Assembly (NCBI GenBank): GCA_030345135.1
Contig: CP128386.1
Coordinates: 2,311,356 to 2,375,355 of the forward strand
DNA: 64,000 nucleotides
Reading direction: 5' to 3'
Source: Chitinophagaceae bacterium DXS
GTDB taxonomy: Bacteria > Bacteroidota > Bacteroidia > Chitinophagales > Chitinophagaceae
In this document: piece by piece, positions 1 to 64,000 of the stretch
Layout of the letters: each line of letters starts with the position of its first letter
Numbering within the stretch: the stretch's first letter is position 1
The notes under the pieces: generated by a model
What the model was told of the DNA's origin: nothing
Seen by the model: the letters and a program-made list of their open reading frames with translations, nothing else
Database searches by the model: none
Translations under genes and position numbers: made by a program

Positions 1-356
1 TCTAAAATCATTAATTTTTGCATTCAGACTGTCACTGTTAATTGACCTGCTGCACCTAAACAAATCAGACATCCTCAAATCAGAGATCAGCGATTAATTT
101 ATTTCTTCACCAACGATGCGTCATACAATTTCTGATGTCTGATTTGATGATCTCTGATTTCTTCAGCACTAAGACGCTAATTAATTGCGAAGAACCTTCT
201 TCTAAAATCATTAATTTTTGCATTCAGACTGTCACTGTTAATTGACCTGCTGCACCTAAACAAATCAGACATCCTCAAATCAGAGATCAGCGATTAATTG
301 AACTGCTGCACTTAATCAAATCAGACTTCAGCAAATCAGACATCAGCGATCTCCTT
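1..356. repeat. Tandem direct repeat and outward heptamer arrays downstream of the GH2 gene
   Basis: Bases 1-99 and 201-299 are identical, an exact 99-base direct repeat at offset 200 that may continue left of the window. Both copies end in degenerate words of the type AAATCAGA and ATCAGCGAT. Between them lie a short coding relic (99-137) and words in the opposite sense (132-170). Bases 300-356, next to the stop codon of the glycosidase, carry the same word family; read away from that gene the array begins AGATCGCTGATGTCTGATTT, which is the same 20 bases that follow etfA near 17995. No gene is seen here. The layout suggests a duplicated gene end plus its trailer, most of the second gene having been lost. 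Confidence 0.85.
99..137 (-). pseudogene. Relic of the last 12 codons of a second GH2 gene
   Basis: Read leftwards this encodes HQKLYDASLVKK and a stop, exactly the last 12 residues of the intact glycosidase at 357-2192. The 39 bases differ from the intact copy at three positions, all synonymous third-codon changes. Upstream of the histidine codon the similarity ends at once. The synonymous pattern indicates that the relic diverged while it was still part of a translated gene, so it is probably the stump of a tandem paralogue and not a fresh partial copy. It is followed directly by the 99-base repeat, which also trails the intact gene. Confidence 0.75.
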
Positions 357-2192
357 TTATTTTTTCACCAACGATGCATCATACAATTTTTGATGCAAAC
401 TCTTCAAGCTGGCAGCTGGCATTTTGGTTACTTTTCTGTCATAAGTCATCAGGCCGTTTGTTTCAACTTCCACATCTGTTGTTTGGGTATACACAGCGGC
501 AGACAATCCTTTGCGGATCAGATCAGGAAATTTGTCTACCATAGCGGAATATCTTTTCAACAAGTCGTCACTGTTTTTAAAAGTCTGGTAACCCCAGTTG
601 TCCTTTTGCTGCCATGTGTGGCCTTCAACAGGTAAACCCAGTCCGCCGAACTCTCCTAATACAATTGCTCTTTTGCTTCCAAATAATACCGGATCCGGCA
701 TTGCGGGATCAGGATAGTTGTGCAGGTCTATGATATGTCCCACGTCATGAAAATTACCTCCACTTGCTGTGTTTACAACCCTTGAAGGATCTTTCTTCAT
801 GGTCCAGTTCACAATATCTTCCGTTTTAAATTGTCCCCATGCTTCATTGAAAGGTGTCCATACAATGATAGAGGGGAAGTTGTGTAATGCCTCCATGATA
901 GCGTTCCACTCAGTGCGGTAGATGTTCTCTGATTCAGCAGTGCGGTCCTTATCAGTCGCTCGTCCTACTATAGCAGGTCTTGGTTCCCAACGATTGCCGA
1001 GGTCACCACTTGGCATGTCCTGCCAAACAAGCATCCCTTCTTTATCGCAGTAATAATACCAACGTGCAGGTTCCACTTTAACATGTTTACGGATCATGTT
1101 AAAGCCCATTTCTTTTGTCTTTACAATATCAAATTTCAAGGCCTCATCTGTTGGGGCAGTGTACAAGCCATCAGGCCACCAACCCTGATCCAGCGGGCCA
1201 TATTGAAAAACAAATTCATTGTTCAGCAGCATTCTTTGAATACCATTTTTATCAACGCCAATGCTTGATTTGCGCATCGCGAAATAGCTTTTTACTTCAT
1301 CCACCACTTTCCCGTTGCGGACAATTTGAACAGACAGATCATATAAGAACGGCTGTGCAGGTGACCAAAGTTTAGGACTGGAAATCTCCAGTTCTATATC
1401 GTTGCTGTTGCTGCTTTTTTCAACCAGTTTTTGTGCACCGTCAAACGCCGTAACTTTTATAAGATCGCCTTGCTGAAGGTTCTCTGTATTGGCTACAATA
1501 TTTACTGTCTTTTTATCTATGTCGGGTGTTTGTACAGTTGATGAAATGTAAGTTGAAGGAACTGTTTCCATCCAAACAGTTTGCCAGATGCCGGTTACCG
1601 GTGTGTACCAGATCCCTTCCGGCTTCTTTACCTGTTTACCGCGAGGCTGAGGACCATCATCCGAAGGATCCCAAACACGCACACTTACTTCTTGTTGTGA
1701 CCCTTTTTTAATTAACGATGTAATATCAAGCGTAAAAGGATCATATCCGCCTTTGTGACTGCCTGCAGGCTGGCCGTTCACAAACACGTCGCATAACCAA
1801 TCTACCGCTCCAAAATGCAGCAATACTTTTTTATTCTTTACAGGTGAAATAGTCAGAGTTCTTTTGTACCAAAGCACACTATCTTTCCCCACTGTTTTTG
1901 CAACGCCTGACAAAGCAGATTCTACCGCATATGGCACGAGAATGTTACCATCAAACTTCGCAGGCATATTCTCCTGTTGTGCTTTTGGCTGAATAGCATA
2001 TTGCCACAAACCATTAAGGTTTACCCACTCTGTTCTTGTCATCTGCGGACGAGGGTACTCAGGCAATGGCTTATCTGCTGTTACACTGGCCGACCATTCC
2101 GTTGTGATTTTACCTGGCGCAATGGCCCATTGTGCTTCGCTTTTAAGTAAGAGAAATGCGCTGACACATGTGAAGAAAAGACGTTTTTTCAT
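357..2192 (-). CDS. Secreted glycoside hydrolase family 2 protein
   Basis: A 611-residue family 2 glycosidase (beta-galactosidase/beta-glucuronidase/mannosidase superfamily). A signal peptide (about residues 1-20, ending SEAQ) predicts export to the periplasm or outer surface. Next come the N-terminal sugar-binding jelly roll (about 45-210), the immunoglobulin-like domain (about 215-310) and the TIM barrel (about 315-600). The acid/base glutamate of the family's NE motif is E450 (context FNEAWGQ) and the probable nucleophile is E514 (context LGEFGG). It is shorter than LacZ and lacks its C-terminal domains, as usual for Bacteroidota polysaccharide-locus enzymes. It lies downstream of the SusC/SusD locus but behind a terminator, so it may have its own promoter. 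The exact sugar specificity cannot be read from sequence. Confidence 0.92.
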   Translation of the reverse strand: MKKRLFFTCVSAFLLLKSEAQWAIAPGKITTEWSASVTADKPLPEYPRPQMTRTEWVNLNGLWQYAIQPKAQQENMPAKFDGNILVPYAVESALSGVAKTVGKDSVLWYKRTLTISPVKNKKVLLHFGAVDWLCDVFVNGQPAGSHKGGYDPFTLDITSLIKKGSQQEVSVRVWDPSDDGPQPRGKQVKKPEGIWYTPVTGIWQTVWMETVPSTYISSTVQTPDIDKKTVNIVANTENLQQGDLIKVTAFDGAQKLVEKSSNSNDIELEISSPKLWSPAQPFLYDLSVQIVRNGKVVDEVKSYFAMRKSSIGVDKNGIQRMLLNNEFVFQYGPLDQGWWPDGLYTAPTDEALKFDIVKTKEMGFNMIRKHVKVEPARWYYYCDKEGMLVWQDMPSGDLGNRWEPRPAIVGRATDKDRTAESENIYRTEWNAIMEALHNFPSIIVWTPFNEAWGQFKTEDIVNWTMKKDPSRVVNTASGGNFHDVGHIIDLHNYPDPAMPDPVLFGSKRAIVLGEFGGLGLPVEGHTWQQKDNWGYQTFKNSDDLLKRYSAMVDKFPDLIRKGLSAAVYTQTTDVEVETNGLMTYDRKVTKMPAASLKSLHQKLYDASLVKK

Positions 2193-2268
2193 ATTTGCAT
2201 TGTTATCTATTACAGACTTAAATTAAGGGTGAGGCATACAAACTTAACGATTGTAACAGTTAATCATG

Positions 2269-2325
2269 AAAAAAACAAAGGTCATGGTGTAACTGTGGCA
2301 TCCTATGACCTTTGTCTTACTTAGA
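2269..2325 (-). terminator. Rho-independent terminator after the DUF3823 gene
   Basis: Read leftwards, a stem of about 13 pairs (arms 2312-2325 and 2275-2287, ACAAAGGTCAT-type) is followed by a run of T at 2269-2274. It lies between the stop of the DUF3823 lipoprotein and the start of the glycosidase, and separates the uptake operon from the enzyme gene. Confidence 0.75.
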
Positions 2326-2334
2326 GCCTTTCGT

Positions 2335-3084
2335 CTACAAATCCAGCTTGGCTATCTGCGAGAAAAGCAAATGATCCTTATCCGCTATTTTCAGACCAAT
2401 CCTGGCATAAACCGCTTTTTGATCAGCCATCTGAGTACCGTAGTTATTGTTAAGCGATGCTGGTACTTTTACTGAAAGATTGATGTTGTTAAAATCCGTT
2501 ATGGATGATGCATCCAGTTCAGTAACGGCTACCTTATCTGCATCATCTACAAACGGTGTTCTGCTAATGTACAGAAATACTCTTTCGGCATTTTTTGCAT
2601 TGGCGCCGGTAATGATCTGCTCCAACTTGAAACTTCCCGAAACTACGCTATCGACCTTGGACATACCAAACGCCGCATCTCTGATCATGTAATATGGAAT
2701 CACTTCAATATCCATGTCCTTATTGCCATGCAGCGATAACGCTATAGTATCACGTGACAATGCAACGGATTCATTCATGATGAAAGGAATGTTATCTGCA
2801 GGGAACACAAGTTTGTATTCCCCGTTAAACAATTTAGCAGAAAAAGTTCCCTCCTGGCTGACCGGTACAGTAATGGGACCTGTTTTGCCCCATCCGCTTT
2901 CGCGCAGTTCGAAGCGAACCCTGTAGTTTGTTCTGTCCAGTGTGCGTTGAAAATTCAGCGCTTCTCCTTTATATACAATTTTCCCTGTGAGCATTGTTGC
3001 CGGCGCAGCGTAATTATCTTTTTTGCAGGAAACAATACCGGAACCCAACAATGCAAGCGCTACAGGTATGAATGCGATTTTCAT
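2335..3084 (-). CDS. DUF3823-type lipoprotein of the SusC/SusD locus
   Basis: A 249-residue lipoprotein. The N-terminus is a lipoprotein signal with cysteine at about residue 20 (context GIVSCKKD), so the protein is membrane-anchored and probably surface exposed. The rest fits DUF3823: an N-terminal carboxypeptidase-like beta-sandwich (about 30-125, with the phrase FNGEYKLVFPADN typical of the family) followed by a second beta domain. Such proteins are encoded directly after SusD genes in Bacteroidota and are thought to be accessory glycan-binding or structural parts of the uptake complex. It follows the SusD gene by 21 bases, so the two are probably cotranscribed. No enzymatic motif is visible. 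Confidence 0.82.
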   Translation of the reverse strand: MKIAFIPVALALLGSGIVSCKKDNYAAPATMLTGKIVYKGEALNFQRTLDRTNYRVRFELRESGWGKTGPITVPVSQEGTFSAKLFNGEYKLVFPADNIPFIMNESVALSRDTIALSLHGNKDMDIEVIPYYMIRDAAFGMSKVDSVVSGSFKLEQIITGANAKNAERVFLYISRTPFVDDADKVAVTELDASSITDFNNINLSVKVPASLNNNYGTQMADQKAVYARIGLKIADKDHLLFSQIAKLDL

Positions 3085-3105
3085 AATTTGTTTTTTAGAT
3101 TCTGA

Positions 3106-5025
3106 TTACTGATTAGGGTTTCTTACGATTTTAGGATTGTTACTCATTACATCATCAGCCACGCTGGAGTAATAGTTGCCTATTCTGAAATTATGCCCCT
3201 GTTTAACTTTTGACAATTTCAGCACATCAAATGCCCACTTACCATCGTTTGGAGTGCCGGGGCTGTACACCTTGTAAGGACAAAAACCAAAGATCATTGT
3301 ATTAGGCGTAGATGCTACCTTACCCAAATTGTCTAAAGGATTTGATCCATCGCCTTGCGGATAAGATTTGTAATCGTTGTAAGTATTTCTTCCATTGAAA
3401 ATGCGATGCGCCAGTCTCCATCTTTTATAGTCATACACTTCATGACCTTCAAATGCAAATTCAACTTTACGTTCGTGAACGATGCGGTCAAACGTTACAT
3501 CTGAAGCAGTTAAAGGAGTAGTAAGGCCGGCGCGGCCTCTAACCTGGTTAAGGTAGATAGCAGCAGTTGCGTTATCACCCAGTTCAAATGAAGCCTCTGC
3601 AGCGGTTAACAGAACTTCTGCATAACGGTAACGTACCCACCACACTTCACTGCGGGTACCTAACTGACCAGAACCCACAGTTGGATCAAGATACTTTCTC
3701 ACCAGGAAACCAGTCTGTGCAGTTGCTGCTTCTTCATATACGGGACCATCTTTACCACATACCTGTACTGATTGTCCGCGTAGTGTTACAGACCTTGCAT
3801 CCCTGTATCCCTGGATCAGTTTTGGACCGCTTCCGGTATCTACCAGCAAACCGCCCCATATTTCAACAGGTCTTCCCTTGAAGCTGCTACCTGGTAACAG
3901 GAAAGTTCCGGCAAGTCTTGCATCACGTCCGTTAAAAATATCACCCACTTTATCATAGTAGATATACTTACCATTCTTGTCTTTTGCGGCAAATGCTTCA
4001 AATGTGTTATCCAGTTTTTCGAATTGCAGTGCGAGATTCAGTGACGGATTTAGCTGACCGCCATTGCTTCCGTCTTCTGAACCTGAGAAAGGCTGGTTCT
4101 CGATGGTAAAACCAACTGTACTGAATTTCAGTTTGTAATCTTTCGCAAAGATCACTTCTGAGTTGTTGCTTTTATCCAGGAAAATGTTTGCAAAGTTGTC
4201 CGATAGATTGGATGATTTTGAATACAGGCTGTATCTGCCCCCATTAATAATCTCTTTTGCTGCATCTAAGGCAATTTTGTAATAAGCCAGCGCTTCAGAT
4301 GCGCTAATGCCAACTTCTCCGCCAGCTGTTTTTTCTGTGGGAGTAACAGAGGAACCATATTTGGCAATGGATGCGGCGTACAAAGCAGCTCTTGACTTCA
4401 TAGCCAGTGCGAGCCATTTAGTGGCGCGTGATTTTACTCCTGGATCATCGGGCAGCATTGTTTTAATCGTATCCATTTCTGAGATCACGAAATCATACAT
4501 CTGTTTTTCAGTTGCTCTTGGATACTGCAGATATGTGGGATCTCCACTGAAATCGTACGTAAGCGGTTCTAAAATTAAAGGAACACCGCCCATGCGTTTA
4601 ACATGCTCGAAGTATTCAAAGGCGCGCAGAAAACGTCCTTCTGCGAGATATGCTTTACGATCATCTGCGGACAGCTTATCCGCTTTCTGACATTTTTGAA
4701 TGAAGAGATTTATCTCGCGGATAAATCCATAATCCCACATACGGAACCAGTCAAAAGGATAGTCATACTGATCAGTGCGCCATCCGTCATTCCAGGTAGA
4801 AGGATATGCTTCATCAAAATTGCAATATTCAATTGTGCTATTGGTGCTCCACTGGTCCGGCAAACGGCCATAAAGATCTGATAACAACGAGAGAACCATA
4901 TCCGAGTGTTCCCAAATCTGCTCGTCACTAAGAACAGCATTGGGTTTAACATCCAGAAAATCCTTATCCTTTACGCAACCGATGGCTGCCACGGAAAGGA
5001 ATGCTATTACTATATATTTTTTCAT
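3106..5025 (-). CDS. SusD/RagB-family nutrient-binding outer-membrane lipoprotein
   Basis: The start is placed at the ATG at 5025 (protein MKKYIVIAFLSVAAIGCVKD, 639 residues), because upstream codons in this frame do not resemble a signal peptide. The lipobox cysteine (AIGC) anchors it to the outer surface. The family features are the N-terminal TPR-like helices (SDLYGRLPDQW region), the motif FLRAFEYFEHVKRMGGVPL typical of SusD, and the C-terminal block RIVHERKVEFAFEGHEVYDYKRW. SusD proteins cap the SusC barrel and bind the incoming oligosaccharide. It lies 37 bases after SusC and before the DUF3823 gene, forming one operon. Confidence 0.95.
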   Translation of the reverse strand: MKKYIVIAFLSVAAIGCVKDKDFLDVKPNAVLSDEQIWEHSDMVLSLLSDLYGRLPDQWSTNSTIEYCNFDEAYPSTWNDGWRTDQYDYPFDWFRMWDYGFIREINLFIQKCQKADKLSADDRKAYLAEGRFLRAFEYFEHVKRMGGVPLILEPLTYDFSGDPTYLQYPRATEKQMYDFVISEMDTIKTMLPDDPGVKSRATKWLALAMKSRAALYAASIAKYGSSVTPTEKTAGGEVGISASEALAYYKIALDAAKEIINGGRYSLYSKSSNLSDNFANIFLDKSNNSEVIFAKDYKLKFSTVGFTIENQPFSGSEDGSNGGQLNPSLNLALQFEKLDNTFEAFAAKDKNGKYIYYDKVGDIFNGRDARLAGTFLLPGSSFKGRPVEIWGGLLVDTGSGPKLIQGYRDARSVTLRGQSVQVCGKDGPVYEEAATAQTGFLVRKYLDPTVGSGQLGTRSEVWWVRYRYAEVLLTAAEASFELGDNATAAIYLNQVRGRAGLTTPLTASDVTFDRIVHERKVEFAFEGHEVYDYKRWRLAHRIFNGRNTYNDYKSYPQGDGSNPLDNLGKVASTPNTMIFGFCPYKVYSPGTPNDGKWAFDVLKLSKVKQGHNFRIGNYYSSVADDVMSNNPKIVRNPNQ

Positions 5026-5062
5026 TTTACTTGTTATTTGAATTAACAAACACACATTTTCG

Positions 5063-8000
5063 TTAGAAAGTAAGGTTTACACCTATGTTAAAGTAACTGC
5101 TCTGAGGATAGTCTAAACCATTGTCTGCATTTACCTCCGCATCAACGCCATACTTCCTCAAATTATCCAGTGACAACAGGTTGTAAGCATTGGCATAAAA
5201 ACGGGCTTTTTGCAGTTTTACCTTGTTGATAAGGTTTGCCGGAAGATTATAGCCGATTTCAATTGTTCTCAATCTCAGGTAATGAACATTCTTCAGCCAG
5301 AAGGTTGAGTTAATGTTGTAATCGCTATGTTGCCTTGAGCTTGAAGGGTTATACCTCATTGCCGGATATTTCCCGATCACCCAGGCACTCTTTGGATCGT
5401 AAGGATCTACTCTGTAAGAACGGCCATCAAATATTTCTTTATTCAATGCACCTTCGTTCTGGAATGGCGCTCTTATTTCCCAGTTAACATTGTAAGAAGA
5501 CATTCCGCCGCCTGAGAACTGCGCTGTAAAGTCAAATCCTTTATACGCTGCACCAAGATTAAACCCATAGTACAGAATCGGATTTTTTCCGGTTCCCCAA
5601 CCTATCGGACGCATATCATAATCATTGATCACACCATCACCATTTTCATCTTTGTATTTAAGGTCACCAGGTAATAAAGTAGTGTTGCCTTTTCCATCGA
5701 TGTCAACAGCATATTGGCTGATCTCATCCTGGCTTTTGAACTGACCGATTGCAGTATATCCCCAGAAAAGATTATCCCATCTGTACGCACTTCCATTGCG
5801 GTAATGATCCAGTGAATTATCAAACACTGGTTTGTATTGGTATTCAATTTTTCTCCTGGAGATGGATACGTTACCACCAACTCTAAACACAAAGTCTCTT
5901 CCGACTGAGCCATTGTAGTTGATAGCGAATTCACCACCCACATTAGCGTCACTGTTGATGTTCTCATCAGGCAGTGAATATCCAAGTTCGCTTGGCATTA
6001 ATACGTCATACTTGCGACCGCGAAGACCTGTACGTTTTCTTTTGAAAAACTCCAGACTACCGGTGACCTTGTTATTCAGGAATGCGTAATCAAGACCAAC
6101 GTTGCTGATTTCACTAATGTACCATGAGATATTCGTGATAGGCACACCTTTGTCCCTGCTTCCAATAATTGTGTTGTTGTTACGGATCAGTCCACCGGTT
6201 GAAGGATTGTAGCTATCCAGGATGTTTGTGGATACATTGTAGTTATAACCATATCTCCAGTCATAAGGACCAACGCCATTGTCATCATCACCCAGACGTC
6301 CCCATGATCCACGAAGTTTCAATTCATTCAGTGAAATGGTGTTTGCCCATTTCATAAAGAAGTCTTCCTGTGTCAATCTCCATCCTGCAGAAACAGACGG
6401 GAAGTTGCCCCATCGGTGGTCAGGAGAAAATTTCCATGAACCATCACGACGTGCAGCTAACTCGACATAGTATTTATTGGCATAATTATAGCTCACACGT
6501 CCAATGTAACCTATACGTGCAGACCAGTCATCAGCATCATTGTAAGTGTCCATTGTGTTAAAATAAATAAGCGGTAATACATTGGTTGTAGGAACGGCGT
6601 GTACCCACGTGTCAAGTTCTCTCCTCTTTATTCTTTCATTAACGAATGTTGCAGCAATACTGTGCTTACCGAAGGTTCTGTTATAGCTTGCCTGCAACTG
6701 TATTGTTGGAGATAAGTTTTTATGTGTACCTCTTTCTCTCCAGGGGTTAGTGCTTCCGCCTGTGCGGATGTACTGATCGTTAGATTTATCATACGTATAG
6801 AAATCGAGCGTATACTCGTGACCATTCATTACTTTATCCGCGTAGAAATAAGAGAATAAACCATTAACAGATAATCCTTTTATCGGAGTTTTCCATTCGG
6901 CGGTTAAATTGCCCTGTAACACGCGCCAGTCTTCGCGCCAGTAACCGGAAACAGATTTCTTTTGATATGCCCAGTTTTCATTGGCATGGTTTCCAAGGTC
7001 TGCGATATAATCAGGATTGTCGTTTGCGTATGGACGCTCGGTAGGCCTAAGCTTTAAGATAGCAAAACGGGCTTCCCAGTAGTCATCACCACCGGGAACA
7101 CCAGGCTGATCGCGGGTTTCAACGCGACCGTTAATCTGTGCGCCGATCTTAAAGCTGTTTGTAATTCTCGCATCAATGTTGCTTTGAATGTTAGTACGTT
7201 CAAAAGTAAACTCCCTGCCAAGAACTGAATATTGTTTAAGATGCGTGATAGATGTGTAATAGTTGATCTTGTCCGATCCGCCGGTAAAACTCAAACCAAG
7301 GTTAGTCAGTGGCGCATTCTTCTTTACAATGAAATCATACCAGTCGAAGCTTTTATAACCGTCTTCAGTCCCGGCTTTCCATTTCTCCAACTCTTCTTTG
7401 GCCATGGGCGTTCTTCCTTCATTTACATCAGCTTCAACTTTACCTAATTGCCACTCATAGGCATTGGTACCTTTAGGAAATCTTGTCCAGTTTTGCCAGC
7501 CTGTATAAGCATCTAAGTTCACCGAATTGCGCGTACCCAATTTACCACGCTTGGTAGTTACCACCACAACTCCATTTGCGGCCCTTACACCGTAAATGGC
7601 TGCTGATGCGTCTTTCAGCACGGTAATAGATTCTATATCTGTAGGAGCGATATTGTTGAACTGACCTTCATCCTGTTGTATACCATCAATAACGTACAAA
7701 GGCGTTCCATAGTTACGGATTTGAACACTTGCGCCACTTCCGGGGCGACCATCTACCTGCCTGAAGCTTACACCAGGTATTTTACCGGCAAGTGCTGTAC
7801 TTACTGTAGATCCGCCATGCGCGTTTTCTATGTCTTTACTTGTAACAGTAGAAATCGCACCGGTTATAGCTTCTTTCTTTTTTGTACCATAACCAACCAC
7901 AACTACATCCTGTAATGTAGAAGCAGCGGTTTTCAGGCGAACATTTATTGTAGTCTTGTCATTTACCGGCTGTTCTTCCAGCGTATAGGCTACATGCGAA

Positions 8001-8623
8001 AAAACAAGAATGCTTTTATTATCTGCAACATGAATGGTGTATTCACCCTGCTCATCTGTTACAGTTCCGTTATTTGTATTTTTTTCCTGCACGCTTACAT
8101 TGCTCAATGGCTTGCCGGATTCATCTGTAACGGTTCCGGTGATTGTTGTTGGCTTTTTGTAAGCAGCGTGGTAAAATTCAATAAAATCGGCTGCCGTCAT
8201 TTCCTGGCTGACTGCCGTTGTATTAATTTTTTCTTCCAGTAGAACAATGGTATTATCTTTTACGATATACTTTAAATGGGTATTGTTCAATAATAGCTCG
8301 AGCGTATTCAATACTGAGCGCTTTGCTTTGGGAAGAATGATCCTGTCGTAACCTGAAATTTGAGACTCAACAAATGCAAACCTGAATGAGGTTTGTGCCT
8401 CAATTTGTTTCAACCCAGCCTTAAGAGATTCTCCTTCAAGACCAATGGTAACTTTTGTTGTTTCCAGCTTTTGAGCGTTACCAGCTTCAGCCAGAAGAGT
8501 TTGGGAACTAAGTAAAAAAATGGAAACGACCATGCATGTCAGTCTTGTAAAGCCCGGCCATTTTCGTGGTGCAATCGCTTTGGCAAGCGTACAAAAATCT
8601 TTCCATTGGGTAAGAAATTTCAT
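5063..8623 (-). CDS. SusC/RagA TonB-dependent transporter with N-terminal STN signalling domain
   Basis: A 1186-residue outer-membrane transporter. After a long signal peptide (about 1-45) comes a secretin/TonB short N-terminal domain (about 55-130), then a carboxypeptidase-like CNA-B domain (about 155-235, TGTVTDESGKPLSNVSV), the plug (about 245-360) with the SusC signature DASAAIYGVRAANGVVVVTT, and the 22-strand barrel ending NIGVNLTF. STN domains in such proteins contact a FecR anti-sigma factor and report ligand binding, and the genes for FecR and an ECF sigma factor lie immediately upstream. The other three SusC proteins of this window lack the STN domain. Substrate is unknown; the nearby family 2 enzyme suggests a beta-linked glycan. 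Confidence 0.96.
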   Translation of the reverse strand: MKFLTQWKDFCTLAKAIAPRKWPGFTRLTCMVVSIFLLSSQTLLAEAGNAQKLETTKVTIGLEGESLKAGLKQIEAQTSFRFAFVESQISGYDRIILPKAKRSVLNTLELLLNNTHLKYIVKDNTIVLLEEKINTTAVSQEMTAADFIEFYHAAYKKPTTITGTVTDESGKPLSNVSVQEKNTNNGTVTDEQGEYTIHVADNKSILVFSHVAYTLEEQPVNDKTTINVRLKTAASTLQDVVVVGYGTKKKEAITGAISTVTSKDIENAHGGSTVSTALAGKIPGVSFRQVDGRPGSGASVQIRNYGTPLYVIDGIQQDEGQFNNIAPTDIESITVLKDASAAIYGVRAANGVVVVTTKRGKLGTRNSVNLDAYTGWQNWTRFPKGTNAYEWQLGKVEADVNEGRTPMAKEELEKWKAGTEDGYKSFDWYDFIVKKNAPLTNLGLSFTGGSDKINYYTSITHLKQYSVLGREFTFERTNIQSNIDARITNSFKIGAQINGRVETRDQPGVPGGDDYWEARFAILKLRPTERPYANDNPDYIADLGNHANENWAYQKKSVSGYWREDWRVLQGNLTAEWKTPIKGLSVNGLFSYFYADKVMNGHEYTLDFYTYDKSNDQYIRTGGSTNPWRERGTHKNLSPTIQLQASYNRTFGKHSIAATFVNERIKRRELDTWVHAVPTTNVLPLIYFNTMDTYNDADDWSARIGYIGRVSYNYANKYYVELAARRDGSWKFSPDHRWGNFPSVSAGWRLTQEDFFMKWANTISLNELKLRGSWGRLGDDDNGVGPYDWRYGYNYNVSTNILDSYNPSTGGLIRNNNTIIGSRDKGVPITNISWYISEISNVGLDYAFLNNKVTGSLEFFKRKRTGLRGRKYDVLMPSELGYSLPDENINSDANVGGEFAINYNGSVGRDFVFRVGGNVSISRRKIEYQYKPVFDNSLDHYRNGSAYRWDNLFWGYTAIGQFKSQDEISQYAVDIDGKGNTTLLPGDLKYKDENGDGVINDYDMRPIGWGTGKNPILYYGFNLGAAYKGFDFTAQFSGGGMSSYNVNWEIRAPFQNEGALNKEIFDGRSYRVDPYDPKSAWVIGKYPAMRYNPSSSRQHSDYNINSTFWLKNVHYLRLRTIEIGYNLPANLINKVKLQKARFYANAYNLLSLDNLRKYGVDAEVNADNGLDYPQSSYFNIGVNLTF

Positions 8624-8721
8624 ACCTTTAATTGTTTTGAATGTTAATTGAATATTTAAAACCGGCTACTTTAAATGCGACTTAAAGTAGCCTTCTTTTA
8701 GCCCTTTGTAATTACAATGCC

Positions 8722-9750
8722 TTATTCACAACCCTTACCGTCTATTACAATCGTAGAATCTTCAGACATTTTCCATGAGCAAGATGTTAACGTGCAAATG
8801 ATATCCAGCGATTCTTCAATTGATTTACTACTGAAGTCACCGGTAAATTTGCACTTAGCAAGTTTTTCATTTTTTAGCTGCAAGTCTTTTCCATAGTAAT
8901 TGCTCATAATCTGAGCGGCTTCTCCAAAAGTTATATCGTCAAAAATCAAAGCTTCGGTTTTCCATTCAACCACCTTTTTTATATCCGCTTTAGAAGCGGT
9001 TGTAGTCATGGTGTTTTTATCCACTGACAGTTGATCGCCCGGCAAAAGCACGCCCAACGGCTGTTTGCTTTTGTCATTACCCACCTGCACCTTTCCCCTT
9101 GCAACAGTTACAAAAACCCTTGGCTGATCAGGGTATGCTTTTACATTAAACGCTGTACCGAGCACTTTTGTACTTATGTCTCCTGTATGAACAATGAAAG
9201 GTTTTCCCTCAATATGCCTTACATCAAAATAGGCTTCACCTTTTAAAAAGACGTCGCGCGTACCTTTTGCCAGGTTCTCGGAAAATTCAAGTTTGCTGCC
9301 CGCATGAAGCGTAACGGTTGACCCGTCCGGCAGTGTCATTATGCGATGACGCAGAGACGAGTCTTGCTGCCTGACACTTGCCAGTGTTGGCTTTTGGTTG
9401 AAAGAGTTTCTATATAAAAACAGGGTTGCAGCAACGCATACTAATATTGAGGCGGCTACTGCCCATCGTTTGATCAATGTTTTTTTTGAAATAGAAGGCG
9501 TATAAGTGAAATCACTCAGGTCCATTTTTTTTTCCTGCAGGCGATCATATAACTTATCCCACTCTACATCTTTTGCGGCATTGTAGTTTTCATCTTTATC
9601 ATCCCACAGGTTTTGAAGATCAACAGAAATAAGATCATTCTCAGAAAGTTCATTCATCAACTGCCAGAACTCCGTCAACTCATCAGGCGTGCAGGTATTG
9701 TTCAGGTATTTTTGAAGAAGGTATTTTAATCTTAACGGATTCGACGACAT
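8722..9750 (-). CDS. FecR-family anti-sigma factor
   Basis: A 342-residue inner-membrane regulator. The N-terminal cytoplasmic part (about 1-88, opening SSNPLRLKYLLQKYLNN) would hold the sigma factor. A single membrane helix follows (about 90-107, AVAASILVCVAATLFLY), then the periplasmic FecR domain (about 125-225, with MTLPDGSTVTLHAGSKLEF and GEAYFDVRH) and a C-terminal DUF4974 domain (about 265-340). By analogy with FecIRA it relays the state of the STN domain of the SusC encoded 98 bases downstream. The gap to the sigma gene (9751-9999) contains two facing repeat arrays. Confidence 0.94.
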   Translation of the reverse strand: MSSNPLRLKYLLQKYLNNTCTPDELTEFWQLMNELSENDLISVDLQNLWDDKDENYNAAKDVEWDKLYDRLQEKKMDLSDFTYTPSISKKTLIKRWAVAASILVCVAATLFLYRNSFNQKPTLASVRQQDSSLRHRIMTLPDGSTVTLHAGSKLEFSENLAKGTRDVFLKGEAYFDVRHIEGKPFIVHTGDISTKVLGTAFNVKAYPDQPRVFVTVARGKVQVGNDKSKQPLGVLLPGDQLSVDKNTMTTTASKADIKKVVEWKTEALIFDDITFGEAAQIMSNYYGKDLQLKNEKLAKCKFTGDFSSKSIEESLDIICTLTSCSWKMSEDSTIVIDGKGCE

Positions 9751-9840
9751 ATGGCAGCTTTACGCAATAGAGACGACGGAAGGAAGCTGGGAGTACTAAT
9801 GGAAGAGATAATTTTTTTTCAGACAGCTCGTCGGAAGGGA

Positions 9841-9866
9841 TAATTGAAAGTTGAAAGTGGAAAATT
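9841..9866 (+). repeat. Heptamer array, TTGAAAG family, outward from the FecR gene start
   Basis: Words TTGAAAG and TTGAAAG/TGGAAAA follow one another at a spacing of seven. The family reads left to right, away from the 5' end of the FecR gene. A facing copy lies at 9952-9986, so the 249-base gap between FecR and sigma genes contains an inverted repeat. Confidence 0.7.
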
Positions 9867-9951
9867 CTGCTTATTTGCAAAAGCCGAATTATTAACAAGT
9901 GAGCTACGCTTCTACAGAAAATTATTTGCTGCAGTCAGGGGCTCTATGCTT

Positions 9952-9986
9952 CATTTTCAATTTTCCACTTTCAATTATCAATTAAA
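9952..9986 (-). repeat. Heptamer array, TTGAAAG family, outward from the sigma gene stop
   Basis: On the reverse strand it reads TTGATAA, TTGAAAG, TGGAAAA, TTGAAAA. It starts 14 bases past the stop codon of the sigma factor gene and points away from it, facing the array at 9841-9866. Confidence 0.7.
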
Positions 9987-9999
9987 AAGCTAATTCGAT

Positions 10000-10581
10000 T
10001 TAGTTCAAAAACAAAAATAAGGGGATTAGTAAGGTACTTGTCTCATGATGCATGATGACATCTTTCATATGCCTTAAGGTATCAGATATTGTATTACGCA
10101 CGGTGTTGCGTGAAAGATTAAGTTTCTGTGCTATCTCTTCATGTGTTAAGCCTTCTACCCTGCTCAGGGTAAAAACAATGCGTCGTTGAGGAGACAGTTT
10201 CTTTATAGCATTATGAAATATTTCATCAGACTCTTTGGATAGCACCTGATGATCTGCAGCACTTTCCTGCGCCATTTCAATCTCCTGCCTGATCATTTTC
10301 TGCAAAGCGTTGTTGCGCGACGCAATGCGGAAATAATCCAGTGCTTTGTTATGCGCAACTTTACGAAGGAACGCGTCGAGGTTATGGATATCCTGGATCA
10401 GCTCTCTTCCCATCCAAAGTTTCACAAAAACGTCAATAACAATCTCTTCGGAAATTTCTCTTGATTTGGTAATTCGAAAAAGGTAATTGTAGAGTTTCTC
10501 TCTGTGCATCTCAAAAATGCGTTTGAAAGCGGTTTCATCGCCTTCGGCAACAAGCTTCAGTAAATTGTATTCCTCGTTCAT
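10000..10581 (-). CDS. ECF RNA polymerase sigma-70 factor
   Basis: A 193-residue sigma factor of the extracytoplasmic-function type common in Bacteroidota uptake loci. Region 2 spans about residues 20-90 (RITKSREISEEIVIDVFVKLW, core- and -10-binding helices) and region 4 about 125-178 (LTHEEIAQKLNLSRNTVRNTI, the DNA-binding helix-turn-helix). There is no region 3, as expected. It should direct transcription of the SusC operon when released by the FecR protein encoded next. The unusual hydrophobic tail LLIPLFLFLN is also seen in other members of this subgroup. Its target promoter cannot be defined from a single locus. Confidence 0.94.
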   Translation of the reverse strand: MNEEYNLLKLVAEGDETAFKRIFEMHREKLYNYLFRITKSREISEEIVIDVFVKLWMGRELIQDIHNLDAFLRKVAHNKALDYFRIASRNNALQKMIRQEIEMAQESAADHQVLSKESDEIFHNAIKKLSPQRRIVFTLSRVEGLTHEEIAQKLNLSRNTVRNTISDTLRHMKDVIMHHETSTLLIPLFLFLN

Positions 10582-10781
10582 AAATGTAAACGTTTACACC
10601 GCCACGGATTGCTCATAATTCCTGTCAAGGGTCACATTTATTACCTATAATTAACATCTTATCCTAACAAGCAATTCGGTCAATTTTGGTATAAAAACAC
10701 GCAATCGTTTGCACAATATTATTTATTTATTCGCTTCACACAAAATTATTTTTTAGAACTCAATGCTATCAGGCAACTTGG

Positions 10782-10789
10782 TATCTTCG
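10782..10789 (+). promoter_or_regulatory. Candidate -7 box of the PaiB-like gene
   Basis: TATCTTCG matches the Bacteroidota -7 element TAnnTTTG except at one base and lies four bases before the ATG at 10794. Transcription would start at or next to the start codon, giving an almost leaderless message. No clear -33 element is seen. Confidence 0.45.
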
Positions 10790-10793
10790 GGAT

Positions 10794-11432
10794 ATGTATA
10801 ATTTGCCTTACTATAAAGCCGCTGACAAGCAAGATGTGATTGCGTTTATGCGCGAACATCCATTTATAACGCTTTGCGGTGTTGATGCCAACAATAAACC
10901 TGTAGCAACCCATATACCTGTATTAATAAGCGAACGTGATGAAAAGATATTTTTGAATGCCCATGTGATGCGCAAACAGGATCATACAATTGCTTTTGAT
11001 ACCAATAAAAGTGTATTGGCAATTTTTACCGGCCCGCACACTTATGTAAGTGCCTCCTGGTATGAAACAAAAAATGTAGGAAGTACCTGGAACTACCAGG
11101 TTGTTCATGCACATGGCACTTTGCGTTTTCTCGAAAAAGATGAGCTGAGGCAAATTCTGACAAGGCTTACAGATAAATTCGAAAACAATCCCCACTCCCC
11201 CGCATTGGTAAAACACATGACGGAAGATTACATGCAGGATATGATGAGTGCCATTATCGCCCTGGAAATAGAAGTAACTGACATCCGGCATGTTTTTAAA
11301 TTGAGCCAGAACAGGGATGAAAAGTCATTTAATAGTATCGTAGATCATCTCTCTTCTTCGGAAAATGCAGAAGCCAGGGCTGTCGCAGACGCAATGACGA
11401 AGGAGAAGTCAAAAGTAAAAGGTCAAAAGTAA
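10794..11432 (+). CDS. PaiB-like FMN-binding protein
   Basis: A 212-residue member of the PaiB/FMN-binding split-barrel family. The N-terminus MYNLPYYKAADKQDVIAFMREHPF and the blocks PVATHIPVLISE, GHVMRKQDHT-like NAHVMRKQDHT, GPHTYVSASWYETKNVGSTWNYQVVHAHG are characteristic. Bacillus PaiB represses degradative-enzyme and sporulation genes; most homologues are of unknown role and probably bind a flavin. It is a single gene, divergent from the sigma gene. The last ten or so residues (KEKSKVKGQK) are encoded by an intergenic-type heptamer array, so the C-terminal tail is probably an accidental extension. Confidence 0.85.
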   Translation: MYNLPYYKAADKQDVIAFMREHPFITLCGVDANNKPVATHIPVLISERDEKIFLNAHVMRKQDHTIAFDTNKSVLAIFTGPHTYVSASWYETKNVGSTWNYQVVHAHGTLRFLEKDELRQILTRLTDKFENNPHSPALVKHMTEDYMQDMMSAIIALEIEVTDIRHVFKLSQNRDEKSFNSIVDHLSSSENAEARAVADAMTKEKSKVKGQK

Positions 11433-11436
11433 AAAG
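11405..11436 (+). repeat. Heptamer array, AAAGTCA family, overlapping the PaiB-like gene end
   Basis: Units AAAGTCA and AAAGTAA run through the last nine codons and the stop codon of the PaiB-like gene and on into the gap, pointing outward. The same family flanks the 5' ends of pyrF and etfB. Confidence 0.75.
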
Positions 11437-11470
11437 GCTCCGGAGAAATTAACCTGTTTCAATTCAGGGC

Positions 11471-11540
11471 GACTTTTTTTGACTTTTCCTGCCCGACGGT
11501 CAGGCGGGGAATTTTTACTTTTACTTTTGAATTTTGATTT
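11471..11540 (-). repeat. AAAGTCA-family array with embedded REP-like palindrome, outward from pyrF
   Basis: On the reverse strand, units AAAGTAA and AAAGTCA point away from the pyrF start. They are interrupted by a 22-base palindromic element at 11488-11509 (CCTGCC core pairing with GGCGGG across a GACGGT-type loop). The equivalent composite, with the palindrome at the same place and orientation, precedes etfB (16076-16136). Confidence 0.8.
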
Positions 11541-11551
11541 TCTTTGCATCC

Positions 11552-12364
11552 ATGAACATTCAACAACTCATTGAACAGATCCGGCAGAAGAAAAACTACC
11601 TCTGCGTGGGACTGGACACGGACATTACCAAGCTTCCTGCTCATTTAGCCGCTCGCCCCGATGCGGTTTTTGAATTTAATAAAGCGATTATTGACGCCAC
11701 AAAGGACCATTGTGTTTCTTACAAGCTAAATACTGCCTTCTATGAATCACAAGGCTTAAAAGGTTGGGAAGCAATGGAAAAAACGCTCCATTATATTCCT
11801 TCTACACATTTTACCATTGCTGATGCAAAGCGTGGGGATATAGGCAATACTTCGTCCCAATATGCCAAAACCTTTTTCGAAGTGCTGCCTTTTGATTCTG
11901 TTACGGTGGCTCCTTATATGGGTGAGGACAGTGTTCGCCCTTTCCTGGAATACGAAAACAAAGTGACCATTGTGCTCGGACTTACCTCTAACAAAGGCAG
12001 CAACGATTTTCAATATTTGAAACTGGAACAGTCATCAACTTACCTTTTTGAAGAAGTGCTGACCAAAGTTGCTTCCTGGGGTACACCGGGTAACCTGATG
12101 TTTGTAGCCGGCGCCACACAAGCTTCTCAGCTCGCAACTATAAGGAACATTATCCCGGATAATTTTTTGCTGGTGCCAGGTGTTGGCGCGCAAGGCGGCA
12201 GCCTTGAAGAAGTAAGCAAATATGGATTGAATAAAAATGCCGGATTGCTGGTAAATGCGAGCCGCGCGATCATCTTTGCTTCGCCGGGAGAGGATTTTGC
12301 TGAGAAGGCAGGTGTTGTTGCTAAGGAGTATGCGGAGGAAATGAGAAGCTATTTGGGCGTTTAA
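11552..12364 (+). CDS. pyrF: Orotidine 5'-phosphate decarboxylase
   Basis: Decarboxylates OMP to UMP, the last step of de novo pyrimidine synthesis, in the cytoplasm. The start is the ATG at 11552 ([10 protein letters not shown], 270 residues); the six codons upstream in frame come from repeat sequence. The product is of the longer type-2 PyrF class (about 270 residues). The catalytic stretch [10 protein letters not shown] places the key lysine at about K93, and the phosphate-binding end is VPGVGAQGG plus [10 protein letters not shown]. It is a single gene convergent with glnS, with a shared terminator between them. Confidence 0.96.
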
Positions 12365-12445
12365 ACCACGGAGGCACAACGAAAGAACGAAACACAGCGA
12401 ATTTGGGCCACGAAGGCAGAAAGACACAAAGGGGCACAAAGATAA
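12365..12445 (+). repeat. Heptamer array, CACGGAG family, outward from pyrF
   Basis: Immediately after the pyrF stop the sequence consists of variants of CACGGAG, GCACAAC, GAAAGAC and CACAAAG. A degenerate facing version is present at about 12500-12545 (GCAAAGA, GGCAACG on the reverse strand). Confidence 0.55.
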
Positions 12446-12554
12446 TTCATAAGATTTTTTAAGAGCGCTAGCGCGCTGAAGAACACAAATACACCCATAA
12501 TCGTTGCGTCGTTGCCTCTTTGCGAACGTCGCGTGAAACTGAAACAAATAGGAA

Positions 12555-12591
12555 AAGCCATTGCTGACTAATAATCTGCAATGGCTTTTTT
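12555..12591. terminator. Terminator between pyrF and glnS
   Basis: Arms GCCATTGC (12557-12564) and GCAATGGC (12578-12585) form an eight-pair stem, followed by TTTTTT on the forward strand and preceded by AAAA. It fits pyrF best and may also act on glnS transcripts. Confidence 0.75.
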
Positions 12592-12597
12592 ATTTGC

Positions 12598-12643
12598 TTC
12601 GATAAACGTATTACGTAAAACTTATAACGTACAACTTCAAAAC
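12598..12643 (-). repeat. Heptamer array, TTGTACG family, outward from glnS stop
   Basis: Read away from the glnS stop codon it contains TTGTACG, TTATAAG, TTTTACG, TAATACG and TTTATCG in register. The same ordered series ending TTTATCG follows grpE (32455-32512), which shows that these are composite elements and not random low-complexity DNA. Confidence 0.8.
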
Positions 12644-14305
12644 CTACTTCTTCATCTCCTTTGCCCACGCATCTTTCAGCGTAACGGTTCTGTTGAATAC
12701 CATTTTTTCCTCACTGGTGTCTTTATCCAATGTAAAATATCCTTTGCGCAGGAATTGATAGCGCTCATCAAATTTGGCGGTCTTCAACGAAGGTTCTGCA
12801 TAAGCATTATTTACCGTTACCAACGATTCCGGATTTATGTAATCTCTGAAATCGCCATCTTCTGAAGCCGGATCTTCTATTTGGAACAACCTGTCGTACT
12901 GTCTTACTTCTACTGTTATTGCATGCTGAACACTTACCCAGTGCAATGTTCCTTTAACTTTTATTGTAGACTGATCATGACCGCTTTTGCTTTCCGGCAA
13001 ATAGGTACAGTGTATTTCAGTAACGTAACCATGCTCATCCTTGATCACTTCATCACATTTAATGATATAAGCACTTTTCAGGCGGACCATTTGTCCGGGT
13101 GCAAGACGGAAATATTTCTTGGGAGGATTTTCCATGAAATCCTCTCTCTCGATATACAACTCGCGGCTAAAAGGAATTTCGCGGTGTGTTGTCTCAGGAT
13201 CTTCCGGATTGTTCTCGCTTTGCATCATTTCCACCAGGCCTTCCTCATAGTTGGTTAAAACCACCTTCACAGGATCAAACACAACCATTCTTCTTTGTGC
13301 AATCTTGTTCAAATGTTCTCTCACACAAAATTCAAGCAAACCAAGATCAGCTGAATTCTCTCTTTTTGCTATGCCTATCCTGTCGCAAAAATCACGTACA
13401 CTCTCAGAAGTAAAGCCTCTTCTCCGCAAGCCAGCAATGGTTGGCATACGCGGGTCATCCCATCCCGTAACATATTTTTCATTTACAAGCTGTAACAATT
13501 TTCGCTTACTGGTTACAGTATAATTGAGGTTTCTGCGTGCAAATTCATATTGATGAGACGGATATATTTCCAGTTTTTCAATTAACCAATCGTATAGTTC
13601 GCGGTGCGGAACAAACTCCAGCGTGCAAATGGAATGCGTTACTTTTTCAATAGAATCGCTTTGTCCGTGCGCAAAATCATACATCGGGTAGATGCACCAT
13701 GCATCTCCGGTTCTGTGATGATGGGCATGTTTAATTCGGTATAAAACAGGATCGCGCATCAGCATGTTGGCGTGTGCCATATCTATCTTCGCCCTTAACG
13801 TGCGGCTGCCGTCCGGAAATTCACCGTTCTTCATTCGGGCAAATAAATCCAGGTTCTCTTCAGTGCCGCGATCACGGAAAGGACTGTTTTTACCCGGTTC
13901 TGTTGGCGTTCCTTTCATTTGCGCCATCTCTTCAGATGTTGAATCGTCAACATAGGCCAATCCCTTCGAAATCAGTTTAACGGCGTATTCATATAAGGTT
14001 GCAAAGTAATCAGATGCGTACAGTTCATTTTTCCATTCAAAACCAAGCCAGCGTACATCGTCTTTAATGCTTTCCACGTATTCGGTGTCTTCTGTAACAG
14101 GGTTTGTATCATCAAAACGCAGGTTGGTATAGCCGCCGTATTTTTGTGTTAGTCCAAAGTTCAGACAAATGCTGGTTGCATGGCCTATATGTAAATATCC
14201 ATTTGGTTCAGGAGGAAAACGGGTAACTATATCTTTGTATTTACCGCTCTTTAAATCTTCTTCAATGATTTCTTCTAAAAAATTCAAACTCTTTTCTTCG
14301 CTCAT
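12644..14305 (-). CDS. glnS: Glutaminyl-tRNA synthetase
   Basis: Charges tRNA-Gln with glutamine in the cytoplasm. The start is the ATG at 14305 (MSEEKSLNFLEEII, 553 residues); extension to 14329 would need a TTG inside the promoter. Class I signature motifs are visible: RFPPEPNGYLHIGHA (HIGH motif, about residue 40) and the KMSKS equivalent TVTSKRKLLQL. The C-terminal beta-barrel anticodon-binding domain occupies about 335-550. Length matches bacterial GlnRS. It is a single gene with its own terminator and -7 box. Confidence 0.97.
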   Translation of the reverse strand: MSEEKSLNFLEEIIEEDLKSGKYKDIVTRFPPEPNGYLHIGHATSICLNFGLTQKYGGYTNLRFDDTNPVTEDTEYVESIKDDVRWLGFEWKNELYASDYFATLYEYAVKLISKGLAYVDDSTSEEMAQMKGTPTEPGKNSPFRDRGTEENLDLFARMKNGEFPDGSRTLRAKIDMAHANMLMRDPVLYRIKHAHHHRTGDAWCIYPMYDFAHGQSDSIEKVTHSICTLEFVPHRELYDWLIEKLEIYPSHQYEFARRNLNYTVTSKRKLLQLVNEKYVTGWDDPRMPTIAGLRRRGFTSESVRDFCDRIGIAKRENSADLGLLEFCVREHLNKIAQRRMVVFDPVKVVLTNYEEGLVEMMQSENNPEDPETTHREIPFSRELYIEREDFMENPPKKYFRLAPGQMVRLKSAYIIKCDEVIKDEHGYVTEIHCTYLPESKSGHDQSTIKVKGTLHWVSVQHAITVEVRQYDRLFQIEDPASEDGDFRDYINPESLVTVNNAYAEPSLKTAKFDERYQFLRKGYFTLDKDTSEEKMVFNRTVTLKDAWAKEMKK

Positions 14306-14326
14306 GCTTTGCTTTTTGAAGGACGA

Positions 14327-14334
14327 CAAAAATA
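14327..14334 (-). promoter_or_regulatory. Candidate -7 box of glnS
   Basis: On the reverse strand TATTTTTG matches TAnnTTTG, 21 bases before the glnS ATG. A convincing -33 element is not present at the usual spacing. Confidence 0.5.
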
Positions 14335-14409
14335 AGGAATCAATCCGTAGCGCATTGGTTTATTTACCCTAAAGTCAGCAGCGCAGGCAGCAACGCTGCG
14401 TGATCGCAC

Positions 14410-14457
14410 AAAAAAGCCGTCGATAAAATACCGGCAATACGATATTTCCCAACGGCT
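14410..14457 (-). terminator. Terminator after the DUF6515 gene
   Basis: Read leftwards, arms AGCCGT and ACGGCT (14452-14457 and 14415-14420) enclose a loop that itself contains a small CCGG-type stem, followed by TTTTTT at 14410-14415. It begins six bases after the stop codon. Confidence 0.65.
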
Positions 14458-14462
14458 GTTTT

Positions 14463-15269
14463 TTATAATTCTCTTTGAAGAGAGGGGTCCGCTTCTACCG
14501 GTTTTTCTACCACCTGGTAACCTTTACCCTGTTCATCATTGATCTCTTTATAGTAGGTGTTATCCGGCGCTACAAAATAAGCCTCTCCGTTTACGGTTAC
14601 AGATTTGCTGCCGTCGGGCAATTTATCGTAAACGTCACCAATGTTTGGTGCCGTCTGCTGCTTTTCCTGGGGTTGGGATGGTGCTGGTGTATTGTTGATC
14701 TTCCCATTCTTTCCGACAACTGTATAAACGGTTTTGCCCTTTTCATTTACATCCCTGCGATAATAAGTTCCATTCAGCTCGTAAAAGGTTTCGCCATTTA
14801 CAACCACTTTTCGCGCCTGATGTGGCAATGAATTAACTACAGCTCCCATCGGGGGATCAACAACTCTGTATGAACGGTCGGCATTCTGCATGTAATAAAT
14901 GCCATTCAGGTAAAAGAACATGGATGGCCCCATATAAAATGTTGAGTAGCCATAAGGAAGATATCCAATGCTGATACCAACCGGCGGGAAAACCATATTA
15001 AAATAACCGCCGTAAGGCCTGTACCAGTAACCGCCACCGAACGTATATGAAATACCCGCGTAGGGAACAACCATATGCGGACCAGCTATTACTGTAACTC
15101 TTGCCGGAGGGTAATACACTCTCGGAACAGGGGCAACATAAACGCGTGGTGCCGGTGCCACATAAACTCTCGGCGAATAATAGTATCTGGGTCCCACGTA
15201 CACGTGTCGTTGCGCCATTGAAACTTCGCTAATGAATAATAGGCCTAAAATCAATAATATGTATCGCAT
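14463..15269 (-). CDS. DUF6515-type exported protein
   Basis: A 268-residue protein of unknown function with a signal peptide (about 1-19, SMAQ). Residues 20-55 are a low-complexity stretch rich in Tyr, Pro, Val and Arg, with the unit RVYVAP repeated. It is followed by a Gly/Tyr-rich hydrophobic part (YWYRPYGGYFNMVFPPVGISIGYLPYGY) and two repeats of about 50 residues with the pattern VxVNGExFYxxNGTYYR (about 150-190) and VTVNGEAYFVAPDNTYYKE (about 220-250). The layout is typical of DUF6515 proteins of Bacteroidota, which are probably envelope associated. No enzymatic motif is seen. It is a single gene with its own terminator. Confidence 0.75.
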   Translation of the reverse strand: MRYILLILGLLFISEVSMAQRHVYVGPRYYYSPRVYVAPAPRVYVAPVPRVYYPPARVTVIAGPHMVVPYAGISYTFGGGYWYRPYGGYFNMVFPPVGISIGYLPYGYSTFYMGPSMFFYLNGIYYMQNADRSYRVVDPPMGAVVNSLPHQARKVVVNGETFYELNGTYYRRDVNEKGKTVYTVVGKNGKINNTPAPSQPQEKQQTAPNIGDVYDKLPDGSKSVTVNGEAYFVAPDNTYYKEINDEQGKGYQVVEKPVEADPSLQREL

Positions 15270-15538
15270 AAGTAATGCTTTAATTGATTAACCGATTTGA
15301 CGTTTCAAGAACGTAAATGTGCAATGCAAGCTTATTAAAAAATTCTTAAAATCAGTAAATGAGCCATGTTTAACGATCAAATTCTTTGATAATTCCTTAT
15401 CATTTCTTTTAGTCTTTTTTTGCAACATAGGGTGTAAATTTGTTGCTCCAATTACCCCAAAAAGATCATTCTCTAAAACCATCCACCAACTGACTATAAA
15501 AATATTTTCAATGATGTTTTGTCATTGATAAACTTGTA

Positions 15539-15612
15539 CTTTTTGCAGCCAAGGGATTTGCATCCCCAGTGCAGGGCTCCTTATGTTTCCCAATTAGGAG
15601 CCCATTTTTTTT
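15539..15612 (+). ncRNA. Candidate small RNA with two hairpins
   Basis: In the 400-base gap between two leftward genes the forward strand shows a -7-like TACTTTTTG (15537-15545), a small hairpin GGGAT/ATCCC (15553-15566), and a strong terminator: GGGCTCCT (15574-15581) paired with AGGAGCCC (15596-15603), then eight T. No forward gene lies upstream for this terminator to serve, and on the reverse strand the stem is not followed by T, so it does not fit the TPR gene. A transcript of about 60-70 nt is the simplest reading. The promoter spacing is not ideal. The rest of the gap (15270-15500) shows nothing clear. Confidence 0.35.
15574..15612 (+). terminator. Forward-strand terminator without an upstream gene
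   Basis: Eight-pair stem GGGCTCCT/AGGAGCCC followed by ATTTTTTTT. It could end the candidate small RNA at 15539 or block antisense reading into the TPR gene. Confidence 0.7.
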
Positions 15613-15645
15613 AGCTTTCAGCAATCAGCTTTTAGCTTTCAGCTA
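15612..15645 (-). repeat. Heptamer array, AGCTATC family, outward from the TPR gene stop
   Basis: On the reverse strand AGCTGAA, AGCTAAA, AGCTGAT and similar units point away from the stop of the TPR gene at 15672. Confidence 0.65.
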
Positions 15646-15671
15646 TGTTCAATCGCATTTTTTTGTTCTTA

Positions 15672-15983
15672 CTAATAAACGAGATCCTCATAGGCGCTTT
15701 GCAACTCGTTATAAGCATGTTGGTCTTTGGCATTTTTTGCTGCGCTCATCCCCTTTTCGTACCATTCAATTGCCTGCTCTCTTTCGCCACTTCTTTCCAG
15801 GAGTTTTGCAAGGTGATAGTAAGATCCAATGTAGTCGGGAAATTCTTCGAGTATTGCAATAAATAATTCCTTTGCTTTTGCTTCCTCACCGGTTTTGATA
15901 TACTCTAATGCCAGTGCATGTCTTAAAAAATTGTCCTTGCCGTTTGTCGCAAGCATCTCCTGTATGCGTTCAATCCTGTTCAT
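15672..15983 (-). CDS. Small tetratricopeptide-repeat protein
   Basis: A 103-residue cytoplasmic protein made almost wholly of TPR helices: residues about 20-50 (ALALEYIKTGEEAKAKELFIAIL) and 54-86 (YIGSYYHLAKLLERSGEREQAIEWYEKGM). There is no signal peptide. Such short TPR proteins are common in Bacteroidota and probably act as protein-interaction adaptors; the partner is unknown. The start ATG at 15983 is the first in frame and gives a typical N-terminus (MNRIERIQEMLA). It stands alone, divergent from etfBA. Confidence 0.8.
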   Translation of the reverse strand: MNRIERIQEMLATNGKDNFLRHALALEYIKTGEEAKAKELFIAILEEFPDYIGSYYHLAKLLERSGEREQAIEWYEKGMSAAKNAKDQHAYNELQSAYEDLVY

Positions 15984-16007
15984 AAATCAAAAGTAATGAC
16001 GTTTTGA

Positions 16008-16055
16008 GAATCGCGGATGTCTGATTTGAAGATGTCTGATTTTAGTTGAACACGC
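16008..16055 (+). repeat. Heptamer array, GATGTCT family, outward from the TPR gene start
   Basis: Words GATGTCT and GATTTGA alternate twice, reading away from the TPR gene. It shares its word order with the arrays next to etfA and the 260-residue protein. Confidence 0.75.
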
Positions 16056-16075
16056 TAAGTCTATCTCGCGAAGGG

Positions 16076-16136
16076 CATTTTTACTTTTGACTTTTGACTT
16101 GTCCTGCCCGATGGTCAGGCGGGGACTTTTCACTTG
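16076..16136 (-). repeat. AAAGTCA-family array with REP-like palindrome, outward from etfB
   Basis: On the reverse strand, AAAGTCA and AAAGTAA units point away from etfB and are interrupted by a palindrome at 16103-16124 (CCTGCCCGATGGTCAGGCGG). It matches the composite at 11471-11540 in order and orientation, with one base changed in the palindrome loop. Confidence 0.8.
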
Positions 16137-16214
16137 TTAGCCTTAAATTAACCCACCTTAAACAAAGTTGCATAAACAACTTTTATTATCTTAGCGAACA
16201 TTAAAATTGCTATT

Positions 16215-16958
16215 ATGAAAATATTGGTTTGTATAAGCAAGACACCAGATACAACTTCCAAAATTGCATTTAAAGATAACAATACAAAGTTTGAAGAAGC
16301 GGGCGTTCAATGGATCATTAATCCGTATGACGAATGGTACTCATTGGTAAGGGCGATTGAACTGAAAGAAAAAGATCCCTCCGTTATAATACACCTGGTT
16401 ACTGTTGGCACTGCCGATGCAGAACCGGTTATCCGCAAAGCATTGGCGCTTGGTGGTGATGAAGCCATCCGGATCAACGCAACCAGCGATGACAGTTTTT
16501 ATGTAGGATCCCAAATTGCAGAAATTGCAAAACAAGGCGGATATGATCTGATCTTTACCGGCAAAGAAACCATTGATTATAACGGCTCGGCCATAGGCGG
16601 AATTATTGCCGAGTTACTTGATGTTCCGTACGTTTCATTGGCAACGAAATTTGATTTGAACGGTGACGTTGCTACAGTAACACGCGAGATTGATGGCGGC
16701 GAAGAAGTTGCCGAAATTAAACTCCCGCTTGTTGTAAGTTGTGCCAAAGGAGTTGCGGAACAACGCATTCCCAATATGCGCGGAATTATGGCTGCAAGAA
16801 CAAAACCATTGAAAGCAGTTGAACCTGCAGCCGTGGATGCATTAACAACCATCGCCAGTTATGAATTACCACCGGCCAAAGCTGGCGTAAAATTAATTCC
16901 GGCTGATAATGTTGCCGAACTTGTAAGACTGTTACACGAAGAAGCAAAGGTTATCTAA
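16215..16958 (+). CDS. etfB: Electron transfer flavoprotein beta subunit
   Basis: A 247-residue cytoplasmic subunit that binds AMP and, with EtfA, accepts electrons from acyl-CoA dehydrogenases. The N-terminus MKILVCISKTPDTTSKIAF and the block LIFTGKETIDYNGSAIGGIIAELLDVPYVS are family hallmarks, as is the loop REIDGGEEVAEIKLPLVVSCAKG before the recognition region RIPNMRGIMAARTKPL. Length is normal. EtfA follows after 56 bases in the same direction, so the two form an operon. A TATCTTAG element at 16187-16194 may be the -7 box. Confidence 0.97.
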   Translation: MKILVCISKTPDTTSKIAFKDNNTKFEEAGVQWIINPYDEWYSLVRAIELKEKDPSVIIHLVTVGTADAEPVIRKALALGGDEAIRINATSDDSFYVGSQIAEIAKQGGYDLIFTGKETIDYNGSAIGGIIAELLDVPYVSLATKFDLNGDVATVTREIDGGEEVAEIKLPLVVSCAKGVAEQRIPNMRGIMAARTKPLKAVEPAAVDALTTIASYELPPAKAGVKLIPADNVAELVRLLHEEAKVI

Positions 16959-17014
16959 ACTTCGCATTCTCGGAAAGCGACAATCAAATTTTTTCACTTT
17001 TTCAAATTTCAACA

Positions 17015-17977
17015 ATGTCAGTTTTAGTATACATAGATCACTCAGATGGCCACATAAAAAAATCTTCGTTTGAAGCGCTTAGTTACGGAGCAGCAGTTGC
17101 AAAACAACTGGGTTTACCCGCAGAAGCCTTATTGCTTGGAACAGTTACAGACGATTTAAGTGCACTTGGCAAATATGGCGTTGCTACTATTCAACAGGTA
17201 AATAATGATAGTCTTAATCACCTGGATGCTCAGGTTCAAACGAAGGTAATAGCCGAAGCGGTACAATCAACCGGCGCTACAATTGTTGTATTCTCCCACA
17301 ATCAAACAGGAAAGGCGCTGGCGCCGAGAGTCGCCGCCAGCCTAAAAGCAGGCTTGGTGACCGGAGCAGTTGCATTGCCGGACACATCTTCCGGATTTGT
17401 TGTGAAGAAATCTGTTTTCAGTGGTAAAGCTTTTGCGAACGTTAACATTACGTCTCCTGTAAAAGTGATCTCGTTAAATCCTAACAGTTATAAAACAGTA
17501 GCGGGCGACGACAAGCCAGCCTCCGTTAATCTGCTAAATATCGCAGTTGAAGATTCCAGGGTAAAAGTTACTGCTGTGAATAAAGTAAAAGGTGAAGTGC
17601 CGTTGACCGAAGCCGACATTGTTGTAAGTGGTGGCCGTGGTTTAAAAGGACCGGAGAACTGGGGCATTGTGGAAGACCTTGCGCATGCATTGCATGCTGC
17701 AACCGCGTGTAGCCGTCCGGTTGCTGACAGTCATTGGAGGCCGCATCACGAACATGTTGGACAAACCGGCATCCAGATAGCACCAAACTTATATATAGCG
17801 ATTGGTATTTCCGGGGCTATTCAACATCTTGCCGGAGTAAACCGCAGCAAACATATCGTAGTAATCAACAAAGATCCTGAAGCACCATTTTTTAAAGCAG
17901 CGGATTATGGCATAGTTGGCGACGCTTTTGACGTTGTGCCGAAATTGACGGAGGAGATAAAGAAAATCAGACAGTAG
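17015..17977 (+). CDS. etfA: Electron transfer flavoprotein alpha subunit
   Basis: A 320-residue FAD-binding partner of EtfB. The N-terminal domain is about 1-185. The C-terminal FAD domain contains VSGGRGLKGPENWGIVEDLAHAL, then SRPVADSHW, the signature HVGQTGIQIAPNLYIAIGISGAIQHLAG and INKDPEAPFFKAADYGIVGD, all strongly conserved in EtfA. It transfers electrons from fatty-acid or amino-acid dehydrogenases to the quinone pool. It is the second gene of the etfBA operon; the stop codon is followed by a heptamer array and then by a terminator shared with the convergent gene. Confidence 0.97.
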   Translation: MSVLVYIDHSDGHIKKSSFEALSYGAAVAKQLGLPAEALLLGTVTDDLSALGKYGVATIQQVNNDSLNHLDAQVQTKVIAEAVQSTGATIVVFSHNQTGKALAPRVAASLKAGLVTGAVALPDTSSGFVVKKSVFSGKAFANVNITSPVKVISLNPNSYKTVAGDDKPASVNLLNIAVEDSRVKVTAVNKVKGEVPLTEADIVVSGGRGLKGPENWGIVEDLAHALHAATACSRPVADSHWRPHHEHVGQTGIQIAPNLYIAIGISGAIQHLAGVNRSKHIVVINKDPEAPFFKAADYGIVGDAFDVVPKLTEEIKKIRQ

Positions 17978-17994
17978 TAGTTGTAGATCGCTGA

Positions 17995-18095
17995 TGTCTG
18001 ATTTAAGATCTCTGATATGAAGATGTCTGATCGCTGATTTAAGAACCGCTGATTTCTGATTTGAAGATGTCTGATCTGGACATGTCTGATTTTTG
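17995..18095 (+). repeat. Long heptamer array, GATGTCT family, outward from etfA
   Basis: About 14 degenerate units (GATCGCT, GATGTCT, GATTTAA, GATCTCT and so on) run away from the etfA stop. It begins with the same 20 bases as the array after the GH2 gene. A facing array lies at 18247-18306 beyond the terminator, so the gap can fold as a long imperfect hairpin. Confidence 0.85.
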
Positions 18096-18138
18096 AGATG
18101 CAACGATATAATTACGCTCCGCAACATTTATATTTATA

Positions 18139-18177
18139 GAAAAGCCGTTTGAATCAGTGTTTCAAACGGCTTTTTGA
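18139..18177. terminator. Bidirectional terminator between etfA and the convergent gene
   Basis: Thirteen-pair stem, arms AAAGCCGTTTGAA (18141-18153) and TTCAAACGGCTTT (18161-18173), with A on the left and T on the right, so it can work on both strands. It sits between the two facing repeat arrays. Confidence 0.9.
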
Positions 18178-18246
18178 ATGTAATCTTATATCGAGCCTGC
18201 TTATAACTTAAAAGCTTTACAGTTCAGTGAACCTGCCTGCACTAAA

Positions 18247-18306
18247 ACAAATCAGCGTTCCTTAGATCAGCGATCAGACATCGTCACATCAGGCATCAGC
18301 GATCTT
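18247..18306 (-). repeat. Heptamer array, GATGTCT family, outward from the 260-residue protein gene
   Basis: On the reverse strand it begins directly after the stop with AGATCGCTGATGCCTGATGT and continues with GATGTCT and GATCGCT. It faces the etfA array. Confidence 0.8.
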
Positions 18307-18307
18307 C

Positions 18308-19090
18308 CTAAAACTCTTCCCCGTCACCATTCATATGAATAGAATCCAACAGGTTTTTATATTTCCCATATTTCTTGCTTACCTCTTTAGGTTGCTTATT
18401 GTCATTGAGATACAGGTCATCTCCTTTCCATTCAATTTTGTATTCTTTTTTAGTATCGATCAGACCGTCTTTTTCAAGTTCCGAAACAAAAGTCTTTAAT
18501 TCTTTTACATGCGCTTTTGCTTTTTCAATGCCAACTTTAGCCTGCTCCATACCTTTTTTAACCTGTACAGAAATGTCCTGCATATTTATATTATTCTTTA
18601 GCTCTATATCCTGCACATTTTTCAACGCAGCCTGCACTTGTGCCTGGATCGCTTTGGTATCAATTTGAGCTATTGCCTGTTTTGCTTCTACCATAGCTTT
18701 GTCTACATCTACCTTCATTTTATCCCAGTCAACTTTTTTCATTTGTTCTTCCGCATTCTTTAAAGCAACCTGCACATCTGCATTTATTTTTTGCATATCA
18801 ACCTGTGCCATCGCCTTTTTTATCTGGATATTAATGCTATCCATATTTATATTTTTCATTTGAACATCCAGATCATCCAGGTTTATGTTGAGGTTGCCCA
18901 TCGCCTTGTCCACCTCTTCCATATCTTTATTGGTCAGGTATTTCTTTCTTTTTGTGGTGTCTTCATAGTTGCTGTAGCCGGGTTTCTTTTCTTTTACCGG
19001 TTCTTTCTTTTGCCAGGCAATAGATACAATGCCAATGGTTATAAGTGAAGCTATGCCTATTAACACGGGGAGATTGAAGCTCTTTTTCAT
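18308..19090 (-). CDS. Membrane-anchored protein with amphipathic helical repeats
   Basis: A 260-residue protein with one N-terminal membrane helix or uncleaved signal (about 6-26, LPVLIGIASLITIGIVSIAW). Residues about 65-185 contain five degenerate repeats of 19-23 residues, for example VDMQKINADVQVALKNAEEQ, VDWDKMKVDVDKAMVEAKQA and IDTKAIQAQVQAALKNV, predicted as long amphipathic helices in the periplasm. The C-terminal part (YKIEWKGDDLYLNDNKQPKEVSKKYGKY) resembles the tail seen after the M56/BlaR1 domain in some Bacteroidota proteins, though no peptidase domain is present. Function unknown; a structural or sensor role is possible. It is a single gene. Confidence 0.7.
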   Translation of the reverse strand: MKKSFNLPVLIGIASLITIGIVSIAWQKKEPVKEKKPGYSNYEDTTKRKKYLTNKDMEEVDKAMGNLNINLDDLDVQMKNINMDSINIQIKKAMAQVDMQKINADVQVALKNAEEQMKKVDWDKMKVDVDKAMVEAKQAIAQIDTKAIQAQVQAALKNVQDIELKNNINMQDISVQVKKGMEQAKVGIEKAKAHVKELKTFVSELEKDGLIDTKKEYKIEWKGDDLYLNDNKQPKEVSKKYGKYKNLLDSIHMNGDGEEF

Positions 19091-19180
19091 GTTTTTACGA
19101 TTTGAATAAACTATTTACGAATCATTTCGTAACAAACATACGACAATATTCGTAATTCAAACAAACCGCCTGTCATTTTT

Positions 19181-19258
19181 TAATGGAGAATGGAAAATTG
19201 ACGATTGAAAATGAAAAATGTCGGATTTCTGATTTGAAGATGTCTGATTTGGTTTGAG
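19181..19258 (+). repeat. Two-family heptamer array outward from the 260-residue protein gene start
   Basis: Reading away from the gene, TTGAAAA-type units (TGGAGAA, TGGAAAA, TTGAAAA) come first, then GATTTCT, GATTTGA and GATGTCT. The rest of the 19091-19654 gap holds the palindrome at 19325 and the facing array at 19515. Confidence 0.7.
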
Positions 19259-19324
19259 TGCAAAATCTCCAGAAAAGCGACCTGACATACATTGAATTAA
19301 GGATTACACAAAATAATGTCAACC

Positions 19325-19346
19325 CCTGCCCATCCGGTCAGGCGGG
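19325..19346. repeat. REP-like palindrome
   Basis: A 22-base element with CCTGCC and GGCGGG arms around CATCCGGTCA, the third member of the family seen at 11488 and 16103, here outside an obvious AAAGTCA array. Confidence 0.65.
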
Positions 19347-19514
19347 CTTCGGTTTTAGATACAGGTGTGTACTCCATTCTATAATAATTCCATCCCTCCG
19401 GGATTTTGTTGACCCAATAAAATTTAAAAGTATAATTTCCGATTTGAGGACGTTGGTTAATTGGATTTGGTTTGAATACGAGATGTTAGAAAGATCGACC
19501 TGACGCGCGTGTAG

Positions 19515-19586
19515 AATTTGCACATTCGCATATTTACCCATTTGCACATCCTCATTGTCAATTTTCAACTGTCAATTATCAATTTA
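19515..19586 (-). repeat. TTGAAAG / GTGCAAAT array outward from the GlcD-like gene start
   Basis: On the reverse strand, TTGATAA, TTGACAG and TTGAAAA units are followed by an octamer series (GTGCAAAT, GGTAAATA, TGCGAATG). It equals one unit of the 83-base tandem repeat upstream of the amidohydrolase at 61.2-61.5 kb and also occurs beside the thiolase gene. Confidence 0.75.
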
Positions 19587-19654
19587 TCCCAGCCATTTTG
19601 CGACGCCGCACTCCTCCAACCTTTACTTATCTTCGCTGACAAACATTCAATTAA

Positions 19655-21076
19655 ATGGAAACGGTTGCTAAAAAAGGTCTGGTTACAACAACATTACTGG
19701 AGCAATTCAAAGGAATTGTTGGCGAACAGTATGTGTTTGCCGACGAAGAAAGCCTTGAACATTATGGCCACGATGAAACAGAACGGATCTTGTTTTTGCC
19801 GGAGGTTGTACTTAAACCCCGCACTACTCAAGAGATAAGCGATATTATGCGCCTTTGCAATGAACATCTTGTACCGGTGACACCGCGCGGTGCGGGCACG
19901 GGCTTAAGTGGTGGCGCTATTCCGCATTTAGGTGGTGTATTACTTTCAACAGAAAGATTAAACGCTATTATTGATATTGATGAACGCAACCTGCAGGTTA
20001 CAACCGAACCGGGCGTTATTACGGAAGTACTACAGGAATCAGTGAAAGCCAAAGGCCTGTTTTATCCTCCCGACCCAAGCAGCAGAGGATCCTGTTTTAT
20101 AGGTGGAAATATCGCGGAAAACAGTGGCGGTCCTAAAGCTGTAAAATATGGCGTTGTAAAGGATTATGTATTGAATCTTGAAGTGGTTCTTCCAACGGGC
20201 GAGATCATTTGGACCGGTGCCAATGTTTTGAAAAACTCCACCGGCTATAACCTTACCCAACTAATGGTAGGAAGTGAGGGTACATTAGGAATTGTAACTA
20301 AAATTGTGCTTAAGCTTATTCCTTTTCCCAAATACGATCTGTTGATGCTGGTTCCGTTCAAGTCACTGGAGAAAGCAAGCGAAGCTGTAAGTGCCATCTT
20401 CCGTGCCGGCTTTACGCCAAGCGCCCTGGAGCTGATTGAAATTGATGCTTTACAGATCACCAGCCGTATGCTTGATAGCTACGCAGTGCCCATACCGGAC
20501 GATATAGCTGCACATCTGATCATAGAAGTTGATGGTAACAATATGGAAGTGCTGATGCAGGAAATGGAAGCCATCTCTGAACTATTGCAACAATTTGAAG
20601 CCGAAGACGTTTTCTTTGCTGATGACGCGCAACAAAAGGCTGAATTGTGGAAGCTTCGCCGTCGCGTGGCTGAAGCGGTTAAAACTGTTGGCTATACCAT
20701 TGAAGAAGATGCTGTAGTTCCAAGAGCTGAATTACCTAAACTTATACATGGCGTTAAAGAACTGGGTAAGCAGTTTGATTTTCATGCAGTATGCTATGGA
20801 CATGCGGGCGATGGAAATTTGCACATCCGCATTAAAAAAGAAGGTATCCCTAACAGTTATAAAAATGCAGAGATGCAAAACATTTTGCGTGAATTATTCC
20901 TACTGGTAAAAAGCATGGGTGGTACAATCAGCGGTGAGCATGGTATAGGTCTGATTCAGAAAGATTTTATGGATATCGTATTCAACGAGAATAATTTGGC
21001 ATTGATGCGGTCAATCAAGCGGGTGTTCGATCCTAACAATATTTTAAATGCCGGAAAAATATTTGACCTTAATTAA
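19655..21076 (+). CDS. FAD-linked oxidase of the GlcD / D-lactate dehydrogenase type
   Basis: A 473-residue flavoenzyme. The N-terminal PCMH-type FAD-binding domain (about 45-225) contains VTPRGAGTGLSGGAIPHLGG and TGYNLTQLMVGSEGTLGIVT. The C-terminal FAD-oxidase domain has YGHAGDGNLHIRI and the end signature GTISGEHGIGLIQKDFM. It most likely oxidises a 2-hydroxy acid such as glycolate or D-lactate and passes electrons to the respiratory chain. The GlcE and GlcF partners are not encoded nearby. The start ATG at 19655 fits the family and follows a TATCTTCG element by 19 bases. Confidence 0.92.
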   Translation: METVAKKGLVTTTLLEQFKGIVGEQYVFADEESLEHYGHDETERILFLPEVVLKPRTTQEISDIMRLCNEHLVPVTPRGAGTGLSGGAIPHLGGVLLSTERLNAIIDIDERNLQVTTEPGVITEVLQESVKAKGLFYPPDPSSRGSCFIGGNIAENSGGPKAVKYGVVKDYVLNLEVVLPTGEIIWTGANVLKNSTGYNLTQLMVGSEGTLGIVTKIVLKLIPFPKYDLLMLVPFKSLEKASEAVSAIFRAGFTPSALELIEIDALQITSRMLDSYAVPIPDDIAAHLIIEVDGNNMEVLMQEMEAISELLQQFEAEDVFFADDAQQKAELWKLRRRVAEAVKTVGYTIEEDAVVPRAELPKLIHGVKELGKQFDFHAVCYGHAGDGNLHIRIKKEGIPNSYKNAEMQNILRELFLLVKSMGGTISGEHGIGLIQKDFMDIVFNENNLALMRSIKRVFDPNNILNAGKIFDLN

Positions 21077-21104
21077 TTCTTTTAGTTTGTGTAAACTTTA
21101 TGCT

Positions 21105-21713
21105 ATGGTAAAAAGAATGGTATGTTTAGCCCTGGGGTTGTTTGTTACAGCATTTGCTTTTTCACAACAGGTACCGCAAACCTACCAGGAGCCTGAGCAA
21201 GGATTTGATAAAAGCAGGCTGTTTTTAGGTGGAAGTATCGCTTTAGGATTTTCAAGCGGAAGTTTTAATATCGGCGCAAATCCCGAGATCGGCTATAGCG
21301 TTACCGACTGGCTGGATGCGGGCATTGGTATTAATCTGAACTATTTTAGTCTTAACGCAGATTATAACTACGGCGTAACACAACATAGCTTTAACTACGG
21401 GCTTGGCCCTTTTGTGCGGGCTTATCCGTTGAATTTTTTATTCGTGCAGGCGCAGTTAGAGCAAAACTGGATGCATTACAATCTTAAAGATGTTAATACG
21501 GGTCAAACAAGTGAGTTCACCACAAATGCACCCAGCGTATTGTTGGGTTTGGGATATTCACAGAGACTGGTAGGACAGGCCAATTATTACATGGCACTGT
21601 TGTTTGATGTAAACGACAACCCGAATTCACCCTACCGGGATGGATACAATCATGCCATCCCGATCATCAGGGCCGGTTTCAATATTTATCTTAATAAAGG
21701 ACATCGAAAATAG
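21105..21713 (+). CDS. Putative outer-membrane beta-barrel protein
   Basis: About 202 residues from the ATG at 21105 (MVKRMVCLALGLFVTAFAFSQ, a clear signal peptide); an upstream ATG at 21048 would lie inside the GlcD-like gene and give no signal. The mature part has alternating aromatic/polar beta strands (IALGFSSGSFNIGANPEIGYSVTDWLDAGIGINLNY) and ends FNIYLNKGHRK, as in small outer-membrane barrels of the OmpW/PorT type in Bacteroidota. Role unknown. It starts 28 bases after the GlcD-like stop, so the genes may be cotranscribed. Its 3' end overlaps the convergent LOG-family gene by 23 bases. Confidence 0.75.
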   Translation: MVKRMVCLALGLFVTAFAFSQQVPQTYQEPEQGFDKSRLFLGGSIALGFSSGSFNIGANPEIGYSVTDWLDAGIGINLNYFSLNADYNYGVTQHSFNYGLGPFVRAYPLNFLFVQAQLEQNWMHYNLKDVNTGQTSEFTTNAPSVLLGLGYSQRLVGQANYYMALLFDVNDNPNSPYRDGYNHAIPIIRAGFNIYLNKGHRK

Positions 21714-22227
21714 CATCGGGCGTATTGCAGACCAGGATAGATTCCCGGAGATCACTGTAAAGAAATCCTTCCAGGTACATTGTATTAATATGTTGCAATA
21801 AAGAATTATAATATCCTGCTGAATTCAGCAGGATTATTTTTTTGTCGTGGATATTCAAGGTATTCCAGGTGATCATTTCAAACATTTCATCAAGAGTACC
21901 CGTTCCTCCAGGCAGAACAACAGCCGCATCACACAGATCATACATCATTCTTTTCCTGGTATGCATGTCCGGCACAGTATGTAGTTCAGAAAGTTTCTGA
22001 TGTTGTTGTTCCCAGCTTATTAAGATCTCAGGCATAACACCTATAACGTAACCGCCATTATGTAACACACCGTCTGCTACTGCCCCCATCAATCCCTTAT
22101 TGCCTCCACCATAAACCAGCCTCACATCATTTTCTGCAATCAGTCTTCCCAATTCTCTTGCATGCTGTTCGTACAAAGGGCTATTTCCGTTCCTTGATCC
22201 GCAGAACACGGCTAATGATTTATACAT
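21691..22227 (-). CDS. LOG-family (TIGR00730) Rossmann-fold protein
   Basis: A 178-residue cytoplasmic protein of the lysine-decarboxylase-like/LOG family. Its motif PGGTGTLDEMFE (about 106-117) is the PGGxGTxxE signature, and VYGGGNKGLMGAVADG (about 38-53) is the nucleotide-binding loop. Characterised relatives are cytokinin-activating nucleoside 5'-monophosphate phosphoribohydrolases; in most bacteria the substrate is probably a modified AMP. It overlaps the convergent barrel-protein gene at the 3' end, with no room for a terminator. It is divergent from the symporter gene. Confidence 0.92.
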   Translation of the reverse strand: MYKSLAVFCGSRNGNSPLYEQHARELGRLIAENDVRLVYGGGNKGLMGAVADGVLHNGGYVIGVMPEILISWEQQHQKLSELHTVPDMHTRKRMMYDLCDAAVVLPGGTGTLDEMFEMITWNTLNIHDKKIILLNSAGYYNSLLQHINTMYLEGFLYSDLRESILVCNTPDAIFDVLY

Positions 22228-22261
22228 CTGTGCTTTTTTTTGTAAATATCTGTGATTCGGA

Positions 22262-22345
22262 GCTATCAGCTGTCAGCTATCAGCTATCAGCGGTGGGGTG
22301 TCAGGTATCAGGTAACAGGCTTGAGGTTTGAGGTTTGAGGCGTGA
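22262..22345 (+). repeat. Composite heptamer array outward from the LOG gene start
   Basis: Three families occur in the order AGCTATC (about four units), then GTATCAG, then GTTTGAG/GCGTGAG. The same order is found after folD (59754-59830). A facing copy with the same order lies at 22394-22560, so the 363-base gap is a large imperfect inverted repeat. Confidence 0.85.
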
Positions 22346-22393
22346 GGAATGAAATTCGCAATTCTGCGCTGGCTATCTTTCTGTTTTGTACTT

Positions 22394-22560
22394 CAAGCTT
22401 TATACCTCATCCCTCCGCTTCACGCCTTAAGCCTCACAATTCATTCATCAAAAGACATCAAAGCTCTTTCCTTCCATCAATCTATCCTCACACCTTACAC
22501 CTTACACCTTATACCTCATACCTGAAACCTGATACCTGAAACCTGGCACCTAAAAGCTCA
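22394..22560 (-). repeat. Composite heptamer array outward from the symporter gene
   Basis: Read leftwards from the symporter start: AGCTATG, then GTGCCAG, GTTTCAG, GTATCAG, then GTATGAG, GTATAAG, GTGTAAG. It is the mirror image of the array at 22262-22345. Confidence 0.85.
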
Positions 22561-22578
22561 TAGCTCGCCCCTCCCCCT

Positions 22579-22586
22579 TATATTTG
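22579..22586 (+). promoter_or_regulatory. Candidate -7 box of the symporter gene
   Basis: TATATTTG is a full match to TAnnTTTG and ends four bases before the ATG at 22591, implying a leaderless or nearly leaderless transcript. Confidence 0.6.
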
Positions 22587-22590
22587 CTTC

Positions 22591-24105
22591 ATGTCTGCTA
22601 CATTATTACTAACATTCGTCGTTTTATACTTTCTCATATTATTAGGTGTCGCGTGGTACACCAGCCGTAACAGCAATAACGAGTCATTCTTCATCGGCAA
22701 CCGCAACAGCAACTGGATGCTTGTTGCTTTTGGCATGATCGGCACGTCGCTAAGCGGTGTAACATTTGTAAGTGTTCCAGGCACGGTAGGACCGGCTGGC
22801 TTTACCTATTTCCAGGTGGTCATCGGTTATTTTATCGGCTACTTCATAGTAGCGTACGTGCTGCTGCCTCTATACTACCGGCTGAACCTCACATCTATTT
22901 ATACCTATCTGCACGACAGGTTCGGCATGACTTCCTATAAAACAGGTGCACTCTTTTTTATTATCTCAAGAATACTGGGAGCTACGGCCCGCCTGTACCT
23001 GGTAATCAATGTACTGCAGATCTTTATACTGGACGACCTGCATGTACCCTTTTCAGTAACAGCTTTTATTATTCTTGCAATGATACTGCTGTACACTTTT
23101 GAAGGCGGCGTTAAAACCATTGTTTTTACCGATACCTTACAAACAACTTTCATGCTGCTTGGTTTAGTCGTTTGTGTGATTTATATAATGAATAACATGC
23201 ATTTCTCCTTTTCCGAAAGTATGCATGCGCTTTCTGAAAAACAATTCACCAGAATGATCAACAGTACGCCCAACAGTGCAGGATTCTGGATGAAGCAGGT
23301 GATTGGCGGCGCATTTATCACTATTGGCATGACTGGTCTTGACCAGGAAATGATGCAAAAGAACATCAGCGTTAAGAACCTGAAGGATTCCCAGAAAAAT
23401 ATGATCACCTTCAGTTTTATACTGGTGCTGGTGAACTTTCTGTTCTTATTGCTCGGCGGATTGCTATACCTGTTTGCAGAGAAAAATGGTATTGGCGTTA
23501 AAGGTGATGACTTATTTCCGACAATAGCTTTAAATCATGTACCCGGAGCGATATCCATCATTTTCATTATTGCGTTAATATCCGCGTTGTTCCCGAGTGC
23601 CGACGGAGCGTTAACAGCCCTTACATCATGTTTCTGTATCGACATCATCGGATTAAAAAGAAGAACAGACTGGAATGAGCAACAAAAGAAAAGGGTTCGC
23701 TTAACGGTGCACGTTACATTCGCCATTATCTTCTTTTTGTTGATCTTGATGTTTAAGGCGATCGACAATAAATCTATCATTGATATTATTTTGAAAGTCG
23801 CGGGCTTTACGTATGGACCTTTATTGGGCTTGTTCTTTTTTGGCATTCTTTCTAAACGAAAGATTGATGATAGCAAAGCTATATGGATCTGTCTGCTCGC
23901 GCCGCTTCTTATTCTTGGAATCGACTTTATCAATAACATTGAATGGTATAGCAAGCAACTAAAACTGGACGAAAGCACCATAAACAGTATTTCATCTTTT
24001 TCACAATCAATATTCGGCAAATTCAAAATTGGTTACGAATTGCTGATCTATAACGGTCTGCTCACTTATGCAGGCTTATTCCTCATTTCTAAAAAAGAGC
24101 AATGA
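22591..24105 (+). CDS. Sodium/solute symporter family protein
   Basis: A 504-residue inner-membrane transporter of the SSS family with about 13 hydrophobic helices. The opening MSATLLLTFVVLYFLILLGVAWYTSR, the segment NWMLVAFGMIGTSLSGVTFVSVPG (helix 2, sodium-site region) and FPSADGALTALTSCFCIDI are typical. It should import a small solute with sodium; relatives include transporters of sugars, proline, pantothenate and sialic acid, and the substrate cannot be told here. The O-methyltransferase gene overlaps its stop by four bases, so the two are translationally coupled. Confidence 0.92.
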   Translation: MSATLLLTFVVLYFLILLGVAWYTSRNSNNESFFIGNRNSNWMLVAFGMIGTSLSGVTFVSVPGTVGPAGFTYFQVVIGYFIGYFIVAYVLLPLYYRLNLTSIYTYLHDRFGMTSYKTGALFFIISRILGATARLYLVINVLQIFILDDLHVPFSVTAFIILAMILLYTFEGGVKTIVFTDTLQTTFMLLGLVVCVIYIMNNMHFSFSESMHALSEKQFTRMINSTPNSAGFWMKQVIGGAFITIGMTGLDQEMMQKNISVKNLKDSQKNMITFSFILVLVNFLFLLLGGLLYLFAEKNGIGVKGDDLFPTIALNHVPGAISIIFIIALISALFPSADGALTALTSCFCIDIIGLKRRTDWNEQQKKRVRLTVHVTFAIIFFLLILMFKAIDNKSIIDIILKVAGFTYGPLLGLFFFGILSKRKIDDSKAIWICLLAPLLILGIDFINNIEWYSKQLKLDESTINSISSFSQSIFGKFKIGYELLIYNGLLTYAGLFLISKKEQ

Positions 24106-24749
24106 TGGAAATGTTCAGTCCTTTGCTAAACGATTACTCGGAGCGTTTTACGACCGCTCACGACCGTGTTTTGCAGCAAATTCACGATGAGGCCATGCAA
24201 AGCCATGCGCATGCCCACATGCTAAGCACGCATGTACAGGGCAAGTTCCTGGAAATGGTGAGTACGATCATGCGTCCGAAATATATACTGGAAATAGGCA
24301 CATTTGTAGGATACAGCGCAATTTGCCTGGCAAAAGGCTTGCAGGAAGACGGTGAACTCCATACTTTAGAGCTTAGGGAGACCGACGCGGCCACGGCTAA
24401 AGCAAATTTTCATCGCGTGGATTTGGATAAAAAGATACATTTGCACGTCGGCAATGCATTGGATATTATTCCAACCCTTGATATTCAATGGGATCTGGTT
24501 TTCATCGATGCCGATAAAATAAGCTATACACAATACTACGAACTGGTTTTACCACGTTTAAGTGACAGGGGAATGATTATTGCTGATAATGTGCTGTTTC
24601 ATGGCGAAGTGCTGGAAGAGCCCGTAAAAGGTAAAAGCGCTAAAGCAATACAGGCATTTAATCAGCACGTGATGGATGATGAAAGATCAGAACAGGTTTT
24701 AGTTACGATGAGAGATGGACTGCTGCTTATAAGAAAAAAACATAATTAA
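24102..24749 (+). CDS. SAM-dependent O-methyltransferase
   Basis: A 215-residue cytoplasmic methyltransferase of the catechol/caffeoyl-CoA O-methyltransferase type. Motif I is YILEIGTFVGYSAICLAKGL (about 64-83), followed by LHTLELRE and the metal-site stretch WDLVFIDADKISYTQYYELVLPRL, ending with GMIIADNVLFHGEV. The substrate is probably a phenolic or hydroxylated small molecule, not known. The ATG overlaps the stop of the symporter (ATGA), and a second ATG follows immediately at 24105; either could be used. Confidence 0.93.
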   Translation: MMEMFSPLLNDYSERFTTAHDRVLQQIHDEAMQSHAHAHMLSTHVQGKFLEMVSTIMRPKYILEIGTFVGYSAICLAKGLQEDGELHTLELRETDAATAKANFHRVDLDKKIHLHVGNALDIIPTLDIQWDLVFIDADKISYTQYYELVLPRLSDRGMIIADNVLFHGEVLEEPVKGKSAKAIQAFNQHVMDDERSEQVLVTMRDGLLLIRKKHN

Positions 24750-24896
24750 AACCTGGATAAACCCGCTGGCAACGCGGGTGGCATCCGCCAATAGTAAAAC
24801 AATTATCCACGGAAGACCGTAGTAAAATGATCGGCAAAATAAGATCAGCTATCTAACGAACATCTTCCGGCTTGATTAAAAACTAAAGATCTACGG

Positions 24897-26042
24897 ATGA
24901 AAAAACTTCTTGCGCTCATTGCCATGGCAGGATGTCTGCAGGCCTCCGCCCAAAGTTCCAAAGTACAGGAATACATTAATCAATACAGCGATCTCGCCAT
25001 CAGGGAAATGATGAGAACCGGCGTTCCGGCATCAATTACGCTTGCCCAGGGAATAGTGGAATCTCAATATGGGCAGAGCATGCTCGTAAAAAATACGAAT
25101 AATCATTTCGGCATAAAATGTAAATCCGATTGGACCGGCGCCACATTCAATTACGATGATGATGCTAAAGGTGAGTGTTTCAGAAGCTACAACAGTGGTG
25201 AAGAATCCTACATCGACCATTCAAATTTCCTGAAGAACCGGCCCAATTATACTTTTCTTTTTAAACTGGATCCGACAGATTACGAAGGCTGGGCAAAAGG
25301 TTTGAAGAAAGCGGGGTATGCAACTGAAAAAGATTATCCTCAAACCTTAATTGCCACCATCGTTCGCAATAATTTACAACAGTATTCACTGGTAGCTCTT
25401 GAGCGCATGAAAAAAGGCGGCGATATGCTGGCATCTAATACCAGTACAAACGCTCCTGCAGCCGCTGAAAAGAATACGGTTACTGAGCCCAAAAAAGAAA
25501 CGCCGTTTGTAATAAACGGAGCCGCTAACAAAGAAGAAACGACTGCTAAGGCTGCAGAAGCAATTGAAAAAAATGCAGCAAATAGTGCTCCGGCGGTAAA
25601 CAGAGAAGAACGTTATGCAAAAGTTGCCCAGACAACAGTGCAGCCGCCCTCCTATCCTACCGGCACATTTGCGATCAATTCTGCCAAAGTAATGTTTGCC
25701 CAATCCGGCACTTCGTTGTTTGCATTGGCTAACAACAACAATATTTCCTACAAAAAATTGCTGGAATTCAATGAATTATCTGACAACGACATTCTTGAGA
25801 AAGACCAGCTGATCTTCCTCGAAAAGAAAAGCAAGAAAGGATCCAAAGACTTCCATATAGTGGAACTGAACGAAACACTTGCGGATATAGCTCAAAAAGA
25901 AGGTGTATTACTGAAAAGCCTGACAGATTTCAATAGAATTGACAAAAACGCTCAACCGGAGACAGGCGAAAAAATCTATCTGAGACAAGCTGCTCCGCAA
26001 GCTCCAAGAGTGATTAAAGCCGAAAGAATTTCCAAATCATAA
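24897..26042 (+). CDS. Exported glucosaminidase with LysM domains
   Basis: A 381-residue cell-wall hydrolase. A signal peptide (about 1-18, LQASAQ) is followed by a family 73-type mannosyl-glycoprotein endo-beta-N-acetylglucosaminidase domain (about 25-160) with TLAQGIVESQYGQSMLV, the probable catalytic glutamate in IVES, and NHFGIKC. A Glu/Ala/Lys-rich linker (about 175-240) leads to two LysM-like peptidoglycan-binding repeats (about 255-302 and 318-364). It probably cleaves peptidoglycan glycan chains during growth or division. It is a single gene. Confidence 0.92.
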   Translation: MKKLLALIAMAGCLQASAQSSKVQEYINQYSDLAIREMMRTGVPASITLAQGIVESQYGQSMLVKNTNNHFGIKCKSDWTGATFNYDDDAKGECFRSYNSGEESYIDHSNFLKNRPNYTFLFKLDPTDYEGWAKGLKKAGYATEKDYPQTLIATIVRNNLQQYSLVALERMKKGGDMLASNTSTNAPAAAEKNTVTEPKKETPFVINGAANKEETTAKAAEAIEKNAANSAPAVNREERYAKVAQTTVQPPSYPTGTFAINSAKVMFAQSGTSLFALANNNNISYKKLLEFNELSDNDILEKDQLIFLEKKSKKGSKDFHIVELNETLADIAQKEGVLLKSLTDFNRIDKNAQPETGEKIYLRQAAPQAPRVIKAERISKS

Positions 26043-26167
26043 TAAAAGTCTGCAACCAATAACGGTTTGCCGGCTTAAAATTCATTGATCTTTCCTGTTA
26101 TTATCTGTTTTGACAATTGGTGAACGGATGGTAGCAGGAAAAATTTATACCCAAAAAGAAAGCACAA

Positions 26168-26716
26168 ATGTCTAATCTTATACAAGTACACGACAAATTC
26201 TTTGAACCCTACTTAACTGAAAACGTGATCCAGGAAAAGATCCGTGAAATAGCCTGCCAGATCAGCGCGGATTATAAAGATAAAAGGCCACTGTTCATTG
26301 CAATTTTGAATGGCTCTTTCATGTTTTCCGCTGATCTTTTTAAATATTTGCCTATAGATGCAGAAATCTGTTTCATAAAGCTGGCGTCTTATAAAGGCAC
26401 CAAATCAACCGGTCATGTTATAACGGCGATTGGACTTGATACAGATATCACCGGCCGTGATGTGATCATTCTTGAGGATATTATTGATACCGGCAAAACC
26501 ATCACCCAGTTTTTACCTCAGCTGCAAAACCAGCAACCAAAATCCCTCAAAATTGCAGTTTTGCTTCATAAACCCGAAGCCACCGTATTTCCAGTAGACA
26601 TTGATTATTGTTGTTTTTCCATTCCCGACAAATTTGTTGTTGGCTACGGTCTTGACTACGATGGACTAGGAAGGAATTTGCCACAGATTTACAGGCTGAA
26701 GGAAGAAGGAGCTTAA
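26168..26716 (+). CDS. hpt: Hypoxanthine phosphoribosyltransferase
   Basis: Salvages hypoxanthine and guanine to IMP and GMP in the cytoplasm. The 182-residue protein carries the PRPP-binding signature VIILEDIIDTGKTIT (about 97-111), the flexible-loop region LASYKGTKSTG, and the C-terminal KFVVGYGLDYDGLGRNLPQIYRL, all typical. Length is normal. The last codon and stop (GCTTAA) are the first bases of an AGCTTAAAGC-type repeat array, an example of arrays beginning inside a coding end. Confidence 0.96.
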   Translation: MSNLIQVHDKFFEPYLTENVIQEKIREIACQISADYKDKRPLFIAILNGSFMFSADLFKYLPIDAEICFIKLASYKGTKSTGHVITAIGLDTDITGRDVIILEDIIDTGKTITQFLPQLQNQQPKSLKIAVLLHKPEATVFPVDIDYCCFSIPDKFVVGYGLDYDGLGRNLPQIYRLKEEGA

Positions 26717-26744
26717 AGCCCAAAGCGTAAAGCTTAGAACTGAG
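26711..26744 (+). repeat. Heptamer array, TTAAAGC family, outward from hpt
   Basis: Units TTAAAGC, CCAAAGC, GTAAAGC begin in the hpt stop codon. The facing copy is at 26874-26907. The remainder of the 26717-27159 gap shows no gene and no clear promoter. Confidence 0.75.
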
Positions 26745-26873
26745 GTTCATTTTTGATTACCGCAATAAACTTCGAGCAGCACTTTTTGTACTATTAACGT
26801 AATGAATTGTGCATTGAAACTACCGCGCTTGTAAAAACCGCGGCATTCCCGATACACCCGCGCTTCGATATAC

Positions 26874-26907
26874 AAAGTTTTAAGCTTTGGGCCTTAAGCT
26901 TCCCCTG
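26874..26907 (-). repeat. Heptamer array, TTAAAGC family, outward from the VWA gene side
   Basis: On the reverse strand AGCTTAAGGCCCAAAGC and TTAAAAC units point left, away from the von Willebrand gene, facing the hpt array. It lies 250 bases from that gene, so a long 5' leader is possible. Confidence 0.7.
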
Positions 26908-27159
26908 ATCTTTTTTCCAAAATCTTGCTAATTGGCTCTCAACGAATAAATTATCGTATATTTAGAGTGACAATGAGCTGACTTTTGTTGCTGTAAAACC
27001 TTCATAGAGATCATCTGCAGTATAATTTGACAGCAAAACCGAGCGTTAGAATTACAATCTCCTTCTTCCTACTGAAAAGCGCTCTGCCAATATTTCGTTT
27101 CGAAAGGCCGGATATAGACAGCAACCTGATTGCCTTTTAGTTCACTTAAACAGAGCACT

Positions 27160-28917
27160 TTGAAAAAAATTCAGCTTGCCATTTTGCTGGGTTTATTCAT
27201 TTCATCCGGTTTACAAGCCCAGTATTACCTTCGTGGTGAGGTTCACGACGAAGAAGGCAAGATCATGCCCAATGTTCGCATCAATCTCATTTCCAAAGGA
27301 GGCATGCTTTTTTATACTGGTACTGCCGGCACTTTCGGTATTCCGCTTTCTACCAGGAGAGATACAATCGTTCTGCGTTTTGATAAATACGAGGAAATAA
27401 GACAACAGGTTGAAGCTGATAAATTCCAGTCATTCTCCTTAAAACCACTAAAACCTGTTACGGTAGCACACAGACTGTCATCTCAAACAAAAAACCTTTC
27501 CAACCAAGTCATTAACAGAAGCTATTACAATAACGAAACGTACAATACCCTTGTCGAAAACAGCTTTGTTAATGCGGATAAATTTCCCGAAACAGGTTTT
27601 GCCCTGTTCACTGACCGGGCTTCTTACAGCAATATCCGGAGGTTTCTGAATATGAACGAAAAAGTACCGCCAGATGCGGTGCGCATTGAAGAAATGTTGA
27701 ACTATTTCCAGTTTGCAACCGGCGATAAAGCCGCCAGCGACTCTCTGTTCAGCTATTCTTCCAAGCTTACAACCTCTCCGTGGGACGAAAACAAACAACT
27801 TTTGTATATCAATCTGCAGGCACCCAAAATAAAAACAGATAATGTAGAGCCTACCAACTTTGTTTTTCTTATTGATGTTTCAGGTTCTATGGATAAAGAG
27901 AACCGCCTGCCACTTATACAGACTGGTCTGAAACTGCTGGTGCAAAATCTGCGGGCGAAAGACTCCGTATCGATCGTTGTTTATGGCGGAAATGTGGGTA
28001 TAAAGCTTCAACCAACTTCGGGCGCAGAGAAAAAGAAAATTGTCGATGTGATTGACGGACTGGTTGCCGATGGAGACACTCCTGGTGAAGCTGCAATAAA
28101 AACAGCTTACGACCTGGCTAAAAGATCTTATAACGCACATGGCAATAACCGCGTTATACTGGCGACCGATGGAGACTTCAATGTAGGACAAAGCTCTGAA
28201 GATGAACTGGAAAAGCTGATCACTAACAAAAGACAGGAAGGGATTTACCTGACATGCCTGGGGGTTGGTATGGGAAATTATAAGGACAGCAAACTGGAAA
28301 CTCTTGCAAAAAAAGGCAACGGCAATTTTGCATACATCGACAATTACCAGGAAATAGAAAAAGTGCTTATTGAAGAGTTTACCAAAACAGTATATACGGT
28401 TGCAAATGAAGCATCGATGAATGTTTGCTTTAATCCTTCGCTTGTAAAATCTTACAGACTGATTGGCTACAATAATAAAATTGAAGCAATCAGCGATACC
28501 AGCAGCAACCTTGAGGGCGGTACAGTAGGGTCAGGACATTCGATAGTTGCTTTGTTTGAAATAACAAAATGGGATGGCGTTGACGAATCTACATGGAATG
28601 AAAGCGAAAATGTAGCAAGTATACATCTTCAGTTTAAGCCCTGCCGCGCCAAATATTTTGTACACCAGGATTTTAAGTGTACCAATACCTTGATAGATAA
28701 TACGGACGCGAAATCCTGCGAAAAGCTCGCCACAGTGATCGTAATGTTTGGGCAATTGCTTAAACAGTCTCCTTATGCAGAATACACATGGAACGATCTG
28801 CTGAGGTTATCCAGCCTTTATGTTGATAGAAAATCAACATCAGAAAAAGAATTGGTGGCGATGATTGAAAAGGCGAATAAAATTTACACGGCTAAAAAGA
28901 AGAAGAAATTGTTTTAA
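27160..28917 (+). CDS. Exported von Willebrand factor type A domain protein (YfbK-like)
   Basis: No ATG lies near the 5' end. The TTG at 27160 gives LKKIQLAILLGLFISSGLQAQ, a convincing signal peptide (585 residues), and is preferred over the TTG at 27130. A carboxypeptidase-like beta domain follows (about 22-85, LRGEVHDEEGKIMPNVRI), then a YfbK-type N-terminal domain (about 140-215), the VWA domain (about 230-405) with the metal site DVSGSMDKENR, and a C-terminal DUF3520-like part. It is probably a periplasmic or surface protein-binding factor. It is a single gene ending in a good terminator. Confidence 0.87.
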   Translation: MKKIQLAILLGLFISSGLQAQYYLRGEVHDEEGKIMPNVRINLISKGGMLFYTGTAGTFGIPLSTRRDTIVLRFDKYEEIRQQVEADKFQSFSLKPLKPVTVAHRLSSQTKNLSNQVINRSYYNNETYNTLVENSFVNADKFPETGFALFTDRASYSNIRRFLNMNEKVPPDAVRIEEMLNYFQFATGDKAASDSLFSYSSKLTTSPWDENKQLLYINLQAPKIKTDNVEPTNFVFLIDVSGSMDKENRLPLIQTGLKLLVQNLRAKDSVSIVVYGGNVGIKLQPTSGAEKKKIVDVIDGLVADGDTPGEAAIKTAYDLAKRSYNAHGNNRVILATDGDFNVGQSSEDELEKLITNKRQEGIYLTCLGVGMGNYKDSKLETLAKKGNGNFAYIDNYQEIEKVLIEEFTKTVYTVANEASMNVCFNPSLVKSYRLIGYNNKIEAISDTSSNLEGGTVGSGHSIVALFEITKWDGVDESTWNESENVASIHLQFKPCRAKYFVHQDFKCTNTLIDNTDAKSCEKLATVIVMFGQLLKQSPYAEYTWNDLLRLSSLYVDRKSTSEKELVAMIEKANKIYTAKKKKKLF

Positions 28918-28929
28918 AGAGACTATAGA

Positions 28930-28967
28930 GAAAGCACCCAACGTTTCGTTTGAGTGCTTTCTTTTTT
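28930..28967 (+). terminator. Terminator after the VWA gene
   Basis: Arms GAAAGCAC (28930-28937) and GTGCTTTC (28954-28961) followed by TTTTTT, 13 bases past the stop codon. Confidence 0.85.
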
Positions 28968-29025
28968 ATTTGACTCTATGCAGATTGAGATGCCGATCTA
29001 ATTCTAATAGTGAACAGTTCAGTTT

Positions 29026-29907
29026 TTATTTAGCCGACGGCGGAGCCACTTCGTCACATGAATATTGGATGGTTCTTATTCCACCGTCAGAATCTGTAAG
29101 TTTATTCAGCTGACCAATAAATACATCCTGCCATCCCGGAGGAAATACATTTTTTCCGAAAGAGTTTGCCCAGCCACCGGAATTGAAATCATAAAACATT
29201 TCAGAAGCATTCTTGCTGTAATCCCTGTCTATTAGCATGAAAACCGAATTAAGTTGACGTGGGCTTTTTTTGGTCAGGTCGTATGTCAACAACCTTCCAT
29301 ATCCAAGATCAGCCAGGTCTTCATTGGAGTATGTATAATCATTCCATGGATTCAATTCAAGATTACCATTTTGATCATATTTATAGTTTCTGGTGCCATC
29401 GTTGATAACACGACCTGAATCATCAAGATGAAGCGTAAACTCGCCGGTTTGTACGATTGTATGCGCATCAGGATACGTGAAAGTATGATGAGCCAGCTGA
29501 TTAGGATGATAAGAACTGGCTGTATTATACTCTATAAGCCTGCCTTGGCCATCATATTTAAAATAAGAATTCTGTGGCCCCCCGTTTATATTAAGAGAGA
29601 GGGCAGTATCCTTGCTAAAAGGTTTCCAGATGATGCTATCCAGCAATCCGCTTGCATTGTAATAAAATTTGCTGACAACGGGTATTTGCACCTGGTAGTC
29701 AATATTGCAATCTCCTGTTTGACAAGAGTCATAACCCGGATGGTAAATATCAAACTCTACTAGTTCTGTGGTACTTACTATCCTGCATGCAGGGGTTTCA
29801 GGTGGTTTCGGAGTGTGATCAATACAGTCAATAAGTTTTTTACAGCTAGTGGTTGAAAGAGCGGCAATAAGGGTTAGGCCAAGTAACAAGTTTTTTGATA
29901 GGTTCAT
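29026..29907 (-). CDS. Lipoprotein with YD-repeat-like units
   Basis: A 293-residue lipoprotein (signal about 1-21, lipobox STTSC). The mature part has several degenerate repeats of RHS/YD type: FYYNASGLLDSIIW, FKYDGQGRLIEYNTAS, KYDQNGNLELNPWNDYTY. Similar proteins are common in Bacteroidota and are usually annotated as hypothetical or DUF-type lipoproteins. Function unknown; a surface role is likely. A second, frameshifted copy lies 220 bases downstream of its start side (30127-31019). Confidence 0.75.
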   Translation of the reverse strand: MNLSKNLLLGLTLIAALSTTSCKKLIDCIDHTPKPPETPACRIVSTTELVEFDIYHPGYDSCQTGDCNIDYQVQIPVVSKFYYNASGLLDSIIWKPFSKDTALSLNINGGPQNSYFKYDGQGRLIEYNTASSYHPNQLAHHTFTYPDAHTIVQTGEFTLHLDDSGRVINDGTRNYKYDQNGNLELNPWNDYTYSNEDLADLGYGRLLTYDLTKKSPRQLNSVFMLIDRDYSKNASEMFYDFNSGGWANSFGKNVFPPGWQDVFIGQLNKLTDSDGGIRTIQYSCDEVAPPSAK

Positions 29908-30059
29908 AAAGTTTTTCTTTCAAAATACATTGTGCATTTTAAAAAATCAATATATCAGTTAGATTTTAATCTTAAAATCGTCGAAATGAAAGCGGAATAT
30001 TTCAGTGCAATAAAGCGCCCATTTGCCGCCACTTAATTTTGCGATCCACCCGTCTTAAA

Positions 30060-30093
30060 AAAGTAAAACCCATCTTTATAGAAAGATGGGTTT
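30060..30093 (-). terminator. Terminator of the second YD-repeat lipoprotein gene
   Basis: Perfect 12-pair stem, AAACCCATCTTT (30066-30077) with AAAGATGGGTTT (30082-30093), followed leftwards by a T-rich tract. Confidence 0.75.
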
Positions 30094-30126
30094 ATCAAAA
30101 GTGCTTTTTATCAGCAAGTACTAATC

Positions 30127-31019
30127 CTATTTCTTCGAAGGAGGTGTTTCTGTGCAAGCGTATTGTATTGACCGGTCACCCATGCCATAATACTCGCCTG
30201 TATAGGGCAGTTCATAAAACAATATATCCTGCCAACCCATTGGATAGTTATGATCAGGGCCACCGTGCCTTTGGGGGTATCCGTCCGCATTAAACTCAGT
30301 AAATAATTCCGACGGATTTTTACTGAAGTCTAAATCAAGAAACATGAACACCCAATTGAGCTGGCGTGGTGTTTTTTTATCCAATGTATAAGCCAGCCGT
30401 TTATATCCTAAGTAATCATCAACGTCTTCAACACTCCCCCAATCGAAATTATTGAAGGGATTGATTTGGAGATTGCCGTTGCTATCATATTCAAATGTGC
30501 GGTTTCCCGTAGAAATAACGCGCATAGAATCGTCTAACACAAAGGTTCCGCCCTTGTTATCCTTTATCGTGTGTGCATCGGGATAAGTGAAGGTTGTCCA
30601 ATTTAAAGCGTTTATCGGCGTATTATCATAGCTATTTTTTGGCAAAACTCCAACTAACCTGTCTTGCGCATCATATCTAAAATAAAAATTATGGGGACCT
30701 TCAGAATTATGCCAGGTAACAGTAAAGTCGCCATAATTAGCTGGTACAGTATCTTTGCCGTAAGGTATCCAAACAATACTATCCGGATTCCCTTTTGCAT
30801 TGTAATAGAATTTCTTAACAATAGGTAACTTCCTGGAAAAATCCTGTATGCTATTTGTATAAAAATCCACCATTTCGGTAGTGCTGATTATTTTACAGCC
30901 GGCAACAGTTGACTGGGCTCACCGGGTTTAGTTACACAGTCTATAAATTTTTTACAACTGGTTGTAGAAAGAGCGCCAATAAAGGTGAGGGCAAGTAGCA
31001 AGTTTTTTGAGAGGTTCAT
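30127..31019 (-). pseudogene. Frameshifted paralogue of the YD-repeat-like lipoprotein
   Basis: The ATG at 31019 opens MNLSKNLLLALTFIGALSTTSCKKFIDC, nearly identical to the signal region of the neighbour, but that frame stops at 30888 after 43 codons. The remaining 248 codons are open in another frame from before 30873 (CKIISTTEMVDFY onward) and align with the paralogue's body (FYYNAKGNPDSIVW, FEYDSNGNLQINPF). A single lost base between about 30915 and 30935 explains it. Either the gene is inactive or the base is a sequencing error. Translation from the ATG at 30873 would give a protein without a signal peptide, which is unlikely to work. Confidence 0.8.
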
Positions 31020-31169
31020 AAAGTTTTTCTTTCAAAATACATCGCGGTATTTTAAAACGCAATAGGTAAACATCACCTTTCAGATTAAAATCGGTAAACA
31101 CGTCAGCGATTAAACTTATACAATTCAAATTCAATGTTATTTACATGAATTCGCCATTGGCCAACAAAT

Positions 31170-31192
31170 AAAAAACCCCGCGATTTGCGGGG
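31170..31192 (-). terminator. Terminator after dnaJ
   Basis: Stem GCGGGG/CCCCGC (31187-31192 with 31176-31181), loop of five, followed leftwards by TTTTTT. It lies nine bases past the dnaJ stop. Confidence 0.92.
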
Positions 31193-31200
31193 CTCATATA

Positions 31201-32358
31201 CTAACTAAAGACTTCTTTTACCTTATCGAAAAAGCTTTTTTCGCCTTTTGCCGGTTGCGGCTTGAAGTTAGGGCTGTTGCTTAGTTTTTCAAGCATTTCC
31301 TTTTCTTCTGCCGTTACATTCTGAGGCGTCCAAACATTTACATGTATCAACTGATCGCCTTTTGCATAACCATTTACTTCAGGGAACCCTTTTCCTTTCA
31401 ACCTGAATATTTTACCGCTTTGTGTGCCTGCAGGAATTTTAATTTTAGCTCTGCCATCTATGGTAGGTACTTCAACCTGTGTTCCAAACGCCGCATCAGG
31501 GAAAGAAATGTGTAACTCATAAGCCACATTTAAACCATCCCTTTGCAGTTCTTTATGTGCTTCTTCTTCAATCAGCACAATCAGATCACCAGGCATACCG
31601 CCACGCTCTCCTGCATTACCTCTTCCGGTCACATTTAGTTGCATTCCTTCCTGAACACCAGCAGGAATATCTATGGTTACTGTTTCTTCACCGTAAACAC
31701 GTCCTTCTCCTTTACAAGAAGTACATTTTGCAGTTACTGTTGTTCCCTCACCATTACATGTTGGGCAGGTTGTAACAGTTTGCATTTGTCCGAGGAAAGT
31801 ACTCGTTACTTTTCTTACCTGGCCGCTGCCTCCACAAGTGCTACAGGTTTGTACGCTTCCCTTGTCTTTTGCTCCGCTTCCACCGCAGGTATTACAACCA
31901 ACGTACTTTTTAACCTTGATGCTTTTGGTAACACCTTTGGCAATTTCTTCATAATTCAATTTCAGCTTTACGCGCAGATTGCTGCCCCTAACACCGCGGG
32001 ACCTTCCGCCTCCGCCACCTCTTCTTCCGCCACCGCCGAAAAAGCTGCCGAAAATATCGTCGCCAAATATGTCGCCAAACTGGCTAAAGATATCTTCCAT
32101 ATTAGCGCCGCCGCTAAATCCGCCACCGGTACCGGGACCGAATGCAGCATGACCGTAGCGGTCATATTTCGCCTTTTTGTCGCTGTCGCTTAGTACTTCG
32201 TAAGCTTCAGCAGCTTCTTTAAATTTTTCTTCTGCTTCTTTATCACCAGGGTTACGGTCAGGGTGATATTGCATGGCCACCTTGCGGTAAGCCTTTTTTA
32301 TTTCATCTGCCGACGAGCTCTTGGATACGCCCAGAATTTCGTAATAATCTCTTTTCAT
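31201..32358 (-). CDS. dnaJ: Chaperone protein DnaJ
   Basis: A 385-residue cytoplasmic Hsp40 co-chaperone that stimulates DnaK. The J domain (about 4-68) has HPD at 32-34. The Gly/Phe-rich linker is unusually glycine- and arginine-rich (about 75-135, [15 protein letters not shown]). Four zinc-binding CxxCxGxG units follow ([32 protein letters not shown]), then the substrate-binding C-terminal domains. GrpE is encoded upstream in the same direction. No CIRCE element was found. Confidence 0.97.
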
Positions 32359-32401
32359 GCACCTATCTCCTACCGGAGACCTTTTTATGATAAATATTTT
32401 G

Positions 32402-32443
32402 GAGTTGTACGTTTTGCGTTATAAGTTTTAAGTTTTCGAACCC
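32402..32443 (+). repeat. Heptamer array, TTGTACG family, outward from dnaJ start
   Basis: GTTGTACG, TTTTGCG, TTATAAG, TTTTAAG and TTTTCGA point right, away from dnaJ, and face the grpE array. Its presence suggests that grpE and dnaJ are separate transcription units despite being neighbours. Confidence 0.75.
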
Positions 32444-32454
32444 AAACGCCTTTC

Positions 32455-32512
32455 TGTTCGCCTCGATAAACGTATAACGTACAACTTATAACTTACAACT
32501 ACTTCCCTACTA
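32455..32512 (-). repeat. Heptamer array, TTGTACG family, outward from grpE stop
   Basis: Read away from grpE: TTGTAAG, TTATAAG, TTGTACG, TTATACG, TTTATCG in perfect register of seven. It has the same order and end (TTTATCG then AGGC-like) as the array after glnS. Confidence 0.85.
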
Positions 32513-33071
32513 CTACTTTTGCAAACCTGATGATCTTGTCATTCAGGTAATATCCTTTTTGTACCTCGTCAATCACTTTTCCCTTTTGCGATTCATCGGG
32601 TACGGGAATTTCAGTGATAGCCTCATGCTTCTCCACATCAAATGGAGTATTTACACTATCCATCGGCTTTAAGCCCTTTGACTGTAAGGCACTTCTTAAT
32701 TTATTAAACACCAATGACACGCCTTGTTTTACATGGTTAATGTCATTGTCTTTCTGCAATTGTTGCTCTGCACGGTCGCAATCATCCAGCACATCGAGCA
32801 AAGATGTAATAACCTCTTTTCCGGCCGTTTGAGTCTGTTCGATCTTTTCTTTCGCCGTTCTTCTGCGGAAATTATCAAACTCAGCCATCAGCCTCAGGTA
32901 TTTGTCTTTTTGCTCAGCAAGCTCCGCTTTTGTCTTTTCCAGTTCAGTCTCGTCTGTCACAGGTTCACTTAAATGCGTGGTGCCTGCTGCATTTTCGTCA
33001 GCATTAATACTATAATCAGTCATTTCTGTTGCTCCGTTTCTATTATTTTGCGGCATTTCTTTTTCTTCCAT
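32499..33071 (-). CDS. grpE: Nucleotide exchange factor GrpE
   Basis: A 190-residue homodimeric co-chaperone that releases ADP from DnaK. An acidic, variable N-terminus (about 1-45) is followed by the long coiled coil (about 40-100) containing LRLMAEFDNFRRRTAKEK and the C-terminal beta domain (about 130-190) with FDVEKHEAITEIPVPDESQKGKV and GYYLNDKIIRFAKVVVGK. It is upstream of dnaJ, but the 140-base gap holds two facing repeat arrays. The 33072-33294 gap upstream shows no recognisable heat-shock operator. Confidence 0.96.
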   Translation of the reverse strand: MEEKEMPQNNRNGATEMTDYSINADENAAGTTHLSEPVTDETELEKTKAELAEQKDKYLRLMAEFDNFRRRTAKEKIEQTQTAGKEVITSLLDVLDDCDRAEQQLQKDNDINHVKQGVSLVFNKLRSALQSKGLKPMDSVNTPFDVEKHEAITEIPVPDESQKGKVIDEVQKGYYLNDKIIRFAKVVVGK

Positions 33072-33294
33072 AACTATACTTGTTAATGAATGTAATGGTC
33101 AAATTTTTTGCCAAGGTAACCGGTAGGAAAAATTGGCAGTAACCAGCATTTCCAAGATCACGAAGAATACTTAAATGTTACCGGCTAAGATGTTCTCACA
33201 AGGTATAGACCAAAGTTCTTTGCGGCTGCTTTTTTCATGCAGCAATTCAATAAAACCATCCTAAATTAAAAATTTCCAATATATTTTTCCAATG

Positions 33295-33323
33295 AAAAAT
33301 CCCGTCATCCAATGGAGACGGGA
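33295..33323 (-). terminator. Terminator after rpsG
   Basis: Read leftwards, TCCCGTC (33317-33323) and GACGGGA (33300-33306) form a seven-pair stem followed by TTTTT. It ends the rpsL-rpsG unit before grpE. Confidence 0.85.
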
Positions 33324-33352
33324 CTTTTCTGTATAAAAAATTAGAATGCTGT

Positions 33353-33820
33353 TTATACTTTGAAGTGCGAGAATGCCTTGTTAGCTTCAGCCATACGATG
33401 GGTGTCTTCTTTCTTTTTGAAAGCAGCACCTTCACCTTTGCTTGCAGCAACAATTTCATTAGCCAGCTTGTCAGCCATGGTACGTCCGTTTCTTTCGCGG
33501 CTGTAACGGATCAACCATTTCATGCTTAATGAAATTTTTCTGTCAGCACGAACTTCTGTAGGAATCTGGAAGGTTGCACCACCTATTCTACGGCTACGTA
33601 CTTCTACAGCCGGAGTAACGTTGGATAATGCTTTTCTCCAAATTTCATAACCATCCTCACCAGTTGTTTTGCTTACTTTATCCAAAGCATTGTAAAAGGT
33701 AATGATAGCTGTGCTTTTTTTGCCATCCCACATCAGGTTGTTGATGAATCTTGTAACCTGTTTATCGTTGTAGCGTCCATCAGGAGCTAAAGGTAATTTC
33801 TTGGCTTGTGCTTTACGCAT
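33353..33820 (-). CDS. rpsG: 30S ribosomal protein S7
   Basis: A 155-residue primary 16S rRNA-binding protein that organises the head of the small subunit. Typical blocks are MRKAQAKKLPLAPDGRYND, FINNLMWDGKKSTAIITFYNALD, the beta hairpin PAVEVRSRRIGGATFQIPTEVR and MADKLANEIVAASKGEGAAFKKKEDTHRMAEANKAFSHFKV. It follows rpsL by 29 bases in one operon. In many Bacteroidota fusA comes next, but here a terminator follows. Confidence 0.98.
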   Translation of the reverse strand: MRKAQAKKLPLAPDGRYNDKQVTRFINNLMWDGKKSTAIITFYNALDKVSKTTGEDGYEIWRKALSNVTPAVEVRSRRIGGATFQIPTEVRADRKISLSMKWLIRYSRERNGRTMADKLANEIVAASKGEGAAFKKKEDTHRMAEANKAFSHFKV

Positions 33821-33849
33821 ATCTCAAATATTCTTGTAACTAATTAAAA

Positions 33850-34230
33850 TTATTTCTTGGCTTTTTCTTTTTTAGTACCATATTTAGAGCGGCTCTTCTT
33901 ACGGTCTTTTACACCCGCAGTATCAAGACTACCACGCACAATATGATAACGAACACCCGGTAAATCCTTCACACGACCACCACGAATCAAAACGATGGAG
34001 TGCTCCTGCAAGTTGTGTCCTTCACCCGGGATATAAGCGATAACCTCTACTTTGTTAGTCAAACGCACTTTAGCTACTTTACGTAGAGCTGAGTTTGGCT
34101 TTTTAGGTGTAGTAGTGTAAACCCTTGTACATACGCCACGACGTTGAGGACATGCATCCAAAGCTCTTGACTTGCTTTTCGCCTTGATAATTTCGCGGCC
34201 TTTTCTTACTAATTGTTGTATTGTAGGCAT
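33850..34230 (-). CDS. rpsL: 30S ribosomal protein S12
   Basis: A 126-residue decoding-centre protein. The start is the ATG at 34230 ([13 protein letters not shown]), the universal S12 N-terminus; upstream in-frame codons overlap the promoter. The conserved loops [13 protein letters not shown] and [12 protein letters not shown] are both intact, with the lysines at which streptomycin resistance mutations usually occur present in the sensitive form. It is the first gene of an operon with rpsG. Confidence 0.98.
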
Positions 34231-34256
34231 TCTAAACCAATTATTTTTTCGGACGG

Positions 34257-34290
34257 CAAAGGTATGCACCTCACCTTTAAATTCCAAAAA
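34257..34290 (-). promoter_or_regulatory. Promoter of rpsL-rpsG
   Basis: On the reverse strand a -33-like TTTTTGG (34284-34290) is followed after 19 bases by the -7 box TACCTTTG (34257-34264). This is the best match in the window to the Bacteroidota promoter TTTG-N19-TAnnTTTG. The start site would lie about 20 bases before the rpsL ATG. Confidence 0.75.
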
Positions 34291-34295
34291 TTATA

Positions 34296-34332
34296 GAAAA
34301 AAATTGCGGAGGAGGTAGAAAACCTTCTCCGC
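34296..34332 (-). terminator. Terminator after ilvE
   Basis: Read leftwards, GCGGAGAAGG and CCTCCTCCGC form a stem with one bulge, followed by AATTTTTTT. It lies about 75 bases after the ilvE stop and directly before the rpsL promoter. Confidence 0.75.
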
Positions 34333-34406
34333 GAGTATATTCTTTTTTGTGACGCAATATAGCATAAATACAATCTATCGACTTAATAATCAATAGATTA
34401 ACCATC

Positions 34407-35471
34407 TTATATATTAAACAACCATCCGTGAACGTCTTCAGCTTTTCTTTCACGGATTGCAGTGAGCCGTTGCTTCACTTCATCTGCAATTTTATAGCTG
34501 GTGACATCGAACGTCATCGCATTGTCTTTATACTTTAGTTCCTTTACAGGAGCAATCACAGCGGCAGTTCCTGTTCCAAATACTTCCTGAACCTGGCCTT
34601 TTTTGTATGCTTCTACTATTTCGTCGATGCTGATCCTTCTCTCCTCCACCTTTATGCCCATGTCATTCAGGATAGTGATCACGCTGTCACGTGTTACGCC
34701 AGCCAGAATAGTTCCTTCTTCGAGGGAAGGTGTGATCGCCACATTGTTGATAACAAAGAACACATTCATCATGCCCACTTCCTGCAGCCATTTATGCTCA
34801 AATGCATCTGTCCATAATACCTGGTCATAGCCTTTTAACTTCGCATCGGTCGCAGCTCTGAGACTTCCTCCGTAGTTGCCTGCATTTTTTGAAAAACCTA
34901 CACCACCGGGGGCTGCCCTTGTGTACTGTTCTTCTACCGCAATTTTCATTGGAGCGGCAAAATAAGGCCCTGAAGGGCTCAATATGATCATAAATTTATA
35001 TGTCTCCGACGGCCTTACACCAAGCATTGCATCAGTCGAAAACATGAAAGGGCGTATGTATAAAGAATGTTCTTTTACTGCGGGGATCCAATCCTGATCA
35101 ATTTCAATAAGCTGTCTCATCCCCTCGATAAAAATATCTTCGGGCACTTCAGGCATGTTCATTCTTTCAGCAGATCTGTTGAATCTTCTGAAATTGTCAA
35201 ATGGACGGAAAATAAATGCGTTACCATCCTCATCCTTATAAGCCTTAATACCTTCAAAAATGGCCTGTCCGTAATGGATAGCTGCTAGCGAAGGCTCCAG
35301 CATCAACGGCTGGTAAGGTTTAATTTCAACAGATTTCCATTCGCCGTCGGCGTATTCTGCTTCCAGCATGTGATCGGTAAAGTATTTACCGAATGGAAGA
35401 TTTTCCAGGCTAAGATCTTTTAACTTACTTCTTTCAGTTTTGGTGATTGTAATGTCTAATGCTTCGGTCAT
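34407..35471 (-). CDS. ilvE: Branched-chain amino acid aminotransferase
   Basis: A cytoplasmic class IV PLP enzyme interconverting leucine, isoleucine and valine with their keto acids. The start is the ATG at 35471 (MTEALDITITKTERSKLKDL, 354 residues). The long, mitochondrial-type BCAT signature is present: the PLP lysine in FSKNAGNYGGSL, followed by QVLWTDAFEHKWLQEVGMMNVFFVI, and EEGTILAGVTRDSVITI and VFGTGTAAVIAPV for phosphate binding. It is a single gene, divergent from the psi-like gene. Confidence 0.96.
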   Translation of the reverse strand: MTEALDITITKTERSKLKDLSLENLPFGKYFTDHMLEAEYADGEWKSVEIKPYQPLMLEPSLAAIHYGQAIFEGIKAYKDEDGNAFIFRPFDNFRRFNRSAERMNMPEVPEDIFIEGMRQLIEIDQDWIPAVKEHSLYIRPFMFSTDAMLGVRPSETYKFMIILSPSGPYFAAPMKIAVEEQYTRAAPGGVGFSKNAGNYGGSLRAATDAKLKGYDQVLWTDAFEHKWLQEVGMMNVFFVINNVAITPSLEEGTILAGVTRDSVITILNDMGIKVEERRISIDEIVEAYKKGQVQEVFGTGTAAVIAPVKELKYKDNAMTFDVTSYKIADEVKQRLTAIRERKAEDVHGWLFNI

Positions 35472-35536
35472 AACACTAAATTTGCTGCAAATAAAAACAA
35501 ATAAATTAACTAACAACTGTTAATTATATTCATTCA

Positions 35537-36088
35537 ATGATTCAATCATTACCACCATTTGTCCTCGCAGAACTTTATAAAGATGCGATTGTATTAACCA
35601 GTGATGTGGAGATTTCATCACAGAAGGAATTAGTGCAAGATACGATAAAAACGGCTACCCCTGTGGCAGAAAATGCAATTCAACCGGGAAAACGGTGGTA
35701 TTTGGGAGAAAACAAAAAAAACATTTGCATTGTGGTAAATGATTCTGAAGCTGTATTTATAAATGATGACTGCCTTAATTTGCTGGGTGGAATTCTAAAT
35801 GCCTGCAAGCTTAATCTGAGCGATGCGGCAATTATAAATTACAATCAAACGCCCTGCACATATGAAACGGTAAAGGAACATTTGCAACCAAAGCAATTGT
35901 TTATGTTTGATGTTTCTATGCAGCAAATGCAGCTTCCTTTCACAATTCCAAATTACCAGGTGCAGCAATTTGATAACTGCACATTCCTGGTGGCGCCTTC
36001 GCTTACAACAATGCTTCCCAATACCAACGAAGCTAAACTTGAAAAAAGATTTCTCTGGGACAGTTTGAAGCGAGTGTTTGGAATCTGA
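35537..36088 (+). CDS. Protein resembling DNA polymerase III psi subunit
   Basis: A 183-residue cytoplasmic protein without a signal peptide, of a family I would normally see annotated as hypothetical in Bacteroidota. By eye its second half follows E. coli HolD: an alpha/beta core (ICIVVNDSEAVFINDDCLNLLGGILNACKLNLSDAAIINYN compared with the HolD LVMVANDLPALTDPLVSDVLRAL region), then CTFLVAPSLTTMLPNTNEAKLEKRFLWDSLKRVF compared with the HolD SPALTDLRANPTARAALWQQI end. In HolD the N-terminus binds chi; here it is longer (about 70 residues). This is inference from pattern only. It is followed by rdgB. Confidence 0.55.
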   Translation: MIQSLPPFVLAELYKDAIVLTSDVEISSQKELVQDTIKTATPVAENAIQPGKRWYLGENKKNICIVVNDSEAVFINDDCLNLLGGILNACKLNLSDAAIINYNQTPCTYETVKEHLQPKQLFMFDVSMQQMQLPFTIPNYQVQQFDNCTFLVAPSLTTMLPNTNEAKLEKRFLWDSLKRVFGI

Positions 36089-36120
36089 GCTTAAAGCCCA
36101 AAGCCTAAAGCTTAAAGCTG
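36085..36120 (+). repeat. Heptamer array, TTAAAGC family, outward from the psi-like gene
   Basis: Starts in the stop codon (TGAGCTTAAAGC) and repeats TTAAAGC, CCAAAGC, CTAAAGC, TTAAAGC at exact spacing of seven. Confidence 0.85.
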
Positions 36121-36127
36121 GTATTTG

Positions 36128-36226
36128 CCGCAGACCTGACACCTGACACCTGATACCTGAAACCTGACAACCTTACTAATTTTTAACCAAAGCTGAAAGC
36201 TCATAGCTGACAGCTGATAGCTATTA
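36128..36226 (-). repeat. Composite heptamer array outward from rdgB start
   Basis: Read leftwards from rdgB: AGCTATC, AGCTGTC, AGCTATG, AGCTTTC, then GTTTCAG, GTATCAG, GTGTCAG. The same order of families occurs at the LOG/symporter gap and after folD. Confidence 0.85.
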
Positions 36227-36229
36227 AAT

Positions 36230-36817
36230 ATGACACTTATCTTTGCTACCAACAACCAGCACAAGGTTGACGAAATAAGAAATGTTATTGGTGATAAGTT
36301 TAATCTTATTACCATGAAAGAAGCCGGTATTGATATTGATATTCCCGAACCTCATGACACGATTGCAGCCAACGCATCTGAAAAATCTTCAGTGATCCAT
36401 AAGTTCACGAAAGAAAACGTGTTTAGCGAAGACACAGGCCTTGAGGTGTATTCACTTAATGGCGAGCCGGGTGTTAAAAGCGCCCGATATGCCGGGGAAC
36501 ACAAAAACTTTCAGCATAATATAGATAAGTTGCTCTTTAATTTACAGGAAAAGCATGACAGGAGCGCCCGTTTTATTACCGTGATCTCGCTTATCCTTGA
36601 TGGGAAAGAACAGTTATTTGAAGGCATTTGCGAAGGCAAAATTCTTGAGGCTCAACGAGGATCCGGCGGCTTTGGATATGATCCTGTTTTTGTTCCTGAC
36701 GGAAGCAATAAAACCTTCGCAGAAATGACAATGGAAGAAAAGAATGTATTCAGCCATAGAAGGAAGGCGACGGATAAATTGGTGGAGTTTTTGAAAAGCT
36801 TAGAGCCTAAAGCTTAA
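36230..36817 (+). CDS. rdgB: Non-canonical purine NTP pyrophosphatase
   Basis: A 195-residue Ham1/RdgB enzyme that hydrolyses ITP, dITP and XTP to keep damaged purines out of nucleic acids. The signature LIFATNNQHKVDEIR opens the protein; VFSEDTGLEVYSLNGEPGVKSARYAG binds the substrate and metal, and GSGGFGYDPVFVPDGSNKTFAEM with FSHRRKA closes the active site. Length is normal. The C-terminal residues KSLEPKA are encoded by the first units of a TTAAAGC-type array. Confidence 0.97.
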   Translation: MTLIFATNNQHKVDEIRNVIGDKFNLITMKEAGIDIDIPEPHDTIAANASEKSSVIHKFTKENVFSEDTGLEVYSLNGEPGVKSARYAGEHKNFQHNIDKLLFNLQEKHDRSARFITVISLILDGKEQLFEGICEGKILEAQRGSGGFGYDPVFVPDGSNKTFAEMTMEEKNVFSHRRKATDKLVEFLKSLEPKA

Positions 36818-36890
36818 AGCTTAAAACTGGTTGTACGTTGTAAGTTGTACGTTTAAGAAAATAGCTTAAAGCCTAAAGCTTAAAACTAAT
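36797..36890 (+). repeat. Heptamer arrays outward from rdgB
   Basis: TTAGAGC, CTAAAGC, TTAAAGC units start inside the last codons of rdgB, are followed by a TTGTACG, TTGTAAG, TTGTACG block, then by a second TTAAAGC block. The facing array is at 36967-37000. Confidence 0.8.
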
Positions 36891-36921
36891 TGTATATTCT
36901 CGTAATGAGCTTACTAGACAG

Positions 36922-36956
36922 AATGATGGAAAATTTTAATCAAACTTTCCATCATT
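36922..36956. terminator. Hairpin between convergent rdgB and the LptD-like gene
   Basis: An 11-pair perfect stem, AATGATGGAAA (36922-36932) with TTTCCATCATT (36946-36956). There is no strong T run on either side, so termination is less certain than the structure. Confidence 0.5.
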
Positions 36957-36966
36957 CGCTACGATA

Positions 36967-37000
36967 AGCTTTGGGCTTTGAGCTTTAAGCTTTAAGCTAC
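36967..37000 (-). repeat. Heptamer array, TTAAAGC family, outward from the LptD-like gene stop
   Basis: On the reverse strand the stop TAG leads directly into CTTAAAGC, TTAAAGC, TCAAAGC, CCAAAGC. Confidence 0.85.
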
Positions 37001-39759
37001 TGATTGTAAAAGAACCTTGAACGATTGATCTTAAGATCGCGCAGGATGCCTGACTTGGGATTGATGGAAATATTAAATGATTTGTAAGGACCGATGGGTG
37101 TTACATTGATCGCCATTTGCCAGCAGTGCATCTCACGCGTGATAAACATTGTTAGTGTTTGGATCTTGGCCGTTTTGAAATCGAAATAGGTGTTCCCACC
37201 TATCTTCCATTTAGGTGTCAGGCTGAAGTCTCCGTTAAGGCTGATGTTGGCTGTTGTATTGGTGACAAAGTTTTTATAATCTGCCGCAAGTATTCTTGAA
37301 AAATTCAATGCAAAAGACATCTGCACGTTCCAGGGAATATTAAAATCGACAAATTCTGCCGGGTTTTGCCTAACGTACTCCAGTTGACGCATCTGTTCAT
37401 CGGGTGTTAACGTCTGATCAACAGGTATACCGGTTCCTCCGCTCTTGTCTTTATCATCTTTTGACTTGCTCTTGAATGAGGTTGAGATGGCTATGTTACC
37501 ATTTGTGAACCGACCAATTTTGCCATCTTTCCAAAGCAATTTATCTACCCTCCTGCCAAAGCTATCCACGCCATAAGGATCAATATTTGCACCGGCCGTG
37601 ATATTGACGGTATTAAATAATGTACTTCTTAAGGATAAAGCAATAGGCGACCATTTAAGGCTGTCTGCAAAAAAGTTATAACCACCGGTAACGCCTAACC
37701 CATCTATTAGTTTCACCTTCTTGGTGGCCTTTGCAGTGGTATCGCTTTTATCGTGAACTTTCATTTCCAGCAGGTTGTCAATACCGAAGTTAAACCCGCC
37801 AAACTGGCCTTCAGAATAGGAACCCATCACACCGCCATCGAACACCGACGCCCGTCTTGTATTTTTTGCCGTATCTATCTGAACATCATAAAAGTATTGA
37901 TGAACGAGATCCGGCTTGTAGTTGGCACTTATAAAAGGTTTCACCTCATGCCTTATTGCCATAATACCTTTTGACTTAGGGAAGTTATAAGTACCGAAGA
38001 TCCTTGTATTGGCAGACAGCCCGAAACTGGTTTCTCTTGCTGTATAAAACCCCCGGCTTATGGTAGTGTCGTTCTTATTGGTTTTATCGTTCCATTTTAA
38101 CCTGATCTGCTGGCCATACCAACGCTCTCCGTAGCTGATGGATGGAGACACGATAAATGGTCCGAATGCAGGTAATGTCAGCGAAATAGGAATGTTGTGC
38201 TGTGCACCCCACTGTGTGGTATCAAGTATTTTCTGAAAATTGAACAGTGAATCGTAAAAAGAGGCTTGTGTTAACAGGTTTCCGTTATATGCTACACCAA
38301 GTTTCTCATACCATTTGGGCGTTCCCACCTGTTCTTTCTTTTGGAACGGATAGATAGTATTGGCAGTAAAGTTTACCGTTGGAAGATTTAATGTAACCAG
38401 CCTAGTATTGTTATTCTGGTTGTGGTTGGCACTAACAGATAACACGTATTTACCCTGATCCCATGTTTTACCATAAGTAATAGAAGAACTCAACTGGTTC
38501 TGAAAGTTCCTCATGGGGTTGTTGGTCACATATTTATTGTACTGCGTACTACCTGCGTTCACACTTGCAGAAAAACTCGTCCCCGGCCGCGCCCTGCTAT
38601 CCATGGAGTGGCTCCATGTAATAAAGAAGTTCTGGCTGGTAGTAAATTCATCTTTTGACAAGCCGGAACGGTTAAGCAACTTTGTGTGCTGGATTGAAAA
38701 ATTAAGCGCGCCCGTATACTTATATCTTTTATAATACTTGGGGTTAACATTAAGGCTCCATCCACCATAAGAATAAATGTTTCCCCTTGTAATAACATCA
38801 AGATTATCGTTGATCACTTTATAGTAGCCTAATCCTTCCAAACCCAGACCAAAATCTTCACTGGATGCGAATTGCGGCGGCAGCAAGCCTGAGTGCCTTC
38901 CCCTGCTTAAAGGAAATATACCAAACGGAATAGCGACAGGCATCGGCACGCCTTCAAATTCAGGAAACGCGGGACCTGATACAGCTATCTTATCATTAAT
39001 GATCTTTACTTTTCTTGTGCGGAAAGCAAAGTGTGGCGTATCGAGATTACAGGTAGTAAATCGGGTTCTAAAACCAAATTCTACATTCTTATCAACTTTT
39101 TTCAACACATCCGCCTTTACAAACATATCGCCTTCCTGGTAGTAAGTATTTTTTACCAGGCCTCGCTGACTCTTCATATTAAAGATGATGGAATCGCTGA
39201 TAGAAGTTGAGCCGCCTTGTGTAAACTTGGGCAGATTAAGTGCTCCCTTGGCGGTGTCTGTTCCCCCATATGCTTTGATAATATTTGTGGGCTGGTCGAA
39301 ATTGATATTGGCAGCTTCCAGCTTCATGTCCTTATAATCCGTAGTAGCCTTACCGTAGAGATAAAATTGCTTTTTGGTAAGAACGAGCACTCCGGAGTCT
39401 TCAGCCGAATAGTTTACCGGTGCATCTAACGAATCTTTAGACATATTAATGGTGTCTATCTTCTGTTTAACAGTATCAGACGCATGCAAACTATCGATTG
39501 GATTACCTAAGGAATCGACCTTTTTCCTGGTGGTATCAGTCTTATTGATTGTATCCGTTTTATTAACCGTAGAGGTATCTGCAGGAGGCTTTTTACCGCC
39601 CTTCTTACGAAGTGTTGTATCCTGTTCCTCTGTTAATAATTTGAAAAATCGTTTATAGCTTTTACCCTTAGCTGTATTTTGGAGCGTTATGAGTATGCAA
39701 AGGCATACCGCAAGTCCGCAGATGATGGTTTTTGATTTAACTTTATAACGTTCGCGCAT
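36997..39759 (-). CDS. lptD: LptD-like lipopolysaccharide assembly outer-membrane protein
   Basis: A 920-residue protein with an N-terminal membrane/signal segment (about 12-28). A low-complexity Thr/Asp/Lys-rich linker follows (about 45-105). Next is an OstA/LptD-type N-terminal domain (about 125-235, LYGKATTDYKDMKLEAANINFD, ending QEGDMFVKADVLKKVDKNVEFGF) and a long beta barrel (about 250-915). The block PVAIPFGIFPLSRGRHSGLLPPQF matches the conserved start of the barrel in LptD. It should insert LPS into the outer leaflet. This is the Bacteroidota version, larger than in E. coli. It is divergent from the amidase gene. Confidence 0.85.
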   Translation of the reverse strand: MRERYKVKSKTIICGLAVCLCILITLQNTAKGKSYKRFFKLLTEEQDTTLRKKGGKKPPADTSTVNKTDTINKTDTTRKKVDSLGNPIDSLHASDTVKQKIDTINMSKDSLDAPVNYSAEDSGVLVLTKKQFYLYGKATTDYKDMKLEAANINFDQPTNIIKAYGGTDTAKGALNLPKFTQGGSTSISDSIIFNMKSQRGLVKNTYYQEGDMFVKADVLKKVDKNVEFGFRTRFTTCNLDTPHFAFRTRKVKIINDKIAVSGPAFPEFEGVPMPVAIPFGIFPLSRGRHSGLLPPQFASSEDFGLGLEGLGYYKVINDNLDVITRGNIYSYGGWSLNVNPKYYKRYKYTGALNFSIQHTKLLNRSGLSKDEFTTSQNFFITWSHSMDSRARPGTSFSASVNAGSTQYNKYVTNNPMRNFQNQLSSSITYGKTWDQGKYVLSVSANHNQNNNTRLVTLNLPTVNFTANTIYPFQKKEQVGTPKWYEKLGVAYNGNLLTQASFYDSLFNFQKILDTTQWGAQHNIPISLTLPAFGPFIVSPSISYGERWYGQQIRLKWNDKTNKNDTTISRGFYTARETSFGLSANTRIFGTYNFPKSKGIMAIRHEVKPFISANYKPDLVHQYFYDVQIDTAKNTRRASVFDGGVMGSYSEGQFGGFNFGIDNLLEMKVHDKSDTTAKATKKVKLIDGLGVTGGYNFFADSLKWSPIALSLRSTLFNTVNITAGANIDPYGVDSFGRRVDKLLWKDGKIGRFTNGNIAISTSFKSKSKDDKDKSGGTGIPVDQTLTPDEQMRQLEYVRQNPAEFVDFNIPWNVQMSFALNFSRILAADYKNFVTNTTANISLNGDFSLTPKWKIGGNTYFDFKTAKIQTLTMFITREMHCWQMAINVTPIGPYKSFNISINPKSGILRDLKINRSRFFYNQ

Positions 39760-39769
39760 AAGGTTCGGG

Positions 39770-39777
39770 CAAAAATA
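39770..39777 (-). promoter_or_regulatory. Candidate -7 box of the LptD-like gene
   Basis: TATTTTTG on the reverse strand, ten bases before the ATG at 39759. It matches TAnnTTTG fully. Confidence 0.5.
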
Positions 39778-39829
39778 GGGGTAATTGGATAAATGATTTG
39801 TGAAGAAATATCCTAAGGTTCATTTTATT

Positions 39830-40777
39830 ATGTCTGGAAAAACACTTTTGATTCGTATTTTACTTGCTACGTTTTTATTCACCGGCACCCCGCTCATAAA
39901 AGTGAACGCGCAGGAGGTACTCAGGACTATTATTATTGATCCCGGACATGGCTTGCCAGACGGCGGCGCAGATGGCGAATACAGCAAAGAATCTGATATT
40001 TCGGTTGCCATCGGACTGAAGCTCGGCAAACAATTGCAACAGGTTCTCCCCAACACGCGGATCCTTTTTACACGTACGGACGAAAATCTTCCCAACGGTT
40101 TAAAAAACAAAAACGATGCACTTCGCTACCGTGCCAAAATGGCGAACGACAACAAGGGGGATCTTTTCATATCCATTCATTGTAACAGTACTTCAGGCAC
40201 CCTTCACAAAGAAAAAACGGGATACACAACCGAGACTTATTATAAGGGAAAAGGCAAAAAAAAGAAAAAATACACCCGCAAGGTTCCTAAATATCGCTAT
40301 TGGACAACCCCTAGCGACGCCGCAGGGACAGAAACCTACATTTGGGCAGTAGATAAAAACGAACAGAAAAAACAATATGTAAGCAACTACGAGCCTACCG
40401 GCGAGCAGGAAGACAGTGCCAGCACCGTTAACTTTTTTGACACACCGGAAGCCAAGATCCTTGCATCCTTGCGGACAAAAAAATATTTTGAAAAGAGTAA
40501 GATGCTGGCAGAATTGGTAGAGGCAGAATTTATTAAACAGGGAAGAATTTCCAGAGGAGCCCGCCAAAGGGATGATAAGGGCATTCTAGTACTTGCTGCA
40601 ACCGCGATGCCGAGCATATTGGTCGAAACAGGATTTATTTCAAACCCGGATGAGGAAAAATACCTCAATAGTGAAAAAGGCCAGGATGAAGTGGCTTATG
40701 CGATCATGAGGGCGGTGCTGGCATATAAGGAAAATGTTGAGAAAGGATTGGGAGGAGCGACGACGGCGCGAAAATGA
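39830..40777 (+). CDS. Exported N-acetylmuramoyl-L-alanine amidase
   Basis: A zinc amidase (family 3) that cleaves the peptide from muramic acid in peptidoglycan. The ATG at 39830 gives MSGKTLLIRILLATFLFTG, a signal peptide ending at about residue 28 (VNAQ); a GTG at 39800 is less likely. The catalytic domain (about 30-310) has IIIDPGHGLPDGGADG with the first zinc histidine, DLFISIHCNS with the second, and the end motif PSILVETGFISNPDEEKYL with the catalytic glutamate. An insertion of about 60 residues (KGKGKKKKKYTRKVPKYRYW to EDSASTVNFFDTPEA) is typical of Bacteroidota members. Confidence 0.95.
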   Translation: MSGKTLLIRILLATFLFTGTPLIKVNAQEVLRTIIIDPGHGLPDGGADGEYSKESDISVAIGLKLGKQLQQVLPNTRILFTRTDENLPNGLKNKNDALRYRAKMANDNKGDLFISIHCNSTSGTLHKEKTGYTTETYYKGKGKKKKKYTRKVPKYRYWTTPSDAAGTETYIWAVDKNEQKKQYVSNYEPTGEQEDSASTVNFFDTPEAKILASLRTKKYFEKSKMLAELVEAEFIKQGRISRGARQRDDKGILVLAATAMPSILVETGFISNPDEEKYLNSEKGQDEVAYAIMRAVLAYKENVEKGLGGATTARK

Positions 40778-40785
40778 CTTGGATT

Positions 40786-40975
40786 TGCTCCTGCGGGAGC
40801 ATTTTGTCTGGACCGGGATTTGGGGGATTAGAGGATTGACGGGATTAATTGATTGGGATTGGGGGCTCCTTGAGGTGCCAAATTACTTGGACCAGGATTT
40901 GCGGATAGTGAGGGTTGACGGGATTTTTGAATTATTTGCCCGCGCCCTTTCAGGGCTTGCTGAAGTGAGGCTGGG
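40786..40975 (+). repeat. GGATTGA-type array and palindrome after the amidase gene
   Basis: Units of the type GGGATTT, GGATTAG, GGATTGAC and GGGATTA point away from the amidase stop. A GC-rich element GCGCCCTTTCAGGGCTTGC at about 40946-40964 resembles the elements at 60866 and 60931. Open frames here are products of the repeats. No gene is seen between 40778 and 41245. Confidence 0.6.
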
Positions 40976-41026
40976 TTGTTTTATAGGTGTCTGCAGTCCT
41001 TTTTTGATCTACATTCTCACTTCCAC

Positions 41027-41245
41027 GCATTCATTTTCAATTCTCAATTTTCAGCTTTCAATTATATCACTCATTCGCACATCTGCAAATTCGCACATCT
41101 GCACATTCACACATTTGCACATTTCCCCTTCTTCAATTCTCCATTTTCAACTTTCAATTATTTTACTCATTCGCACATTTGCATATTCGCACATTCCCCC
41201 ATCCGCACCTGCATTTTCAATTCTCCATTTTCAACTTTCAATTAA
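41027..41245 (-). repeat. TTGAAAG / GTGCAAAT arrays outward from the thiolase stop
   Basis: On the reverse strand, blocks TTGAAAG, TTGAAAA, TGGAGAA, TTGAAAA alternate with octamers GTGCGAAT, ATGCAAAT, GTGCGAAT. Three TTGAAAG blocks occur at about 41055, 41152 and 41236, spaced 97 and 84 bases, so the composite itself is tandemly repeated. Confidence 0.8.
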
Positions 41246-42439
41246 TTAAGTTTTCTCTATAATTATCGCCATCCCCTGCCCCAGTCCAACGCACATGGTT
41301 GCGAGGCCATATTTATTATTGTCGTTGCGTTGAAGTTCGTGAACGAGCGTTGCGATAATTCTGGCGCCGCTGGAGCCGAGCGGGTTGCCGATGGCTAACG
41401 AGCCGCCATTTATGTTGATCTTGCCGGGATCTGCATCCAGTTCTTTGATGCATGCGAGAGAAGTAGCAGCAAAAGCTTCATTCAGCTCAATAACATCTAT
41501 ATTATTCATTTGAAGGCCTGCGCGCTTTAGCGCTTTATCAGAAGCAGGCACCGGACCAACGCCCATTATACCAGGATCGATTCCGGAAACGGCCATGCTT
41601 GTTATCCGGGCAAGAGGTTGCAAATTGAATATTTTTAGTGCCTCTTCGCTGGCTAGCAATACGGCGGCAGCTCCATCATTTAATCCTGAAGAATTACCAG
41701 CAGTAACGGTACCATCCTTTGCGAAGGCTGGTTTTAATGCGGACAATGTTTGCAAGGAAGTTTTGCGTGGCGGTTCATCACCAGAGATCCAACTGATCAT
41801 CCTGTTATTCTCTATTTCGATGCCAACCATTTCATCTTCCCATTTACCAGCCTCCAGTGCGGCAAAATATTTTTGATGAGATTGCCATGCAAACAGATCC
41901 TGATCTTCACGGGAGATTTTCCAATGTTTGGCAACATTTTCTGCAGTCTCTCCCATTGAGTATGGATAATACATATCTGCCAACTGCTTATTGGTAAAAC
42001 GCCAGCCAATGGTTGAATCAAACACGTCACTATTCCTGCTCCACGCGCCGTTTGTTTTGGGCATGATAAAGGGAGCTCTTGTCATGCTTTCTACACCGCC
42101 TGCTACATAAAATAATCCTTCACCGCACATAATAGCCCTTGCAGCATCCATTACGGACTGCATACCACTTCCACACAAACGGTTCACCGTATTACCAGCA
42201 ACGCTTACAGGAAGGCCGGCAAGCAATGCAGCCATACGCGCCACATTACGGCAATCCTCCCCAGCCTGGTTGGCATCTCCAATAATAATATCTTCTATGG
42301 ATTCTACATCAAACTCATTGCGCATCAATAAGGCTTTGAGTACTGAAGCCATTAAATCATCCGGTCTTATGGAACTTAATTTTCCTCCGTATTTTCCCAC
42401 AGGAGATCTTACCGCGTCGACTATATAAGCTGGTTGCAT
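41246..42439 (-). CDS. Acetyl-CoA acyltransferase (thiolase)
   Basis: A 397-residue thiolase for beta-oxidation or acetoacetyl-CoA metabolism. The acylated cysteine is C89 in NRLCGSGMQSV; the other family signatures are VIELNEAFAA, the glycine-rich NINGGSLAIGNPLGSSGARI with its histidine-equivalent region, and the C-terminal CVGLGQGMAIIIE with the second catalytic cysteine. Its length and sequence fit the degradative FadA/PcaF branch, but the exact substrate is unclear. EtfBA elsewhere in the window would serve the same pathway. It is a single gene with a -7 box five bases before its start. Confidence 0.94.
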   Translation of the reverse strand: MQPAYIVDAVRSPVGKYGGKLSSIRPDDLMASVLKALLMRNEFDVESIEDIIIGDANQAGEDCRNVARMAALLAGLPVSVAGNTVNRLCGSGMQSVMDAARAIMCGEGLFYVAGGVESMTRAPFIMPKTNGAWSRNSDVFDSTIGWRFTNKQLADMYYPYSMGETAENVAKHWKISREDQDLFAWQSHQKYFAALEAGKWEDEMVGIEIENNRMISWISGDEPPRKTSLQTLSALKPAFAKDGTVTAGNSSGLNDGAAAVLLASEEALKIFNLQPLARITSMAVSGIDPGIMGVGPVPASDKALKRAGLQMNNIDVIELNEAFAATSLACIKELDADPGKININGGSLAIGNPLGSSGARIIATLVHELQRNDNNKYGLATMCVGLGQGMAIIIEKT

Positions 42440-42444
42440 GGCAG

Positions 42445-42452
42445 CAAATGTA
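42445..42452 (-). promoter_or_regulatory. Candidate -7 box of the thiolase gene
   Basis: TACATTTG on the reverse strand, a full match to TAnnTTTG, separated from the ATG at 42439 by five bases. The transcript should be leaderless or nearly so. Confidence 0.6.
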
Positions 42453-42455
42453 GGA

Positions 42456-42540
42456 AAACAGACGGATGTACGATGTACGGTGTTAGGTGCCTGCCCGTAC
42501 CGACGGTACGTTCGGGCGGGTACGATGTAGGCGAATCTTT
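42456..42540 (+). repeat. GATGTAC array with a 31-base palindromic element, outward from the thiolase start
   Basis: GATGTAC, GATGTAC, GGTGTTA, GGTGCCT in register, then a 31-base imperfect palindrome (42490-42520, CCTGCCCGTACC arm), then TACGATGT. The palindrome and flank are repeated exactly, reverse complemented, in front of queE (60048-60078). Confidence 0.9.
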
Positions 42541-42549
42541 GATTTAGGA

Positions 42550-42735
42550 ATTAATAAGTACGAAGTACGAGTTACGAAGTACTTAGGTGAAACAGCTTCT
42601 TTTTTATTAGAGCGGTTGCAACTTGCGAAAATTATTATACCTGTACCTTACTGCTAAATACAGTCACTTATACCTCATTCCTCAAACCTTATGCCTCACA
42701 CCTGATACCTGATACCTGCCCCCCTTTTCAATTTT
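42550..42735 (-). repeat. Heptamer arrays outward from the SusD gene at 42799
   Basis: Read leftwards from the SusD terminator: TGGAAAA and TTGAAAA, then GTATCAG, GTATCAG, GTGTGAG, GCATAAG, GTTTGAG, and further on GTACTTC, GTAACTC, GTACTTC, GTACTTA. The gap 42440-42798 holds no gene. Confidence 0.8.
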
Positions 42736-42740
42736 CCATT

Positions 42741-42771
42741 AAAAAGAAAAAGGCTGCCGTTGCCGGCAACC
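42741..42771 (-). terminator. Terminator of the third SusC/SusD module
   Basis: GGTTGCC and GGCAGCC (42765-42771 with 42752-42758, one G-T pair) followed leftwards by TTTTTCTTTTT. Confidence 0.8.
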
Positions 42772-42798
42772 TCTTTCTATTATCCAAAACATGAACAT

Positions 42799-44262
42799 TT
42801 ACTGTACGTTCTTTCTAACATCCCACCACATTTGCTGGCCCCAGAAATTGTCTTTCAGTTGAGCAACAGATGCTGCACTGTTTGTACCGTTCAATTTAGT
42901 TTCGTTATCAGGATAAGGATAACGGAAAGGTGCGCGGGTGTGACCAGGATATACTGAGCCTTTTGCTGCAGGCAGTGAAGGAACATCAGTTCTGCGGCTT
43001 TCAGCCCATGCTTCATGACCATCTTTGAATAAAGCGATCCATTTCTGCAGGTTGATCCTTGTTACATCGCCGTTGTATTTTACGTTAGCGCTGTTGATGT
43101 ATGCGTTAACATCACCGGCCACTTCATTCTCATCCATTGAAGCCTTGATTCCCTTGTTGTAAGCATCGTTAGCTGTAACACCTACATTCCAACCGTTAGC
43201 AGCCGCTTCAGCTAAAATAAATTCAACTTCTGCGTAACGCATAAACGGAGTGAATCCTTGTTTGTTGTCGCGGAAACGAGCGCCGATTCTTGAATAAAGA
43301 CCTAAAGAAGGTAATTTATCTTCATCAGGAATACCAATACCTACACCCCTGTAAACACCGTCAGTAGCAGGTTTAGCATATACATCCAATCTTGGATCTG
43401 AAAGGTTTTGCAAAGTATTGATCAAAACATCACTTACAGCGTGATCATCACGGCTGTTGTCGAATCTGTCGCTAGCCCAAGGCTCATTGTATGGTTTTCC
43501 TCCAGGCCAGTTGAAGAAGGCGTTATCATCATTGCTGGTGAAAATCGGGTTTTGTGAAGGATTGCCCATGATTTCTTCGATAGTTGCTTTTGCTGTAGCA
43601 GCATCAACTTTTGAAATGCGGATAGCAATTCTTAACCTGATAGAATTACAGAACTTGCGCCATTTAGCTACATCACCATTGTAAAGAAAATCACCAGAAC
43701 CAAGTTCATCGGCAGAACCCTGAGCAAACAGGTCATTTGCTTTTTTCAGATTAGCCAATAACACCGGATAAATATCTTCCTGTTTGTCGTATTTCGGAGT
43801 GATTACACCAGAATCACCTTTCAACGCGTCAGAGAATGGAAGATCTCTCCATGTATCTGTGGCAATTTGTCCGATGAAAGACTGGAAAGTTAAAGCAGTT
43901 GCCTGCTGGTTAGCCTGACCACCTTTAATTGCTGCGTTGATGATCAGCTGAAGGTTCTTCATGTCGCGGTAAGTATATGTCCAATCATTCTGTACAGTTG
44001 AGCTACGGAACACGTAACGTGCTTCATCAATGTACTGGATCTTACCTAAATGACCGCCATAAGTTTCTGGCTCATTCATATTTCCCCACACGTCGTAAAG
44101 ACCTGCAGCATAATCTTCCAAAGCAAAACCTAACAGGTTTGTAGAAGGCGCTGTTGAAGGGTTGTTCTGATTCTGGTTTATATCTTCAAAGCTCTTTGTA
44201 CAGGAAGCTAAAGAAGCTACAGCTATACAACCAGCTACTAAATAATTCAATTTCATTTTCAT
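42799..44262 (-). CDS. SusD-family lipoprotein (SusD/RagB-like, module 3)
   Basis: A 487-residue surface lipoprotein (signal about 1-20, lipobox SLASC). It belongs to the SusD-like group 2: opening FEDINQNQNNPSTAPSTNLLG, then YAAGLYDVWGNMNEPETYGGHL, the block FCNSIRLRIAIRIS and the end RRTDVPSLPAAKGSVYPGHTRAPFRYPYPDNE. It should bind the ligand above the SusC pore encoded 54 bases upstream. No enzyme gene is linked. A terminator follows. Confidence 0.94.
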   Translation of the reverse strand: MKMKLNYLVAGCIAVASLASCTKSFEDINQNQNNPSTAPSTNLLGFALEDYAAGLYDVWGNMNEPETYGGHLGKIQYIDEARYVFRSSTVQNDWTYTYRDMKNLQLIINAAIKGGQANQQATALTFQSFIGQIATDTWRDLPFSDALKGDSGVITPKYDKQEDIYPVLLANLKKANDLFAQGSADELGSGDFLYNGDVAKWRKFCNSIRLRIAIRISKVDAATAKATIEEIMGNPSQNPIFTSNDDNAFFNWPGGKPYNEPWASDRFDNSRDDHAVSDVLINTLQNLSDPRLDVYAKPATDGVYRGVGIGIPDEDKLPSLGLYSRIGARFRDNKQGFTPFMRYAEVEFILAEAAANGWNVGVTANDAYNKGIKASMDENEVAGDVNAYINSANVKYNGDVTRINLQKWIALFKDGHEAWAESRRTDVPSLPAAKGSVYPGHTRAPFRYPYPDNETKLNGTNSAASVAQLKDNFWGQQMWWDVRKNVQ

Positions 44263-44316
44263 TTATTTTTTTGTGATGACACGCTGCAAGCGGGGTCGCA
44301 GCATGTCATACATGAA

Positions 44317-47300
44317 TTAGAAGTTTACGTTCAGCTTAACACCAACGCTACGGGTTGAAGGAATCTGGTATTCTTCGATACCAATTGAGCTGATATCTGT
44401 ACCGAAAGCAGTTTCTGGATCGATATGCGCTTTGTTTGATTTTGAAACAGCTAACAATGCTACGTTGTGGCAGAATACTGATAAACCAGCACCTTTCAAC
44501 CAACCGATTTTAGAGACAACTCTTGCAGGCAGGTTATAGCCCAATTGGATCTGGCGAAGTTTAATGTAGCTACCGTCCATGATATCGAACTGAGTACCAG
44601 AAGAAGCTCCATCATAAGAAAGATATTTGAAAGCTTTATCAGCAGATACAACGATGTCGTTAGGAGTACCGTCAGCTTTCACAACTTTCTCACCACCTAA
44701 AACATCTTTACCAACTACTAAGCCTTTTTCACGAATGTTGCCTGCAGCAGTGTATTCAAGAATACCTGTGTTAGCACCGAACATATCAGTAACACTGTAC
44801 AGATCGCCACCTTTTCTAACATCAATTAAAAAACTGAAGTTGAAGTTGCGGTATGTAAAGCTGTTGTTAATGCCGCCCATCCAATCAGGAGTAATGTTTC
44901 CGATAGGTTGTGCTTTATCAAACAACGGCAGACCGTTTGCATTTACAACAATAGCACCTGTTTTGCTGTCTCTGTGGTAAGCAGCACCTCTAATCACACC
45001 AAAAGGCTGGCCGGGGATCGCATCAATTGTCGTAGCCCATGCATTTGAAAGGTTCAGGCTAGCCAATGATTGTTTAGTAACAGGATCAGTATATAATGCA
45101 GCTACATTGTTTTTGTTCTTAGACCAGTTGAAAGTCATATCCCAGTTAAGGCCGCTGTGTGTGCGAAGGATACCAAGGTTTAATAACACTTCCACACCTT
45201 TGTTCTGTAGCTCACCAGCATTTACGAACACGCTGCTTGCTCCTGATGCAGTAGAAATACTAACCGGCATGATCTGATCAACAGTTTTCTTGCTGTAGTA
45301 AGTCGCATCAAGATTCAACCTGTTGTTTAAGAAGTGCAACTCGATACCAGCTTCGTTACTCGTTGTCATTTCTGGTCTCAGGTTCTGTGGAGCAAGTCTG
45401 CTGTTAGGACTGTACAATGTAGTTCCGTTGAAAGTGTTTGCAGAAGCAACGAAAGTATTTTGTAACTGAGCAGCTGTTGTTGCACTACCTACCTTAGCCC
45501 AGCTTGTTCTGATTTTACCATAATTAAGTATAGAAGAATTAATACCCAATGCATCTGTGAAGATCCAGCTTAAACTAGCTGAAGGGTAGAAATAAGACCA
45601 ATTGTTGCTGGGTAATGTAGAGCTCCAATCATTTCTTGCAGTTACATCAAGATATAACCATGATTTGTAACCTAACGAACCCTGAGCAAATACGCTGTTT
45701 GAGCGGATATGATCCTGGTAAGAAGTATTTGTTGGAGCACCTTTAGCATTTGTAATTGTGAAGAAGTCAGGAACTGTAAGATCGTTTGCAGTAACTGAAG
45801 TTGTGCGTGATCTTACATCTCTGTAGTTAGCACCAGCAGTATAGTTCAAAGAAAAATCTTCGCTTAATTTACCGCCACCTGTAAACATCAGGTCAGCGTT
45901 AAGTTCATTCGCATAAAGATTCCATTCTGTGAACTGGCCACCCTGGCCAGACTGGAAGTTAGCAGTTGCTAAACTTGAAGTGATCTGTTTGCGGTACTCA
46001 CTTGACCAGTCGTTACCAACTCTTACCATTGCATTGAACCACTTGTTGAAGCTGTAAGAAGCACTGGTATAACCGATGATCCTGTCTTTTGTTCTTGAAT
46101 TAAGATTTTTGTAAACAGACATGTAAGGGTTATCGTGATAGTTAAGGTTCCAGTTGTAAGGGGCGCCGGTAGCAGGGAATAATGGGTTTACCATCATTTT
46201 CTGCCAGTTAGCCTTCAGATCCATTACATCCACCTGGCGACCAAACCAACTGCCTAAAGATTGCAGCGGGTTAAATTCGTTATAGCCCTGGCCAATCAGG
46301 TTTTTGTTATCAGTTCTTACATAGTTGATCATCGCATCAATCTTTAATTTGTTGGTAAGATTCTGAGATGTGTTTAACTGAACTGAATATTTTGTTTGAT
46401 CAGTATTAGGAATAGTACCATTTTGTTGCTGACTGCTCAAAGACAACCTGGTGCTTCCTTTATCCGAATTAGAAGTTAATGCTACGTTGTTGTTGAAAGT
46501 GTTACCTGTAACAAAGAAGTCTTTAACGTTGTTTGGATGAGAGATCCATGGAGTAGCAGTTCTATTGCCATTTGCATCAAGCGGGCTGTTGTACTGAGGC
46601 AGTTTTAAACCGATATCCAAACGAGGACCCCAGCTTTCATCCACACCATCATTCACACCACCACCAGCACCATCAACATATGCAAAGCCATTTTGCAAAG
46701 CCCAATCCTGGTAGCTTAAAGGACTTGGAGTAGAAGCAGCATACTGATTGTACCAGTATTCGCTACCTGTGGAACCCTGTCCGTATTTGTTCTGGTATTT
46801 AGGCAGAATGTACTGGTTGTCGAAAGAATAACCACCAGAATAAGAAACGCCGATACCCTTCTTTGAAGATTTACCTGTTTTTGTTGTGATCAGTATAACG
46901 CCATTTGCAGCCCGATAACCGTACAATGCAGCAGCATTTGCGCCTTTAAGAATTGAAATAGAAGCGATGTTCTCAGGATCAATGTCCTGGATACCGCTAC
47001 CATAGTCAACCGCAGTTTGTGTATTTGTACCACTGTTCCTTAAAGCACCAGGCGTTACAGAAGTAGCACCATTGCTGATGGGAACGTTATCTACTACAAT
47101 CAAAGGCTGGTTTGAGCTGAAAGAGTTGTAACCTCTCAGGATGATGCTTGCGCTTGCACCAACTGCACCACCCGTGTTGGTAATCTGCACACCCGCAGCC
47201 TTACCGGTTAAGGAGTTCAACACGTTGTTTTCAGTTGTTTGTGTCAACTCTTCACCTTTTACCTCCTGCATAGCGTAACCAAGCGCTTTCTTTTCTCGTT

Positions 47301-47634
47301 TAACACCAAGCGCTGTCACAACAACTTCGTTAACGATGTTCGCCTTTGCACTTAGCATAACAGGGTAGTCGTCATCGTCGCCTACAGTAACTTCGATATT
47401 GTCAAAGTTGATTGCGGAGATAACCAGTACATCTCCTTTTTTGGCGGAAATGGTAAAGCCACCATTGGCTCCTGCCATGGTTCCTTTTTTAGAGCCCTTG
47501 ATAGTAACAGTAGCGCCTTCAACCGCCTGACCGTTTTTATCGAGCACTTTACCCGTAATTGATTTGGGAGTTTGAGCCAATGCCAGAATAGAGCACAGCA
47601 TTAGCAGCATAAGCATGCTTACGATTTTTCTCAT
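44317..47634 (-). CDS. SusC/RagA TonB-dependent transporter (module 3)
   Basis: A 1105-residue outer-membrane transporter. The start at 47634 (MRKIVSMLMLLMLCSILALAQ) matches the start of the paralogue at 53681; the annotated five extra residues upstream are possible. The protein has a CNA-B domain (about 25-105, ITGKVLDKNGQAVEGATVTI), a plug (about 110-270) with NIASISILKGANAAALYGYRAANGVILITT, and a barrel. There is no STN domain, so it does not signal through FecR. It forms a pair with the SusD gene that follows. Substrate unknown. Confidence 0.95.
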   Translation of the reverse strand: MRKIVSMLMLLMLCSILALAQTPKSITGKVLDKNGQAVEGATVTIKGSKKGTMAGANGGFTISAKKGDVLVISAINFDNIEVTVGDDDDYPVMLSAKANIVNEVVVTALGVKREKKALGYAMQEVKGEELTQTTENNVLNSLTGKAAGVQITNTGGAVGASASIILRGYNSFSSNQPLIVVDNVPISNGATSVTPGALRNSGTNTQTAVDYGSGIQDIDPENIASISILKGANAAALYGYRAANGVILITTKTGKSSKKGIGVSYSGGYSFDNQYILPKYQNKYGQGSTGSEYWYNQYAASTPSPLSYQDWALQNGFAYVDGAGGGVNDGVDESWGPRLDIGLKLPQYNSPLDANGNRTATPWISHPNNVKDFFVTGNTFNNNVALTSNSDKGSTRLSLSSQQQNGTIPNTDQTKYSVQLNTSQNLTNKLKIDAMINYVRTDNKNLIGQGYNEFNPLQSLGSWFGRQVDVMDLKANWQKMMVNPLFPATGAPYNWNLNYHDNPYMSVYKNLNSRTKDRIIGYTSASYSFNKWFNAMVRVGNDWSSEYRKQITSSLATANFQSGQGGQFTEWNLYANELNADLMFTGGGKLSEDFSLNYTAGANYRDVRSRTTSVTANDLTVPDFFTITNAKGAPTNTSYQDHIRSNSVFAQGSLGYKSWLYLDVTARNDWSSTLPSNNWSYFYPSASLSWIFTDALGINSSILNYGKIRTSWAKVGSATTAAQLQNTFVASANTFNGTTLYSPNSRLAPQNLRPEMTTSNEAGIELHFLNNRLNLDATYYSKKTVDQIMPVSISTASGASSVFVNAGELQNKGVEVLLNLGILRTHSGLNWDMTFNWSKNKNNVAALYTDPVTKQSLASLNLSNAWATTIDAIPGQPFGVIRGAAYHRDSKTGAIVVNANGLPLFDKAQPIGNITPDWMGGINNSFTYRNFNFSFLIDVRKGGDLYSVTDMFGANTGILEYTAAGNIREKGLVVGKDVLGGEKVVKADGTPNDIVVSADKAFKYLSYDGASSGTQFDIMDGSYIKLRQIQLGYNLPARVVSKIGWLKGAGLSVFCHNVALLAVSKSNKAHIDPETAFGTDISSIGIEEYQIPSTRSVGVKLNVNF

Positions 47635-47706
47635 GTGATTATTTTTCATTGGTTAGCGGATCTGCAATTCAGTATTTTTCAAACTGCAAAGCCAATTAAC
47701 AATTTT

Positions 47707-47717
47707 GAGGCAATTTA
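47707..47717 (-). promoter_or_regulatory. Shared motif upstream of SusC module 3
   Basis: GAGGCAATTTA (forward strand) lies about 73 bases before the SusC start. The same 11 bases lie about 63 bases before the SusC gene of module 2 (53744-53754). It may be a common regulator site or part of a promoter. Apart from this and the terminator at 47896 the 312-base gap shows nothing. Confidence 0.35.
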
Positions 47718-47895
47718 AATGAAAATTTAACCAATTTATAATGTCATTTTAATATTTCTATTTATAATATATTAAATCCACAGCGTGAAATATTTCAATG
47801 TCAAAAACTAACAAAAATTCGCATTCATTTTCTGCATAAAGCCGATACCGTTATTAAGCTTTTTTTCACTTTTTGTGTCACAACCCCCACAAAAT

Positions 47896-47922
47896 AAAAA
47901 GGCTGCCCTGGAAAGGACAGCC
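47896..47922 (-). terminator. Terminator of the second SusC/SusD module
   Basis: GGCTGTCCT and AGGGCAGCC (leftward reading) with four unpaired bases, followed by TTTTTATTTT, 25 bases past the stop of the DUF1735-type gene. Confidence 0.85.
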
Positions 47923-47947
47923 CATCACATAAGAAATAAGAAAATGT

Positions 47948-48838
47948 TTAATCTCTTGCTCTCAAAAATGTTAAGGTATCGGTGGCCAACCTTGCAGAAG
48001 GACCAGCACCCCAAGTGAAAGAGATATAAAATGTTTTAGAAGCCACGTCGTAATGAGAGGCATACCCTGGAGCGTTATATATTCCACCGCTGCTGCTCAT
48101 CGTAACATCATATTTATCAACTGAAGGCTTAACATCTACAGAAATAAGAGGATTACCAACCCCTACACCGCTTCCATTACCCCATACCTGCAGATCTCCA
48201 AACTGAACGCTTGTTGCTCCCATTGTTTTCAGATCCATTTCGATCGGCTTAAAATATCCTGTAAGATTAGCATCCCCTCCTCTCAAAGCATATCCTTTCA
48301 TTTGGTAGACACCATCAAATTGGTTGCGAAGTGCAAATGCATATAATGCAGCACCAAAATTTCCACTGATAGGCGTATTGTTTGATACAGCTGTAATTTT
48401 TAATGGTAGCGCGTAATTTACAGTAAAGTCAAAAGCTTCAGTTCTCTTGATGGTTACTTTAATCTGGGTTACCTGAGCTCCTTTTTTAATAACAGCTGTT
48501 TTAGGAAAGCTGAATAGTTCTGCAGGTGGCATAATATGATCTGTGCCAGTTAACAAAGTTTCATCAAGATCCAATGTTACGGTAATATCCTCTCCGGCAA
48601 CTTTTGCTCCTGAATAGCTAAGGTTTACATTGAAGGTTGCTGTGTCGCCAACTGCAATTGAACCAAGATCACTTGCAAAACCGATTTGATCTCCATAATG
48701 CTGTACAGCACCAGTGTTGCCAAACTCAACTACATTGTTAGAGTCGTCAGGGTTAAAGCTCGGAGCCTCTTTTAAACATGACGCCAGACCTGTAATACCA
48801 ATCAGGAGCGGCAATACTTTTATAATTATTTTTTTCAT
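47948..48838 (-). CDS. DUF1735-type lipoprotein (module 2)
   Basis: A 296-residue lipoprotein (signal about 1-20, lipobox GLASC). After a short linker comes a DUF1735-like beta-sandwich (about 50-150, AVGDTATFNVNLSYSGAKVAGEDITVTLDLDETLL), followed by a second beta domain (about 170-295) with FDGVYQMKGYALRGGD and an end WGAGPSARLATDTLTFLRARD. Such proteins accompany SusC/SusD pairs and probably bind glycan at the cell surface. It is the third gene of module 2, 81 bases after SusD and before the terminator. Confidence 0.78.
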   Translation of the reverse strand: MKKIIIKVLPLLIGITGLASCLKEAPSFNPDDSNNVVEFGNTGAVQHYGDQIGFASDLGSIAVGDTATFNVNLSYSGAKVAGEDITVTLDLDETLLTGTDHIMPPAELFSFPKTAVIKKGAQVTQIKVTIKRTEAFDFTVNYALPLKITAVSNNTPISGNFGAALYAFALRNQFDGVYQMKGYALRGGDANLTGYFKPIEMDLKTMGATSVQFGDLQVWGNGSGVGVGNPLISVDVKPSVDKYDVTMSSSGGIYNAPGYASHYDVASKTFYISFTWGAGPSARLATDTLTFLRARD

Positions 48839-48919
48839 CGTTTTAGTTTTTAATTGTGCCGGTCAGAGGTTGTTAAACATAACCGGCTTTATTTTAAAAT
48901 CCTTTTTATATCAAACTCA

Positions 48920-50467
48920 CTATTGCTTTGCCCAGAAAATGAATGATGTAAACGGAGTGATGTTTGTTGGCACGTGCTCTGGATTATAAGAATTCTCCGA
49001 CGAAGGATACTGAATCCTTGTTGGTAATTTATCAGGCCTTGTGCTGGTTGACTGTGTAGAAGCGAACGTTAACAACGGATCGCTTGAGCCATTTACAATT
49101 TTAGGATACTGAGTTCTGCGATACTCGTTCCATCCTTCATTACCATTGATGAAGTTCAATGCAATATATTTTTGTGTAATGATCGCTTCTAACTGCTGAT
49201 CTTTTGTTGTAGCAAGATCGTAGTGAACTAAACGGCTGGTAGGATTATTATCGAAATAAGCATCTGCGTCAGCAGTATAGTTCCAGTTGTTCATATCATA
49301 ACTTCCATCAAGAAGCTTGTACAAATATTTGAACGAAGAACGTATACCTGCTTCAAATAATACTTGCGTATTTGTTTCTGCTGTAAGACCGTTTAAACCA
49401 GCTTCTGCTCTTAAGAAATAAGCTTCTGCTGCAGTAATGATAGGCTGTCCCTGAGATGGTCCTTTTAAGATGCCTACACCGCCTTCCTGTTTAGAGTTCC
49501 ATGCACCGTCTGATGGTGATGAAGGTGTGCTGCTGCTCAAATTACCTAACTGGTTAGATGCCGTATTAGGGAAGCTGTAGTAGATAGCATAACCCCTGTA
49601 GTCATCCAGTTTTCTTCCGTCATAGAAAGACAAGATCCATTTTGTAGGTATCCATGCCCTGTTTGCAGCAGTACCTGTATAGTCTGATACCCAGCTGTTC
49701 CATTGAGGGTTTTGTTTACCGTTATCTTTAATGTAACCAGGGTTTACAATAGCATCATCAGTTAAGAAACCTGCTGGATCAAAAGTTTTGTTAGCCAGGT
49801 TAATTTTTCCCTGTCCGTGAATCATGAGACGCAGCTTCACAGTGTTAGCAAATTGAAGCCATTTGTTCATATCACCTTTGAACATTACGTCAGCTTTGTC
49901 TAAAGCCACAGCATTTGAATTATTCTGACCGGCTTTAATTGAAGCAATAGCAGAATCCAGTTGATTACCAAGGCTTACATAAATGTCCTCAGCTTTGTCA
50001 TAAGCCGGAGTAAGTTTGTTAATGCCTTTTAATGCCTGAGAATATGGAACATCATTATAAGTGTCTACCAACACCTGGAAGTCCATTGCCTTCATAATTC
50101 TGGCAGCACCATTAAAGAAAGCGTAATCGGGTAATGTGTCTGTATTATCAAGTATATACTGATAATCTTCCAGGTTATCATAAACGCTAGACCATAAGTT
50201 TCCGAAATCAGATGCAGAAAAGCTATATGTTACGGCAGGACCAAAGCCGCTATAACCACCGGCATTTGCCTGGTAGCCACCTAGCTGAGACCCCATTGAG
50301 TTATACGCATTGGTAACTGAAGCAGTTGCCGTCAATGCCTGTGGCAGGATCAACTCAGGAGTAGAGCTTGTTGCCGTGTTTGGATTCTGGTTTATATCAA
50401 GATATTTTTTACAAGAAGTGCTTATCGCAAACACTCCCATAAAAACTATGTATGCTAATTTTTTCAT
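48920..50467 (-). CDS. SusD-family lipoprotein (module 2)
   Basis: A 515-residue SusD-like group 2 lipoprotein. The signal and lipobox are AISTSCKKYLDINQNPNTA. Family blocks include TPELILPQALTATASV, FQVLVDTYNDVPYSQALKG, FANTVKLRLMIHGQGK, the helix ITAAEAYFLRAEAGLNG and the C-terminal GNEGWNEYRRTQYPKIV. It is the ligand-binding partner of the SusC encoded 79 bases upstream. No enzyme is encoded in the module. Confidence 0.94.
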   Translation of the reverse strand: MKKLAYIVFMGVFAISTSCKKYLDINQNPNTATSSTPELILPQALTATASVTNAYNSMGSQLGGYQANAGGYSGFGPAVTYSFSASDFGNLWSSVYDNLEDYQYILDNTDTLPDYAFFNGAARIMKAMDFQVLVDTYNDVPYSQALKGINKLTPAYDKAEDIYVSLGNQLDSAIASIKAGQNNSNAVALDKADVMFKGDMNKWLQFANTVKLRLMIHGQGKINLANKTFDPAGFLTDDAIVNPGYIKDNGKQNPQWNSWVSDYTGTAANRAWIPTKWILSFYDGRKLDDYRGYAIYYSFPNTASNQLGNLSSSTPSSPSDGAWNSKQEGGVGILKGPSQGQPIITAAEAYFLRAEAGLNGLTAETNTQVLFEAGIRSSFKYLYKLLDGSYDMNNWNYTADADAYFDNNPTSRLVHYDLATTKDQQLEAIITQKYIALNFINGNEGWNEYRRTQYPKIVNGSSDPLLTFASTQSTSTRPDKLPTRIQYPSSENSYNPEHVPTNITPFTSFIFWAKQ

Positions 50468-50546
50468 GTGTAATTTTTTAAACTCATCTCTGTACTTCCT
50501 GAATCAATCACACACACAGAGATAATTATTTTCGAATACAGTGTTA

Positions 50547-53500
50547 TTAGAAGTTAAGAGATAATGTAGCTCCATAAAAACGGGAAGGAGGAGCTGAGCT
50601 AAGACCGGTGATACCGATACCGTTGCTGTCGTTACCTGCTTCACTGTATTCAGGATCTGTATACACGTTTGATTTTGGCAGGAAGATCAACAGGTTACGT
50701 CCCTGAACACTGATCTTTGCAGATTTAATAAACTTAACGCTTCTAATAACAGTTGCGGGAAGATCATAAGAGATAGAAACTTCTCTTAATTTCCAGAATG
50801 CACCTGATGTAACATAGTTAGATGTAATAGACCTGTTTAAGTCGTTATCGCTCCAGAAGTCGTTACCATCCTGTACAGTAAGTGTTGTATTCTTGATGTA
50901 GCTACCTGGTTTGTTTGGATCTTCATAAACTGAGTTAGGAACAACAAAACGTGTGCGGTTGAAGCCTACAGTTCTGATACCAGAACCTGACCAGTCAAAT
51001 TCGCCACCGCCTCTGTTATATATCTGGTATCCACCACGGTACTCCATTAATGCAGTGAAATGGAAATTTTTGTAACTAACATTCGCATCCAAACCTAAAC
51101 GATGTTTAGCAACAGCATTGCCAAGCACTTTAATGGTTGGATCTTTCAGCGGGTTACCAGTTTTTCCGTCAACAATGATATGGCCCTGAGGATCTCTTTT
51201 ATAATCAAATCCCATGATCACAGGGAAGAATTGCTGTTCTACTGCGTAAGAACCGGTATTGTCGCCATAGGTAGCCAATGCAAGTCTTGGAAGGTCAGCA
51301 CTGATGGAGTTTACTTTGTTATCCAGGTAAGTATAGTTACCACCGATTGTAACTTCCCAGTCACGAGTTCTTACCGGTGTACCATGTAAAGTAAGCTCAA
51401 GGCCCTGGCTTTGAGTCTGACCAGTATTTGTTCTCAATCCTGAGAAGCCGGTTGTGTTAGATACACCGGTTGTAACTGTCTGGTCGTCTGTTTTAGTGCT
51501 ATACCAGGTTACGCTTGATGTAATGCGATCTTTAAACATGTTCATTTCAAAACCAACTTCATATCCTTTTGTCATCTCTGGTTTTAAAGAAGCTGAAACC
51601 AGCGTGTTGTTAACAGTAAAACCTGCACCGCTTGCATAAGGGAATCCGTTTGCCTGGCTAAAAGTTTGCTGCAAATAGTATGCGCCAAAATCACCAGAAT
51701 TACCCAGGTTAACCTGACCAACTTTAGACCAGCCACCTCTTAATTTCAGGTAATTGATTGTATTGCTTTCTTTAAGGAAAGGCAAGGCTTCGCTAGCTAC
51801 GAAAGAAAGGTCAACTGAAGGATAGAAGAAAGATCTGTTTTCGGGAGCTAATGTAGAAACCCAGTCTTTACGACCTGTACCGTGTAAGAACAAGTAGTTT
51901 TTGTAGCCTAAACGTAAGTCACCATAAAAGCCCATCTGCCTTGCTTTATAGTTACCCTCACTAACAGTTGGTGTACCTACAAGGTTACCAACATTGTACA
52001 AGTTTGGAACTACAAGTCCTGATGCACCTACACCAACAACTTTAGATTCGTCTTGACGCCATTGTCCGCCGCCTACGAAGTTTACACTGAAATCGCCGAA
52101 GTTTTTACGAGCCTGTAAGAACAGGTCGCTCACCAGGTTTGTTATATAGCCGCTTCCGTCAGAAACAGAGGCAGGAATATTTGATTTAGAGCCACCGCTT
52201 GATTCAATAGCATACGGAGTATACTTAAACGCACCAACGGTTGCTTTAGAAGACCCGTTTCTTGTTGAAATACCTTGTCTTGCTACCAAATCCAGCCATT
52301 TGGTTGGAGAGTATCTTGCTTCAATATTTGCAATCAGGTAATCTTTCCTGTTTTTAATTCTATAGTTGTCAGCAGAGAAATATGGGTTCTGATACCATGG
52401 GTTGTAGAAACCGTTTGGATTAGAGAATTTATCATTGCGCCAGTCGCTGTAGCTTGTAAGCGGAACGTTAGCAGGAACGTTCAACATATTTGCATACATG
52501 CTTCCAGTCTGTGTTGTAATGTCATCTCTGTATTGAGTGTATGTTGTATTATAAGATACGTTTACTTTCTGACCGATCTTTCTTGTACCGTTTACACGTA
52601 AAGTTGTGCGGTTTGATTTATCACCGGGAGTTGTTCCTTTAATAGCGGCATACTGACCGGAAACATAAAAGGAAGAAACATCATCGCCTGAAGACAATGC
52701 AAAGTCTGTCTGGTTGGTGAGACCTTTATTCCAAAAGTCTTTACGTGAATTGTTTGGAGCAAAAGGCACCATTAGCTGGCTTCCATCTTCCAATGGCAAA
52801 CCAAGTGATACCTGGCTTCCATCAAAACGAGGACCGTAGCTTTGGTTTTCCAGGTTAGAGAAAGCAGTGTTGCCATTTACGTCATATCCATAGCCAGCAC
52901 CACCACCGCCAAATGAAGTTTGCAACTTAGGAAAATAAGCCACAGATTCGATTGTTGTTGTGTTAGACAATCTTACTGTGTTAGAGCCTTTTCTTCCTTT
53001 TTTAGTGGTAATGATGATCGCACCGTTAGAAGCTTGAGAACCGTAAAGTGCAGCAGCACCAGCGCCCTGCAGGGTGTTTACACTTTCAAGATCTTCCGGG
53101 TTAAGGTTACCTAATACTTCGTTAGGCACAATTACGTTGTCTAATACAATCAATGCCTGGTTATTACCAGTTAAAGAACGCTGACCACGAAGAATGAGCC
53201 TATAGTTAGGATTAACACCTCCGCCGGTCGCGCTGATCTGTAAGCCGGCAACCTTACCTTGCAGGCCGCTCGCTACGTTAAGCGCTTTACCTGTAGTAAT
53301 GACATCGCCTTTTAACACTGTACCAGCAGTACCTTGCTCTCTACGCTTGGTCTTAAGACCACCCGCAGTAACGATCACTTCATCCATTACGCTTTCAGAA
53401 GTTTCCATACTAATGGTCAGTGACTCTTCGTTCTTGACAAGCACTTCAGCAGTTTTAAAGCTAAGCGCAGAAATCACCAACGTCTCGCCTTTTTTCACAG

Positions 53501-53681
53501 TAATGGTAAATACACCTGCGGCGTTAGTTACTGTACCTCTTGAGGTATTTTTGATAACCACTGATGCATTTTCTACCGGAAGTCCGCTTTTGTCGGAGAC
53601 CTTACCTGTAATTTTCGATTGGGCTAATGCAAGAAAAGAAGACAGCATTAGCAGCAGTAGCATGCTTGCAAATTTTCTCAT
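50547..53681 (-). CDS. SusC/RagA TonB-dependent transporter (module 2)
   Basis: A 1044-residue outer-membrane transporter. The signal MRKFASMLLLLMLSSFLALAQ is close to that of module 3. CNA-B domain (about 22-100), plug (about 105-250) with LESVNTLQGAGAAALYGSQASNGAIIITT, then the barrel ending YGATLSLNF. There is no STN domain. It is likely to be a paralogue produced by duplication within this cluster. The motif GAGGCAATTTA upstream is shared with module 3. Confidence 0.95.
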   Translation of the reverse strand: MRKFASMLLLLMLSSFLALAQSKITGKVSDKSGLPVENASVVIKNTSRGTVTNAAGVFTITVKKGETLVISALSFKTAEVLVKNEESLTISMETSESVMDEVIVTAGGLKTKRREQGTAGTVLKGDVITTGKALNVASGLQGKVAGLQISATGGGVNPNYRLILRGQRSLTGNNQALIVLDNVIVPNEVLGNLNPEDLESVNTLQGAGAAALYGSQASNGAIIITTKKGRKGSNTVRLSNTTTIESVAYFPKLQTSFGGGGAGYGYDVNGNTAFSNLENQSYGPRFDGSQVSLGLPLEDGSQLMVPFAPNNSRKDFWNKGLTNQTDFALSSGDDVSSFYVSGQYAAIKGTTPGDKSNRTTLRVNGTRKIGQKVNVSYNTTYTQYRDDITTQTGSMYANMLNVPANVPLTSYSDWRNDKFSNPNGFYNPWYQNPYFSADNYRIKNRKDYLIANIEARYSPTKWLDLVARQGISTRNGSSKATVGAFKYTPYAIESSGGSKSNIPASVSDGSGYITNLVSDLFLQARKNFGDFSVNFVGGGQWRQDESKVVGVGASGLVVPNLYNVGNLVGTPTVSEGNYKARQMGFYGDLRLGYKNYLFLHGTGRKDWVSTLAPENRSFFYPSVDLSFVASEALPFLKESNTINYLKLRGGWSKVGQVNLGNSGDFGAYYLQQTFSQANGFPYASGAGFTVNNTLVSASLKPEMTKGYEVGFEMNMFKDRITSSVTWYSTKTDDQTVTTGVSNTTGFSGLRTNTGQTQSQGLELTLHGTPVRTRDWEVTIGGNYTYLDNKVNSISADLPRLALATYGDNTGSYAVEQQFFPVIMGFDYKRDPQGHIIVDGKTGNPLKDPTIKVLGNAVAKHRLGLDANVSYKNFHFTALMEYRGGYQIYNRGGGEFDWSGSGIRTVGFNRTRFVVPNSVYEDPNKPGSYIKNTTLTVQDGNDFWSDNDLNRSITSNYVTSGAFWKLREVSISYDLPATVIRSVKFIKSAKISVQGRNLLIFLPKSNVYTDPEYSEAGNDSNGIGITGLSSAPPSRFYGATLSLNF

Positions 53682-53743
53682 GTGAGTAGTTTGATTCTAT
53701 AGGTTAAAATGGACTGATGAGTTGTTCATCGGGTCCGAATAAG

Positions 53744-53754
53744 GAGGCAATTTA
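53744..53754 (-). promoter_or_regulatory. Shared motif upstream of SusC module 2
   Basis: GAGGCAATTTA (forward strand), identical to 47707-47717, about 63 bases before the SusC start codon. No such motif was seen upstream of module 1. Confidence 0.35.
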
Positions 53755-53860
53755 GATATTTTTAACAAAAAAAGCTAAAACGGTTTATGTTTTTTTTAAA
53801 AAAATTAAAATTTTAAGGTCAGGCTTTATAAAATATTCATATTAATTAAAATCGCAAAAT

Positions 53861-53883
53861 AAAAAGACTGCTTTTCGGCAGTC
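53861..53883 (-). terminator. Terminator of the first SusC/SusD module
   Basis: GACTGC and GCAGTC (53866-53871 with 53878-53883) in an AAA...TTT context extend to eight or more pairs, followed leftwards by TTTTTATTTT. Confidence 0.85.
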
Positions 53884-53908
53884 TTTTATAAATAGTACAT
53901 ATAACAAT

Positions 53909-55345
53909 TTAGAATTTATCCCAGAATAATTTCACTTCAACTTTATCATCCCCTCCCATGGCTTTCACTGCTTCATCATAATTTGTTGTATTTACATTTT
54001 GTTCTTTTACGGGATAATTAAAGCGATTGGGAAATCCTGACTGCGCTTTATCGGGAACAGCCATTTCCGGATAATCCAATCTTCTTACATCAATCCAGGC
54101 ATCATAGCCTCTATTGTACTCTGCAATCCATTTTTGCAAACCTATTTTTTGTTTCCATGTTCCCTGTGAAGTCGCGTATTTCACATTGGCAGAAGCGAGA
54201 TAGGTTGTTGCATCTGCATCACTTCCATTCCAGTAAAGTATAGAGGCTCTTATCGCATTGTTATAATGATCTTCAGCAGTGCCACTCACGTTAAAGCCAC
54301 GCTCTTTTGCTTCGGCCAATAAGAATTCTGTTTCGCTATAATCCAGCAGGTCGCCGGGGAATGTTGTTTCCAACATTTGTTCACTTGGGGATGCATAAGC
54401 TGTAAAGCTGCTCTTTAAACCCGCAGGCGCACCAATATAAACGCCGTTGGCGTTAGGAACCAGGTACAAAGGAATTCTCGGATCCACCAGCGTGTTTAAT
54501 TTATCCATTAAAGTTTTGCATGCGATGAAATCATGTCTGCCACTTTGCACAAGATCAACCCAGATAGGATTTGTGTTGGGCGTGTTTCCCAAATATTGAA
54601 ACGTGGCGTTGTCGCCGTTGGAAGTAAATACATTTGGTGCAGCTTGCTCAACAAGCGTTTTGGCCTTTGTAGGATCACTATCCGCAATCACCATAGCCAA
54701 TTTCAATTTCAGTGAGTTGGCAAACATTTTCCATTTATCAATGGAACCTCCATAGATAAGATCTGCATCTTCAAAGCCTGCATCTGTATTATCCAGCTGT
54801 GCTATGGCAGCGTCAAGCCTGGTCAGTAATGTATAATAAACAGTTTGCGCATCATCAAATTTTGGCTGAACAATGCTATCCACTTTCAATGCATCTGTAT
54901 AAGGAATATTGCCAAAGGTATTCACCAACATAGAGAAGGCATACACTTCTGTAATGTCACACATAGCAGTTTCATTCTTCTTAACGATATCAGATACTAC
55001 CTGCGGGTCCTGCTGCGGTATAAGGGTTTTTGCTTTTTCCAGGTTGACGATAATATCCCTGTATATAATATTCCACAACTGATCCGGCAATGATCTTGTT
55101 GTAAGATCGTAGTTTGCTTCATCGGTATAAGTAGTCTCTGTCCAGTATTGCACTATAAGCCGGAATATGTTGCGGTTAACACTTGAGCTGGTATGTATAT
55201 CCGCAAGGTTCTTTTGTGCATTGCTGAATAAGGTTGCCGGCGGCACGTCTGTGTACAACTTCGGACCTTCATTTAAATTTTGAATATCCTTTTTGCAGGA
55301 AGCAAGCGCCGCGAAAACTGATAGTATAATGAGGATCTTTTTCAT
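53909..55345 (-). CDS. SusD-family lipoprotein (module 1)
   Basis: A 478-residue SusD-like group 2 lipoprotein with lipobox ALASCKKDIQNLNEG. It contains VPPATLFSNAQKNLADIHTS, the block YAFSMLVNTFGNIPYTDALK, FANSLKLKLAMVI and the C-terminal RGYDAWIDVRRLDYPEMAVP. It follows the SusC gene by 58 bases and is closed by a terminator. The three SusD proteins of the cluster are clearly related but far from identical, so they may bind different ligands. Confidence 0.94.
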   Translation of the reverse strand: MKKILIILSVFAALASCKKDIQNLNEGPKLYTDVPPATLFSNAQKNLADIHTSSSVNRNIFRLIVQYWTETTYTDEANYDLTTRSLPDQLWNIIYRDIIVNLEKAKTLIPQQDPQVVSDIVKKNETAMCDITEVYAFSMLVNTFGNIPYTDALKVDSIVQPKFDDAQTVYYTLLTRLDAAIAQLDNTDAGFEDADLIYGGSIDKWKMFANSLKLKLAMVIADSDPTKAKTLVEQAAPNVFTSNGDNATFQYLGNTPNTNPIWVDLVQSGRHDFIACKTLMDKLNTLVDPRIPLYLVPNANGVYIGAPAGLKSSFTAYASPSEQMLETTFPGDLLDYSETEFLLAEAKERGFNVSGTAEDHYNNAIRASILYWNGSDADATTYLASANVKYATSQGTWKQKIGLQKWIAEYNRGYDAWIDVRRLDYPEMAVPDKAQSGFPNRFNYPVKEQNVNTTNYDEAVKAMGGDDKVEVKLFWDKF

Positions 55346-55403
55346 CCGAATAGAATTTAAGTTTTAAATACTGCTGATAGATGTTGTTTTCAATCAGCCA
55401 TTA

Positions 55404-58400
55404 CTAAAATCTAAGTCTCAGGTTAATACCAACGCTTCTTGTTGTTGGATAAGCTCCTACCTGGAAGCCCTGCAGGTTGCCTGAGCTAATGCCTTCTTCT
55501 GGATCTGAATAAGGCAGATTTTTGTGAATGAGCCACAGGTTCCTTCCGATCAGGGAAAGATCAATTCCCTTAAACGGGGCAATCTTATTCATAAATTTTT
55601 GCGGGAATGAATATGTTAGGGTAAGCTCTCTCAGTTTGACATAGCTTGCATCATACACAAAGGCTTTATCAGGATTTAATTCATATCCATAAGCACCGGT
55701 GCTTCCACTTATATCTATTCTTGTTGCATTCGGCTTGCCATCTTCAGTTACTCCTTTATTAATAATTCCTCCACCATTAGCAATTGTATTTCTAACGGGG
55801 CTGCCCTTATCGTTAAGACCTGCTGTTTCAGGATACAATCCTACATCCAGCCCATAATACATATCCAATGAAAATACATCGCCGCCATGTCTTGTATCAA
55901 TCAAAAAGCTCAATGAAAAATCTTTGTATTTAAAACTGTTGTTAATACCGGCAATCCAGTCAGGATTAATATCACCGATGTTTTTATTTTGAGTAGAAGT
56001 AATCTCGTAATAACCATCTCCGTCCACAACCTTTTCTCCATTCAGGTAGATAAAATCACTACCTCTTAAAATTCCATAAGGCTGACCAACCTGCGCGTTC
56101 AGAGAAATGCCACCGGGGAATGAACCTAGTTGCAGGTTATCAATTCCATTGAGATCAAGTACTTTGTTCCTGTTTCTTGTCCAGTTAATATTGATGTTCC
56201 ATGTAAAGTCGCGTGTTTTAACAGGTGTGCCATATAATGAAACTTCAAAGCCCTGGTTAAGAATCGCTCCCGCGTTGATGTATTTAAAATCATACCCCGT
56301 TGCATCAGATACAGGCGCAGCAACAATCTGGTTTACACTTTTTGCATGATAATAAGTAAAGTCAAAACCTAACCGGTTTTTAAAGAACGCCATTTCAATG
56401 CCACCTTCATAAGACTTGGTTCTTTCCGGTACAAGGTTCTGATTATTCTTTGTTGTTGCGTTGGCAGTTAATGGTTGCGTACCAAATGCAGGGTTCATTG
56501 TATAGTAATCCAGCAAACTCTGCGGAGGAGCGCTGTTACCTACTTCAGCATAATTCACTCTTGCCTTTCCGTAAGAAAGCCAGGGCGTGTTTTTAATCAA
56601 CTTTGAAAAAACAAAACCCAGCGAGGCTGAGGGATAGAAATAAACATTATTTCCCGGAGAGAGTGTTGAGGCTTTATCACGTCGTCCTGTAAGATCAAGG
56701 AACAACATGTCTTTATATCCAAAAGTTGCGCTACCAAATATGCCGTCTACACCTTCATCAATATATGCTTCAGTTGGAGCAACCATCGGATTTTTTGTGT
56801 TGGACAACGCATAGATATCCGGCACAACAAGTCCGCCGTTGGTTTCAGCAAAAATGGAACTGTTATTTGTTCTTCTTATGTTCAAGCCTGCTGTTCCCTT
56901 GAAGTTCAGGTCACGCGTGATGTCTGTATTAAAGTTGGCAAGCAGATCGTAGTTATACTCACTAAAAGTGTGGTTATATCTTGAATAATAAGGCACTTCC
57001 AGGCTCCCCACTGCGATACGCTCTTCCTGTATCTCATCATAATAATCCAGTGTTACGCGGCCAAGTATATTGAGCCACTTTGCAACATTATAGTTCAGGC
57101 TAACATTACCAAAGTAGCGGGAGCGATTATCGTTTTCAAAATTTTTATACCGCACAAAGTATGGGTTGTTCCAGTAAATGGGCACGAGGCCATTTTTTTC
57201 ATCGCTTGGATCGGCCCAGTTCCATGTTACATTTTTACCCTGCCTGTCATAAGCTTCTTTTTGTTCTTTTACATCGACATTTGTTTCCCACCACTCTCTG
57301 AAGTTCGTCATAAGATTGGTGGAGTGATCACCGCTATATCCTGTTCCATATCTGCCCAATCCTGAAATGTGTGAATAATTTACGCCGGCAGTTGCAGTCA
57401 GCTTGTCGGTAATATTATAGGAAGCACCAAAGTTGATGATATCCTTTTTGATCTGGCTGTTAGGCAACACTCCCCGTTCATCTGTGCGTGTATAACCAAG
57501 TTTGTACCAGCCCTTATCGCCACCACCATCAATAGCTATGCTGTTATTGGTTGATGCAGGACTCACAAAGAATGTAGAAGGATTATTTGACGCTGCCAGC
57601 CATGGTCTTGCTTTGTGATAATAAGGAGAATTAACGTCAAATGCATCCCATTGATACACCATCAGGTTAGGATCAAATTTTGCACCCCATGAGGCATCTT
57701 CTGTTGTAGGCGTAACCAGGTCGGGCGTTCCGTCTCCGTTCACGTCAAAATAAAAAAAGTTGCCATCGGGAGAATCGTAATAAGTTCCATAACCTGCCCC
57801 ATATTGATTTTGATATTTGGGGAAAGTTGATTTGTCAACAGAACTTATTGTAACTCCTGAATTAATTGTAATGCCAAGCCCCTTCTTTCCTTTTTTGGTA
57901 GTAATCATTACTACTCCGTTTGCAGCGCGCGAACCGTACAATGCGGATGCCGCTGCTCCTTTAAGAACGTTTAGGGATTCAATATCATCCGGGTTAATAT
58001 CAGCAACAGCATTACCATAATCATAGCCACCGCGACCAGTTGTCTGGTTGGCGTTGTCTGTTTTGTTGGCTTTGTTCATTTTGTTGGTGTTGGTATTATC
58101 TACAGGAACACCGTCAATTACAAACAACGCCTGGTTGTTTCCAAGCAATGATTTAAAACCACGCATTACCACGTTAGTGGATCCACCAAGCGAATTGTTC
58201 TGCCGGATCTCCAAACCGGCAACCTTTCCGCTTAAGCCTCCAACAAAATTGCTGCTACGGGTTTTGCTTACCTCGTCTCCGTTTACCTGCTGTGCGGCAT
58301 ATGGCAAGGAGTTACGGGTTCTTTTAATACCGAGAGCTGTAACAACCACTTCATTTACTACATTGTCCTGCGGATTTAGGGTGACTGTATAAGAAGATTC

Positions 58401-58649
58401 AGTGCCAATCTTCACTTCAGTATTGGCAAAATTAAGGGCTGATATTACCAGTACATCGCCCTTTTTTGCAGTTATTGTAAAACCGCCGTCTTGTGTTGTA
58501 GCGGTGCCGGTAGAAGTGCCTTTCAGCAGGATGGAAGCACCTTCTATAGGCTGCCCGTTTTTGTCAATTACTTTTCCATTAATTGCACTCTGTGCAAAGG
58601 TGTCGTGCATAACAAGCAATAACACCAGGAGTGTCAGCATTCGTCTCAT
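55404..58649 (-). CDS. SusC/RagA TonB-dependent transporter (module 1)
   Basis: A 1081-residue outer-membrane transporter with signal MRRMLTLLVLLLVMHDTFAQ, CNA-B domain (about 22-100, INGKVIDKNGQPIEGASILL), plug (about 105-255) with IESLNVLKGAAASALYGSRAANGVVMITT, and a barrel ending TRSVGINLRLRF. No STN domain. It is the first gene of the three-module cluster and divergent from folD. The 58650-58867 upstream gap is AT-rich with no repeat array. Confidence 0.95.
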   Translation of the reverse strand: MRRMLTLLVLLLVMHDTFAQSAINGKVIDKNGQPIEGASILLKGTSTGTATTQDGGFTITAKKGDVLVISALNFANTEVKIGTESSYTVTLNPQDNVVNEVVVTALGIKRTRNSLPYAAQQVNGDEVSKTRSSNFVGGLSGKVAGLEIRQNNSLGGSTNVVMRGFKSLLGNNQALFVIDGVPVDNTNTNKMNKANKTDNANQTTGRGGYDYGNAVADINPDDIESLNVLKGAAASALYGSRAANGVVMITTKKGKKGLGITINSGVTISSVDKSTFPKYQNQYGAGYGTYYDSPDGNFFYFDVNGDGTPDLVTPTTEDASWGAKFDPNLMVYQWDAFDVNSPYYHKARPWLAASNNPSTFFVSPASTNNSIAIDGGGDKGWYKLGYTRTDERGVLPNSQIKKDIINFGASYNITDKLTATAGVNYSHISGLGRYGTGYSGDHSTNLMTNFREWWETNVDVKEQKEAYDRQGKNVTWNWADPSDEKNGLVPIYWNNPYFVRYKNFENDNRSRYFGNVSLNYNVAKWLNILGRVTLDYYDEIQEERIAVGSLEVPYYSRYNHTFSEYNYDLLANFNTDITRDLNFKGTAGLNIRRTNNSSIFAETNGGLVVPDIYALSNTKNPMVAPTEAYIDEGVDGIFGSATFGYKDMLFLDLTGRRDKASTLSPGNNVYFYPSASLGFVFSKLIKNTPWLSYGKARVNYAEVGNSAPPQSLLDYYTMNPAFGTQPLTANATTKNNQNLVPERTKSYEGGIEMAFFKNRLGFDFTYYHAKSVNQIVAAPVSDATGYDFKYINAGAILNQGFEVSLYGTPVKTRDFTWNININWTRNRNKVLDLNGIDNLQLGSFPGGISLNAQVGQPYGILRGSDFIYLNGEKVVDGDGYYEITSTQNKNIGDINPDWIAGINNSFKYKDFSLSFLIDTRHGGDVFSLDMYYGLDVGLYPETAGLNDKGSPVRNTIANGGGIINKGVTEDGKPNATRIDISGSTGAYGYELNPDKAFVYDASYVKLRELTLTYSFPQKFMNKIAPFKGIDLSLIGRNLWLIHKNLPYSDPEEGISSGNLQGFQVGAYPTTRSVGINLRLRF

Positions 58650-58867
58650 GTTTGCATAGATTAGTTAAAGAATGAAGAATTGTTAAAAAAAATATAAAAC
58701 ATTTTTAATAAATCATAATTAAAATAGACGAATAGTCGATGTTTAAGCAGTAAATAAACAAACTCATACATTTCGAAAAATCATCATTCGAAACTTATTT
58801 ATAACTGATTTTCAGCGAGAAACAAGGTTTAACAGCGCTTGCATTCGGAACATTACGTGGCAGGACT

Positions 58868-58875
58868 TATCTTTG
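58868..58875 (+). promoter_or_regulatory. Candidate -7 box of folD
   Basis: TATCTTTG is a full match to TAnnTTTG and ends four bases before the ATG at 58880, so a leaderless transcript is likely. A clear -33 element at the usual spacing is not seen. Confidence 0.6.
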
Positions 58876-58879
58876 CACA

Positions 58880-59755
58880 ATGCTAGTATTAGACGGAAAA
58901 ATCGCCTCCAAATCGGTAATAGATTCATTAAAAACAGAAGTTGAAGCATTAAAAGCTCAGGGCAAAAGAGCCCCTCACCTTGCAGCAGTATTAGTTGGTA
59001 ACAACGGCGCAAGTGAAACATATGTAGCAAGTAAAGTAAAGCACTGTGAAGAAATAGGCTTCGGCTCTACACTGATCAGACTTTCAGATACTGTTACAGA
59101 AACAGAGCTGATAGCAACTATAGATGAGTTAAATAAGAATGCAGACATTGACGGTATACTGGTGCAGTTGCCGTTGCCTAAGCATATTGATGAGCAAAAG
59201 ATCATTATGGCGATTGACCCCGCCAAAGACGTAGACGGGTTTCATCCCGTAAGCATTGGTAAGCTGGTTCAGGGGTTACAGACTTTTATCCCTGCAACTC
59301 CGTATGGCATTATGCTGATGCTCGAACATTTCAACATCTCTACAAAAGGAAAGCATGCTGTAGTTATTGGACGCAGCAATATCGTTGGCCGCCCAATGAG
59401 CATTTTGCTTAGCAGCAACAACGCTTTTGGTAATTGTACCGTAACTGTTTGCCATTCGCACACGCCCAATCTTAAAGAAATGTGCTTACAGGGTGATATA
59501 ATTGTTGCAGCTTTAGGCAGACCAGAATTTGTGAAGGCTGACATGGTTAAAGATGGCGCAATTATTATAGACGTGGGTATTACAAGAGTTGAAGACAGCA
59601 CTGCTAAAAGAGGTTATAGAATTAAAGGCGATGTCGCGTATAATGAGGTTGCAGAAAAAGCATCAGCAATTACTCCGGTGCCCGGCGGCGTTGGATTAAT
59701 GACTATTGCAGGATTGATGAAGAACACGTTGCAGGCGTATAGAGAGAAGCTGTGA
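58880..59755 (+). CDS. folD: Bifunctional methylenetetrahydrofolate dehydrogenase / cyclohydrolase
   Basis: A 291-residue cytoplasmic enzyme of one-carbon metabolism: it oxidises methylene-THF with NADP and hydrolyses methenyl-THF to formyl-THF. The catalytic lysine lies in YVASKVKHCEEIG, the substrate loop is VQLPLPKHID, the cofactor region is VVIGRSNIVGRPMSILL and the end motif is TPVPGGVGLMTIAGLMKNTLQAY. Length is normal. The stop codon is followed immediately by a heptamer array. Confidence 0.97.
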   Translation: MLVLDGKIASKSVIDSLKTEVEALKAQGKRAPHLAAVLVGNNGASETYVASKVKHCEEIGFGSTLIRLSDTVTETELIATIDELNKNADIDGILVQLPLPKHIDEQKIIMAIDPAKDVDGFHPVSIGKLVQGLQTFIPATPYGIMLMLEHFNISTKGKHAVVIGRSNIVGRPMSILLSSNNAFGNCTVTVCHSHTPNLKEMCLQGDIIVAALGRPEFVKADMVKDGAIIIDVGITRVEDSTAKRGYRIKGDVAYNEVAEKASAITPVPGGVGLMTIAGLMKNTLQAYREKL

Positions 59756-59830
59756 GCTGTCAGCTATTAGCTATTAGCTTTGGGTTTCAGGTTTCAGGTT
59801 TGAGGTGTGAGGAATAACGTTTGAGGAGAA
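59754..59830 (+). repeat. Composite heptamer array outward from folD
   Basis: Begins at the stop with AGCTGTC, AGCTATT, AGCTATT, AGCTTTG, then GTTTCAG, GTTTCAG, GTTTGAG, GTGTGAG. The order of families equals that at 22262-22345 and, mirrored, at 36128-36226. Confidence 0.85.
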
Positions 59831-59895
59831 TAAGGAAAATGTTGATATTCTTTCAAGGTGGATAATGACGGCGAAAGAGTGAGCTTTTAGAATTA

Positions 59896-59995
59896 AGGAC
59901 TTCGTAAATCGTACTTCGTACTTGTTTTAAGAATGATTGTATAAAAATTTTGAAGCCGCACCTGAGTACTTCGTAAATCGTACTTCGTACTTATG
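59896..59995 (+). repeat. Two copies of a GTACTTC heptamer array
   Basis: Two similar blocks (about 59898-59921 and 59967-59991), each with GTAAATC, GTACTTC, GTACTT. The same family, in matching outward polarity, lies downstream of the SusD gene at 42799. Confidence 0.8.
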
Positions 59996-60041
59996 AAAGC
60001 AACCTGATACCGAAAGCGCAGCAAGTCGCACTTGAACACAC

Positions 60042-60095
60042 ATCGTACCCGCCCGAACGTACCGTCGGTACGGGCAGGCATCTAACATCGTACAT
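60042..60095 (-). repeat. GATGTAC array with the 31-base palindromic element, outward from queE
   Basis: The reverse complement of the thiolase-side composite at 42456-42540: read away from queE it has TGTACGATGTTAGATG, the identical 31-base palindrome (60048-60078) and TACGATGTG. Confidence 0.9.
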
Positions 60096-60099
60096 TGAA

Positions 60100-60723
60100 A
60101 TGTTTTTAACTAACGAACATATTACCACAAAGCTTCCGGTTATGGAAGCTTTTTATACTATACAGGGTGAAGGTTTTCACCAGGGGCGTGCTGCATACTT
60201 CATAAGGCTGGGAGGCTGTGATGTCGGATGTTTTTGGTGCGATGTAAAGGATAGCTGGGATGCCTCGGCTCATCCGGTTTTATCTGTTGATGAGATTGTT
60301 GCTGAAGCGAAAAATAATCCGGGACGCTTAGCTGTAATTACAGGTGGAGAGCCGTTGATGCATAATCTTGATGAACTGACACATGCTTTGCATGAAGCAG
60401 GTTTTGAAACGAATATGGAAACCTCCGGTTCCAGTCCTTTATCGGGCGAATGGGATTGGATCTGTCTTTCTCCAAAGAAATTTAAAGCGCCCTTACCTGA
60501 AGTGCTGGTCGCCGCAAATGAACTGAAAGTTATTATCTACAATAAATCTGATTTTGATTGGGCGGAAAAACATGCAAAAGAAGTAGGTCCTTCATGCAAA
60601 TTATATCTCCAGCCAGAATGGAGCAAAGCAGCAGAAATGACGCCGTTGATTGTCGATTATATTAAAGCAAATCCGCAGTGGGAACTGAGTTTGCAGGTGC
60701 ATAAGTACATAAATGTGCCATAG
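60100..60723 (+). CDS. queE: 7-carboxy-7-deazaguanine synthase
   Basis: A 207-residue radical SAM enzyme that contracts the ring of carboxytetrahydropterin to CDG in queuosine synthesis. The iron-sulphur cluster motif is C40-x3-C44-x2-C47 (GGCDVGCFWCD), preceded by YTIQGEGFHQGRAAYFIRL and followed by VITGGEPLMHNLDEL. The C-terminal region carries SPKKFKAPLPEVL and LYLQPEWS. No other queuosine gene is in this window. A heptamer array starts at the stop codon. Confidence 0.95.
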   Translation: MFLTNEHITTKLPVMEAFYTIQGEGFHQGRAAYFIRLGGCDVGCFWCDVKDSWDASAHPVLSVDEIVAEAKNNPGRLAVITGGEPLMHNLDELTHALHEAGFETNMETSGSSPLSGEWDWICLSPKKFKAPLPEVLVAANELKVIIYNKSDFDWAEKHAKEVGPSCKLYLQPEWSKAAEMTPLIVDYIKANPQWELSLQVHKYINVP

Positions 60724-60950
60724 AGCTGTTAGCTATCAGCTGTGCTCGTCGCCGGATGGGATTCCGCATAATTTAGAAGTACATGCTTGATCTGATTGCA
60801 TCATTCCAGGCTAATTGTATTTCCTTTTTACAATATTCCACGCTTAATTTTTAGACTATCTCTTACGCCCTTACAGGGCTTGATCGATTTTTTGTTTTAT
60901 TTCACAGGGCGTTGCCCTGTGCTAATGCCGGACGCCCCTTCAGGGCTTTG
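60722..60950. repeat. Array end and GC-rich palindromes after queE
   Basis: AGCTGTT, AGCTATC, AGCTGTG units follow the queE stop (60722-60745). Further on, CGCCCTTACAGGGCTTG (60866-60882), the perfect palindrome CACAGGGCGTTGCCCTGTG (60903-60921) and GACGCCCCTTCAGGGCTTTG (60931-60950) form a REP-like cluster. A related element lies at about 40946. Nothing else is recognised in 60951-61200. Confidence 0.7.
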
Positions 60951-61204
60951 TGCTGGCTGGCCAATAGTGTAACGCATTTCCCATGTTGATATTTGCAATT
61001 TTGTTTCGGCACATTCAATATGCGTTCATCTTTAACTAGTAAGTTATATTGCATTTACGCAGAGCACGCTTTCGGACTCTGGTTTCATCCAACTAACAAA
61101 CAAAGAATTTTTCGCGTTGCTAAGTAAAATCGCGTCTGGTTAACTCGCTAACTCTTTTTATTATGGTCCAGTCATTCGAATTTTAATCGCTTTGCCCATT
61201 TTGT

Positions 61205-61515
61205 ATTGCTTCATTTTCATATCCACACATTTTCATATTCACTTATTTGCAACTTTCAATTATCAATTATTTCACCAGATTCGCACATTTACCCATTTGC
61301 ATATTTGCACATTCGCACGTCATTTTCAATTTCCAACTTTCAATTATCAATTATTTCACCCCATCCGCACATTTACCCATTCGCATATTTGCACATTTCC
61401 ACACATTGTCAATTTTCAACTTTCAATTTTCAATTATCTCACTTCATCCGCACATTTACCCATTTGCACATTTGCACATTCCCACATCATTTTCGATTTT
61501 CAATTCTCCATTAAT
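61205..61515 (-). repeat. Three-unit tandem repeat of 83-84 bases made of heptamer and octamer words
   Basis: Units start near 61251, 61335 and 61418. Read leftwards from the amidohydrolase gene each contains TTGATAA/TTGAAAA, TTGAAAG, TTGAAAA, then octamers GTGCGAAT, GTGCAAAT, ATGCAAAT, GGTAAATG, GTGCGGAT, and a GTGAAATAA link. Single copies of the same composite stand near 19515 and 41027. Long open frames on the forward strand here are repeat artefacts. Confidence 0.9.
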
Positions 61516-61589
61516 ATTATTAAATTCATTGGCATGATTATTAGATTGAATAATCATCATTGATTTCCTCACTTCTAAATTCATTTGCC

Positions 61590-62933
61590 TTGAAACCTAT
61601 AGCCAGCTTATTACTTTGGGGTCTATTGTTTACGGCAGGTAACAATGCAATAGCTCAGCAGCCTATACTGCTTAAGAATGTCACCATCATTGACGGAACA
61701 GGCAAACCTCCGCAGAAAAACATGTTTGTGCTGATAGATCATGGGAAGATAACGGACATTTCTTCGAAGGAGATGATTACCATCATGACCGTTATGCCGC
61801 AGGACTTCTCAGGAAAAACTATTATGCCTGTAATAACAAACGCACATGCACACCTGGGAACCGTGAAAGGTGTTACAGCTTCTGCAGTTAATTATACGCG
61901 AGATAACATTCTCCGCCAATTACAGAAGTATGAAACTTATGGAGTTGATGCCATACAGGTAATGGGTTCTGATCGCGAGATGATCTTCGATATGCGTGAT
62001 TCGTCTCAAAAAGGCTTGCTTCCGGGCGCCACCATATATACTGCCGGATATGGTTTCAGTGCGCCTAACGGAGGTCCTCCTTCCAACCTGGGTATGGATA
62101 AAGTGTACAGGCCGGCAACGCCTGAAGAAGCAATAAAAGATGTACAGGAGCTTGCAAAGCTGAAGCCAGACATGATTAAAATGTGGGTGGATGACTTCGG
62201 TGGAACATCTCCTAAAATGAAACCGGAAATTTCCGCAGCGATCATCAGCGAAGCGCACAAGCAGCACATTCGCGTGGCTTCTCACCTGTATTACCTGGAA
62301 GATGCACATCGCCTGGTTGACCAGGGACTTGATATCATCGCACACAGCATCCGTGATAAAGACATTGATGATGCGTTGATTGAAAAGATGAAACAAAAGG
62401 GAGTTGCTTACATCCCTACCCTATCGCTCGACGAATTTCAATTTGCCTATGCTAACAAACCTGAATGGCTCGACGAACCATTCTTTAAAGTAGCATTGGA
62501 ACTTGGAGTGTATGAAATGATCACGGCAGATGATTATCGCTCGAAGATTATGTCTAATCCTAATTTTGAAAAGAATAAAGCGGCATATGCAACGGCGCTC
62601 CGCAATGTAAAAAAGCTGTTTGATGCGGGCGTGTTGATCGCACTCGGAACGGACTCCGGTGCTAACCCGGTAAGAGTGCAGGGCTTTTCAGAACACCTGG
62701 AAATGCAGTTACTAACGGAAGCCGGCTTGACCCCATTACAGGCTATTATGATCGCTACGCAAAACGCTGCCAAAGTAGTCCACAAAAATATACCCGGAAC
62801 GCTGGAAAAGGGCAACCCCGCAAGCTTTATTGTATTACAGAATAATCCTGCAAAAGACATCAAAAACACCCGTTCTATTTTAGAAGTATGGAAGAATGGT
62901 GTTAAGGTGAATGATGGTCCGATGAAGGATTAA
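61590..62933 (+). CDS. Exported amidohydrolase
   Basis: No ATG is available; the TTG at 61590 gives LKPIASLLLWGLLFTAGNNAIAQ, a good signal peptide (447 residues), and is preferred to the TTG at 61560. The metal-dependent hydrolase fold has the HxH motif in ITNAHAHLG, a lysine in MIKMWVDDFGG that may be carboxylated, histidines in VASHLYYLEDA and IIAHSIRD, and the aspartate in LIALGTDSGANP. It resembles periplasmic imidazolonepropionase/prolidase-like enzymes of Bacteroidota. The substrate, perhaps a dipeptide or cyclic amide, is unknown. It is a single gene. Confidence 0.88.
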   Translation: MKPIASLLLWGLLFTAGNNAIAQQPILLKNVTIIDGTGKPPQKNMFVLIDHGKITDISSKEMITIMTVMPQDFSGKTIMPVITNAHAHLGTVKGVTASAVNYTRDNILRQLQKYETYGVDAIQVMGSDREMIFDMRDSSQKGLLPGATIYTAGYGFSAPNGGPPSNLGMDKVYRPATPEEAIKDVQELAKLKPDMIKMWVDDFGGTSPKMKPEISAAIISEAHKQHIRVASHLYYLEDAHRLVDQGLDIIAHSIRDKDIDDALIEKMKQKGVAYIPTLSLDEFQFAYANKPEWLDEPFFKVALELGVYEMITADDYRSKIMSNPNFEKNKAAYATALRNVKKLFDAGVLIALGTDSGANPVRVQGFSEHLEMQLLTEAGLTPLQAIMIATQNAAKVVHKNIPGTLEKGNPASFIVLQNNPAKDIKNTRSILEVWKNGVKVNDGPMKD

Positions 62934-63474
62934 ACAGATTAATTGTCGTTTTAATAAGAAAATTTAATTTGGTTAATGCTTGCTCAACAATCAGCGACAG
63001 ATAATGAATTAATGTATAATCTGTGAGAAACGATCATAATGAAGCGCGATACTATGATAAAGCAAAAGAAAAGTTTGACAAACGGCGTTTCTCGCTTCTT
63101 ACCTTTCTTCCGTTATTATAATTTGGTCAATTGACATTTATTGACTCCAATTTTACTGGAGCAATAGTATAATATGCAGATTCGCTGGCACTGAATATTA
63201 ATTTGAAAGATCTTATATTAAAATAGTTGCGGTCTACTTACCTCAAAATATGATCACTAATGTGCTCCTTACGATTGACTGTTATTAACTTAGGTCCATC
63301 TAATGGAGATGCTGCTTTGTAAAGGCACCATTTGAATGTAGCAGCTATGTTCAAAAATGTGCGATTATTGGTGATCATACCTCACTATTCAAAACTTTAA
63401 AAAGAATATTGATCCATCTTCTATAAATCACGCTATAAAAATCATCATGAAGTCACGATGAAAAAAGAACCACT
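62934..63474. other. Gene-free stretch without repeat arrays
   Basis: Some 540 AT-rich bases with no convincing gene, terminator, palindrome or heptamer array. The absence of arrays sets it apart from other gene borders of comparable length and may mark the edge of an accessory segment that carries the zeta-toxin-like gene. Confidence 0.5.
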
Positions 63475-63564
63475 ATGTTGATGACATACGACTTATTATA
63501 TCGATCCGCTGTAGAGAAAACAAAACTGGAATACCAAACAAGAAAATCAATTATCTTGCGATAA
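63475..63564 (+). CDS. Possible short partner or antitoxin remnant
   Basis: Codes for 29 residues: MLMTYDLLYRSAVEKTKLEYQTRKSIILR. The stop is three bases before the TTG start of the kinase gene. The basic, helical sequence would suit the C-terminal end of an antitoxin or leader. Another ATG at 63458 opens MKKEPLC in a different frame and stops at once, so a frameshifted N-terminus is possible. Too short to identify. Confidence 0.3.
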   Translation: MLMTYDLLYRSAVEKTKLEYQTRKSIILR

Positions 63565-63567
63565 AAA

Positions 63568-64000
63568 TTGCCAAATTTATTTATTATATCAGGTTGCAAT
63601 GGTGCTGGTAAAACGACATCTTCTTTTACGACTCTTCCTGAACTTTTACAGATTAAGGAATTTGTGAACGCTGATGAAATTGCGAGAGGTTTATCACCGT
63701 TCAACCCAGAAAGCGTATCAATCGAAGCCGGCAGAATCATGCTAAATAGATTGCAGGAACTACTTTCTGCTCATAAAGACTTTGCTTTTGAAACAACACT
63801 TTCTACTCGAAGTTATATCGGCCTTATAAAGCAAGCAAAAGGAAAAAACTACACAATCAATCTTATTTATTATTGGCTCGATAGTGTTGAACTAGCTATA
63901 GAAAGGGTGAAACTGAGGGTTTCAGAAGGAGGTCACAATATACCAGCTGAAACTATAATTCGCCGCTATTATTTAGGATTAAAAAATTTTTTACATTTGT
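63568..64000 (+). CDS. Zeta-toxin-like P-loop kinase (cut by window end)
   Basis: An in-frame stop at 63562-63564 leaves the TTG at 63568 as the earliest start (LPNLFIISGCNGAGKTTSS, read MPN...). The Walker A motif GCNGAGKTT follows immediately, then FVNADEIARGLSPFNPES and FAFETTLSTRSYIGLIKQA, typical of the zeta toxin/AAA-33 family, and SEGGHNIPAETIIRRYYLGLKNF. Zeta toxins phosphorylate UDP-N-acetylglucosamine; many chromosomal relatives are uncharacterised. About 144 residues are visible and the gene continues beyond the window. Confidence 0.85.
   Translation, partial: MPNLFIISGCNGAGKTTSSFTTLPELLQIKEFVNADEIARGLSPFNPESVSIEAGRIMLNRLQELLSAHKDFAFETTLSTRSYIGLIKQAKGKNYTINLIYYWLDSVELAIERVKLRVSEGGHNIPAETIIRRYYLGLKNFLHL

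Follow-up and report, generated by a model that had tools for sequence, protein, structure and literature searches.

The first lines of the analysed DNA hold a short stump of coding sequence which the evidence supports as a real remnant of the 3' end of the neighbouring, intact GH2-family glycosidase gene, together with its trailer (Table 1). The stretch of 64,000 nucleotides from which they come (G000:C1:2311356-2375355; hereafter the window) belongs to a 7.29-Mb single-scaffold genome, the only genome of its genus. From sequence comparison we tentatively favour, at slightly under even confidence, the view that the stump may be the previous GH2 3' end, displaced by the one-sided import of a related allele.

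Table 1. Features of the GH2 locus (window positions) and of other genes with 3'-end stumps (positions within the named stretch)
Feature	Position	Strand	Stump	Basis
GH2-family glycosidase gene, intact, 611 aa	357..2192	-		ORF list; Pfam Glyco_hydro_2 domains
Stump, copy of the last 12 GH2 codons and stop (132-137 are junction bases)	98..137	-		Alignment, translation, genome search
Junction, 5-base microhomology (TGATG, plus strand) between GH2 end and repeat-rich flank	131..137			Letters compared
Trailer copy left of stump, left end cut by 100-N gap	1..99			Sequence comparison
172-base trailer copy on the GH2 side of the stump, 169/172 against left copy	128..299			Sequence comparison
56-base unit, two copies, 87% matches; GH2-proximal one missing from stump-side copy	238..350			Repeat comparison
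Dispersed-repeat members, core ATCAGANATCAG, both orientations	56..346			Genome word search
MacB/FtsX permease gene	L192 12596-15019 (also L192a)		15561-15617	Pfam
M1 peptidase gene	L224 10972-12831		12975-13077	Pfam
cydB	L263 10214-11317		Two copies, each with a one-base deletion (by eye)	Pfam
moaA	L192 5422-6399		4753-4884	Pfam

The stump and its junction

Window positions 98-137 match 356-395 at 37 of 40 bases and, translated on the minus strand, both ends read HQKLYDASLVKK*; the copy of the last eleven or twelve GH2 codons, twelve in the original prediction, is real. Because a search of the 7.29 Mb with up to three mismatches allowed finds the stump core (108-131) at just two places, both chance and a dispersed repeat are excluded as its source. 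The two origins that the prediction had itself named as alternatives were both ruled out: a dispersed repeat by this count, and the tail of some intact but unrelated gene by the finding that the stump is covered by no ORF of at least 80 aa.

At 131-137 the stump changes from GH2-like to trailer-like sequence. The junction letters are TTGATG in GH2, CTGATG in the left flank and CTGATG in the stump; the difference at base 132 (C versus T) equals the left-flank base (base 9832 of L009), and therefore belongs to the junction. Without it, two substitutions remain in about 34 bases, both synonymous transitions, so that of the three synonymous differences first reported two stand and the other is reassigned to the junction.

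The trailer duplication and the assembly gap

Positions 1-99 match 201-299 exactly, as had been reported, but the left edge of this 99-base repeat is artificial because base 1 directly follows a gap of exactly 100 N. Extension to the left, the check that the original prediction had proposed, met beyond these N 73 bases that repeat window 128-200 (70 identical), and further out a glutaminase A-like gene with its start towards the repeats; four relatives or more (L034, L057, L063 and L087) also have a homologue of the latter close after GH2. These 73 bases and window 1-99 make up the left trailer copy. With the gap closed, a trailer of 172 bases is present twice, with 3 mismatches, and is the real extent of the repeat. 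The accompanying claim that the trailer is more conserved than the coding end loses its statistical footing: the contrast obtained with the original counts (0/99 versus 3/39, P 0.02) becomes 2/170 versus 2/34 (Fisher test, P 0.13) once the junction base is removed. Stretches of this genome contain 11 runs of 100 N, most of them in or beside repeats (by eye), and two, those of the window and of L177, are in register with a tandem unit, on account of which the trailer copy number at the window locus should be taken as uncertain.

A dispersed intergenic repeat and tandem arrays

The trailer contains a dispersed intergenic repeat with the core ATCAGANATCAG, which has 114 matches in the genome, 52 in plus and 62 in minus orientation, against none for the reversed control. 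Of 55 repeat clusters in the fetched stretches, 50 overlap no predicted ORF of at least 80 aa, and the many intergenic copies, counted as 114 core matches, agree with what is expected of a MITE. In clusters of mixed orientation the minus copies all lie left of the plus copies in 14 of 18 cases, a layout that may reflect inverted ends of the element. A RAYT/REP system was considered; Y1_Tnp has 7 matches in the genome, none tied to the repeat. Across the family the core has a match in 246 of 294 genomes, with next highest counts of 78, 74, 55 and 45, while G019 and G121 are high for the reversed control instead; the genome pair G070/G149 also carries the repeat word. Noncoding tandem arrays (period at least 40) are common in this genome, with 14 in 800 kb sampled as evenly spaced stretches; two relatives together gave 2 in 400 kb.

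Further repeats were noted in the window. An ATCAGA island with both orientations lies at 17964-18299, and an ORF ending near 17978 has its last codons inside the repeat word. Short-word tracts of AGCTATC, ACCTGAC and CATTTGCA, together with an 84-base array (3.1 copies), occupy 22261-22560, 36134-36222, 41072-41124 and 61212-61503; similar words recur in intergenic regions genome-wide.

As summarised in PMC4596501, the BrickBuilt minisatellite MITE of Porphyromonas gingivalis resembles the window repeat in being dispersed and intergenic in a member of the Bacteroidota, with tandem units; its inverted ends may also have a counterpart in the window repeat. The window repeat differs in sequence and unit. 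The TAACTGA heptamer repeats outlined in PMC4679880 for Beggiatoaceae, cyanobacteria and some Bacteroidetes are likewise short intergenic direct repeats of patchy distribution, whereas the repeat word of the window is a different one, degenerate and found in opposed orientations.

Stumps elsewhere in the genome

In approximately 2.03 Mb of the genome, four more genes were found with a 3'-end stump beside the intact gene (Table 1); all five, the window's GH2 included, are Pfam-supported. The moaA locus (L192 4753-6399) is the clearest import-like scar, and a 141-aa ORF without a Pfam match lies between the gene and its stump. Read along the locus, moaA is followed by this opposite-strand ORF, next by a 133-base diverged copy of the moaA end and finally by an acetyltransferase-like ORF. 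At L224, the spacer before the stump also carries sequence from the next gene, PDDEXK_3, namely its final 27 bases with their flank (12901-12973 and 13379-13452), such that the ends of both neighbouring genes are copied there.

A stop-anchored scan of stretches of this genome gave 9/951 ends (the window locus being counted four times) and 8/625, with interior-anchor controls of 9/2358 and 3/1552; in other Bacteroidota it gave 0/990 ends and 0/2666 interior anchors. A scan that allowed gaps took in 2.15 Mb of this genome's stretches, overlaps included (1349 ORFs, each 150 aa or longer), and in other Bacteroidota returned no 3'-end row in 1.46 Mb (918 ORFs). These comparisons, five stumps against none, weakly suggest an enrichment in the source genome, the window locus having been given and not found. 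Among 30 short loci from the G070/G149 search (78 ends, overlapping), one stump-like match (L273) fell in an ORF without a Pfam match and was left out of the counts. Also excluded were L110 (tandem GIY-YIG paralogues, Pfam-supported, whose two rows together have 2 synonymous and 5 nonsynonymous codons); L180, L200, L240 and L169, which are without a Pfam match; L252 5685-6239, an ORF running through an array and a gap, with one borderline Pfam match; and L001, L002, L009 and L090, which are the same locus as the window. A limited literature search returned no paper on such stumps, and we make no claim that they are unpublished. Elsewhere in the window, 29026-31023 holds two tandem paralogous minus-strand ORFs; the upstream one looks broken (by eye), with a signal-peptide-like start (about 30936-31020) out of frame with its body (30127-30873).

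Synonymous differences in the stumps

The differences between stumps and genes were compared with a model in which gene-side changes are synonymous only and stump-side changes neutral. The five stumps differ from their genes in 28 codons, 25 times synonymously, and the 3 nonsynonymous differences stand against 15-18 expected (P 7e-9 to 3e-6 for a transition bias of 1 to 8, an optimistic value for a set picked after inspection in which L224 supplies 10 of the 28). For these reasons the figure from ten Pfam-supported rows, excluding the L110 paralogues and the borderline ORF at L252 5685-6239, is safer: 29 of 41 differences are synonymous, with 12 nonsynonymous against 22-26 expected (P 6e-6 to 2e-3). 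Contrary rows were kept in this set, namely L249 PAP2 (3 synonymous, 4 nonsynonymous), L252 glycosyltransferase (0/2), L224 PDDEXK_3 (0/1), the window's Ham1 (0/1) and copy A of L263 (1/1, by eye). In ORFs that merely cross arrays (rows from L140, L142 and L252) differences are mostly nonsynonymous; therefore the method alone does not create the synonymous excess.

For the window locus alone, a neutral stump gives P 0.11-0.28, and the window by itself cannot show past selection. The original prediction that selection acted before the copy was lost is thus unsupported at this locus taken alone and holds up for the stumps as a class, which were probably functional gene ends before being orphaned, judging from their pooled differences. 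Most simply, the protein-respecting differences arose while both ends were functional, whether in two strains, as import would have it, or in two genes, as was first suggested. At L224 the tail is more divergent than the trailer (10/103 versus 1/76 differences, P 0.026).

Origin of the stumps

Under the import that we tentatively favour, the incoming DNA would have carried the 3' part of GH2, a trailer with the additional 56-base unit, and intergenic DNA rich in repeats. Homologous recombination would have taken place inside the GH2 gene, while the outer end, lying among the ATCAGA repeats, would have been joined through the 5-base microhomology into the last codons of the resident gene. The active gene would now end in a donor tail, with the resident tail and trailer left downstream. 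The sequence directly shows the remnant with its in-frame peptide, the junction, the trailer duplication, the dispersed repeat and the pooled synonymous excess in the stumps of this genome; the import itself, its donor and its direction are what we infer. The pooled excess and the 5-base microhomology at the window junction argue for import, and the single DprA gene of the genome was counted in its favour. The two sides also differ at four loci, as strain alleles might: by the extra 56-base unit in the window, in array length at L192a, by about 230 bases missing from one copy at L224 and by the 141-aa ORF before the moaA stump. Against import stand the window's failure to reject a neutral stump, the mere 3 differences in 172 between its trailer copies, and the joints of L192a and L224, where microhomology amounts to about one base at most or none (by eye); the excess divergence of the L224 tail argues against one uniform import.

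Several of the same observations suit a simple tandem duplication at the locus, within an array of unstable intergenic repeats, with a unit reaching 34-39 bases into GH2. We consider such an event somewhat unlikely, and give the same weight to its corollary, that the stump was never functional and its two synonymous changes are due to chance or arose on the gene side. Noncoding tandem arrays are common here relative to two relatives, the window trailer copies are nearly identical, and the P value at the window is what neutrality would allow; yet neutral copies would hardly be expected to yield the pooled synonymous excess, and the 56-base difference requires a second event. At the window locus import and plain tandem duplication are not separated, and the latter is a close rival. 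If instead the tail and trailer were first duplicated in tandem and the gene was then replaced by a diverged allele through homologous recombination, the stump would be a fossil of the old allele. This would explain a diverged tail beside a near-identical trailer, most clearly at L224, but requires two events per locus, and the corresponding contrast in the window is not significant without the junction base; we regard it as quite improbable.

The original prediction held that the whole GH2 gene was duplicated in tandem, that both copies were kept for a while and that nearly all of one was then deleted. Synonymous differences would be expected here as well, and the remnant and trailer duplication that prompted this reading are real. 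A complete second gene is unnecessary, however, and its loss finds no echo among GH2 relatives: 80 loci with identity of at most 70% were kept (the first listed, from Pinibacter, at 68%), none from a sister species, and none has a second GH2 match within flanks of up to 6 kb. Elsewhere, too, the stumps are no more than short 3' ends next to an intact gene, the same pair of events would be required at unrelated genes (permease, peptidase, moaA and cydB), and the trailer ought to have diverged no more slowly than synonymous sites; we judge this reading very unlikely. An assembly artefact at the scaffold gap seems very improbable. The gap directly left of base 1 is in register with the repeat and most such gaps, by eye, lie in or beside repeats, but the stump differs from the gene tail within continuous sequence 98 bases from the gap, and no N run is listed near the other four stumps.

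Relation to HFIR and implications

An arrangement of this kind could be produced in one event by homology-facilitated illegitimate recombination (HFIR), in which one joint forms by homology while the opposite one mostly shows 3-10 bases of microhomology (PMC3240628); the 5 bases at the putative illegitimate joint of the window fall in this range. HFIR is rare in the laboratory, and has been put forward as the origin of 3' regions left orphaned at T6SS and Rhs loci (PMC5361080). In the scars outlined in these two reports, as in the import proposed for the window, a new gene end is brought in and the old end is displaced just downstream, with microhomology at the outer joint. In contrast to the T6SS and Rhs cases described there, the putative displaced end in the window encodes the same peptide as the new one, and ordinary metabolic genes are concerned.

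It is possible, though we lean slightly against it, that ordinary genes of this bacterium carry readable scars of one-sided import, in which the displaced 3' end persists next to the intact gene as a stump with synonymous divergence and repeat-rich intergenic arrays are favoured joining places. If so, a single genome would record which of its genes had been overwritten, how diverged the donors were and where the joins were made, without recourse to sister strains. The HFIR literature, in the accounts cited, concerns changes of cargo at T6SS and Rhs tips; the silent replacement of ordinary genes, if true, would leave the same HFIR-like scar, countable genome by genome.
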